Position numbers and translations under genes: made by a program. 41,983 nucleotides of DNA from Deltaproteobacteria bacterium. Its GTDB lineage: Bacteria > Myxococcota > XYA12-FULL-58-9 > JABJBS01. The stretch is from assembly GCA_018668695.1 (NCBI GenBank), contig JABJBS010000383.1, forward strand, positions 80,753 to 122,735, given 5' to 3'. The notes under the pieces were generated by a model. That model made no database searches, was not told the DNA's origin, and saw only the letters and a list, made by a program, of their open reading frames with translations. Positions 1-41,983 of this stretch are shown here, piece after piece (positions within the stretch are counted from its first letter, which is position 1; every line of letters starts with the position of its first letter).

Positions 1-434
1 TCATCGCTAGCAATATAAAGTCGGTCAGAGGCATCTGTAGCCATGCGCCGGGGCGCAAGCTTGAGGTTGGAGTCAATTCCCTCGAAGTCTTTAGATAAGA
101 AATCGAGTTGCCCAATAACCAAGCTGGCCTCGTCCGGAATGACTCCGGTTTGACCTGCAGCATAACCCAGCACGCGGTTGTTGTTATGATCTGCGACGAG
201 CAAATGCGCACCAAGTCGGGTTACGGCCATCGGTACATTAAGGCTGTGCCCATCGAGAACCGGCGACGTATTTCGGTAAAAGTCCAGCTGACCCAAAACG
301 CCGTCGGCAGGCATGTAATTTCTAAGATTAAGTGCTTGAGACCGCGATGAAGCATTGTGCTCAATTCCGCCGATTGGTGCACTGCAGGCGGTGAGGGCGC
401 TGAGGCAAATTGCCGAAGTGATTTTACGGAGCAT
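1..434 (-). CDS. NHL-type beta-propeller lipoprotein, 3' end outside the window
   Basis: This frame is open from an ATG at 434 to the left edge, giving 144 codons with no stop, so only the N-terminus is present. It starts with a lipoprotein signal peptide, a positive MLRK followed by a hydrophobic stretch and the lipobox LTAC, with C17 as the lipidated residue. The mature part carries the motif LLVADHNNNRVLGY, typical of NHL repeats, and two copies of GQLDF about 60 residues apart, which suggests propeller blades. The start overlaps the stop of the upstream DNDGDG-repeat gene (TGATG), and a GGGGAGG ribosome site lies about 8 bases before the ATG, so the two are very likely translated together. 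A surface or periplasmic binding role is inferred; the ligand is unknown. Confidence 0.75.
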   Translation of the reverse strand, partial: MLRKITSAICLSALTACSAPIGGIEHNASSRSQALNLRNYMPADGVLGQLDFYRNTSPVLDGHSLNVPMAVTRLGAHLLVADHNNNRVLGYAAGQTGVIPDEASLVIGQLDFLSKDFEGIDSNLKLAPRRMATDASDRLYIASD

Positions 435-1987
435 CAGAGAGCCTCCCCGTTGTCAAAGAGTCCGGTGCATTGAGGGTCCCCGTTTGCAAAATCAGGGTTA
501 GCACTGCCATTGCTTAGAAACTCGGGTTCGAAGTCGATGAGGCCATCTCCATCGTTGTCGATGCCATCGGAGCACTGCGAGGGAGAGCCTTCGTTGCGGC
601 CTCTTAGCCCATCTATATTGGAGTCAGCACGATGGGCGCAGGCTGCGTCCGCGGGGTAATCCGTGGTACCATCTCCGTCATTATCGATCCCATCCGAACA
701 TTGCGGTTTGGTTGATTCGAAAAGGTCTACGGCACTTAAGCAACCAGGGTCGGGAGGGATCTCTCCGGGAAGATCGTATACTGAGTCGTTGTTAAAATCG
801 ACTCCAGCAAAATCAGCTCGGCCATCCCCGTCGTTATCGATTCCGTCGGCGCAAACAGGATCGGGGCTCTCGACCCCAAGTCCAGCATCGCAAGCGGGGT
901 CGCCAGGGCTGGTTTGCGTGGTGTAGTCGATGAGACCATCTCCATCGTTATCAACGCCATCTGAACATTCGCCATCGGGCGCTTCATCAGGGTCTGATTC
1001 GCTCTCGCAATCGGGGTCACTTGGGTAGTCGGCAGCTCCGTCGCCATCGTTATCGATGCCATCGGAGCAGGCCGGCAAAACTCCATCGGTTTCATCGGTG
1101 TCTTGAGCACTCTCACACCCTGGATCAAGAGGGGTATTGGCAACGCCGTCACCATTGGTGTCGAGTCCGCCAACGTCGATGAGGCCATCTCCGTCGTTGT
1201 CGATACCGTCGGAGCATGCTGCGTTGATTTCGTTATCGTCGGTAAGGCTTTCGCATCCAGGGTCTTGTGGGTAATCCACTGTGCCATCTCGGTCGTTGTC
1301 GATTCCGTCGCCGCAAGCAAAGCTTCGTTCACGGTCCTGGTAAAGTGACATACAATCAGGATCGTTAGGAAAGTCAGTAAAGCTGTCTCCGTCATTGTCG
1401 AGCCCGTCGAAACATTCTGGGTTGTTTTCGGTGGTGTCAAAAGGGCCGTCGCATCCAGGGTCTTGTGGGTAATCGATGTTGCCGTCGCCGTCGTTGTCGC
1501 GGCCGTCAGCACAGGGTGGGTCGATGTTCTCGGCACGGCCTGAGGCCATACCGCCGCATCCTGGATCTGTTAGATGATCGATAAAACCATCGCCATCGTT
1601 GTCGATTCCGTCCGAGCACTGCGGGTTGGTTTCTGTCATGGCATGGGGTGTGTATTGGCCTAAGTGATTTTGGCAACCAGGATCATCTTGATCGATGCGC
1701 CCATCACCATCGTCATCTTTGCGGTTGGCGCAGATGGGGTCAGCGGCTTCGTAGGCACCGCGCTGGCTCTGACTGCAGGCAGGGTCGCTTACTTGCAACC
1801 CATCTAATGGATCTTGGCAGCGTGCAGGTATGTCGGTGAGCCGCTGGCAAGCTGGGTCAAAAGTATCGACCAACCCGTCGCCATCGTTATCAATGCCGTC
1901 TGAGCATTCACTGTTAAGCCCTGAGCAACCTTGAAGCATTGCAAAGAAAATAAAAAATACGAGTCTAGGAGTCTCGGCGTGTTTCAT
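434..1987 (-). CDS. Lipoprotein made of twelve DNDGDG repeats
   Basis: A secreted lipoprotein of about 517 residues. From the ATG at 1987 the N-terminus has a hydrophobic stretch ending in the lipobox LQGC (C21); a GTG at 1999 in the same frame is an alternative start but has no ribosome site. The rest is twelve imperfect units of the form C-x-D-G-I-D-N-D-G-D-G-x-x-D followed by a DPGC or similar second Cys. The acidic D-x-D-x-D-G spacing resembles calcium-binding loops, and the paired Cys residues probably form disulfides within each unit. Such proteins are frequent in Myxococcota-like genomes and lack an assigned function. It sits 24 bases after the beta-barrel-like gene and overlaps the NHL lipoprotein gene by one base. 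Calcium binding and surface exposure are inferences. Confidence 0.85.
   Translation of the reverse strand: MKHAETPRLVFFIFFAMLQGCSGLNSECSDGIDNDGDGLVDTFDPACQRLTDIPARCQDPLDGLQVSDPACSQSQRGAYEAADPICANRKDDDGDGRIDQDDPGCQNHLGQYTPHAMTETNPQCSDGIDNDGDGFIDHLTDPGCGGMASGRAENIDPPCADGRDNDGDGNIDYPQDPGCDGPFDTTENNPECFDGLDNDGDSFTDFPNDPDCMSLYQDRERSFACGDGIDNDRDGTVDYPQDPGCESLTDDNEINAACSDGIDNDGDGLIDVGGLDTNGDGVANTPLDPGCESAQDTDETDGVLPACSDGIDNDGDGAADYPSDPDCESESDPDEAPDGECSDGVDNDGDGLIDYTTQTSPGDPACDAGLGVESPDPVCADGIDNDGDGRADFAGVDFNNDSVYDLPGEIPPDPGCLSAVDLFESTKPQCSDGIDNDGDGTTDYPADAACAHRADSNIDGLRGRNEGSPSQCSDGIDNDGDGLIDFEPEFLSNGSANPDFANGDPQCTGLFDNGEAL
455..1906 (-). repeat. Coding tandem repeat, 12 imperfect units
   Basis: The DNA here repeats a core that reads on the plus strand like 'ccatc(t/g)cc(a/g)tcgtt(a/g)tcgat', once per protein unit. 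Most units are 60-70 bases apart; units 7, 9, 10 and 12 carry insertions that make them longer. Core identity is high while the linkers vary. This pattern fits expansion by unequal recombination followed by divergence. Confidence 0.75.
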
Positions 1988-2011
1988 ATTTCGTTCCACG
2001 TGGAGAGGGGG

Positions 2012-2671
2012 TTAAAGGTAGATATGGAAGCCGAGGATACCTGATCCGACGACGTTCAATCCGCCATTGGTTGTGCCGAGTACGAAAGCAGAACCACCTT
2101 GATAAGTGTAGGTGGCACTCAAACCGTAGCCCCCTTGTAAGCTGATATTGGGAAACCCGAGGGCTCCGAGAAAAAGCTCTGCGCCAATGAATGCGCTTGA
2201 GTGAATATCAAAGCGTGCAGGTAAATTTTCAGCGGGAGCATCGGCCCCTTCGCCGCCCTGGGTAGCATCGGTTGCGCGAAGGCCCAAACCCAGCCGGGTG
2301 AAGACGACAGCATAATGATAGCTTGCCAAGGCGTAAACTCCGCCTACTTCTGCTCCGAGGCGCCAGGCCTCTCCGTTGCCACTTGAGATCGCAACATCAA
2401 AGCCCACATCAAGGCCCCAGGTATCGGAGAACCAGTACCTCAATCCAAGAGGAGCAAAGTCGGTGAAGTAGCCGATGCCAAGATGCCCAACAACTCCATC
2501 GAGCGGAGAGATCAAAGTCGCGGGTTTCAGAGTTGGTGTTTGATTTAAAGCGATGGTTTCAGGGGCAGAAGTTTGGGGCGTTACCGCGGCTTGGCCATCA
2601 TCTTGGGCCAATGCAGTTGCACCGCAAAGCGTGCTGAAAATAATCGCCATGAAGGTAATGGCACTGCGCAT
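2012..2671 (-). CDS. Outer-membrane beta-barrel-like protein
   Basis: About 219 residues from the ATG at 2671, which follows an AAGGAG site at 9 bases; a longer reading frame to 2734 adds 21 residues without signal-peptide character. The first 23 residues form a Sec signal peptide ending GATALA-Q. The mature protein has many short alternating hydrophobic/polar segments with glycines and aromatics, such as GLRYWFSDTWGLDVGFDVAI and VYALASYHYAVVFTRLGLGLRA, typical of small outer-membrane barrels of the OmpA/OmpW size class. No family motif is recognised. It appears to be first in a minus-strand operon with the DNDGDG lipoprotein and NHL lipoprotein genes, so it may help locate or anchor them. 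Confidence 0.65.
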   Translation of the reverse strand: MRSAITFMAIIFSTLCGATALAQDDGQAAVTPQTSAPETIALNQTPTLKPATLISPLDGVVGHLGIGYFTDFAPLGLRYWFSDTWGLDVGFDVAISSGNGEAWRLGAEVGGVYALASYHYAVVFTRLGLGLRATDATQGGEGADAPAENLPARFDIHSSAFIGAELFLGALGFPNISLQGGYGLSATYTYQGGSAFVLGTTNGGLNVVGSGILGFHIYL

Positions 2672-2834
2672 TCTCACATGCTCCTTGCTGAAATGGGTAA
2701 AAGCAGAAAAGCACTGCCGACCCAGGGATTGCAACTATTTCACAATCAATCGGTTGAGCTGCAGGGGCTAAAAATTACAATTGCGCGGCATCTGCCCGCT
2801 GCGGCCTATGTTGAGAAAGAGTTTGGTACTGAGT

Positions 2835-3948
2835 TTATCGAAGACGTTCGCACTCGATAGCAAGTGAGCGCACAATTTCGCAGCACTCGGGATTTTGTTT
2901 GTTGCGCTTTTTACGAGCGCTTAATTCAACTTCTTCGATTGTACATTGCGTGTGTGGGAAATTACTTTTGCGCTCAATCCCCATGACTGCCCGCAACAGA
3001 AACCCACCCCCGTCACTTTGCCAGGCACCGGGAACGCTTGTTTGGTAAACCTTGTGCTGTGGGTTTTCCTTTTCGTATGCCTTTTGGACAAGTCGGCGAA
3101 GATTACGCCTGCCTTTGATTTTTGGGAACTCCCGTTCGGAGAGCTCGACGGCAAGTGCTTGCTCACACAAGGTGGCGACACTTGCTAGGCTGTGACGCCC
3201 AAGCCCCTTGACCACGACTTCGAATGTGTCGTCCTGACTGGCTGGTAAAAGCTCGATGCTCCGCCTGGTAGCCCAGCGGCAACTGGCGAGGTCGATATCT
3301 CGGTACACGCCGTAATACTCGTCGAATCGGGCTTTACGAAAGGCTCGCTTCAAAATGCTGAGAGGCTCGCGCAATGCAATCGTGACTCGGCCGTATTCTT
3401 GAGCCGTTTCAATCGTGGGAAGCCAGAGTTTACGGAGATTTTCCAGCTTCGGGTGGCGCAAAAGTCTGTTTTTCAGCGTGGCCAGTCGGGCTGAAGGGTT
3501 TCGCCCTTTGTTGACCAGGATTGTTAAGGCCTGGTGCAAATCTTGGTCGAATGCTCGCTCGGTCGCTCCTTGAGGAACGGGTGGAAGCCAAAACGGACCG
3601 ATATTACGTCCCACTGCTGCCCGGGTGCGGGGCGCTTCCAGCAAGGGCTCGGGGTGGTTAAGTTGGTGGCTGCCGGCGTCGACGGACTTGTGTTGACCTT
3701 TTACATTTCTTTTTGGGGATGTCTTTAAGTTCCACGCAACCGCCGGCTCCTGATCTTGCGTTCGCTCCCAAACAAGCGAAACTGCTGGGAATTTCTCTGG
3801 TTGAGAGGGTGCTTCCGGGCGCGAAGGTTGCCGCTTGGGTCCCGGCAGGTCGATCAAACTACGGATATTACCGGGCTTGGCTACACAGCTGGTCGCAAAG
3901 ACAGAGAGACCCAGGAGGTAGATGTATGTAAAATAACGATGTTCCCGC
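2835..3948 (-). CDS. Hypothetical lipoprotein
   Basis: A reading frame of 371 residues starting at a GTG whose first base is near 3950. The N-terminus MREHRYFTYIYLLGLSVFATSC is a lipoprotein signal with the Cys at 22. The ribosome site is weak and there is no alternative ATG near the signal peptide. The mature protein is basic and hydrophilic, with a Pro/Ser-rich linker (residues about 35-60) and then a probably helical region; Cys residues cluster near the C-terminus (TQC, ECC, IEC). I do not recognise a family. It is transcribed in the same direction as the 2671-1 operon but is separated from it by about 160 bases. Confidence 0.6.
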
Positions 3949-3950
3949 AC

Positions 3951-4225
3951 AACCCGCTGAGTGTTCCATGCTTACCCGAAATGCTCAAGGTCTTCCTTGG
4001 GGCTAAAGCCCAATAATCACAATTGTATGCGATCACGGCCAAAATTGGTTAACCCACTATGCCTAAAAGGAAATTACCCATCTTTGGTCGTTAAAAGTTA
4101 CTTCGAGTCCACATTATGAACGTTTCGAAGCTCACAGACTTGACGCCCTGCGTACAACACATGTAGGAAGCCAGCGCTCTCGGATTTATAACGGATTTTA
4201 GCAATTCGAACGAGTAGGTTAACCG
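3951..4225. promoter_or_regulatory. Divergent intergenic region upstream of the ATP synthase operon
   Basis: These 275 bases lie between a minus-strand lipoprotein gene and the plus-strand atp operon and hold no credible gene. A TTGACG at 4140-4145 could be a -35 element for the atp operon, but no good -10 follows at 16-18 bases (the best is TGTAGG). Promoters must be here for at least the atp operon; their exact place is not resolved from sequence. Confidence 0.45.
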
Positions 4226-4651
4226 ATGGATATCGATGTTACTTTTCTGATTCAGTTCGGCATTTATGTGCTCATTCTTGGAGTACTGACGCCGCTACTA
4301 CTCAAACCATTTCAACGCGTCATAGACGAACGCGAGAACAAGACCGATGGGGCGCGCGCTGAAGTCGACCGCCTGAAGGATCTTGCAAGTCAGGACAAGG
4401 ATGCCTACGAGGCCCGCCTGTCTGACTCTCGTGCTGCAGCAAGCCGCGAACGTGACTCGCTGCGAACTGATGGACGCAACGAAGAGAAACGGATTGTCGG
4501 GGCTGCTCGTGCTGAAGTTCTCGAAACACTGAACGCATCGCGGGCAGAGATTTCGAAGGCTGAAACGACCGCTCGTGAAGAACTTGATGGCCAGAGACAA
4601 GAGCTTGCAGACCAATTGGTTGAAAAAGTTCTCGGTCGACGCGTAGCTTGA
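4226..4651 (+). CDS. atpF': ATP synthase F0 subunit b' (AtpF')
   Basis: A 141-residue stator subunit. One N-terminal membrane helix (about residues 7-27, FLIQFGIYVLILGVLTPLLL) is followed by KPFQRVIDERE and then a continuous charged helix rich in Ala, Glu, Arg and Asp to the end, the usual b-type peripheral stalk. It is first of seven atp genes. Next comes a second, longer b-type gene, so this organism probably builds a b-b' heterodimer stalk as cyanobacteria, many Alphaproteobacteria and former Deltaproteobacteria do. An AGTAGG ribosome site lies 8 bases upstream. Naming this one b' rather than b rests on its first position, its short length and the absence of a signal-like N-terminus. Confidence 0.9.
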   Translation: MDIDVTFLIQFGIYVLILGVLTPLLLKPFQRVIDERENKTDGARAEVDRLKDLASQDKDAYEARLSDSRAAASRERDSLRTDGRNEEKRIVGAARAEVLETLNASRAEISKAETTAREELDGQRQELADQLVEKVLGRRVA

Positions 4652-4664
4652 GGAAGATTGTCGA

Positions 4665-5291
4665 ATGATTAGAAGACAGTTAGCAGCTCAGATTACTTTC
4701 GCATCAGCGCTTATGCTGGCGTCCAGCGTGGCATTAGCCGCCGGTGGCGGTGGGCAAGCAAGCTTCTCTGATATCAACTGGTGGAACTGGGATGCCCATA
4801 AGCTCCCTCTCGGTTGGTTCATCGTCGACTTTGTTATTTTCGCAGGCCTCTTGGTGCACTTCGTGAAGAAGCCAATGGCAGCAGCTTTCGAGAATCGCCA
4901 CAAACTCATTAAGAAGACGATTGAAGAAAACGAAGCAGCGCACGCACAGGCTCGGCAAACTCACGATGAGTACCAGAGCAAGCTTGCCAATGTTGATGCC
5001 GAAGGCAACGCGCTTATCGAGCGCAGTAAAGCAGACGGCGCACTTGAGCGTGACAAGCTGGTTGAAGATGCCAATGCATACGGTGAGCGTATCAAGACCG
5101 ACTCTACTGCAATCGTGGACCAAGAGCTTACTCAAGCAGGTCTTCGCCTCCAGGCTTTTGCGGCGCTGGGTGCTTTGAAGGATGCAGAAGAACGCTTAAA
5201 GGCAAATATCACCGACGGTGATCAGACCCGGTTGCTCGAAGAAGCTATCACTGAACTCGAAACATCTTCATCCGCAGGAGGCGCAGCATGA
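4665..5291 (+). CDS. atpF: ATP synthase F0 subunit b with signal-peptide-like N-terminus
   Basis: A 208-residue stator subunit, longer than the usual 156-170. Residues 1-26 read as a cleavable signal peptide (MIRRQL, a hydrophobic core, then SVALAAGGG). A second hydrophobic helix at about 49-66 (GWFIVDFVIFAGLLVHFV) ends in KKPMAAAFENR, the standard b-subunit membrane anchor and boundary. The rest is a charged, probably coiled-coil helix. The family normally has only the second helix; leader-bearing b subunits occur in former Deltaproteobacteria and in chloroplast-type b' precursors. The gene lies 13 bases after atpF' and overlaps atpH by an ATGA junction, indicating translational coupling. 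Confidence 0.92.
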   Translation: MIRRQLAAQITFASALMLASSVALAAGGGGQASFSDINWWNWDAHKLPLGWFIVDFVIFAGLLVHFVKKPMAAAFENRHKLIKKTIEENEAAHAQARQTHDEYQSKLANVDAEGNALIERSKADGALERDKLVEDANAYGERIKTDSTAIVDQELTQAGLRLQAFAALGALKDAEERLKANITDGDQTRLLEEAITELETSSSAGGAA

Positions 5292-5836
5292 GTGCAGCAG
5301 GCAAGCGATATGCCCGTGCAGCCGTAGAAGCGGCACTTGAGCGTGCAGGCGTAACGGCAGTTGAAGGGCTCTCAAAAGGAATTATCCTATTTCAGCAAGC
5401 TTACGCTGAAAGTGCAGAGCTTCGTGAAATCATCGAAAACCCATCTTTGAAAAATGTCCGTGAAGACATTCTCAAGAAAATTCTAGCGAAGGTGGATGCA
5501 GGGCAGGAAACGACCAACTTGGTTTTATTGCTCGCAAAAAACAATCGAATGGCACATTTGGATGATGTGGTTCAGGATTTACTGGCCATTGCTGACGAAA
5601 AAGCCGGACGACTTCGCGCACTCGTAAAGAGTGCAATCGCGCTCAGCCCAGATCAAGAAAAACGTATTGCAGGAGCGCTTCAAAACCGCCTCGGCAAGCC
5701 TGTTTCAATTGAAACCACAGTTGACCCAACTCTTCTCGGAGGCCTGGTTTGCCAGGTGGGTGACTTAACTCTGGACAACAGCGTTAAACGACAACTCGAA
5801 TTGGTTCGCGACCGCCTCCAAACGGGCGCCGCCTAA
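5288..5836 (+). CDS. atpH: ATP synthase F1 subunit delta
   Basis: 182 residues, the normal length for the delta/OSCP subunit that joins the b stalk to the top of the alpha-beta ring. It begins AAGKRYARAAVEAALERAG, the typical N-terminal 'RYA.A' helix, and ends with the conserved C-terminal pattern VDPTLLGGLVCQVGDLTLDNSVKRQL. The start overlaps the atpF stop by four bases (ATGA), with GGAG a few bases upstream. Its position between atpF and atpA is the usual one. Confidence 0.95.
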   Translation: MSAAGKRYARAAVEAALERAGVTAVEGLSKGIILFQQAYAESAELREIIENPSLKNVREDILKKILAKVDAGQETTNLVLLLAKNNRMAHLDDVVQDLLAIADEKAGRLRALVKSAIALSPDQEKRIAGALQNRLGKPVSIETTVDPTLLGGLVCQVGDLTLDNSVKRQLELVRDRLQTGAA

Positions 5837-5865
5837 GTTTTTTGACCTAACAGTAGGAACGACAC

Positions 5866-7401
5866 ATGCAGATTCGTGCCGAAGAAATCAGTAGCATTAT
5901 TAAAGAGCAAATCGCCGATTACGATCGACGAGTAGAAGTCGCCGAAACTGGCACGATACTCTCAATCGGTGATGGTATTGCCCGCGTTTATGGCCTTCGT
6001 GCCGCAATGGCAGGTGAGACCGTCGAATTCTCTGACGGAACCAAAGGTATCGTCCTTAACCTTGAAGCAGGCAACGTAGGTATTGCTGTCATGGGTTCTG
6101 GTTACGGCCTTAAAGAAGGTGGCATCGTTAAGAGAACTGGCGAGATTGCTTCTGTGCCGGTTGGACCTGAGATGCTTGGCCGCGTTGTAAACGCACTGGG
6201 TCAGCCTATCGATGGAAAAGGCGACCTCAACGCTAAGCTCAGCAGCCGTTTGGAAGTTAAGGCCCCTGGTATTCTTCCTCGTAAGTCGGTTCATGAGCCG
6301 ATGCAAACTGGCCTCAAGGCGATTGACTCAATGATTCCTGTTGGCCGCGGCCAGCGTGAGCTTATCATTGGTGACCGTCAAACCGGTAAAACTGCGATTG
6401 CAATCGATACCATCATCAACCAGAAGACCACTGGCGTAAAATGTATTTACGTTGCGATTGGTCAAAAGCAATCAACGGTTGCACAGGTTGTTGATAAGCT
6501 TAAGAGCCACGGTGCAATGGAATACACCACGGTTGTTTCAGCTCCGGCTGCAGCACCTGCTCCGATGCAGTTCCTCGCTCCTTATGCGGGTGTAACCATG
6601 GGCGAGTATTTCCGCGACAACGGTCAGCACGCACTTATCATTTATGATGATTTGTCGAAGCAAGCAGTTGCTTATCGTCAGCTTTCACTTCTCCTTCGTC
6701 GTCCTCCTGGCCGTGAAGCATATCCTGGTGATGTATTCTACATTCACTCTCGTTTGCTTGAGCGTGCAGCGAAGATGTCTGATGCAGAAGGCGGTGGTTC
6801 TTTGACTGCACTTCCAATCATTGAAACACAGGCCGGTGACGTTTCAGCTTACGTTCCGACCAACGTTATCTCGATTACAGATGGTCAGATCTTCTTGGAA
6901 TCGAACCTCTTCGCAGCTGGTCAGCGCCCCGCTGTAAACGTCGGTATTTCGGTATCACGTGTTGGTGGCGCCGCGCAGATTAAAGCGATGAAGAAGGTTG
7001 CTGGTACACTCCGACTAACACTTGCTCAGTTCCGCGAACTTGCAGCATTTGCTCAGTTTGGTTCCGACCTCGACAAAGCAACTCAAGAGCAGCTTGCTGC
7101 TGGTGAGCGCTTGGTAGAGATGCTGAAGCAGGGACAATACGTACCGCTTACAGTTGGACACCAGGTTATTCAGCTTTATGCAGGAACGAAGAACATTCCT
7201 GGCGAGAGCAAGACTTGGGTTCGCGACATCCCAACAAACAACATGAAACGCTACTGTTCAGAGCTCGAAAGCTTTGTAAGTGCGAAGCATGCAGATGTTG
7301 TAGCGCTTATCGAAGAAGTAGGTGACCTGAAGCCTAAGGTGGTTGAAGCCATCGAAAAAGTGCTTAAGGAATTCAATGACGGTTTCAACACGAGTAACTG
7401 A
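5866..7401 (+). CDS. atpA: ATP synthase F1 subunit alpha
   Basis: 511 residues, the standard length for the non-catalytic nucleotide-binding subunit. It starts [16 protein letters not shown] and has the Walker A motif GDRQTGKT at residues 169-176, the segment [24 protein letters not shown], and the [31 protein letters not shown] block shared by alpha subunits. The core is intact with no odd insertion. The gene sits 29 bases after atpH and 2 bases before atpG within the operon. A GTAGGAAC sequence upstream serves as ribosome site. Confidence 0.98.
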
Positions 7402-7403
7402 TT

Positions 7404-8267
7404 ATGGCATCACTCCGCGATATCCGAGACCGAATTAAATCGGTCAAGAACACGCAGAAGATTACAGGCGCCATGAAACTTGTGGCCGCCTCTAAACTTA
7501 AACGTGCTCAAGACGCAATCAACGCTGCTCGGCCTTATGCGACAGAACTTGGACAAGCTTTAGAGCGTGTTGCAGGTAGTGTCACAGCTGACGGCGGCGA
7601 CGAAACGAACCCGCTTTTAGCGCGTCGTAAGCCAAGTAAAGCTCTGTTGGTGGTTTTAACCAGTGACCGAGGTTTATGCGGCGGTTTCAACTCAAGCATC
7701 CTCAAGCGTGCCGATCTCTTCTTTAAAGAGAACGAAGGGCGATTCGATTCAATCGAAGTCGCAACTCTTGGCCGCCGAGGTGCAGATCACTTTCGTAAGA
7801 AAGCTGTGACGCTGCATGATAACCCAGGCATTTTTGATGGCATGAACTTCCGTTCTGCTTCTGATTTGGCGGATGAGTTTTCACGCAAGTTCTTGAGCGA
7901 AGAGTACGACCACGTTTATCTGCTCTACAACCAGTTCAAAAGTGCAATCAATCAGATTGTAACTTTGGATGAGCTTTTGCCTGTGGCACCGGAATCAACC
8001 GGTGACTCGGCGGACTACATCTATGAGCCGGGTGCGGCTGAAGTGCTTGAAAGCTTGGTTCCTCGCTACGTAGCCATTTTGGTTTGGCGAGCAATGCTTG
8101 AAAGTCAGGCATCTGAGCATGGTGCGCGAATGAGCGCCATGGATTCAGCGACGAAGAACGCTATCGAAATCTGCGACAAGTTGACGCTCGAATACAACCG
8201 AGCGCGCCAAGCCGCGATTACTCAGGAATTGATGGAAATCGTAAGTGGAGCGGAAGCTCTTAACTAA
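7404..8267 (+). CDS. atpG: ATP synthase F1 subunit gamma
   Basis: 287 residues, matching the rotor-shaft subunit. The N-terminus SLRDIRDRIKSVKNTQKITGAMKLVAASKL and the C-terminus MSAMDSATKNAIEICDKLTLEYNRARQAAITQELMEIVSGAEAL are the two conserved helices forming the central coiled coil. The central domain carries VVLTSDRGLCGGFN. Only two bases separate it from atpA, so translation is probably coupled. A 71-base spacer with a stem-loop follows before atpD, the largest gap in the operon. Confidence 0.97.
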   Translation: MASLRDIRDRIKSVKNTQKITGAMKLVAASKLKRAQDAINAARPYATELGQALERVAGSVTADGGDETNPLLARRKPSKALLVVLTSDRGLCGGFNSSILKRADLFFKENEGRFDSIEVATLGRRGADHFRKKAVTLHDNPGIFDGMNFRSASDLADEFSRKFLSEEYDHVYLLYNQFKSAINQIVTLDELLPVAPESTGDSADYIYEPGAAEVLESLVPRYVAILVWRAMLESQASEHGARMSAMDSATKNAIEICDKLTLEYNRARQAAITQELMEIVSGAEALN

Positions 8268-8289
8268 GAACGAAAATTTTTTAGGGATG

Positions 8290-9832
<1,543 letters not shown>

Positions 9833-9855
9833 TAAGCTGGTGAGAGGAGTGCATC

Positions 9856-10263
9856 ATGGGTCTTGAGGTAAATATTGTAACCCCAGAAAGTCCGATTGCG
9901 GCAGGAACCTATGAAGAGGTTTTGGCACCGTCGGCTTTAGGTGAAGTAGGCGTTTTAACGGGACACCGTGCCCTGCTTGCAGATCTTAAAGAAGGTTTGG
10001 TGGTTCTCCAGCAAGCAAATGGTTCAGATACCTACGCGGTAAGCGGTGGTTTTCTCGAAGTCAGTGATGACCGAGTAACTGTTCTGGCTGAAAGTGCTGA
10101 AAATGCTCGCGACATTGATGTCGAGCGAGCAACCAAGGCACTTGCTGATGCAGAGTCCAAGCTTAAATCACTTGATTCTGCTGCTCCTGAATACCATGCA
10201 GAAATGGCCAGAGCGCGCCGGGCAACCGTCCGGCTGCAAGCAGCCAAGCATGCAGCACATTGA
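9856..10263 (+). CDS. atpC: ATP synthase F1 subunit epsilon
   Basis: 135 residues, normal length. The N-terminal beta sandwich begins LEVNIVTPESPIAAGTYEEVLAPSALGEVGVLTGH, matching the family pattern with the GxxGILPxH-like segment, and YAVSGGFLEVSDDRVTVLAE is the second conserved block. The last 45 residues form the two-helix C-terminal domain that can regulate the enzyme; RARRATVRLQA is the usual ending. A GAGAGGAG ribosome site precedes the ATG. It closes the operon and is followed by a strong terminator. Confidence 0.96.
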   Translation: MGLEVNIVTPESPIAAGTYEEVLAPSALGEVGVLTGHRALLADLKEGLVVLQQANGSDTYAVSGGFLEVSDDRVTVLAESAENARDIDVERATKALADAESKLKSLDSAAPEYHAEMARARRATVRLQAAKHAAH

Positions 10264-10270
10264 TTGAATT

Positions 10271-10296
10271 GAGCCCGCCTAGCGGGCTCTTTTTTT
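10271..10296 (+). terminator. Rho-independent terminator of the atp operon
   Basis: GAGCCCGC (10271-10278) pairs perfectly with GCGGGCTC (10282-10289) over a 3-base loop and is followed by seven T (10290-10296). It lies seven bases after atpC. The next gene's ATG begins only eight bases after the T-run. Confidence 0.95.
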
Positions 10297-10303
10297 GCCT
10301 TTA

Positions 10304-11209
10304 ATGACCCAATCTCCCCTACCGATTTCAATCATCATCATCACCTGGAACAGTGCCGAGGTGATCGAAGGTTGCCTAGAGTCTTTAAGAGACCAGGGTG
10401 CTCGGGAAATTCACATCATCGACAATGGATCTCAAGACGCTACGCTTGAGATTATAGCGCGCTCAAACTTGCCCATTGTTTTACATCAAGAAACTGAAAA
10501 CAAAGGTTTCAGTTATGCCTGTAATGAAGGCTTGGCGAAAACTGAACTCTCTTATGTGTTTTATCTAAATGACGACGCTACTTTACGGCCTGGTTACTTA
10601 GAGACTTTGTACACCGAACTCGAGAATCATCCGGATGGAGCCAGCGCCGTTGGTAAAATGGTTTACCTCGAGCATGGCCGCCAGTTCATTGATTCTGCTG
10701 GGATCGATTTAGGTCACTACGCCTTGAGGCCACTGGACCGAGGCCACGGCGAGCCCGACATTGGGCAATACGACCAACCCTGTGAGATCTTTGGACCGTC
10801 GGCCACCGCGACACTCTATCGGCGAAGGTCACTTTTGGCGCTCTGCCCGCGGCCTTTTGATGAAGAGTTTTTCGCATATTACGAGGATGTTGATCTGGCG
10901 TGGCGTCTTGGGCGGCGTGGTTACAAGCACTTCTATGTGCCTGATGCAGTGGTGGACCACTGCCGCCGAGGCCCCGATGGAAAACCGTCTCCGCTGCGAG
11001 CGAGAGCTTTTTCCAACCGCTACCTTTTGTGGGCGAAGAATGAAAACCCATGGCGTTTCTTAAGTTACGCGCCTTTGGCTCTTAGCTGGGAAAGCGTGCG
11101 CCTTGTAAAACGCCTCTTTTCAGATCCTGCTTTGCTCAGCAGTGTCCCGAAAACACTACTGAGAAGTGCGGCCATCGTGCTGAAGCGCTCCAAGAAGCGC
11201 GGCAAGTAG
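10304..11209 (+). CDS. Family 2 glycosyltransferase, probable rhamnosyltransferase
   Basis: About 301 residues with a GT-A fold. ISIIIITWNSAEVIEGCLESL is the nucleotide-sugar-binding start, HIIDNGSQDAT and FYLNDDATLRPGYL supply the Asp residues including the DxD-type metal site, and YYEDVDLAWRLGRRGYKHFYVP is the 'ED' acceptor/catalytic motif of the WbbL-like branch. No membrane helices are evident, so it should act at the inner face of the inner membrane. The first ATG (10304) is chosen; an in-frame TTG at 10295 lies in the preceding terminator. Neither has a ribosome site. rfbC and rfbA for dTDP-rhamnose follow, which makes rhamnose transfer to a surface polysaccharide the likely job, though substrate is inferred. 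Confidence 0.88.
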   Translation: MTQSPLPISIIIITWNSAEVIEGCLESLRDQGAREIHIIDNGSQDATLEIIARSNLPIVLHQETENKGFSYACNEGLAKTELSYVFYLNDDATLRPGYLETLYTELENHPDGASAVGKMVYLEHGRQFIDSAGIDLGHYALRPLDRGHGEPDIGQYDQPCEIFGPSATATLYRRRSLLALCPRPFDEEFFAYYEDVDLAWRLGRRGYKHFYVPDAVVDHCRRGPDGKPSPLRARAFSNRYLLWAKNENPWRFLSYAPLALSWESVRLVKRLFSDPALLSSVPKTLLRSAAIVLKRSKKRGK

Positions 11210-11340
11210 CCTTACTGAATCAACCGGTGGGTTTTGAGTAAAGACTAGAGCCATCTCCTTTAAAAATTGGTCCTCAACGGGTGAAGCGGTTAAGATGAAA
11301 CCGAGGCGGGCTCACAGACCCGAGGAATGGAGTTGGGGGC

Positions 11341-11889
11341 ATGGCGTTTCAAAGAACAACTACAGAGCTTGATGGCTTGATTGTTTTGGAGCCGAAAGTC
11401 TTCGGAGATCACCGCGGGTATTTTAAAGAAACTTTTCGTGACTCAGACTTCCAAGAGCTCGGGCTTCCCCTATTTGTTCAGGAGAATGAAAGTAGGTCGA
11501 AGGCTGGAGTGTTGCGAGGCCTTCACTACCAACTTCAGCCGGCAAGTCTGACGAAGCTGGTGCGTTGTGTACGCGGTGCTATTTTTGATGTGGCCGTCGA
11601 TATTCGTAAGAGTAGCCCGACGTATGGCAAGTGGCACGGCGTCGAACTTAGCGAAGAAAATCACAAAATGTTTTTGGTACCAGATGGCTTTGCTCACGGT
11701 TTTTTAACGCTGCGAGAAGACACGGTCATCGTTTACAAACAAACGGACTACTACACTCCCGAATTAGAGCGCGCGGTATTATGGCGTGACCCAGCCCTGA
11801 ATATTCAGTGGCCCCTGACGGACCCACTTTTAAGCAGCAAAGACGAAGAGGCCAAGCCTTTGGCGGAAGTGGAAAATAATTTTGATTAA
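11341..11889 (+). CDS. rfbC: dTDP-4-dehydrorhamnose 3,5-epimerase
   Basis: 182 residues, standard for RmlC/RfbC, the third enzyme of dTDP-L-rhamnose synthesis, which epimerises C3 and C5 of the 4-keto-6-deoxy sugar. H62 in LRGLHYQ and Y132 in VYKQTDYYTPE match the catalytic pair, and FGDHRGYFKETF, VRCVRGAIFDVAVDIR and VPDGFAHGFLTL are family blocks. GGAG lies 9 bases upstream of the ATG. It is followed 21 bases later by rfbA, so they form an operon. The other two pathway enzymes (RfbB dehydratase, RfbD reductase) are not in the window. Confidence 0.95.
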   Translation: MAFQRTTTELDGLIVLEPKVFGDHRGYFKETFRDSDFQELGLPLFVQENESRSKAGVLRGLHYQLQPASLTKLVRCVRGAIFDVAVDIRKSSPTYGKWHGVELSEENHKMFLVPDGFAHGFLTLREDTVIVYKQTDYYTPELERAVLWRDPALNIQWPLTDPLLSSKDEEAKPLAEVENNFD

Positions 11890-11910
11890 AATCATTACGA
11901 GGAGAGCGCC

Positions 11911-12792
11911 GTGAAGGGAATTATATTGGCCGGTGGTTCTGGAACCCGTCTGCACCCTTTGACACTTGCGACCAGTAAGCAGCTGATGCCGGTTTACGAC
12001 AAACCGATGGTCTATTACCCGCTTTCAACCTTGATGCTTTCAGGTGTTACTGAAGTCCTCCTGATTTCAACCCCAGAGGATTTACCGCAGTTTAAGAAAT
12101 TGCTCGGTGATGGCAGCGCGCTTGGCATTCGAATTGAATACGCCGAGCAGCCTAAGCCAGAAGGTTTAGCTCAGGCATTTCTGATTGGTGAATCATTTAT
12201 AAACGGTGACCCGGTCAGCTTGATTTTAGGGGATAACCTTTTCTACGGTTACGGCCTAGCCAATCGGCTGCAAGCGGTCGCTGAGCGCAAAGGCACTTCC
12301 ACTATCTTTGGTTATTGGGTGAAAGATCCTAACCGATATGGCGTGGTAGAATTCGACGATAAAGGCTTAGCGATTAGCTTAGAAGAAAAGCCTGAACACC
12401 CCAAAAGCCATTACGCTGTTCCGGGCCTCTATTATTATGACGAGCGTGTTGTGGCGCTGGCCAAAGCTTTAAAGCCATCTCCGCGGGGCGAGCTCGAAAT
12501 CACAGACTTAAACCGTTTGTATCTTGAGGATGAAAGTCTGCAGGTTGAAATCATGGGCCGTGGTATTGCCTGGCTCGATACAGGCACTCATCAATCGCTG
12601 CTGCAGGCGAGTCATTTCATCCAAACGGTGGAAGAACGCCAGGGTTTGAAGATCGGGTGTATTGAAGAAGTAGCCTACCGAATGGGAACCATCGATCATG
12701 CTCAATTTTGCAAGCTTGGTGAGGCATTAAGTAAATCTGGTTATGGTCAGTACATTCTTCAGCTGGCCAAGGAGCTTTCAGTTTCCCCTTAA
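11911..12792 (+). CDS. rfbA: Glucose-1-phosphate thymidylyltransferase
   Basis: 293 residues starting at GTG with an ACGAGGAG site 6 bases upstream. It makes dTDP-glucose, the first step to dTDP-rhamnose. The N-terminus [16 protein letters not shown] is the nucleotidyl-transferase signature and [23 protein letters not shown] is specific to RmlA-type enzymes; [30 protein letters not shown] and [17 protein letters not shown] are further family blocks. Length and motifs are normal for the short RmlA class, which is usually feedback-inhibited by dTDP-rhamnose. Confidence 0.96.
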
Positions 12793-12847
12793 GCTGTTTT
12801 GCGCCCATGTTTCGCTGGACATCTTTACGGTACTCGATGATTCTCAG

Positions 12848-14842
12848 ATGGTGAAATTCTTCAAGTCTCTAAGTCTACTGTGTTTCTTTGTGGTGATGAT
12901 TCCGCACGGGGCGCAGGCTTACGAAGTCGATATCCAGCTTTTTAAGCCGGCAACGGGAACAGGCAGTCTGTGGAGCACTGAATCGGCTCAAATGGGTAAA
13001 CATTTGGGTTACCGAGCAGGTCTTCAGCTTCAATACGCCCGAGACCCTTTGGTTTTAAGTATCAGCCAGTCGGCAGGCAGCCAAGGTGAAGTTGGTGCAC
13101 TTGTGGCCAATCGGTTCGATGCCGCTTTAACGCTCACCGTTGCCTTATGGGAATGGGTTGAGGTTGGCCTGAGCGTCCCCCTGATTTTACAAGGCGGCGC
13201 CGAGGGTGAAGCTTTTGATGCTGCCGGGCTCGAAGTCGGTTTGGGCGCGCTAAGTGCTGTTTCAGTAGGTGATATTCGTGTGGTGCCTCGCTCAAAACTT
13301 TTTGGTTTGGGCGATGGAGCACTTGATGTAGCGGTGGGTGTAGGCGTTGTCTTGCCAAGTGGCAGCGCAGCCTATGCCGGTGAAGGCGGCGTGTCCTTGG
13401 AGCCCGCACTTTATATATCGTCCCATAAAGGTTTGATGACGGCTCATATCAATGCAGGCTTTCGCTATCGAAAACCTGCCACCATTGAAACGCTTACCAT
13501 ATCCAATGAGATTTTTTGGAACCTTGGAGCGAGTGTCGATTTGATTGGCCTTCAGGGCGAAGCTTTTACGTTAAGCGCGGTTGGTGAATTTTTTGGACGT
13601 ACCGATGCCAGCGAACCTTTTGGAATCGGTGGTGACGAAAACTCAGCGGCGATGAGCGCGCTTACGCCCATGGGCTTTATGGCCGGCGCTCGCATGACTG
13701 TCGATGGTACATGGAGTGTCGGGCTTGGAGCCGGCGGCGGGATGCATCCTGGTTATGGTACCGCGGCGCCTCGTCTGATGATGGAGCTGAGTTATAATTC
13801 AGCGGGCAGTATGGCACTTGATACCGATGGCGATGGGCTTTCCGATGACCGAGATGAGTGTATCAGTAAACCAGAAGATCTAGACGGCTTTGAAGACGAC
13901 GATGGATGTCCCGACTCAGACAATGACGGTGATATGGTGCTCGACGAAGATGACGCCTGCCCCAACGATCCAGAAGATAGAGATGGTATTCGCGACGACG
14001 ACGGCTGCCCTGATGTTGACGATGATGGCGATGGCGTACCGGACGAAACCGATAAGTGCCCAGGTGACCAAGAAGATTTGGATGGCTTCCAGGATGAGGA
14101 TGGCTGCGCTGATTTCGACAATGACGGTGATGGTTTTGCCGATGGAGCGGACCGGTGCCCAATGGAAGCCGAGGATTTAGATGGCTTTCAGGATGAGGAC
14201 GGTTGCCCTGATTTAGATAACGACCTCGATGGGGTGCCTGATTTAACGGACGCCTGCCCTCTATACCCAGAAGACCTTGATGGAGTTGAGGACACCGATG
14301 GCTGTGCTGAGGACAACGACCGCGACGGTATTCTAGATGCGTTGGACAAGTGCCCACTCAAGCCAGAAACTTATAATTTTGAGTCCGACACCGATGGTTG
14401 TCCAGACAAGGGCAAGTATCCTGCCTACGTAAGCGTGGGTGAGGGTCGCCTGGAGTTTCAGCAACCCGTGGCGTTTAAGTACCGGGGCCTTAAGCTAACG
14501 GTGAAAGGCAAGCGGGTTCTTTTACAAGTCGCGGCTATTATTAAGGCGCACAAACATTGGACCAAAATCCTTGTTGTCACCCACGTAAATTCGCTGAGCT
14601 CGAAACGCAAGAATCAGAAGTTTAGCAAAACACGAGCCGCGGTGGTCGAACGCTTCTTGAAGAAGCAAGGTATCTCGTCGGATCGACTTGTATTGGTACC
14701 GCGCGGATCTACAGCCGGTGAAAAATCTGACCGAGTTGATTTTGTGGTGGAAGAAGAAGAGCCACTGGGTACGCCCGTTGGTAACGTAACTGAGCCGGCT
14801 ACTGTTCCGACTCCAGGCATCGATTTTGAGATGCAGTTTTAA
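12848..14842 (+). CDS. OmpA-like protein with thrombospondin type 3 repeats
   Basis: About 664 residues from the ATG at 12848, chosen because a signal peptide (MVKFFKSL, hydrophobic core, GAQA-Y) starts there; the frame extends upstream into rfbA. Residues about 25-320 are glycine-rich alternating strands likely to form an outer-membrane barrel. Residues about 323-520 contain six acidic units ending DDDGCPD, DEDGCPD or similar, the calcium-binding TSP3 repeats found between barrel and OmpA domains. The C-terminal part (about 530-640) resembles an OmpA peptidoglycan-binding domain: a strand LEFQQPVAFKY, a helix KRVLLQVAAIIKAH, ILVVTHVNS, and then KTRAAVVERFLKKQGI. It probably links the outer membrane to peptidoglycan. 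It lacks a clear ribosome site. Confidence 0.88.
   Translation: MVKFFKSLSLLCFFVVMIPHGAQAYEVDIQLFKPATGTGSLWSTESAQMGKHLGYRAGLQLQYARDPLVLSISQSAGSQGEVGALVANRFDAALTLTVALWEWVEVGLSVPLILQGGAEGEAFDAAGLEVGLGALSAVSVGDIRVVPRSKLFGLGDGALDVAVGVGVVLPSGSAAYAGEGGVSLEPALYISSHKGLMTAHINAGFRYRKPATIETLTISNEIFWNLGASVDLIGLQGEAFTLSAVGEFFGRTDASEPFGIGGDENSAAMSALTPMGFMAGARMTVDGTWSVGLGAGGGMHPGYGTAAPRLMMELSYNSAGSMALDTDGDGLSDDRDECISKPEDLDGFEDDDGCPDSDNDGDMVLDEDDACPNDPEDRDGIRDDDGCPDVDDDGDGVPDETDKCPGDQEDLDGFQDEDGCADFDNDGDGFADGADRCPMEAEDLDGFQDEDGCPDLDNDLDGVPDLTDACPLYPEDLDGVEDTDGCAEDNDRDGILDALDKCPLKPETYNFESDTDGCPDKGKYPAYVSVGEGRLEFQQPVAFKYRGLKLTVKGKRVLLQVAAIIKAHKHWTKILVVTHVNSLSSKRKNQKFSKTRAAVVERFLKKQGISSDRLVLVPRGSTAGEKSDRVDFVVEEEEPLGTPVGNVTEPATVPTPGIDFEMQF
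13818..14415 (+). repeat. Six TSP3 coding repeats
   Basis: Six successive units of about 75-110 bases encode D-x-D-G-x-x-D followed by 'D..CP..PEDLDG..D.DGC'. The units most alike are those encoding EDLDGFQDEDGC twice in a row. The pattern explains the strong local Asp bias on this strand and the spurious antisense reading frames. Confidence 0.8.
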
Positions 14843-14849
14843 AGTGCGT

Positions 14850-15449
14850 TTAAGCTTGGTCGCTTAACCATTCCAAGACTTGTTTTTTTGTCGCGTCGCG
14901 GCTGCCTGAATTATCGATAACCCAATTGGCTCGAGATTTTTTATCATCCAAAGAAAGCTGTGAGGCCAATCTCTTTTCAGCATCGGCCAGTTCGATTTGC
15001 TCTCTCTCCATCAGCCGCTCAAGCTGAATGGCGCGAGGTACCCACACGACTAAGACCCCCGCCAGCATCGTTTCCATCCCGCGTTCATAAAGAAGTGGCA
15101 CGTCGTACATAGCCAAAGCCGTTCCCGCCTCTTGGAGTTCTTGGACCTTGAACATAAAGGCGGTACCAACCGCCGGGTGGGTGATTGCGCTAAGCTTTTT
15201 CAGCTCTTCTGGGTGACCGAAGACTTTGGAGCCAAGCAGGGAACGGTTTACATTTCCGTCGCCCAAGAGCACCCCGGGAAAGGCATCGTTAATTTTAAGG
15301 GCCAACTCACTGGGCTGATTGTCTTGGGGTGAGATTAAGCCGTGGTAAAGCGCATCCGCATCGATGACGGGTATGTCTTTGGCTCGTATGATAGCCGTGA
15401 CTGTCGATTTGCCGCTGGCAATGCCGCCTGTGAGTCCGATCATCTTCAT
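14850..15449 (-). CDS. coaE: Dephospho-CoA kinase
   Basis: 199 residues, normal length, for the last step of coenzyme A synthesis, phosphorylation of dephospho-CoA at the ribose 3'-OH. IGLTGGIASGKST is the P-loop, followed by VIDADALYHGL (the substrate-binding DAD motif) and the lid-type segment RLMEREQIELADAEKRLASQLSLDDKKSRANWVIDNSG, all typical of CoaE. Start is the ATG at 15449; a second ATG two codons later is possible and neither has a strong ribosome site. It converges with the OmpA-like gene, with only 8 bases between stops; a small inverted repeat (TTAAGC/GCTTAA, 14850-14867) covers the end. Confidence 0.95.
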   Translation of the reverse strand: MKMIGLTGGIASGKSTVTAIIRAKDIPVIDADALYHGLISPQDNQPSELALKINDAFPGVLLGDGNVNRSLLGSKVFGHPEELKKLSAITHPAVGTAFMFKVQELQEAGTALAMYDVPLLYERGMETMLAGVLVVWVPRAIQLERLMEREQIELADAEKRLASQLSLDDKKSRANWVIDNSGSRDATKKQVLEWLSDQA

Positions 15450-15573
15450 ATGAGTGGGCTATCAAGCTTTTGCCTGTGGGGAAAGCGCCACGACCTCAGG
15501 TTGATCTTCCAAAATTGCTAAATAAATCAACCATCCGTTGACAACTCGGGGCGAGGCGATTACGAGGCCTCGA

Positions 15574-16113
15574 ATGCCTCGCTCTCAAGATAAGCGCCCT
15601 CAGCGGGTCGGTCAGATGCTCCAACAAGAGATCAGCCGGCTTCTGACATCGGGCCTCCATGATCCTCGCATCGGATTTGTAACCATTACGGAAGTAAGGG
15701 TCGCCGGTGATTTACGCCATGCACGTATTTATATTTCGGCCTATACCGAAAAAGCTGAACGTGAAGAATCACTTGCCGGCCTAAATGCTGCTGCAGGGTT
15801 TATTAAGCGGGAGCTTGGCCAAGTATTGCGGCTTAAGTTCGTCCCCGATCTAGAGTTTGTTTTGGACGAAACACTCGACGGTGCGCAGCGGCTTGAACAA
15901 GTCTTGGGCGCTATTGATCGCGGCGACGCTGACGCACCGGATGCGACGGCGCAGGAGACCATTGCGGTTACGGATAATCGCAGCGCGCTTCATGATCGCG
16001 GCCGCGCTCTTGACGACCAGAGGCGCAAAGAAAACGAAGAGCACCGAGGCAACCGTCGCCGCAAACCCGCGCGCGGTCAGACAGGTCGTAAAAATCCCAA
16101 ACGAGGTAAGTGA
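15574..16113 (+). CDS. rbfA: 30S ribosome-binding factor A
   Basis: 179 residues from the ATG at 15574, which has an ACGAGG site 6 bases upstream; the frame runs further upstream only to a TTG. RbfA helps late 16S rRNA 5'-end maturation and cold adaptation. The KH-like core starts RPQRVGQMLQQEISRLLTSGLHDPRIGFVTITEVRVAGDLRHARIYIS and extends to about residue 110. A charged tail of about 65 residues, acidic then strongly basic (RRKPARGQTGRKNPKRGK), is longer than in E. coli. The stop overlaps the truB start (TGATG), so the pair is coupled, as is common. Confidence 0.93.
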   Translation: MPRSQDKRPQRVGQMLQQEISRLLTSGLHDPRIGFVTITEVRVAGDLRHARIYISAYTEKAEREESLAGLNAAAGFIKRELGQVLRLKFVPDLEFVLDETLDGAQRLEQVLGAIDRGDADAPDATAQETIAVTDNRSALHDRGRALDDQRRKENEEHRGNRRRKPARGQTGRKNPKRGK

Positions 16114-17036
16114 TGAACGGCGTTCTAATCATCGATAAGTCAGCAGGACCCACTTCTCATGATGTTGTTGCATCCGTTCGCAAAGTATTGCGGATGAAGA
16201 AAGTCGGGCACACAGGTACCTTAGATCCAGCAGCCACGGGCGTGCTGCCGATTGTTTTAGGTAAAGCGACCAAACTCTCACGCTACTTAGTTGGTTGCGA
16301 CAAAAGCTACCGCGGCATGATTTGTTTGGGCGTTACCACAGACACCTTAGACGCCGTAGGCCAGGTTTTAGAAGAGAAGCCGGTCGACGTGACCGAAGAG
16401 CAGGTGGAAGCGGTACTGGAAAAGTTCCGCGGTGATATCAAACAGGTACCACCGATGTACTCCGCAAAGAAAATCGACGGTAAAAAACTCTACGAACTCG
16501 CTCGCCAGGGTGTTGAAGTAGAGCGAGAAGCCAAAGATGTTCACATCGACGAGCTGAAGCTTATTAGCTTTGATGGAACCAATATTGAAGTGGACGTAAC
16601 CTGTACTTCAGGCACTTATATTCGTGTTTTAGCCCTCGATATTGGCGAAGCGCTTGGCTGTGGAGGCCACCTCTCAGCACTGCGAAGAACACGTGTTGGG
16701 AATTTCGATTTATCGAGTGCAATCACCATTGATGATTTGGCAGATGCTCCGCAAAAAGCTGAAGAGCTTACGCTGAGTATGGGAGATGCTCTCACCGCTC
16801 TTCCCACGGTTGAGATACCTGCAGACATTGGCGCTATGATTAAAAATGGTTACCAACTGACCGTTGCCGATCTACGTACCTTAGATCTACCTGATTTTAA
16901 ATTGGATGACGCATTAATGCTTCGTACGCTTCAAGGTGATCTGATTGGGATTGCGCGCAGTCTGTATACAAGTGAGGAACTGGGCAGCGTTCGCCGCGAA
17001 AAGCAGGCGCTTAAAACCGAACGCGTTCTAGCTTAG
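16113..17036 (+). CDS. truB: tRNA pseudouridine(55) synthase
   Basis: 307 residues. TruB converts U55 in the T-loop of tRNAs to pseudouridine. NGVLIIDKSAGPTSHDVV begins the catalytic domain, and the catalytic Asp is D38 in VGHTGTLDPAATGVLP. KSYRGMICLGVTTDTLDAVG, VPPMYSAKKIDGKKLYELARQG and CTSGTYIRVLALDIGEALGCGGHLSALRRTRVGNF are family blocks; a short PUA-like C-terminus follows. The ATG overlapping the rbfA stop is chosen over the GTG one codon upstream. Its stop codon overlaps that of lnt on the opposite strand. Confidence 0.96.
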   Translation: MNGVLIIDKSAGPTSHDVVASVRKVLRMKKVGHTGTLDPAATGVLPIVLGKATKLSRYLVGCDKSYRGMICLGVTTDTLDAVGQVLEEKPVDVTEEQVEAVLEKFRGDIKQVPPMYSAKKIDGKKLYELARQGVEVEREAKDVHIDELKLISFDGTNIEVDVTCTSGTYIRVLALDIGEALGCGGHLSALRRTRVGNFDLSSAITIDDLADAPQKAEELTLSMGDALTALPTVEIPADIGAMIKNGYQLTVADLRTLDLPDFKLDDALMLRTLQGDLIGIARSLYTSEELGSVRREKQALKTERVLA

Positions 17037-18574
17037 TCTTCTTCGCGCTGCCGATAGCGCAGCACCAAACCCAACATCATCAGTACCGAAACAAAGCCAG
17101 GCCAATCGCCTAGCTCTTGGTAGAGTGTCACACCTTGAAGCGGCGCCACCTCGGCCATGAGGTTTGCCCTCTCAAAAGTGGGGGTCTGTGAGATGATGCG
17201 CCCCGCAGGATCAACAAATGCGCTGATCCCCGTATTGGTTGCCCGGGCAAGAAAGCGCCTTTGCTCAACGGCTCGAAATGTTGCCAGTGCTAAGTGAATA
17301 ACGGGCTCGTGGGTGTCACCAAACCAAGCATCATTGGTAATATTCACGAGGATATCGGGCTGATGCTTCATTGCTTTGCGAACAAATCCCGGAAGAATAT
17401 CTTCGTAGCAGATCAGAACACCGTATTTGATACCGTCGAGTTCGAGGGGCTTGGTATGATTGCCTGGAGTAAATTTTCCGGTATTGGGCGAGAGCTTGTA
17501 AATCCAAGGAAATGTTTCGCCCAGCGGAATGTACTCTCCAAAGGCGAGTAAATAAGTTTTGTCGTAGGTCCCTTGAACATCGCCTTTGCCGTCGACCAAA
17601 TAAGCCGAGTTATAAAACTTTTGGTCTTTCCCGGGGTTCTCGACGGTGAGCCCACCAAAGAGCAGCGGCTTTTGAATTTGCCCCAGGACTTGGCGTTTTA
17701 GGTTCTTGGTACCTTTGCGAATGCTGTAGAAGTAGCCACTTTCCGGCCAAATAATGAGATCGGCTTCTTGCCACTGAAGTTCAAGGCTTTGGTCACGGTG
17801 GCGTTTGAGCCCTTCGCCCGGTGCGCTGCGTTTCTCGTAGATGCCCATGTTGGCTTGCACGAGACCAAGTTTAATTTTCTTGGGCGCCTCAGCGACCTTT
17901 TGGTCGATTGCATCAACGGCCTGAATTCCAAAGCCAAGGTTTGCGATGAACAAGGCCGCAAACAAGATGGCTCCTTTGAGTGGGAAAGGTCTATCGCCTT
18001 TCCATTTCCACTGGTGAGCTTGAAACAATACGGCACTGGCAAAGGTCATCAGACCTGTGAGTCCGAGGGGTCCCATCCATTCAAGGCTCTGAATCAGCCA
18101 AATTTGTCTGAATTGCGAGTTGGAAAGGTACGAGGGAAAGAGCGCCGGCCATAGCCATTCTGCTAAGATCATGACCGGTACGGCCGAGATCCAGAGCGGA
18201 AATCTGCATTTTTGGCGAAATTTATGGATGCTGTAGCCCCATACGCCAAGCAAAGAACCTTGTGCGATACACAGCAGTAACCAGCCCAAGAGCGCCACCG
18301 GCACGGGCAAAAAGCCAAACCGGTGAAGCATATGAACAATCCAATAGTAACCACCCATGTGGCTGACAAGTCCGAAAAGCCAAGCAATTCCGAGGGCTTC
18401 TTTGCCAGTAAGAGTCTCATCGTCTAGTGCGAGCAGGACGGGGACCAGGCAAAACCACGACATCCACCACTGACCAAAGCCACAAAACCCAACGAAATAA
18501 AGAATGCCGCTGAGCAGGGCCAATCCAAGTTGGCGTCGCCGGGAGACGATAAATGTGCGAAAATTTTTAAACAC
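17033..18574 (-). CDS. lnt: Apolipoprotein N-acyltransferase
   Basis: 513 residues, integral inner-membrane enzyme that N-acylates the lipid-modified Cys of lipoproteins. About six N-terminal hydrophobic helices (residues 15-215) precede the periplasmic nitrilase-like domain. Its catalytic triad is visible as E278 in LIIWPESGYF, K339 in TYDKTYLLAFGEYIPLGE and C389 in GVLICYEDILPGF; ITNDAWFGDTHEPVIHLALATFRAVEQRRFLARATNTGISA is the usual following block. A final hydrophobic helix lies near the C-terminus. Start is a GTG with no clear ribosome site. At least seven lipoprotein genes in the window would be its substrates. Its end overlaps that of truB by four bases, tail to tail. Confidence 0.96.
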   Translation of the reverse strand: MFKNFRTFIVSRRRQLGLALLSGILYFVGFCGFGQWWMSWFCLVPVLLALDDETLTGKEALGIAWLFGLVSHMGGYYWIVHMLHRFGFLPVPVALLGWLLLCIAQGSLLGVWGYSIHKFRQKCRFPLWISAVPVMILAEWLWPALFPSYLSNSQFRQIWLIQSLEWMGPLGLTGLMTFASAVLFQAHQWKWKGDRPFPLKGAILFAALFIANLGFGIQAVDAIDQKVAEAPKKIKLGLVQANMGIYEKRSAPGEGLKRHRDQSLELQWQEADLIIWPESGYFYSIRKGTKNLKRQVLGQIQKPLLFGGLTVENPGKDQKFYNSAYLVDGKGDVQGTYDKTYLLAFGEYIPLGETFPWIYKLSPNTGKFTPGNHTKPLELDGIKYGVLICYEDILPGFVRKAMKHQPDILVNITNDAWFGDTHEPVIHLALATFRAVEQRRFLARATNTGISAFVDPAGRIISQTPTFERANLMAEVAPLQGVTLYQELGDWPGFVSVLMMLGLVLRYRQREED

Positions 18575-18616
18575 GGTCTACGGTGTATACGCAATTTGAA
18601 GTGTGCATCCAAGTGC

Positions 18617-18646
18617 TTGACGAAAAGGGCAATCCCTCTTTATAGG
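18617..18646 (+). promoter_or_regulatory. Sigma-70-like promoter before the fmdB-type gene
   Basis: TTGACG (18617-18622) and TATAGG (18641-18646) are spaced by 18 bases (17 if TTATAG is used). It lies about 40 bases upstream of the ATG at 18687 and would drive the fmdB-nadD-miaB group. Confidence 0.55.
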
Positions 18647-18686
18647 TGGCACCGTTGAATGTGTCCGATGTTGAAAGGGACTACCC

Positions 18687-18938
18687 ATGCCAATGTATGA
18701 GTATCAGTGCGGAAAATGTGGCCACCTTTGGGAATTACTCCAAAGAATAAGTGACCCAGCGCCGAAGACTTGCCCAGATTGCAGAAGCCGTAAAGTTGGT
18801 AAAATGCTAAGTCAGACCTCTTTCGTCTTAAAGGGAGGCGGCTGGTATGCCGATGGTTACTCTGGCGGCAAAAAGAAAAAAGAGGCGAAGGCTTCGTCCG
18901 ACTCATCCAAATCAACTAAGCCTTCCAGCTCAGATTGA
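18687..18938 (+). CDS. FmdB-family zinc-ribbon protein
   Basis: 83 residues. PMYEYQCGKCGHLWELLQ is the FmdB/CxxC start and the second pair is TCPDC; C8, C11, C29 and C32 should bind one zinc. The C-terminal 30 residues are Gly, Lys and Ser rich and probably disordered. Members of this family occur next to many unrelated genes and their job is uncertain; a regulatory or nucleic-acid role has been proposed from the fold. AAAGGGA precedes the ATG. It lies nine bases upstream of nadD. Confidence 0.9.
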   Translation: MPMYEYQCGKCGHLWELLQRISDPAPKTCPDCRSRKVGKMLSQTSFVLKGGGWYADGYSGGKKKKEAKASSDSSKSTKPSSSD

Positions 18939-18947
18939 TCATAAAAG

Positions 18948-19529
18948 ATGGCTTCCCCACTTAAGGGCCACACCCTGATCTACGGTGGAAGTTTTAATCC
19001 CCCACACATGGGTCACCAATTGGCTTGCCTCTACGGGCTTGAAGCGCTTGGTGCAGAGGCCTTGTGGGTCGTTCCCGTTCATCAGCATCCATTTGGCAAA
19101 GATCTGGTCGATTTCGAGCAGCGGGTGCAGATGTGCAAGCTCATGACCGCTCCTCTGGGTCCGCGCGCCAGCGTCAACACCATTGAACAAGAGCTTGAAA
19201 GCCCTGTTCGAACTTTCGAGCTGTTTAGCGCGTTGAAGCAAAAGTACCCCGACAAGTCGTTCGCCATGCTCATGGGCGCAGACCTCTTAGCTGAACGCGA
19301 GAGCTGGTACCGGTTCCAAGACTTGAAAGCCCTCGTGAAAATAGTGGTTGTCGGCCGCGGCGGCTTTCAATCTGAGCTAACGGACGAGGCTTTCGAAGTA
19401 GAGCTCCCCGAAATATCCAGCCGTGATATTCGGGAGAGGCTTGCATCGGGCCTGTCAGTTGAGGGTTTAGTGCCGGCTACAATACAGGATTATCTGCTGC
19501 GATCGGCTCTCTATGGGCCGAACCCTTGA
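18948..19529 (+). CDS. nadD: Nicotinate-nucleotide adenylyltransferase
   Basis: 193 residues. NadD adenylates nicotinate mononucleotide to deamido-NAD in NAD synthesis. YGGSFNPPHMGHQLA contains the nucleotidyltransferase GxFxPxHxGH motif, PFGKDLVDFEQRVQM follows as in NadD, MLMGADLL is the central strand and ISSRDIRERLASG is the C-terminal ISSTxIR motif. The loop at HQHPFGK is somewhat different from textbook NadD (usually PPHK), but no better family fits. It starts nine bases after the fmdB-type stop and has only a weak ribosome site, suggesting readthrough translation. Confidence 0.85.
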   Translation: MASPLKGHTLIYGGSFNPPHMGHQLACLYGLEALGAEALWVVPVHQHPFGKDLVDFEQRVQMCKLMTAPLGPRASVNTIEQELESPVRTFELFSALKQKYPDKSFAMLMGADLLAERESWYRFQDLKALVKIVVVGRGGFQSELTDEAFEVELPEISSRDIRERLASGLSVEGLVPATIQDYLLRSALYGPNP

Positions 19530-19585
19530 TTTTTCAATGTTTCCTGGTAGACGCCCTTAGTTCGACCTGCTAGACGAGGCCACAT

Positions 19586-21085
19586 ATGACCGAGAAAAAT
19601 GAAAAAGGTAAGGTTTTTCTGAGCACTTACGGGTGCCAGATGAATGTTTTGGACTCCCAATTGGTACAAGGTCAGCTTGAGGCTTTGGGCTATGGCTTTG
19701 TTGACCAAAGTGATGACGCCGACATTGTGCTGCTCAATACATGCTCCATCCGTGAGCTTAGTGAGCACAAAGTCTGGTCTGCTCTTGGCCGCCTCGCGAT
19801 TGCGAAGCAAAAAGAGAAGCCAGATCTTGTTGTAGGTGTTTTGGGCTGTATGGCCGAGCGTGAGGGCAAAGGCATCTCAGACCGCATGAAGCATGTTGAT
19901 ATCGTGTGCGGTCCATCTAATCTCGACCAGATTCCCCTTTTGGTAGATAACGCTGTGAACAACCGCGGTACCCAAATTTCACTGGCCGGTCACACCTCAA
20001 GACGTTCCAAAACGCTTCAGGCTGCTGAGGACAATTTAGAAAATCTCGATTTGTCTCGGGCCTTCTCTCCTGCAGATGCTCAGTCGCAGGCCTATGTTCG
20101 AATTACCCGTGGCTGTAATAAGTTTTGTGCTTTCTGCGTGGTCCCGTTTACTCGCGGCCCCGAAGTACACCGCCCGGTTTCGCACATCATCGAAGAGGTG
20201 AAGAAGCTAGTTGGAAGTGGTGTTAAAGAAGTTACGCTTCTTGGCCAAACAGTGAACCATTATAAGTACACTGAAAATGGCACGGCTTACTCATTTGCAG
20301 ATCTCCTAAGACGCGTTCACGATTCCAACCCCGATTTACCGCGGTTGAGGTTTCTAACTTCGTACCCACGTGACTTTACCGATGATGCTTTGGATGCAAT
20401 GGCGGAGAGCCCGCGCATTTGCCGCTACCTCCACATCCCCGCACAAAGCGGCTCCAACACGATGCTCAAAAAGATGAATCGCGGTTATACCGTCGAGCAG
20501 TATCTCGATCTCCTAGACCGAGCACGCTCACGGATGCCGAATATTCGTTTGGCCGGCGATATGATTGTTGGTTTTCCGAATGAGACAGAAGAAGATCATC
20601 AGGCAAGCATCGAGCTGCTGAATAAAGCACGTTACAAGAGCTGCTTTATTTTCAAGTATTCTCCCCGCCCCGGCACGGTGAGCAACAAGCGCCTTGAAGA
20701 CAACATCCCAGATGCAGTGAAGAAAAAGCGCAACGTTGAGCTTCTGGGTATCCAGGCGCAGATTAGCCTGGAATTACACCAAGCCTACGAAGGAAAAACT
20801 TTCGATGTTTTGGTGGAAGGTGAAAGTAAACTGCGAGCCAAGCCTCAAGCAGGTGAAGTCCAATTGGGTTGGGAAAAGCTCAGCACTTCCGATTGCCGTT
20901 TGGTGGGTAGAACTCAAGGCGATGAAATCGTTATTTTCGATGGTAAGCGTGAGCAAATCGGTGACATCGTAAGAGTGCGAGCCACTGGCGCGACGAATCT
21001 TACGATTCAAGGCGAGCTGGCCAATCCAGCCAAGCCTACCGAAAGCCGCTCCGAGGTTTCTACTGCAAGCCAGCTTGCTATCTAA
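19586..21085 (+). CDS. miaB: tRNA-2-methylthio-N6-dimethylallyladenosine synthase
   Basis: 499 residues. MiaB is a radical-SAM methylthiotransferase that adds a methylthio group to i6A37 of tRNAs. The N-terminal domain holds the auxiliary cluster ligands C17 (TYGCQMN), C53 (LLNTCSIR) and C88 (VLGCMAER). The radical-SAM cluster motif is ITRGCNKFCAFCVVPFTRG, with the CxxxCxxC spacing. SYPRDFTDDALDAMAE, LHIPAQSGSN and FKYSPRPGT are MiaB-type blocks, and a TRAM domain follows at about residues 400-470. The last 30 residues are extra and low in complexity. A GAGG site lies 8 bases before the ATG. Confidence 0.96.
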   Translation: MTEKNEKGKVFLSTYGCQMNVLDSQLVQGQLEALGYGFVDQSDDADIVLLNTCSIRELSEHKVWSALGRLAIAKQKEKPDLVVGVLGCMAEREGKGISDRMKHVDIVCGPSNLDQIPLLVDNAVNNRGTQISLAGHTSRRSKTLQAAEDNLENLDLSRAFSPADAQSQAYVRITRGCNKFCAFCVVPFTRGPEVHRPVSHIIEEVKKLVGSGVKEVTLLGQTVNHYKYTENGTAYSFADLLRRVHDSNPDLPRLRFLTSYPRDFTDDALDAMAESPRICRYLHIPAQSGSNTMLKKMNRGYTVEQYLDLLDRARSRMPNIRLAGDMIVGFPNETEEDHQASIELLNKARYKSCFIFKYSPRPGTVSNKRLEDNIPDAVKKKRNVELLGIQAQISLELHQAYEGKTFDVLVEGESKLRAKPQAGEVQLGWEKLSTSDCRLVGRTQGDEIVIFDGKREQIGDIVRVRATGATNLTIQGELANPAKPTESRSEVSTASQLAI

Positions 21086-21108
21086 GTCTTTGGTAGGGAG
21101 TTCTTGTT

Positions 21109-22671
21109 TTAAGGACTCGGCGCCACAGTCATCAATGTCTTCAAGTCCTCATCCGTAAAGCGCAACGCTCCTCCGAGAAACCATTGCGCAAGGTCTGCGT
21201 TGAAGGGGTCATCGATACCCGCTTGGAGCCAAAGGTGATCGAAGAATTCGTATAGAAACGTTCCGCGTAACCGTGGCGGACGAACTTCGCCACTGTCTAA
21301 GAAGCGCCTTTCAAAATCAAAGGCATCAAGTCTTAACTCTAGGGAGTCGTTGAGGGCGTGAAGGTTTAAACCGAGCCCGCCGGTGTTCTCAATGATTCCG
21401 AAACGCAGGGTTGCAAAGTAATAACGTTTTGCAAATTGGGCGGAAAACTTCATCACATTGTAGTTTGTTGTGTACGTCTCTGTGATTTGTGCGCTTTCTT
21501 CTCCGTCAACAGTTACGGTTTCACGTGTCACTTCCCGGTTTTGTCTACCTCTATGATCTGCGACTGCTTCGAGAATATAGCTTTTGTCGGGCCTTGGTTT
21601 GATGGCAACACCGACAATATTTTTAATGCCGGTGCCGGCCTGGTCACCGCCAGATTGGAACGGGACATCAAATTCCGAACGAAGCTCTACTTGAGTTTCG
21701 AGCCGTGAAAGACCCCCGAACAACTCATTGGTACTATCGAGTGTTTCTTCTACCTTCTCAGAGATACTTGGGTCGTTGATAATCCGCCCCATCGTGCCAG
21801 TGCCATCATCAATTTTGCGAGTAATGCTGTTGAGGTGGGCGACACTTTCAGTGAGGTTATCAATACTTTGACGAAGCGGTGAATCAGATATTTCAGCACC
21901 GGCTTCCCCATAGATGGCGTCACTCATGCGTGCGGCCAAGAGGTCGAGCCTGCTGCTCAGGCTGGCTAAATTGGATGTGATCTTGGTGATGTCACCTTGG
22001 TTGCCGGTGGTTGAAGCCAAGTTGCCGGTAAAGGCGCGCACATCACCAAGGATGGCGTCGATGTTGTTATCGTTGCGCTCTAAGCTACCTGCCACGACAC
22101 GAGTCGTTGTTTCTAAAGCGGCAAGAGAGTTTTCAACGCGCTTAAAGATGGCTTCGATTGAGCCTTCGGCTTCTGGACCCGAGAGAACCCGCCGGAAGCT
22201 GTCGGTAATTTCTTTCACGTTGGAGGCGACGTATTTAAGTTCGGACTGGATGGCATCCATGTCGGAAACGCTTTGGACACGGCCAATAATTCCCTCAGGT
22301 TTGAGCACACCCGCGCCGCGGTTCCCGGGATCGAGGTCGAGGCGAAAATCACCCAGTAGGGATTCGGCTGCCTTTTTGATGGCGGCGTCTTGGTACACGG
22401 TGTAGTCGTTTAGGATTCTCACGGTGACGCGCGCAACGAGCCGGCCGTTGTCGAGGCGTAAGTGCTCAATGCCGCCGATTTTACCAACATCGATTCCGTT
22501 GATTTGAACCCGTGTTTTCCAGCGAATGCCTGAAGCGTCAACGAAGTCAGCGTAGACTGGATAAGTGGCTTCATCGCTGAACTTATCTTTACTGGTTTTC
22601 ATCAAAAACCAGCTCATGGCTGTAACAGCCGTAAGCAAGACGAGACCGACAAGTAATGGTGCTCGTATCAT
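21109..22671 (-). CDS. MCE (MlaD-type) protein with C-terminal outer-membrane-like beta domain
   Basis: About 520 residues from the ATG at 22671, whose ATGA overlaps the stop of the ATPase gene. One N-terminal membrane helix (about residues 5-24) leads to one MCE domain (about 36-125: YPVYADFVDASGIRWKTRVQINGIDVGKI) that should form a hexameric lipid tunnel. Residues about 140-330 are long helical segments. Residues about 335-505 switch to alternating strands rich in aromatics, for example YYFATLRFGIIENTGGLGL and RGTFLYEFFDHLWLQAGI, resembling an outer-membrane barrel. Plain MlaD is about 180 residues and lacks this part. With the permease and ATPase it should move phospholipids across the envelope. 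The beta-barrel reading is inference. Confidence 0.85.
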   Translation of the reverse strand: MIRAPLLVGLVLLTAVTAMSWFLMKTSKDKFSDEATYPVYADFVDASGIRWKTRVQINGIDVGKIGGIEHLRLDNGRLVARVTVRILNDYTVYQDAAIKKAAESLLGDFRLDLDPGNRGAGVLKPEGIIGRVQSVSDMDAIQSELKYVASNVKEITDSFRRVLSGPEAEGSIEAIFKRVENSLAALETTTRVVAGSLERNDNNIDAILGDVRAFTGNLASTTGNQGDITKITSNLASLSSRLDLLAARMSDAIYGEAGAEISDSPLRQSIDNLTESVAHLNSITRKIDDGTGTMGRIINDPSISEKVEETLDSTNELFGGLSRLETQVELRSEFDVPFQSGGDQAGTGIKNIVGVAIKPRPDKSYILEAVADHRGRQNREVTRETVTVDGEESAQITETYTTNYNVMKFSAQFAKRYYFATLRFGIIENTGGLGLNLHALNDSLELRLDAFDFERRFLDSGEVRPPRLRGTFLYEFFDHLWLQAGIDDPFNADLAQWFLGGALRFTDEDLKTLMTVAPSP

Positions 22672-23405
22672 TCTTGTTTCCCAAACCAAGTGTTTAAAAA
22701 CTCTTGAACAAAAGGATGCTTCGAATGACGAATCTCACTCGACGCACAATCTTCTACCACCTCACCTTTATGGAGGACTGCGATGTCATCCGCAACTTTT
22801 ATGGCGCTACCAACATCGTGGGAGATGACCACACTGGTAACCTGTAGCCGTTGGGCGGCGTCTAAAATCATCTGATCAACGTTGTCTGTGGTAATAGGGT
22901 CGAGGCCTGTGGTGGGTTCGTCATAAAGCACGACCTCGGGGTCAAGAATCACCGCGCGGGCCAGCCCAACCCGTTTACGCATTCCGCCTGAGAGTTCCGA
23001 AGGGAATTTGTTAACGGATGTCTCGAGGCCGACCAAGGCAAGTTTGGCGAGTACACGTTTGTCGACCTCTTCATGAGAAAGCTGAGTATGTTCAAGTAGA
23101 GGAAAGGCCACATTTTCCCAAACAGTCATGGAATCAAAAAGAGCGGCTTGTTGAAAAACCATCCCGAATTTGGTTCTTAGTTTGAGAAGAGCGGGGGTTT
23201 TCATTTGGCAAACGTCTTCCCCGTTGACCAATATTTGCCCCGAGTCTGGTTTCATGAGGCCAATCATATGTTTCATCAACACGGACTTACCGGACCCAGA
23301 GAGGCCCAAGATGACCCGTGTGGTGCCTGGCCGCACATTGAATGAAACACCTTTTAAGACCTCTGTACCGCCAAAGCTTTTTCTTAGGTCTCGAATCTCG
23401 ATCAT
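22668..23405 (-). CDS. mlaF: Mla-type ABC transporter ATP-binding protein
   Basis: About 245 residues from the ATG at 23405. Walker A is GLSGSGKS, the signature is LSGGMRKRVGLARA (the GGMRKR form is typical of MlaF/TTG2A ATPases), and Walker B is VVLYDEPTTGLDP followed by VISHDV. It energises phospholipid traffic with the MlaE permease. The ATG lies two bases after the permease stop, and the gene's own stop overlaps the MCE gene start (ATGA). An upstream TTG at 23423 is less likely. The short C-terminal tail LNTWFGKQE is present. Confidence 0.95.
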   Translation of the reverse strand: MIEIRDLRKSFGGTEVLKGVSFNVRPGTTRVILGLSGSGKSVLMKHMIGLMKPDSGQILVNGEDVCQMKTPALLKLRTKFGMVFQQAALFDSMTVWENVAFPLLEHTQLSHEEVDKRVLAKLALVGLETSVNKFPSELSGGMRKRVGLARAVILDPEVVLYDEPTTGLDPITTDNVDQMILDAAQRLQVTSVVISHDVGSAIKVADDIAVLHKGEVVEDCASSEIRHSKHPFVQEFLNTWFGKQE

Positions 23406-23407
23406 AT

Positions 23408-24193
23408 CTACGCCGGTGCCCAAAGAAGCAAAATGCTTGTGAGTATATAGTCGAGCACAAATATCGAAATTGAGCCAATAACTACCGCCTGAGTGGTGGC
23501 ATTTCCGACGCCGCGGGCGCCTCCACTGGCATAAAATCCTCGGTAGCAGCCGATCAAGGCGATTAAGACGCCAAAGAAGACGGATTTTACCATGCCGTGC
23601 ATAAAATCGTAGGGATCAAGTAACCACTCGATTCGGGCGACGAAGGCTCCTTCATCAAGTCCCATCATCAAAACTGCGACTGCATACGAGCCAAGAGCAG
23701 CAACGACGCAAAACAAGACGCTCAAGGCTGGTACCATAATGGAACTAGCGATAATCCGAGGTACCACAAGGTATTTAATGGGGTCGATGGCCATGACTTC
23801 CATCGCATCGATTTGTTCTGACACCCGCATGGTACCAAGCTCAGTGGCCATAGCAGAGCCAACCCGGCCAGTTACCATGAGGCTTGTAAGTACAGGGGCA
23901 AGCTCTCGGCTGACCGCAAGCATAACGGTGGAGCCAACGACGTTTTCCATACCGACACGTTGAAGTCCGGTAATGGTCTGCAATGTGAAGACAGCCCCGG
24001 TGAAGGTTCCGGTGAGCAGAACGATAAAAAGTGAGCCAACGCCAACAAATTCCATTTGCTCAAGCAAGAGTTTAAAGCGGTAGGGAGGCTTGAGTGCCAG
24101 CAGGCATACCCGCCCGAGAAAAATCGCCATATTGCCGAGCTCGGTGAAGAACGCGATGGTTTTCTCACCGGCCCGAGTCAACGGCCCTATCAT
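23408..24193 (-). CDS. mlaE: MlaE-type ABC permease
   Basis: 261 residues with about five membrane helices. The conserved block QMEFVGVGSLFIVLLTGTFTGAVFTLQ and the coupling segment SRELAPVLTSLMVTGRVGSAMATELGTMRVSEQIDAMEVMAIDPIKYLVVPR identify the MlaE family, with GFYASGGARGVGNATTQAVV near the end. It forms the inner-membrane dimer on which the MCE ring sits. The start overlaps the alr stop as ATGA. No MlaB, MlaC or MlaA gene is in the window, so the set is reduced to permease, ATPase and MCE protein. Confidence 0.95.
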   Translation of the reverse strand: MIGPLTRAGEKTIAFFTELGNMAIFLGRVCLLALKPPYRFKLLLEQMEFVGVGSLFIVLLTGTFTGAVFTLQTITGLQRVGMENVVGSTVMLAVSRELAPVLTSLMVTGRVGSAMATELGTMRVSEQIDAMEVMAIDPIKYLVVPRIIASSIMVPALSVLFCVVAALGSYAVAVLMMGLDEGAFVARIEWLLDPYDFMHGMVKSVFFGVLIALIGCYRGFYASGGARGVGNATTQAVVIGSISIFVLDYILTSILLLWAPA

Positions 24194-25305
24194 GATGGTG
24201 CACCCGTGTATTGACGTGGAACTCGGTCACTGATGCCGCAGGTAATTTCGTAGGCAATGGTACCTGCCCATTGGGCAAGGTCGTAGGTTGTAATGCACTC
24301 TGTGCCTTGGCTGCCCATCAGAACAACCTCATCTTGTTGAGTGATGTTTTCAAAGTCGGTGACATCGACCATGCACAGATCCATGCAGATGCTGCCCACA
24401 ATGGGTGCGCGTCGTCCCTGAATCAAAACATCTGCTTTTCCCTCAAAGCTGCGCCGGTACCCATCGGCATAGCCAACCGGGAGAACAGCTATTTTGGTGG
24501 CGCGTTTGGCAACAAAGTGTCCGCCGTAACTTACCCGCTCTCCGGCAGCAATCTCTTTGATCTGCAGCGGTCGGGTCGTCCAGCGCATCAAGGGCGTTAA
24601 AGCTTTGGGCACATTGGTTTGCATTGGACTTAAACCATACATGACCAAGCCCGGTCGTAATAAATTCTGGCTAGTATTTTCTAAGGTGAGTGTCGCAGCA
24701 CTGTTGGAGAGATGGCGGTGCTGGGGTGAAAACCCGGCACTTTTTACTTGGCTTAGTGCATTTTCGAACGCTTCGATTTGGGCTTGGTTACGCGGCGTAT
24801 CTTCAAGATCAGCATTTTGGAGGTGAGTCATCACACCGTCGAGAACCAAATTAGGGTGATTTTTTAGCTCTTGTAAAAATGCACCTAATTGCTCGGGCTG
24901 AACGCCAAGCCTGGACATACCCGTGTCGACTTTTAAATGGAGCTTTAGGGAGCTCGACCCAGCTGCTTTAGATAGTGCTTCCAATTGTTCGACTTCGAAT
25001 ACGGTTGGGATGAGTTTAAATTTCACCAAAGCCTCAGCGGCTTCGTTCACAAGTGCGCCAAGCACAAGAATGGGTAAGTCGATCCCGGCTTCACGTAGCC
25101 GAATACCTTCTTCGACCAAAGCGACTGCGAGCCATGCAACACCTGCATCAGCGAGGGTTCGCGCGATTTCAACGCTTCCGTGTCCATAGGCGTCGGCTTT
25201 GACGACTGCGCAAAGTTGAACATCGGGGTGCAGCTTGGCAATAGCGGCCGCGTTTTGCCTTAATGCTTGAAGATCAACGGCGACTTGAGTGGGGCGATAG
25301 AACAT
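24190..25305 (-). CDS. alr: Alanine racemase
   Basis: About 371 residues from the ATG at 25305, giving the classical start MFYRPTQVAVDLQALRQN; a GTG at 25326 would add seven residues. It interconverts L- and D-alanine for peptidoglycan. K36 in CAVVKADAYGHG is the PLP lysine, and ERVSYGGHFVAKRATKIAVLPVGYADGY contains the second catalytic Tyr; VGSICMDLCMVDVT is the C-terminal block. Length is normal. Its stop overlaps the mlaE start, so it is coupled to a lipid-transport cluster, an uncommon partnership. No clear ribosome site is seen for either start. Confidence 0.95.
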   Translation of the reverse strand: MFYRPTQVAVDLQALRQNAAAIAKLHPDVQLCAVVKADAYGHGSVEIARTLADAGVAWLAVALVEEGIRLREAGIDLPILVLGALVNEAAEALVKFKLIPTVFEVEQLEALSKAAGSSSLKLHLKVDTGMSRLGVQPEQLGAFLQELKNHPNLVLDGVMTHLQNADLEDTPRNQAQIEAFENALSQVKSAGFSPQHRHLSNSAATLTLENTSQNLLRPGLVMYGLSPMQTNVPKALTPLMRWTTRPLQIKEIAAGERVSYGGHFVAKRATKIAVLPVGYADGYRRSFEGKADVLIQGRRAPIVGSICMDLCMVDVTDFENITQQDEVVLMGSQGTECITTYDLAQWAGTIAYEITCGISDRVPRQYTGAPS

Positions 25306-25338
25306 AGCCGGTATGTTGACCGACACAGGATTTGTGTC

Positions 25339-25371
25339 AAGCCGCGAAGAGTTTAGGTTTCTTCGCGGCTT
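25339..25371 (-). terminator. Strong hairpin between the Cys-rich lipoprotein gene and alr
   Basis: Twelve bases (25339-25350, AAGCCGCGAAGA) pair perfectly with 25360-25371 (TCTTCGCGGCTT) over a 9-base loop. It lies about 20 bases after the stop of the Cys-rich lipoprotein gene, where a terminator is expected, but no T-run follows on the minus strand. A TTGACA (25340-25335, minus) overlaps its downstream arm and could serve as a -35 for alr. It may be a Rho-assisted terminator, an mRNA 3'-end stabiliser or an attenuator. Confidence 0.55.
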
Positions 25372-25389
25372 GGCTCTTAACGCTTCAAT

Positions 25390-26682
25390 TTAGTAACAGA
25401 CGCTGCCGCTTGAGTTGCCAAAGGCTGATCCGAGCAGCTCGTTAAGCAGGGCTTGAACAGCGTCATCGCCGCCGCAGCTTTGTCCTGCTGGGCAGGTTTC
25501 AAAGATGGCGCTGGTCGCCAGGTCACAGACTTGTCGGCAGCTCTTGTCACAGTTGCCAACTGGAATGAGGTCACAAGTAAGACCAGCTTGAGGGTCGTCA
25601 TAGGCGCAGATGGTGCCGCCGGGACACTGGCTGTCGGCATCACAAGGACCTCCGAGCGAACCGCTGCCATCGGCGACGCATTGGCGACTGTTGTTGCACG
25701 TGCAAATACTTGAACCAGCGCATTGGCCCACGCAATCGGCATCATCGCGGCAACCCGGTGCACAGGTATTACTGAATAGGTCACAATATTCTCCCGCAGG
25801 GCATTGAATGTCTTGTGTACATTCTCCAGAGCCGTCGGGCAGACATACCGCCGGATTGTAGTTGTCGGCGCAGGTAAACCCGGGTGGGCAATTGCCGTTG
25901 TCGCATGGGTCAGGATCCACACAATAAGGCTCCTCGCAAACGAGGCCGTAAGGAGTGCAATCGAGCTGGTCGTTGCACGGTGGTGAAGGCTGGCATACGC
26001 CGTTGGCGCAATATGAGCCATTGGGGCAATCACCAGGTCCACTGCAGCTGTCAGCGGGTCTACAAGCACCATCTACGCATTCACAACTTCCGTCCTGGCA
26101 ACCGGCAACGTCGTTGCAATCGGTATCGTCGGTACAGCCGCCCAGGTTGTTCGGGTCAAAGCACTCGTTATCGGCATTGCAAAGCCAGTCGCAGGGGCAT
26201 TGTTGGTTGAAGTAACAGGTTGCCGGTGGCGCGCTGCATGAACGGGTTTGACCATTGCATACTTCACCACCTGGGCAGTCGCAGCTGTTATTGGCAGGAT
26301 CACAGTCGTAGTTCGAAAAGCAGCGCCCGTCGATGCATTCTTGCCCAACGGAGCAGTCATCGTTGGAGCTACAATCTGGCACACAAATGCCTTCGCTCGA
26401 TGGGTCATAAGTTGTGCCGCTTGGTTGCTGGCAATACTCGTCTGCGGGGCAATCGGTATCGTCAGTGCACGGCGTGTCTTCTATAGGCTCTTCGGACTGA
26501 CATGCTCCGCCCACGCAAACTCCGCCTTCACAGTCGGCATCGCTTAGGCAAAGGCCCGACGTATCACTGGGATCTGTCGTATCCGTCGGGTCGGCAGGAC
26601 CCGTGTTGCGGTTTTGCCCGCAGGCGGCCAGTCCCAAAATTAAAGTAAGGCAACAAAGTGCTAAAACGCGTCCTAAGTTCAT
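25390..26682 (-). CDS. Cysteine-rich repeat lipoprotein
   Basis: 430 residues. The signal peptide MNLGRVLALCCLTLILGLAAC ends in a lipobox with lipidated C21. A short Pro/Thr/Asp linker follows. The rest is many small units of the type C-x(2)-D-x-D-C-P-x-G-x-x-C, such as CTDDTDCPADEYC, with dozens of Cys that probably pair as disulfides outside the cytoplasm. Similar EGF/Dickkopf-like Cys-rich lipoproteins are common in Myxococcota and have no assigned role. A GGGGGAAAAT sequence precedes the ATG, and a good promoter lies upstream. It appears monocistronic, ending before a strong hairpin. Confidence 0.8.
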   Translation of the reverse strand: MNLGRVLALCCLTLILGLAACGQNRNTGPADPTDTTDPSDTSGLCLSDADCEGGVCVGGACQSEEPIEDTPCTDDTDCPADEYCQQPSGTTYDPSSEGICVPDCSSNDDCSVGQECIDGRCFSNYDCDPANNSCDCPGGEVCNGQTRSCSAPPATCYFNQQCPCDWLCNADNECFDPNNLGGCTDDTDCNDVAGCQDGSCECVDGACRPADSCSGPGDCPNGSYCANGVCQPSPPCNDQLDCTPYGLVCEEPYCVDPDPCDNGNCPPGFTCADNYNPAVCLPDGSGECTQDIQCPAGEYCDLFSNTCAPGCRDDADCVGQCAGSSICTCNNSRQCVADGSGSLGGPCDADSQCPGGTICAYDDPQAGLTCDLIPVGNCDKSCRQVCDLATSAIFETCPAGQSCGGDDAVQALLNELLGSAFGNSSGSVCY

Positions 26683-26715
26683 ATTTTCCCCCGTGGCAGA
26701 TTCGCTTGGCGTGAG

Positions 26716-26743
26716 ACTAGACGGCCTTTTTCTTAATTGTCAA
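26716..26743 (-). promoter_or_regulatory. Sigma-70-like promoter for the Cys-rich lipoprotein gene
   Basis: On the minus strand a perfect TTGACA (26743-26738) is followed after 16 bases by TCTAGT (26721-26716, four of six matches to TATAAT). Transcription would start near 26709, giving a leader of about 27 bases that holds the ribosome site. Confidence 0.6.
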
Positions 26744-26794
26744 TCAAGGCATGTCTGCTCAACCTCGCTACATTTACTTAAGTTCAAGTTATGG

Positions 26795-27436
26795 TTAAGT
26801 TTTTAGGTAGGACCAATTTGCTTGAGTTAAGGCTAGGGTATGAACCTTACGGGCCCCAGAGCGGCGCAATGTCCTCGCGGCCTCGGCTAAGGTGTAACCG
26901 GTGGTTACGACGTCGTCGATAAGTAAAACCGTCTTATTCTCAACGCCTTGAGCGGGCTTAAACGCATTTTTAATGTTTTGCTGGCGCTCACGCCGACCGA
27001 GCAGGTGCTGAGGCTGGGTGTGGCGCCGTCGCCAGTGGGTGAGCATGGGCAGCTTCAAGGTATCAGCTAAGCTTTGCGCGATATGAGCGCTTTGATTGTA
27101 GCCTCGATCTAAATGCCGCCTAAGGCTTAGTGGAATCGGGGCAATAAGTTCACACTGAGAGGCTAAATCTTGAGCGGGCTGGTGCTCTGCCAAAAGCCGG
27201 CCGAGCGCCATGGCAAGGTCTTCACGCCCTCTAAATTTCGCGCGCCAAAGCATGGTCTCTAGAGTTCCCCCATAGAGATAAGGGGCGTAGCAGCTTGTAT
27301 TGGATTGAGCGGGTCTAAAGCGGGGGCAAGGGTTTTCCAGGAGGGCTTGGGAACATAATTCGCAGAGTAAATATTGGGGCCGCATGGAAAGTGCTCGGTT
27401 GCATCCTCCACAGGTCACGGGAAACAAAGTCATCAT
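26795..27436 (-). CDS. comF: ComF-family phosphoribosyltransferase-like protein
   Basis: 213 residues, normal for ComF/GntX proteins linked to DNA uptake and replication restart in some bacteria. The N-terminal zinc-finger Cys are C9, C12, C25 and C28 (CGGC and CELC). YGGTLETMLWRAKFRGREDLA and CELIAPIPLSLRRHLDRGYNQSAHIAQSLA are the family blocks, and VLLIDDVVTTGYT is the PRPP-binding loop. Two adjacent ATG codons (27436 and 27433) are possible starts and both lie in the downstream arm of a perfect 11-bp hairpin; no ribosome site is visible. The zinc-finger Cys require a start here. Confidence 0.92.
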   Translation of the reverse strand: MMTLFPVTCGGCNRALSMRPQYLLCELCSQALLENPCPRFRPAQSNTSCYAPYLYGGTLETMLWRAKFRGREDLAMALGRLLAEHQPAQDLASQCELIAPIPLSLRRHLDRGYNQSAHIAQSLADTLKLPMLTHWRRRHTQPQHLLGRRERQQNIKNAFKPAQGVENKTVLLIDDVVTTGYTLAEAARTLRRSGARKVHTLALTQANWSYLKT

Positions 27437-27465
27437 GGCGGCGTCTAAATAACACCGCCATGATG
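27431..27465 (-). promoter_or_regulatory. Hairpin covering the comF start codon
   Basis: CATCATGGCGG (27431-27441, plus strand) pairs perfectly with CCGCCATGATG (27455-27465) over a 13-base loop. On the comF mRNA the start codons lie in the 3' arm of this stem. It may control comF translation; alternatively it is the 3'-end structure of the upstream HEAT-repeat gene, although no T-run follows. Confidence 0.55.
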
Positions 27466-27495
27466 GTGCTTTATGAGCTGAGTGTTTAAGCGTTT

Positions 27496-29028
27496 TTAAC
27501 CTTGGTTTCGGCTTCGCTCGATGAGGCGCTTAAGCTCTTGGTTTGAGTTTTTGTACTCAACCTTTTTGCCCCAGCGTTCGAGTGCTGCGTTAAGTACTTT
27601 GAGATCGGCTCCGCCTAGGCGGCTCACACTTGCCATGGCGGCCATGCGCACTGCAGAAGATTCGTCTTCTACGGCTTTCATCAGGCTTGCTATGCTCTCT
27701 TTTGAGCCTAACCAACCGAGCTGAAAAGCGGCTCGGCGTCGCACTTTGATATTGGCATCCGCAAGCTTGCCCGTCCAGCAGGTAGCATCTGACTTACATT
27801 CTGTGGCCGCGGCGAGAGCAGGCTTATTGGCTGCAACAATCTTAGCGATTTCTTGAGTTGCTTCTTCTTTAGGTCCTTTAAGACCGTCGAGGCTCGCTGT
27901 TTCTGAGCCGGCTCCCAGCATGGCCACTGCTTCAATAGCAGCTCGGCGCGCCGCCGCATTGCCTGTTTTAGCGGCAGCTAAAAGGCTTGCAACAGATTTT
28001 GTAGCGCCGATGTAGGTCAGTGCTTCGGTGGCTGCAATGCGAAGGTTGGCATCAGTTTCGTTGGCAATTGTTGAAAGGCTCTTAATGCTGGCCTCTGTAC
28101 CAAGGTTTCCAAGTGAGTATGCAATTTCAGCGACCGCACCCGGAACGCTTGCAGAGATTCCGCTCGCCCGATTTTGATACTTTTTGTAATAGGTCTTGAG
28201 TGCTGCAAGCATTTGCTTTTCGGCATCTTGAGCACGCAGCGAGCCGAGTACGAAAGCAGCTTTTCCTTCAATGGCACCCTCAGCAATGTTTACACCGCTT
28301 GGTAACCGAATCGCTTCTACGGCTTTGTTTTTGCGCTCAAGAGTTTCAATCAAAGCGGGAATGGCTGATTTACCAATTTGCAGAAGTGAGTGGCGTGCTT
28401 CGTAGTAAAAAGAAGTTCCAGGCAGTTCCATGTAGAGGCTGTCGATGAGGACTGGGATGCCTTTGTCGTCGCCCAAGTCGCCGAGAGCCATGATGGCTGT
28501 TTTGCGTAAGAACGGCTGCGTTTCGGTTCTGGCAATTTTAATCAGCGTCTCAGTTCCGGTTTTGCTGCCGATTTTACCGATTGCGCGCATGGCAGCTTCA
28601 CGGGTGTTGAGGTCAGGCATGGTGGTAAGACGAATAAGGGCATCGACGCCGCTTTCCGCTTTGAGCTGACCCATGGCCTTTGCGATGTTTAGGTTGGTTC
28701 GGTTCTTGGCACGTGTCTTTTTATCCGAGCCAGTCCCCACGGTGTAGCTAATGCCGCCCTTGAGTGCCGGGATAATGGTTGCGTCGCCAAGTCGGCCCAG
28801 TGCGTATGCTGCTTCTGGGGTCCAAGAACCTTCTTGCTCAAACCATTCTTGAACGCTGGGTAAAGCAGTTTTATCACCGAGCTTACCCAATTGGGTGAGT
28901 GCTTCGGGGCGCTTCTCTTTGTTTTCGAGTTGTGCAATCCAATATGCAGAGGTGGTTGGATCTTCGGGCTGGCTGCAGCTTGCGAGGATAAAGGTTGCGG
29001 CGATTACGGCAAGTAGTTTTCTAGTCAT
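27496..29028 (-). CDS. HEAT-repeat lipoprotein
   Basis: 510 residues. MTRKLLAVIAATFILASC is a lipoprotein signal with C18 lipidated and Ser at +2. Almost the whole mature chain consists of HEAT/PBS-lyase-type helical repeats of 30-40 residues, seen as recurring 'A..ALG.LGD..AIPAL' patterns such as AAYALGRLGDATIIPALKGG, AAMRAIGKIGSKTGTETLIKI and TAIMALGDLGDDKGIPVLIDSL. These form curved scaffolds for protein binding; no enzyme motif is seen. CAAGGAG precedes the ATG and a promoter-like sequence lies upstream. A second HEAT lipoprotein is divergently encoded 122 bases away. Confidence 0.88.
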   Translation of the reverse strand: MTRKLLAVIAATFILASCSQPEDPTTSAYWIAQLENKEKRPEALTQLGKLGDKTALPSVQEWFEQEGSWTPEAAYALGRLGDATIIPALKGGISYTVGTGSDKKTRAKNRTNLNIAKAMGQLKAESGVDALIRLTTMPDLNTREAAMRAIGKIGSKTGTETLIKIARTETQPFLRKTAIMALGDLGDDKGIPVLIDSLYMELPGTSFYYEARHSLLQIGKSAIPALIETLERKNKAVEAIRLPSGVNIAEGAIEGKAAFVLGSLRAQDAEKQMLAALKTYYKKYQNRASGISASVPGAVAEIAYSLGNLGTEASIKSLSTIANETDANLRIAATEALTYIGATKSVASLLAAAKTGNAAARRAAIEAVAMLGAGSETASLDGLKGPKEEATQEIAKIVAANKPALAAATECKSDATCWTGKLADANIKVRRRAAFQLGWLGSKESIASLMKAVEDESSAVRMAAMASVSRLGGADLKVLNAALERWGKKVEYKNSNQELKRLIERSRNQG

Positions 29029-29057
29029 GGCGTGCTCCTTGGCTCATTTGCGAAAGC

Positions 29058-29086
29058 TGCATAACGCGCTCCCATGAAAGGGTCAA
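29058..29086 (-). promoter_or_regulatory. Possible promoter for the minus-strand HEAT-repeat gene
   Basis: On the minus strand TTGACC (29086-29081) and TATGCA (29063-29058) are separated by 17 bases, about 30 bases before the ATG at 29028. The -35 is good and the -10 moderate. Confidence 0.45.
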
Positions 29087-29150
29087 CGCGAGTGGGATCG
29101 GGGCTTTAATTGTGACGCGGGGTTCCATATGTTAGCGGTCTGACAAGGCG

Positions 29151-30215
29151 ATGATGAAAAGATACGACATAAATAGATTCTTGGTTGTGCTTGGACTGAT
29201 TTTGGCAGGATTAACCGGGTGCGATTCTATGGTTTCGAGCGCCATCGATTCCGGGCCAACCTATTGGAGTAATGTGTTAAAGACGGAGCCTTCCTTCAAG
29301 GTTCGGCTGCAAGCTGCGGTTTTACTTGGGCGATCAGGCCATCCAGATGCACTCAAGGCTTTGATTGATTGCGCAAAGACCGACGACGATGACTCGGTCC
29401 GCCGTGCGGCGATCGACGCGTTGGCTCAGCTTAAGCGTCCACGTGCGATTGTCGAGTTGGTTACTTTGGCCGCCAGTGATCCGGTTCCCATGGTTGCAGC
29501 GGGGGCGAACGTGGCCTTGACCTCTTTTGACTTACTGGCCCACCAAGAATTTGTTCTCGCAGCTTTTGATTCAGACGATGTGCGGGTTCGGTCGGCGGTT
29601 TTAAAGCATCTACCTCTGCCATTGAACGACTTGGCACGGGCGGTCATTACAAAAAGCTTCGGTGACTACCCGGAGGTTTATGAGCAGGCTCAAACGTTGC
29701 TGGCCACGATGCCTCGTATCACGCGCATGGAATGGATTTCCGAAGGCCTGCGCTCAGCTAAGGCCCCTATTCGAGCTGGGGCGGTACGTGCCCTTGGCCG
29801 TGATGGTCATCGTGAGAACCTCGCTGTGGTGATTGAAGTTTTTGAACAAGAAGATGAAGATTTGACGGTTAAAGATGCTGCAGCCTACTCGCTTAGAGAG
29901 TTGAAAGAGCATTTGGTTGAAGGTGACTTTATTCGGGATGCAACGGAACACTCTGAGACGCATATGCGCATGCGAGCCATCCGTGTTCTGGAAGCCATTG
30001 GTGGACGAAAAGCGACACGGACTCTCGTGCTCGCGCTTGCGGATGAGAAACCACCCGTTCGTGGCCGTGCAGCGATGGCCCTGGCTAAGCTCAAAGTGAT
30101 AGCGGTTTTACCAAAGCTTGAAGAAATGGTGAGAAAACCATTAAATGAACCCATCAAATTGCATTTAACCCAGGCTGTGCAGGATTTGCGTGCGGCGATG
30201 GCGACCAAGCAATAA
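29151..30215 (+). CDS. HEAT-repeat lipoprotein
   Basis: 354 residues. The N-terminus has a basic head, a hydrophobic core and the lipobox LTGC with C24 lipidated. The +2 residue is Asp, which in E. coli retains lipoproteins in the inner membrane; whether the rule holds here is unknown. The mature part is HEAT-like repeats (VRLQAAVLLGRSGHPDALKAL, VRRAAIDALAQLKRPRAIVEL, IRAGAVRALGRDGHRENLAVV, VRGRAAMALAKLKVIAVLPKL). It is divergent from a longer HEAT lipoprotein, and proC starts 12 bases after its stop. Two consecutive ATG codons (29151, 29154) can start it. A protein-binding scaffold role is inferred. Confidence 0.85.
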   Translation: MMKRYDINRFLVVLGLILAGLTGCDSMVSSAIDSGPTYWSNVLKTEPSFKVRLQAAVLLGRSGHPDALKALIDCAKTDDDDSVRRAAIDALAQLKRPRAIVELVTLAASDPVPMVAAGANVALTSFDLLAHQEFVLAAFDSDDVRVRSAVLKHLPLPLNDLARAVITKSFGDYPEVYEQAQTLLATMPRITRMEWISEGLRSAKAPIRAGAVRALGRDGHRENLAVVIEVFEQEDEDLTVKDAAAYSLRELKEHLVEGDFIRDATEHSETHMRMRAIRVLEAIGGRKATRTLVLALADEKPPVRGRAAMALAKLKVIAVLPKLEEMVRKPLNEPIKLHLTQAVQDLRAAMATKQ

Positions 30216-30227
30216 GGAATGAAGACT

Positions 30228-31058
30228 ATGGGACTTAAGGGTAAGAAAGTGGCGTTTATTGGGGCTGGGAATATGGCGGAAGCCATCATTCGCGGTTTAC
30301 TAAAAGCCGATGTTGTAGCCGCTCCGGACATTCTCGCTACGGGACGACGCCAAGAGCGCATTGATGACCTTCACCGCCTTTATGGTCTTACGGTTACGCT
30401 CGATAACAGTGAGGCTGCAAAGCAGGCGGATGTGGTCGTACTTTGCGTGAAGCCGCAGATTTTGGAGAAGGTCCTCTCCGAGATTGCAGGTTCGATTTCA
30501 CCAGATGCCCTGGTCATCAGTGTCGCTGCGGGAATCACCATGCAACAGATTGGGGCGCACCTTAGTGAGCAAGCCCGTATTTGTCGCTCAATGCCCAACA
30601 TGCCCTCCGTGGTTGGAGCCGGCGCAGCAGCTTTGGCCTGCGGCAAGCACCTTACAGACGAAGACAAGCAGATGGCCCACGAACTCTTTGAGTCCTGCGG
30701 TCTTGCGGTTGAACTGCATGAAGAAAGTTTATTGGACGCGGCAACCGGACTGTCGGGCAGTGGCCCTGCTTATGTGTTCATGATTATTGAAGCGTTGTCA
30801 GATGCAGGCGTAAAGGTGGGGCTCAATCGCCGCCAGGCCCAAAAACTTGCGGCCCAAACCGTACTTGGCAGTGCGCAGCTGGTGATTGAAACCGGAGAGC
30901 ACCCCGGCGTTCTTAAAGATCGGGTGACGAGCCCAGGCGGTACGGCCATCGCGGGTCTCCACACCTTGGAAGAAGGTGGCTTACGCACTACGCTCATCAA
31001 TGCAGTTGTGGCAGCCACTGCCCGCTCTCGTGAGTTGGCAACCATTAAAAAATCCTGA
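30228..31058 (+). CDS. proC: Pyrroline-5-carboxylate reductase
   Basis: About 276 residues from the ATG at 30228, which has AAGGA at 9 bases; an ATG at 30219 touches that site and is less likely. ProC reduces pyrroline-5-carboxylate to proline. VAFIGAGNMAEAIIRGLL is the dinucleotide-binding start, VLCVKPQILEKVL and VISVAAGITMQQIG follow, and the C-terminal signature GLSGSGPAYVFMIIEALSDAGVKVGL and VTSPGGTAIAGLHTLEEGGLR are complete. It lies 12 bases after a HEAT-repeat lipoprotein gene and is followed by a terminator. Confidence 0.97.
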   Translation: MGLKGKKVAFIGAGNMAEAIIRGLLKADVVAAPDILATGRRQERIDDLHRLYGLTVTLDNSEAAKQADVVVLCVKPQILEKVLSEIAGSISPDALVISVAAGITMQQIGAHLSEQARICRSMPNMPSVVGAGAAALACGKHLTDEDKQMAHELFESCGLAVELHEESLLDAATGLSGSGPAYVFMIIEALSDAGVKVGLNRRQAQKLAAQTVLGSAQLVIETGEHPGVLKDRVTSPGGTAIAGLHTLEEGGLRTTLINAVVAATARSRELATIKKS

Positions 31059-31071
31059 TCTTTTTAGTACC

Positions 31072-31095
31072 AAAGCACCACAAGAGTGGTTTTTT
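31072..31095 (+). terminator. Rho-independent terminator after proC
   Basis: ACCAC (31077-31081) pairs with GTGGT (31086-31090) over AAGA, with an A-rich 5' flank that can pair with part of the following T-run (31090-31095). It is a small but standard-looking terminator 14 bases after the proC stop. Confidence 0.6.
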
Positions 31096-31148
31096 GATTG
31101 AATAGGCTGGATTGGCCGGGCGTCTTTCTATGGCAGGAGGACGAGAGC

Positions 31149-31853
31149 ATGAATAAAGCCACCAAAATCCAAGCGAAGCGTCAGGTTCAACTTAAGGTTG
31201 TAGAGGGTGCTAAGAGTGAAGAAAGCACAAGGAAAACAAGGGTGAACGAGACAATCACCGATGTTATGCTCGTGGACCGAGCGGTTGCTGGCGATGGTAT
31301 CGCCTTCAGCGAGTTGGTGAATCGTCACTACGAGAAATCGGTCCGTGTTGCTTTTGGTATGCTCAAAAACCTACAAGACGCAGAAGATGTAGCTCAGGAT
31401 GCCTTTGTTCGAGTTCACCGAAAACTTGAAGGATTTCAGGGACAATCTGCCTTTTCAACCTGGCTTTACCGAATTGTTGTGAATCTGAGCATCGACTTGA
31501 TGCGAAAGAAAAAGCGTCAGCGAAGAGCCGATATTGATGACGAAGCTGCTCGCGATGCGCTGCGAAGTGAGCAGGACTTGTGGCCACGCTTTGAAGAGCA
31601 TGACCCATCGGTTAGTTTAGAGCGCCGAGAGCTTCATAAACAACTCAATCAAGCCTTTAAAGAACTCCCAGAGATTCACCGCGCTGTGTTGGTGCTGCGA
31701 GAAGTTCAGGGTTTAAGTTACGACGAGATCGCGCAGTCTCTCGAGATCAAGAAGGGCACGGTCATGAGCCGTCTTTTCCATGCTCGAAAGGCCATGCAGG
31801 CGCAAATGAAGAGTCAGCCGAAAGCAAAAGTTGAAGGCAGGGTAAACGGATGA
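31149..31853 (+). CDS. ECF-type RNA polymerase sigma factor
   Basis: 234 residues from the ATG at 31149, chosen for its AGGAGG site 9 bases upstream; the frame extends further but without a better start. Sigma region 2 spans about residues 40-115 (FSELVNRHYEKSVRVAFGMLKNLQDAEDVAQDAFVRVHRKL, then FSTWLYRIVVNLSIDLMRK) and region 4 about 155-215 (LPEIHRAVLVLREVQGLSYDEIAQSLEIKKGTVMSRLFHARK). The first 40 residues are a basic extension. The RpoE/SigW-like group is likely. The stop overlaps the next gene, a putative anti-sigma factor, by four bases (ATGA), so regulation by that partner is expected. Confidence 0.93.
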   Translation: MNKATKIQAKRQVQLKVVEGAKSEESTRKTRVNETITDVMLVDRAVAGDGIAFSELVNRHYEKSVRVAFGMLKNLQDAEDVAQDAFVRVHRKLEGFQGQSAFSTWLYRIVVNLSIDLMRKKKRQRRADIDDEAARDALRSEQDLWPRFEEHDPSVSLERRELHKQLNQAFKELPEIHRAVLVLREVQGLSYDEIAQSLEIKKGTVMSRLFHARKAMQAQMKSQPKAKVEGRVNG

Positions 31854-32395
31854 GTGATCGAAAATTTTCAGACGAAATGCTGCACGCTTTTGCAGATGGC
31901 GAAGCTGGTGAAGCAACCGCAGAAATCGAAAAAGAGCTTTTGAACTGCGCTCAAAGTCAGGCGGAAGTCGACTCGGTACGCATTACCGGTGAATATCTCC
32001 GAGAGATCGTGTCTCAAGGTGTGCCGGAAGTAGAGCCGCTTCGTGCGTTGCAATCGATTCGTGAGCGCATTGAGCAAGAGGAAGCTAAATCTGCAAAATC
32101 TCGATGGACGGCATTTTGGGAGGGTATCTTTGAAAGCCCTCGTCAAATGGCTCTTGGATTTGCATGTGCAGCGGCGCTGGGTGCAGTGGTTGCTCCGGCT
32201 GCGTTGTGGTTAATGGGCGCTGGTGGTATCGATAATCATACCACAACCGATGGCCAACCGCAGACAGCTTCGGTGGTGGTAGAGTCAGTGGAGATTGAGG
32301 GCAATGCGAAGACAGTTGTTTTCCAGCCTCAAGGATCAGACACGGCAGTTATTTGGATAGATGCGGGTGAGGAAGTTTATGAGGAAGAATTTTAG
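31850..32395 (+). CDS. Putative membrane-bound anti-sigma factor
   Basis: 181 residues. The N-terminus MLHAFADGEAGEATAEIEKELLNCAQSQAEVD follows the anti-sigma (zf-HC2-like) pattern 'LHAYVDGEL...HL..C..C', but the second Cys is absent and one zinc ligand is missing, so zinc binding is doubtful. One membrane helix lies at about residues 100-125 (MALGFACAAALGAVVAPAALWLMGAGG), leaving a short periplasmic tail rich in Val, Glu and Asp. ATGA overlap with the sigma gene supports the role. It overlaps the start of the next gene by 17 bases. Confidence 0.8.
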   Translation: MSDRKFSDEMLHAFADGEAGEATAEIEKELLNCAQSQAEVDSVRITGEYLREIVSQGVPEVEPLRALQSIRERIEQEEAKSAKSRWTAFWEGIFESPRQMALGFACAAALGAVVAPAALWLMGAGGIDNHTTTDGQPQTASVVVESVEIEGNAKTVVFQPQGSDTAVIWIDAGEEVYEEEF

Positions 32396-32831
32396 AATAG
32401 CACGTTGGTGGCCAATTCTTCTCTTCTTGGGTGCAAGTCATATTGCATTCGCAAATTCAGACAATCGAATCACGTTGGATATACAGGTTATTCATGCGAG
32501 CCATGTTGGTAAGCAAGTCGATGCACCGATCCAAAAGCTTGTGCAAAGTTTTACGAACTTAGATTTTACTTCTTACTCTTTGAAAGATGAGATGAAAATC
32601 GATGTGCAGCTGGGCGCTTCCACGCGGGTACAATTGCCCAATAAAATGTGGATGCAAGTTCAGGCTCAGCCCAGTAAGCAAGCAGGCATGGTGCAGCTTG
32701 AGATTTCTTCGGATAAACCGAAGTTTAAGTCCAAGGTGAATATCCGTCCGGGTGCAACAATTGCAGTGGGTGGACCGCCATTTGATAATGGGTCGCTGAT
32801 TTTCGCAATCACCCGTCGCAAGTCGAAATAA
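32379..32831 (+). CDS. Small secreted protein of unknown function
   Basis: About 150 residues from the ATG at 32379, which has GAGGAAG upstream; an ATG at 32361 lacks signal-peptide structure. MRKNFRIARWWPILLFLGASHIAFAN is a Sec signal peptide. The mature part of about 125 residues is mostly beta-strand in character (RITLDIQVIHASHVG, KIDVQLGASTRVQLP, VQLEISSDKPKFKSKVNIR). No family is recognised. It overlaps the anti-sigma gene, so the sigma, anti-sigma and this periplasmic protein are made together; a sensory or effector role in that response is an inference. Confidence 0.7.
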   Translation: MRKNFRIARWWPILLFLGASHIAFANSDNRITLDIQVIHASHVGKQVDAPIQKLVQSFTNLDFTSYSLKDEMKIDVQLGASTRVQLPNKMWMQVQAQPSKQAGMVQLEISSDKPKFKSKVNIRPGATIAVGGPPFDNGSLIFAITRRKSK

Positions 32832-32837
32832 AAATCT

Positions 32838-34616
32838 CTAGGCTTCAGCCGGCAGTTTGCCTTGGCTGTAATCAAGCCAGTTTTCTTCAGTATCCAAAAC
32901 ATTGGTTCGCCAGAGCTTCTGGGAAATCGTTCCAATCAGATCGGCCAATCCCTCGCGGGTGATGGCGGATGTCCCTACAGCTTTGTCTTTTTGGCACAAG
33001 CCTCGCTTGGTGATGCTATCGACCAAGTCACACTTATTGTAGATCAAGATTTCTGGAATCTCCGCGAGGTGAAGCTCTTCTAGCAAGGCGCGAACAGCCT
33101 CAATTTTCTCGTCGCGCATGGGATCGGAAATATCGACGACGTGCAAAAGCACATCGGCACCTTCGAGCTCCTCTAGAGTTGCCCGGAATGCGCGAATCAG
33201 GTCTGGCGGAAGATCTCGAATAAAGCCAACCGTATCCGTGATGATGGCTTCGCGTTCCATTGGAAACCGGAGCCTACGGCTCGTCGGATCGAGCGTTGCA
33301 AAGAGTTGATCGGCAACCAGGACTTCGCTCGAAGTTAAGACGTTCAGAAGTGTGGATTTGCCCGCGTTGGTATAGCCGACCACAGACACAATCGGAGCAC
33401 CGCTGTTTTGGCGTTTACGGCGACGCAAGTGCCTTTGTTTGGAGAGCGCTCCAATTTCGTTTTCAAGCTTGGTGATGCGATCACGGGCACGGCGCCGGTT
33501 GATCTCGAGTTTGGTTTCACCCGGTCCGCGGCCACCGATTCCACCCGTAAGCCTTGAAAGCCCTGCATCGAGATCTGTAAGCCTTGGCAAGTTGTATTTC
33601 AGCTGAGCCAATTCAACTTGGAGCTTACCGTCTCGGCTTTGAGCATGCTGAGCGAAGATGTCGAGGATGAGTTGGGTTCGGTCGATGACTTTTAGATCGC
33701 TGAACGCTGCAACGGCTCTGGCCTGGGTCGGGTTGAGGTTGTGGTCAAAGATGATGAGCTCGATATCAAGGTCGAGGCACTCAAGGACAACCTCTTCAAG
33801 TTTCCCCCGGCCAACCACGAGTTTCGGGTCTGGTTTGGGCCTTATCTGGATGATCACATCTTCGATATGAACACCTGCCGTGGTGGCAAGCTCTTGCATT
33901 TCTTCGAGCCGCCATTGAGCGGTTTGTTTACGGTCGTAAACTCCCACAAGAACCGCGCGGGTTTGCCCGCCGTCGGCTTTTCTAGCCTTGGTCTGGCGAC
34001 CCAGCTCTCGTTCAATTTCCTCAACGAGTTCTTTGAAGTCGACTTCTACCTCATAAATCGAGCGATAATCCTCTGAGGTGACATGATCGATGGTCCGCTT
34101 GGCTTTGTGAGCGTTGGGATTGATATGTGCCGTGGTGAGCTTACCGGGCTGGCCATCGTCCCGAGTTTCTAATGCAACGACGAGATCCAGCCGCAATTTC
34201 GTGAGGTCGGCAAAATCGTCTCGATGAAGACCATCTTTCCCGAACACCGTGTGAATATGGCGAAGGCCTCGTAGATTACTCTGACCCGCTCTCGTACGAC
34301 CAATGTCTGGTAGATAAATTCTGTGGGCATCTCCCACAAAAACATCTTCAATTTGCCCGCGGCGATTGACGAGAACTCCAACCTGGCGACCAATTTCTCT
34401 ACTGATTCCAGCTAGATGGCGAGCAAGCTCGGGGCTGATGATCCGGTCGGGGGCAACTCGGCGTTGATAGGTGCGCTCAAGAAGGCGCTTTTGGCTGGGT
34501 TTTAGACCGGCTGTATTGCCTGTAACGTGTCGAATCGAGATAACCTCCAGCAATGGCTTGGTATTCGGCCAAGTGGGCCCTATTACTACGGTAAATAACC
34601 ATTGGGCAAGCGACAA
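32838..34616 (-). CDS. hflX: GTPase HflX with extended N-terminus
   Basis: Up to 592 residues from a TTG at 34616; about 430 is usual. HflX binds the 50S subunit and can split stalled ribosomes. An extra N-terminal domain (to about residue 200, HVTGNTAGLKPSQKRLLERTYQRRV) precedes the HflX domain (VVGRGKLEEVVLECLDLDIELIIFDHNLNPTQARAV and LTGGIGGRGPGETKLEINRRRARDRI). The G domain has G1 GYTNAGKST, G3 DTVGFIRDLPP and G4 NKCD. The long form is known in several phyla. The real start is unclear: TTG at 34616 has no ribosome site, while GGAGG sits eight bases before an ATT codon at 34535, where family homology begins. Both options are kept open. Confidence 0.92.
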   Translation of the reverse strand: MSLAQWLFTVVIGPTWPNTKPLLEVISIRHVTGNTAGLKPSQKRLLERTYQRRVAPDRIISPELARHLAGISREIGRQVGVLVNRRGQIEDVFVGDAHRIYLPDIGRTRAGQSNLRGLRHIHTVFGKDGLHRDDFADLTKLRLDLVVALETRDDGQPGKLTTAHINPNAHKAKRTIDHVTSEDYRSIYEVEVDFKELVEEIERELGRQTKARKADGGQTRAVLVGVYDRKQTAQWRLEEMQELATTAGVHIEDVIIQIRPKPDPKLVVGRGKLEEVVLECLDLDIELIIFDHNLNPTQARAVAAFSDLKVIDRTQLILDIFAQHAQSRDGKLQVELAQLKYNLPRLTDLDAGLSRLTGGIGGRGPGETKLEINRRRARDRITKLENEIGALSKQRHLRRRKRQNSGAPIVSVVGYTNAGKSTLLNVLTSSEVLVADQLFATLDPTSRRLRFPMEREAIITDTVGFIRDLPPDLIRAFRATLEELEGADVLLHVVDISDPMRDEKIEAVRALLEELHLAEIPEILIYNKCDLVDSITKRGLCQKDKAVGTSAITREGLADLIGTISQKLWRTNVLDTEENWLDYSQGKLPAEA

Positions 34617-34759
34617 GGAGTCATTGCGCTCTGGTGCATACCTGCTTAGTTTAATGATCCTATCAGAACCAACGCATTCAAGTTAGGTACTTTAAAATCT
34701 ACTTGGGAGTGCTTTTTGTGCTTTGACGTCCAGCGTCTATGGCTGTACAGGAATGAGTT

Positions 34760-35695
34760 ATGTCAAAGACAATCGCATTTGTAATGGACCCAATGGAGGG
34801 CCTGCATATTGAAGCAGACACCTCTTTTGCCTTCATGTTGGCCGCTTCACACCGAGACGCACGAGTTTTCCACGTACTGCCTGGGGATATTATGCTTCGG
34901 GCCGGGAAGGTTTGGTTAAGAGGTCGCTACGTTCAAGTACGTGACAAAGTGGGTGACCATTTTAGCGTGATTGAAGAATCTTTGATTTGTGCAAATGATT
35001 GCACGGCGATTTTCATCCGAACCGATCCACCTTTTGACGAAGATTACCTCACCTGCACCTGGCTTTTGTCATTTGCTGAGCGACAAGGCGTTCGCGTCCT
35101 GAACTCTCCGGCCGGTATTCGTTCAGCCAACGAAAAGCTCTACGCGCTTGAGTTCCCAGAGTTGTGCCCCGAGACGATTGTTACAAATTGCCAGAAGGAA
35201 GCTTTGAACTTTATCGAGTCACTGGGCGGCACTGCCATTGCAAAACCACTTGATGGTCATGGCGGCTTTGGAGTTGTTCGCGTTTCAACCGAAGATTCCA
35301 ATACCCGAGCCATTTTCGACCTACTGACTCGCGAAGAAAAAGTTCCAATTTTACTTCAAGCTTTTCTTCCAGAAGCAGCTCTTGGCGATAAGCGAGTGAT
35401 TCTCGTCGACGGTAAGATCAGAGGCGGCATCGTTCGAGTCCCGACGGGCGGCGACCACAGAGGCAATGTGCATGTGGGTGGACGCGTCGAAGCTTGCGAC
35501 ATAACAGACGCTGACCGGCGTATTGAGGCGGCCATTGGTGACCGGCTTCGAGAAGATGGTCTTTCGTTTGTGGGCATCGATGTCATCGGTGACAAGCTGA
35601 TTGAAGTGAACGTTACCAGCCCGACATTACTAAGAGAGATCCACCGTTTGGGTGGCCCCGACATTGCCGCGGAAGTAATTCAGTCACTTTTTTGA
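34760..35695 (+). CDS. gshB: Glutathione synthetase
   Basis: 311 residues. GshB joins gamma-glutamylcysteine and glycine using ATP. The start KTIAFVMDPMEGLHIEADTSFAFMLAA, FIRTDPPFDEDYLTCTWLLSF, NSPAGIRSANEKLYALEFPE and AKPLDGHGGFGVVRV are the prokaryotic GshB blocks. The ATP-grasp C-terminus has KRVILVDGKIRGGIVRVP and IEVNVTSPT. Length is normal. AGGA lies 7 bases upstream of the ATG. The partner gshA is not in the window. A sulfatase-fold gene follows after 30 bases on the same strand. Confidence 0.95.
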   Translation: MSKTIAFVMDPMEGLHIEADTSFAFMLAASHRDARVFHVLPGDIMLRAGKVWLRGRYVQVRDKVGDHFSVIEESLICANDCTAIFIRTDPPFDEDYLTCTWLLSFAERQGVRVLNSPAGIRSANEKLYALEFPELCPETIVTNCQKEALNFIESLGGTAIAKPLDGHGGFGVVRVSTEDSNTRAIFDLLTREEKVPILLQAFLPEAALGDKRVILVDGKIRGGIVRVPTGGDHRGNVHVGGRVEACDITDADRRIEAAIGDRLREDGLSFVGIDVIGDKLIEVNVTSPTLLREIHRLGGPDIAAEVIQSLF

Positions 35696-35725
35696 CAGAT
35701 CCGATCCCGCTGGTACCGTAGGCCT

Positions 35726-37159
35726 ATGAGCAGATACGGTGCGCGCCTTATTGCGATAATTTTTTCTACGTTTACTCTGAGCTGTGGCCCTGGAATGCCT
35801 ATGGACCTATCTGGGTCCGATGCGGTGGAGCTTTTTGAAGTTGAAGCCGATCAAGATCAGCAAGGGTTAATCCTCATCACAGTCGATACGCTCCGAGCAG
35901 ACTTTCTCGGAGCCTATGGTCATCCGCGGGTTCAGACGCCGCACTTGGAACGGCTGGCCTCGGGTGGTCAGCTTTTTCGAACGGCCATTGCGCAGTCGAG
36001 TACGACTACGCCCAGCCATACATCGCTCATGACCAGCCTCTATCTACACGATCATAATGTGTACTCGAACTTTGAAGCTGTGGGTCAAGATCCGGCAACA
36101 ATGGCTCAGCTTTTAAAGCAAGAGGGTTATGAAACGTTTGCCATGGTGAACATGCGCCACTTAAACCCAGAAGTTTCAAATTTGGGTGCCGGCTTTGATA
36201 CGTTTATTCGCAGCGGCAACATGAGACGGGCCGAAGAGAGCATCGATGAATTTGTGAAATGGGTAGATGAAAAAGAAGGTAAAAAATTCTTTGCCTGGAT
36301 TCACTTGGTAGATGTGCACACGCCCTATCGGCCACCACCACCGTATGACCGCCTCTATTACGATGGGGATGAACGAGATCCTGCAACGAAAACTCTAGAT
36401 AAAATTTGGAGCTTGCTCCCGCACCATATGTCGGATCATCCGTATTTTCGCACCTGGCTTGCAGGTATACGGGATGTGGAGTGGGTGATCGCACAGTATC
36501 AAGGTGCCATTACCTATGTGGATGACCAAATAGGTCGGCTCATGGATGCCCTGGAGGACCGCGGTATCCTAGACGATACGGCTATGGTCGTGACCAGCGA
36601 TCACGGTGAATCCATGGGTGAGCATGACATGTATTTCGTGCATACAGGCCTTTACGATTCCACGGTCAGAGTGCCGCTGATTACCTATTTCCCAGACTCC
36701 GGTCGTGCTGGGGTTGAGGTGCATGAAGTGGTCGAGCTGATTGACGTGATGCCGACTGTTTTAAACTATTTAGGCATTGAAGCGCCGCGAGCGATTCGTG
36801 GCCGTACTCTATGGCCTTTGATCCACGGGCAAATCGAGCCAGAGCGTATCGCCTTAACAGAACATGCCGGCCGCAACCTGGTGGCTTTACGGTCAGCTCA
36901 ATATAAATACATCCGGCACCTGCGTACCCGAAGGCTTCAACCCTCCTACCCATTTAAGCGTGGTAGCGAGGAGCTTTATGACCTCAGCGTCGATCCGGGT
37001 GAGAAACAAAATATTGCAGACAAAAGCCCAGAATTGGTTGCTATGTTTCGCCGTGAGCTTAAAGAGCGCCGTAGGCAACGTTTGGATATGGATATTGGCC
37101 AAGCCCAGTTAAATGAGGATACTATCGAAGTTCTCCGAGCATTGGGTTATGTTCGTTAA
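35726..37159 (+). CDS. Sulfatase-fold lipoprotein with altered active-site motif
   Basis: 477 residues. The N-terminus ends in LSC with a lipidated C20. The alkaline-phosphatase/sulfatase fold is shown by the metal-binding start LILITVDTLRADFLGAYGH (D54) and the late site VVTSDHGESMGEHDMYFVH (D292, H293). Where true sulfatases have C/S-x-P-x-R, this protein has T94-T-P96-S-H98, so formylglycine cannot form and the Arg is lost. Thr is the nucleophile in related phosphotransferases and phosphodiesterases, so a phospho-ester or lipid-headgroup activity is possible. It may also be an inactive binder. It follows gshB by 30 bases; the link, if any, is unclear. Confidence 0.85.
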   Translation: MSRYGARLIAIIFSTFTLSCGPGMPMDLSGSDAVELFEVEADQDQQGLILITVDTLRADFLGAYGHPRVQTPHLERLASGGQLFRTAIAQSSTTTPSHTSLMTSLYLHDHNVYSNFEAVGQDPATMAQLLKQEGYETFAMVNMRHLNPEVSNLGAGFDTFIRSGNMRRAEESIDEFVKWVDEKEGKKFFAWIHLVDVHTPYRPPPPYDRLYYDGDERDPATKTLDKIWSLLPHHMSDHPYFRTWLAGIRDVEWVIAQYQGAITYVDDQIGRLMDALEDRGILDDTAMVVTSDHGESMGEHDMYFVHTGLYDSTVRVPLITYFPDSGRAGVEVHEVVELIDVMPTVLNYLGIEAPRAIRGRTLWPLIHGQIEPERIALTEHAGRNLVALRSAQYKYIRHLRTRRLQPSYPFKRGSEELYDLSVDPGEKQNIADKSPELVAMFRRELKERRRQRLDMDIGQAQLNEDTIEVLRALGYVR

Positions 37160-37228
37160 GTTTTAAAAGAGTTCGACGATTGTTTATCGTGTGCTTTGTA
37201 TTTAGTTCGTTCTAATTTATGGTGAGTT

Positions 37229-37957
37229 ATGGCCGACGAAGAAGATGATTTTGACCAACACTTCGGCAGCGATGGACCCGCAGAAGATGGCGAGGAGTCA
37301 GAAACTGCAGATGAGGATGGGTCTGCAGATTCCGGTGAAGGCGAATCTGAAGAGGATGAAGAGGACTTTAGCAAAGAGTGGGGAGATCTTCCCGACGACC
37401 CTGTTAAGTTTGGCGGTGGCGGCAGCCCTCTCCAGAAAGCGATTCGCATTGGGTTGATGGTATTAGTGGGTGCTGGTGTACCTTCTATTCTTGTTGCTGT
37501 TCTTCATTTTACCGGCGCACTGGAGAGTATCCAGGATTCGATGAGCTCCAGCGATGATGAAGTCGCGGCGGACGAATCTACTCCCAAAGAGAAAAAGAAG
37601 AAAAAACGCTCTCGTAAAAGTAAGAAAAAGAAAAAGTCGAAAAGCTCAGGCCTCAAGCTCGATGGAGATAATCCTGGCGATGAGGTGAAACAAGACTGGG
37701 AGATTGAGTTTGGTGAAGTGCGCGTTTCTATCAAGGGCAAGGCTGAGCTTTGGGTAGACGGGGTATCTCTTGGCAAAGTTAAGAAGAAGAAGCTTAAGCT
37801 AAGCGCAGGGACTCATTTATTTCGCGCGAAGATGGGCAAGAAAAAAATAGCCATTCAAGGCAAGGTTGCAGCAGGTGGCACATTTGTCTTGAATTTAGAC
37901 CTCAAGAAAATGAAGTCGAGCTTTCAAGCAAAAGGTGGCCGCAAGAAAAAGCGCTAG
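37229..37957 (+). CDS. PEGA-domain membrane protein with segregated charge
   Basis: 242 residues in four parts. Residues 1-58 are extremely acidic (about half Asp and Glu). A membrane helix lies at about 72-92 (IGLMVLVGAGVPSILVAVLHF). Residues about 112-140 are a Lys/Arg/Ser tract. The C-terminal part (about 165-230) resembles a PEGA domain, with VRVSIKGKAELWVDGVSLG and LSAGTHLFRA. PEGA domains are typically extracytoplasmic and linked to envelope or signalling proteins. The acidic N-terminus would stay in the cytoplasm if the positive tract faced the cell wall side, which breaks the usual positive-inside trend. Function unknown. Confidence 0.75.
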   Translation: MADEEDDFDQHFGSDGPAEDGEESETADEDGSADSGEGESEEDEEDFSKEWGDLPDDPVKFGGGGSPLQKAIRIGLMVLVGAGVPSILVAVLHFTGALESIQDSMSSSDDEVAADESTPKEKKKKKRSRKSKKKKKSKSSGLKLDGDNPGDEVKQDWEIEFGEVRVSIKGKAELWVDGVSLGKVKKKKLKLSAGTHLFRAKMGKKKIAIQGKVAAGGTFVLNLDLKKMKSSFQAKGGRKKKR

Positions 37958-37981
37958 CCTCGCAGCCTTTCTAAATAACGG

Positions 37982-39148
37982 TTAACGAGCTTTCGTGACC
38001 AGAGATTCAATATCTGCCTCCAGTGCGCTCAAGCCTAAAGTTCCATTATATACCGACTGGATTTTGCCATTTTCATCGACCAAGATGAGTGTCGGGTACA
38101 AAGATACCATCAAACGCCTTCGTGCCTGGCCTCGGTCGAAAAATATTGGGAAGCTCAAGTTGTGGTCTTGCTTGAATTGAATCACCTCTTTGATTTTGGA
38201 GGGCTCGACGTTGATTGAGAGCAACTCGAATGAGTCGTTGGAAAATTTGCGGTGAATTTTCTCCAGTTGCGGCATCGCAGCCACGCAGGGCCCGCACCAG
38301 GTTGCCCAGATATCAATTAAGATGACCCGGCCCTTACTTTCATTGGGCATACGTTTGGTTCCGCTCGCATCGTAAATGAGAAAATCGGGTAAGCTGTCGC
38401 CTTGCATCAGGGGGCGTGCCCGTTCTGCGTTGTTCGAGATGAACTGCCCGGTCAAAGCGATCGAGCCAGCAATGATAAGTACAACGACCGAAGCCATTGG
38501 CCGATGAATTCGCTTTGCAGTGAGCAGAGGTACACCGCGAAAGCAAAGCGCCCAGTAAATAAGGACAACGCATGCTGCTATCACGCTTTGAACATCCGAT
38601 AGGGTGGCAGAGGCGCCGCGATGATGGAGCAACCAGGGACTGTCAAAACCAGCATGACCAAGACAAGCGCTTAGGGCGACCAAAAGTGTGTAAGGCGCGA
38701 AGCAATATCCCGATACAATAATACAGTTCCAAAGTTCCCAAGAATCGTCGCTGCGGCGTTTGCGGTAATATAAAAGTGTGCCTAATCCGGCTGCGACACA
38801 GGCTTTAAGCAGGGACGCTTTAACAAAAAAGCTCCAGAGTGTGGTCAGTCCACTTACCGGGCTTTCGCTGGCCCTTAGCAGCCATCGACTCACAGTTAAG
38901 GGCGACTGAAAAATGTAATCGAGCGCCCACAAGAGCACGACCCAGCCAATCCCTTGGCCGGTAAGTCCAATGATCCGGGCACTTTCCACGGGTGAGATTA
39001 AAAATTTGGTCGGTAAAGGGGACTTTTTTAGGGACTTCGGCGAGTTCATTGACCCCAGGATGATCGTATCGGAGTTGGCTGGCAAGTGCCTCTGCGCCAT
39101 TTCTGCAGGAACTTCCTGCCCTTGAAGACGTTGGGACCCTAAATACAT
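37982..39148 (-). CDS. TlpA-like thioredoxin fused to a multi-helix membrane domain
   Basis: 388 residues from the ATG at 39148; an ATG at 39049 (MNSPKSLKK) is also possible and no start has a clear ribosome site. Residues about 55-240 contain about five hydrophobic helices, with the Cys-containing helix IIVSGYCFAPYTLLVALSACLG resembling Yip1-like membrane domains. Residues about 248-388 are a TlpA/ResA-type redoxin: DSLPDFLIYDASG, VILIDIWATWCGPCVAAMPQLEKIHRKF with the active-site WCGPC, and YPTLILVDENGKI with the cis-Pro. With five helices the redoxin should face the periplasm and could reduce or oxidise envelope protein thiols. Confidence 0.85.
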   Translation of the reverse strand: MYLGSQRLQGQEVPAEMAQRHLPANSDTIILGSMNSPKSLKKSPLPTKFLISPVESARIIGLTGQGIGWVVLLWALDYIFQSPLTVSRWLLRASESPVSGLTTLWSFFVKASLLKACVAAGLGTLLYYRKRRSDDSWELWNCIIVSGYCFAPYTLLVALSACLGHAGFDSPWLLHHRGASATLSDVQSVIAACVVLIYWALCFRGVPLLTAKRIHRPMASVVVLIIAGSIALTGQFISNNAERARPLMQGDSLPDFLIYDASGTKRMPNESKGRVILIDIWATWCGPCVAAMPQLEKIHRKFSNDSFELLSINVEPSKIKEVIQFKQDHNLSFPIFFDRGQARRRLMVSLYPTLILVDENGKIQSVYNGTLGLSALEADIESLVTKAR

Positions 39149-39291
39149 GCGTTTTTGCGGGGGTTGAAACTTGTGTCGCCCTTGGCTTTCGAGGATTCTT
39201 ATTGTTGGAACTATCGTGTGTAGAGATGCTGGGGCAGGATTTGTTGACTGTCCTCGGCTGGGTCTACAACAGAAGTGGTTGAACTTCGCGC

Positions 39292-41325
39292 ATGGAAGGT
39301 CAGGGTAAATTCGTATCGATGCAGATGAAACTGATCGTGATGGTCGGTTTGTTTCTGTTATTTATGGCCGTTTGTCTCGGTGGCTTTTTTCAATATCGCT
39401 TGTCCGCCAACACGGACGCCTTGGGGCAAAAGCACGTTGAGGAAATCACTGCGGTACTCACGTTGGCGGTTCGATCCGCGCCAGATACTCAGTCTATTCA
39501 ATCTGTGCTTGATGCGTTCAGCGATGTACCAGGTGCAACGCATGCAACCGTGCGCTCAACCAACGGTGATTTGATTGGTGCTTGGCCACGAAGTGGTGTG
39601 CATCTTGAGCAGCGCTCGAAACGACTCAGCGGAACCGTGGTGAAGAACGGTGAAATTTGGGTAACCCGCTCTGTAAAACTCCACGATGACCGCAAAGCGG
39701 CACTTACGATTTGTATCGACTTATCCTTCGAGAACTTGGCCCTCAAGCGCAGTAACTTCTGGGGCGTTATTATCCTCAGTATCTTGTTGATTGTATTTGG
39801 CGTCATGGCGAGCTCAGTGATTGCTCGGCGCCTGGTCAGACCTCTTCGGGAGCTTGTTCTTCAAACCGGCGAGCTTGTCGAAACCGGTGACCTCACTTCG
39901 ACCATTGCTGTGGAATCCAACGATGAAACCGGGCAGCTTGCGATTAATTTCCGAACAGTCGTTGAAGGTCAGCGCGGCGCCTTGATTGCGATTCGGCGTT
40001 CAACAGACAGTGTTGGGCAGGTTATCTCGAAACTATCCGAAGCAGGAATGAGTGTTTCCTCAGGCGCTGTAACCATTCAGTCGCTGGTACGAGACACTGC
40101 AAGTTCCATTGAAGCGCTGCTCTCGAGTTTACGAGGTGTGAGCATCAACGTTGAAAGCTTGCAGGAATCCAGTGTGCGCGGTGCAACGTTTATTGTTCAA
40201 ATGGCCAACGCGAACGATGAGATTGCTACGAACATGGAAACCATGGCCACAGCGGTTCACCAGTCTACGCAGGCGATTGATCGTATGGCGACCTCGGTTC
40301 AAGAAACAGCACGTAATATTGGTGACCTCGAAGGGTATATTGCAGGTACTTCTGGTTCGATGACCGAGATGGCTAAAGCGATTTCTCAGGTTGAAGGAAA
40401 TGCACAGGACACTGTTCTTTTGTCTACTCAGGCATCGGCAGCAGCAACCGTGGGCGGTGAGGCTTTGCGGGCGACGCTCAATGGTATCGACAAGATTTCG
40501 AATGCATCGCAGACCGCTTTTGACGTTATTACGAACCTAAACGAAACGACGATTGAGATTGGTAATATTGTAGGCGTTATTAAGGGCGTTGCAGACCAGA
40601 CAAACCTTTTGGCCTTGAATGCTTCTATCATTGCGTCGCAAGCGGGTGAGCACGGTAAAGGATTTGGCGTGGTCGCAGATGAGATTAAAAACCTCGCGGA
40701 ACGAACCCGAATTTCGACGACCGAGATCGCCGCGTTGATCGACAAGATTCAGCAAGAATCGCTGCATGCGATCGAGGCGATGGAACACGGTATCGAAAAC
40801 GTATCTCAAGGTCTCAAGCTGGGTCGTCAAGCAGACGAGGCTTTTGTTAAAATCTTGGAATCGACAGCGTCGAGCAGCGATATGATCCAAGAAATTGCAT
40901 TGGATGCGCAAAAGCAGTCTCAGCAAACGAAACAGATCACGAGTTTGGTTCAGCGCGTTTCATTGAACGCCAAACAAATTACCCGTGCGTCAGACGATCA
41001 AGCCAGTGGTTCTCGAGAGATTAGGGATGGAACGCGTCGTATGAACGCGCTGAGTGAGCAGGCCCACCAAAGCTCCATGGAGCAGGCCCAGGGCTCGCGT
41101 CAGGTGATTCAGGCCATCGAAGAGATCAATGATATGGTCTCTCAGGTAAACAATGCACAACAGATGCAGACCCGATCTTCAGAAGATGTACTTCAAGCCG
41201 TTCAACTTATTCACGAAGTTTGTACCGATCAGGACGCTTCGGTGAGAGAATTGGATCAGGCGATCATGAGCTTGCAAGGTCAGGCTGAGGAGTTACGAGT
41301 AGAAATACAGAGATTCAAAGTGTGA
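39292..41325 (+). CDS. Methyl-accepting chemotaxis-like receptor
   Basis: 677 residues. A membrane helix (about 12-32), a small periplasmic domain of about 125 residues, a second helix (about 155-178) and a HAMP-like linker (RRLVRPLRELVLQTGELVETGDLT) lead to a long coiled-coil signalling domain. The tip reads VADQTNLLALNASIIASQAGEHGKGFGVVADEIKNLAERT. In classical receptors this segment has E and R at the sites here occupied by Ile and Gln. No CheR-binding pentapeptide is at the C-terminus. No che gene accompanies it. It may signal to a non-flagellar pathway. The ATG at 39292 is used; one nine codons later is possible. Confidence 0.92.
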   Translation: MEGQGKFVSMQMKLIVMVGLFLLFMAVCLGGFFQYRLSANTDALGQKHVEEITAVLTLAVRSAPDTQSIQSVLDAFSDVPGATHATVRSTNGDLIGAWPRSGVHLEQRSKRLSGTVVKNGEIWVTRSVKLHDDRKAALTICIDLSFENLALKRSNFWGVIILSILLIVFGVMASSVIARRLVRPLRELVLQTGELVETGDLTSTIAVESNDETGQLAINFRTVVEGQRGALIAIRRSTDSVGQVISKLSEAGMSVSSGAVTIQSLVRDTASSIEALLSSLRGVSINVESLQESSVRGATFIVQMANANDEIATNMETMATAVHQSTQAIDRMATSVQETARNIGDLEGYIAGTSGSMTEMAKAISQVEGNAQDTVLLSTQASAAATVGGEALRATLNGIDKISNASQTAFDVITNLNETTIEIGNIVGVIKGVADQTNLLALNASIIASQAGEHGKGFGVVADEIKNLAERTRISTTEIAALIDKIQQESLHAIEAMEHGIENVSQGLKLGRQADEAFVKILESTASSSDMIQEIALDAQKQSQQTKQITSLVQRVSLNAKQITRASDDQASGSREIRDGTRRMNALSEQAHQSSMEQAQGSRQVIQAIEEINDMVSQVNNAQQMQTRSSEDVLQAVQLIHEVCTDQDASVRELDQAIMSLQGQAEELRVEIQRFKV

Positions 41326-41353
41326 GAAACACATACTCTGGGTTACACTTTTT
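41317..41353 (+). terminator. Possible terminator after the chemoreceptor gene
   Basis: AAAGTGT (41317-41323, overlapping the last codons) can pair with ACACTTT (41345-41351) across a 21-base loop, within a T-run ending at 41353. The large loop makes this weak. Confidence 0.3.
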
Positions 41354-41378
41354 GGAGTGGCTCTAGAAATGTGGGCAC

Positions 41379-41414
41379 AAAAAAACGCGCGAAAGTCCGA
41401 GGGCTTGCGCACGT
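41379..41414 (-). terminator. Rho-independent terminator of the tRNA-fMet gene
   Basis: Read on the minus strand, ACGTGCGCAAG (41414-41404) pairs with CTTTCGCGCGT (41395-41385), with one mismatch and one G-T pair, over an 8-base loop, and is followed by seven T. It lies 13 bases after the tRNA 3' end. Confidence 0.85.
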
Positions 41415-41427
41415 TTCTAGTGTCGTT

Positions 41428-41504
<77 letters not shown>

Positions 41505-41517
41505 TCAACGTGGAGCG

Positions 41518-41546
41518 TTACTACGGGGTTGCAGGCAATGAGTCAA
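41518..41546 (-). promoter_or_regulatory. Promoter of the tRNA-fMet gene
   Basis: On the minus strand TTGACT (41546-41541) and TAGTAA (41523-41518) are separated by exactly 17 bases and lie 13 bases before the mature tRNA 5' end. The strong -35 and a C/G-rich stretch after the -10 fit a stable-RNA promoter. Confidence 0.55.
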
Positions 41547-41680
41547 GAGAAATTGTTAGCGTTGAAAATAGTGTTCTTGGATTTCGGTCAACTTGGGTGA
41601 TGTGATAAAGTCAAAGTGACCGAGATAAATGACCTAGAGACGAAGATGGGGTGGGGGCCGATAGGCTCCTAAGAGATTCG

Positions 41681-41983
41681 ATGGGACAAACAGTTCTTAT
41701 CATTGACGATTCAGAAACCGTACGTAACAGGGTGCAAGAGGCTCTGAATACGACGAATATTTTTGACCGTTACCTGACAGCAGGTGACGGTATGTCGGGT
41801 TTTAAGGTTTTGGTGAACGAGAAAGTTGACCTGATCTTATGCGACGTGGTGATGCCGGGCTTTGATGGCTTTAAATTTCTTGGACTCAAGAAAGCAAAGT
41901 CAGAATTTCTCGAGATTCCCGTCATTATGCTTACGGGCGCAGAAGACCTGGATACAAAAGTACGTAGTTTAACGGCGGGTGCC
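41681..41983 (+). CDS. Response regulator receiver domain, 3' end outside the window
   Basis: The frame is open for 101 codons from the ATG at 41681 to the right edge. It is a standard CheY-like receiver: acidic pocket D9-D10 in VLIIDDSETVR, phosphorylated D55 in VDLILCDVVMPGFDGF, and T85 in PVIMLTGAEDLDTK; the final Lys is beyond the edge. AAGAG is the probable ribosome site. It lies downstream of the chemoreceptor-like gene but is separated from it by the tRNA gene on the other strand. It may be a single-domain regulator or the first part of a larger protein such as a GGDEF protein; the sequence does not say. Confidence 0.9.
   Translation, partial: MGQTVLIIDDSETVRNRVQEALNTTNIFDRYLTAGDGMSGFKVLVNEKVDLILCDVVMPGFDGFKFLGLKKAKSEFLEIPVIMLTGAEDLDTKVRSLTAGA

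Follow-up and report, generated by a model that had tools for sequence, protein, structure and literature searches.

The gene at 21109..22671 on the minus strand of the window (the whole stretch of 41,983 nucleotides analysed here) encodes a long, 520-aa MlaD-type MCE protein whose C-terminal beta domain is, judging from structure prediction, very likely an outer-membrane barrel, and barrel-type MlaD proteins of this kind are near-universal in the phylum Myxococcota. We consider it probable that the protein is part of a minimal, MlaA-less MlaEFD lipid transporter, in which a hexameric MlaD would bridge the inner to the outer membrane, each chain ending in a ten-strand outer-membrane barrel that serves as an anchor, with transport driven by ATP and most likely retrograde.

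The 520-codon open reading frame (Pfam PF02470, E = 2.9e-9) begins with an ATG at 22671 and ends with the stop codon at 21109-21111. Translation could also begin slightly further upstream, at a TTG at 22689; we preferred the ATG at 22671 because it overlaps the stop codon of mlaF as ATGA, which is the usual arrangement of translationally coupled genes. Preceding mlaD on the same strand are mlaF, coding for the ABC ATPase (22668..23423; PF00005, E = 5.5e-34), mlaE, coding for the permease (23408..24193; PF02405, E = 4.3e-81), and alr, an open reading frame named alanine racemase by sequence recognition (24190..25326), which is the first gene of the unit and probably unrelated in function to mlaEFD. 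The ATG of mlaE overlaps the alr stop codon in like manner, and the two overlaps (mlaF/mlaD and alr/mlaE) indicate that alr-mlaE-mlaF-mlaD is a compact unit with mlaD last. That MlaE and MlaF are encoded together with an MCE protein is as expected of an MlaEFD lipid ABC transporter. Promoter and terminator scans returned nothing exceeding shuffled sequences. Directly upstream of the unit lies a gene for a Cys-rich putative lipoprotein (25390-26682, minus strand). Further along, two adjacent divergent genes (27496-30215) appear by eye to code for lipoprotein-like HEAT-repeat proteins, and a homologue of the first of them sits upstream of alr-mlaEFD in one relative (locus L135). The window also encodes a predicted secreted protein with many CSDGIDNDGDGxxD-type repeats of a calcium-binding-like pattern (434-1999, minus strand) and a protein that, by eye, is beta-rich in its N-terminal part, contains DxDxDG repeats and resembles OmpA at its C-terminal end (12743-14842, plus strand).

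A sequence-only reading of this DNA had described a membrane helix, one MCE domain and about 190 helical residues, and Pfam and AlphaFold2 bear this out. The N-terminal inner-membrane helix (residues 3-26; 22594..22665, minus strand, as are all features of the protein), modelled as a helix by AlphaFold2 and with a mean hydropathy of 1.52 over residues 1-26, is followed by the MCE domain (residues 36-116; 22324..22566), the single one recognised by Pfam (PF02470, MlaD; 37.5 bits vs. a curated cut-off of 25.1). The MCE part of the full-length model resembled solved MlaD MCE domains in Foldseek (TM-score of up to 0.85 by target length), and the protein scored 67.4 bits against the canonical short MlaD family (NCBIfam TIGR04430), below the equivalog cut-off of 135. 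Next comes a helical region that presumably spans the periplasm (residues 134-322, about 189 residues; 21706..22272), defined by the model and by helical periodicity, its hydrophobic moment peaking near 100-105 degrees. This region was of low confidence in the AlphaFold2 monomer (pLDDT about 38-60 over most of its length), and the helical region of Veillonella parvula MlaD is likewise poorly predicted (PMC10665443). Coiled-coil families (Baculo_PEP_C, ATG17_like and others) matched the helical region with scores below their cut-offs, and we took these as generic helix matches. The chain then enters the C-terminal beta domain (residues 325-506; 21154..21699), supported by the AlphaFold2 model, by alternation and by Foldseek matches, so that the order of membrane helix, MCE domain, extended helical region and C-terminal beta domain is that of the V. 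parvula-type long MlaD.

For AlphaFold2 we used an alignment of 28 sequences, comprising the 520-aa MlaD and 27 Myxococcota relatives. Modelled alone, the beta domain reached a pLDDT of 88.9 and a pTM of 0.80 with twelve strand segments, which by our reading of the model would correspond to ten membrane strands once 363-371/376-388 and 391-403/407-417 are each joined as a bulged strand. In the model, strands 3 and 4 are extended by a long hydrophilic hairpin (residues 376-403; 21463..21546), which varies in length and sequence among the aligned relatives. The alternating, aromatic-rich pattern that had been noted for the C-terminal part was evident in both respects: aromatic residues make up 11.6% of it vs. 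3.2% of the helical part, and the ten core segments are amphipathic, with a mean face difference of 3.46 vs. 1.48 ± 0.32 after shuffling of the residues inside each strand (none of 10000 shuffles reached 3.46), a test that taken alone is compatible with a soluble sheet too. One core segment (363-371) alternates weakly, and the two hairpin segments show no amphipathic alternation. Mean column identity is 37% in the C-terminal domain vs. 31% over the whole chain; 15 columns are invariant among the 28 aligned sequences, and the polar face of the domain carries the invariant or near-invariant charges R423, D449, R467 and D487. Short turns and longer loops alternate along it, like in outer-membrane proteins with both ends periplasmic. 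When compared with the BAM beta-signal motif pattern, the last strand fits the spacing (F498-x-G500-x-x-L503-x-F505), and column conservation marks out a beta-signal-like motif, FLGGALRF (residues 498-505; 21157..21180), in which F498, G500 and F505 are conserved at 96-100%. A modelled C-terminal helix with the consensus DDDLKxL follows the last strand (residues 507-516; 21124..21153), its D507, D509 and L510 being invariant.

Among the best 50 Foldseek matches of the beta domain in the PDB, 48 were membrane beta-barrels, including OmpA, Ail, intimin, OmpG, KdgM, AlkL and designed ten-strand barrels. TM-scores to solved barrels were low (best 0.46 by query length and 0.62 by target length, with the designed ten-strand barrel 8uzl), and we therefore leave barrel closure as predicted. 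These low scores, the low overall hydropathy of the domain (-0.39) and the fact that soluble beta sheets alternate in hydropathy as well would also suit a domain that is soluble in the periplasm and binds to an outer-membrane protein while itself staying outside the membrane. Such a domain is very unlikely in our judgement, as nearly all Foldseek matches are membrane barrels, the last strand is beta-signal-like, short turns and long loops alternate, and the corresponding domain of V. parvula fractionates with the outer membrane (PMC10665443).

The closest described system is that of V. parvula (Grasekamp et al., 2023; PMC10665443). Its MlaD has a membrane helix and an MCE domain, then about 150 residues that form a helical region or tunnel, and at the C-terminus a ten-strand barrel, which was found together with TolC in outer-membrane fractions. 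The predicted layout of the Myxococcota protein is the same, with a single MCE domain, a long helical region and a ten-strand C-terminal beta domain, and V. parvula likewise has an mlaE-mlaF-mlaD operon with overlapping mlaF and mlaD and no MlaA. Because both the architecture and the gene order agree, we assign this MlaD to the published type; the homology of the Myxococcota and V. parvula barrels is inferred from architecture. The two differ in that this MlaD is 520 aa long vs. 419 aa in V. parvula, with a longer helical part and the long hairpin in strands 3-4; its operon sits behind alr, whereas that of V. parvula precedes tolC-tamB; and V. parvula is without an MlaC-family gene, unlike this genome. 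Long barrel-type MlaD has been reported across diderm phyla as a widely distributed and probably ancestral form of MlaD, with absence of MlaC as a general tendency of the type and not its definition (PMC10665443); the word Myxococc- is absent from the main text of that paper. An inner-to-outer membrane bridge, as the sequence-only reading proposed, remains the best reading in light of this published system of the same architecture, but the barrel fusion is not unusual, as had been supposed: it was published in 2023 (PMC10665443) and is near-universal in Myxococcota. The architecture has thus been known since 2023, and its phylum-wide distribution in Myxococcota is a modest extension.

It is improbable, in our view, that several subunits pool their beta domains, as in TolC, in one larger shared barrel through which lipid would cross the outer membrane. 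The poor superposition on single closed barrels would fit such a fusion, and the V. parvula authors, who considered six barrels in a ring unlikely, raised a trimeric fusion (PMC10665443); against it, each chain already brings ten strands, an even number, and the domain in V. parvula was modelled as a single ten-strand barrel (PMC10665443). We favour one barrel per chain. Because ten strands would make a narrow pore and invariant charges lie on the polar face, the barrels are more likely to serve for anchoring, as a docking ring, than to be the lipid pore; this agrees with the V. parvula authors, who remarked that a phospholipid would not fit so narrow a barrel (PMC10665443).

The beta-domain profile matched 168 of 195 sampled Myxococcota genomes and 137 of the 149 high-quality ones, so that the domain with its alternating pattern is conserved there. 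The barrel MlaD is usually single-copy per genome; its immediate neighbours are mlaF and/or mlaE in most of the relatives' regions read, and the gene order alr-mlaE-mlaF-mlaD recurs in several of them. A contig search with the single MlaD protein as query gave no confirmed relative; the loci named here were found independently, with an 8-row alignment as query, and belong to Myxococcota (e.g., Archangium, Corallococcus, Hyalangium and Citreicoccus) and to one Sulfuricurvum (Campylobacterota). In genomes drawn from the phylum of that Sulfuricurvum, the beta domain was present in 25 of 150. The neighbourhood in Sulfuricurvum differs from the Myxococcota one: a 711-aa open reading frame that by eye resembles an LptD-type outer-membrane protein immediately precedes the gene for its barrel-type MlaD (L128:3839-7380). 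An apparent stand-alone barrel in another locus (L129) was rejected, as a run of N in the record breaks the frame.

We recognised neither mlaC nor mlaA among the open reading frames of the window, in line with the earlier observation that neither is encoded nearby. Genome-wide the two part ways. MlaA (PF04333) had no match in this genome or in any of 193 sampled Myxococcota genomes, with E. coli and Caulobacter controls positive; taken with barrel MlaD in 168 of 195 genomes, this fits a replacement of MlaA. The MlaC family (PF05494), however, has a match in this genome (40.1 bits), a 102-aa fragment at the end of genome contig C388, with a gene for a TolC-like outer-membrane efflux protein behind it (L037:4247-5916, minus strand), and is found in 145 of the 193 genomes. 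The idea that one chain replaces both MlaC and MlaA therefore fits the data as regards MlaA; replacement of MlaC is not established. A TolC-like gene adjoins MlaC in 5 of 6 loci read (this genome and four of five other Myxococcota), and the MlaC gene is unlinked to the barrel mlaD operon. The genome also has a TamB-family gene and a second MCE operon (L038:4595-8116, contig C262, minus strand), with two tandem MlaE genes, MlaF and a 355-aa MCE protein lacking a C-terminal beta domain.

Given the MlaC-family gene, a shuttle route may coexist with the bridge. The barrel could even be a tether only, lipid being carried to the MCE ring by an MlaC-family shuttle, perhaps with its TolC-like neighbour. 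To this we would assign a small probability: the frequency of MlaC in the phylum and its recurrent TolC-like neighbour speak for it, but MlaC is unlinked to the barrel mlaD operon, the second, barrel-less MCE operon could be its partner, and V. parvula works by MlaEFD without MlaC (PMC10665443). Unlikely, too, is a hybrid Mla pathway in Myxococcota, in which the barrel-tipped MlaD bridge would make MlaA unnecessary and the MlaC-family carrier, kept and often encoded beside a TolC-like gene, would add another lipid route, leading either to the same MCE transporter or to a second one.

Other MCE systems share parts of this design. MlaD of E. coli and A. baumannii (MlaFEDB) has the membrane helix and MCE domain and is likewise encoded with MlaE and MlaF, but at about 180-230 aa it is without tunnel or barrel and depends on MlaC and MlaA. 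PqiB and LetB, which are MCE proteins bridging the periplasm, stack several MCE rings, whereas this MlaD has one MCE domain and a barrel end. Mycobacterial Mce1A-F, among the top Foldseek matches of the full-length model, also combine an MCE domain with a long helical tunnel behind it; they form a heterohexamer in which each subunit contributes one strand to a small barrel, in contrast to a ten-strand outer-membrane barrel per chain (M. smegmatis structure, as cited in PMC10665443).

In the transporter that we favour, the architecture is as predicted here, and the bridge and the direction of transport follow V. parvula by analogy. Six copies of MlaD, held in the inner membrane by their N-terminal helices, would surround MlaE as in solved MlaFEDB, giving the 2:2:6 complex expected of an MlaEFD transporter; the MCE domains would form a ring, and the long helices would make up a hydrophobic tunnel that crosses the periplasm. 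The predicted ten-strand barrel of each chain would be inserted by the BAM machinery into the outer membrane, the location indicated by the V. parvula fractionation. Powered by ATP hydrolysis at MlaF, glycerophospholipid would pass through the tunnel, most likely in the direction proposed for V. parvula, from outer to inner membrane. There, mla mutants are SDS/EDTA-sensitive (PMC10665443). They also shed PE-enriched vesicles, and loss of tamB partly rescues them, which the authors took to mean that transport is retrograde; TamB was proposed to act in the direction opposite to MlaEFD (PMC10665443). Export of lipid to the outer membrane is, by these mutant phenotypes, a distinctly less plausible direction and one we doubt, even though the direction of Mla transport has long been controversial (PMC10665443) and no sequence feature fixes it.

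These observations extend a published but thinly tested idea, the one-protein lipid bridge, to a whole phylum that includes the cultured Archangium and Corallococcus. With barrel MlaD present, MlaA absent and MlaC often retained across the phylum, these organisms allow a direct test of which Mla parts the bridge really replaces.
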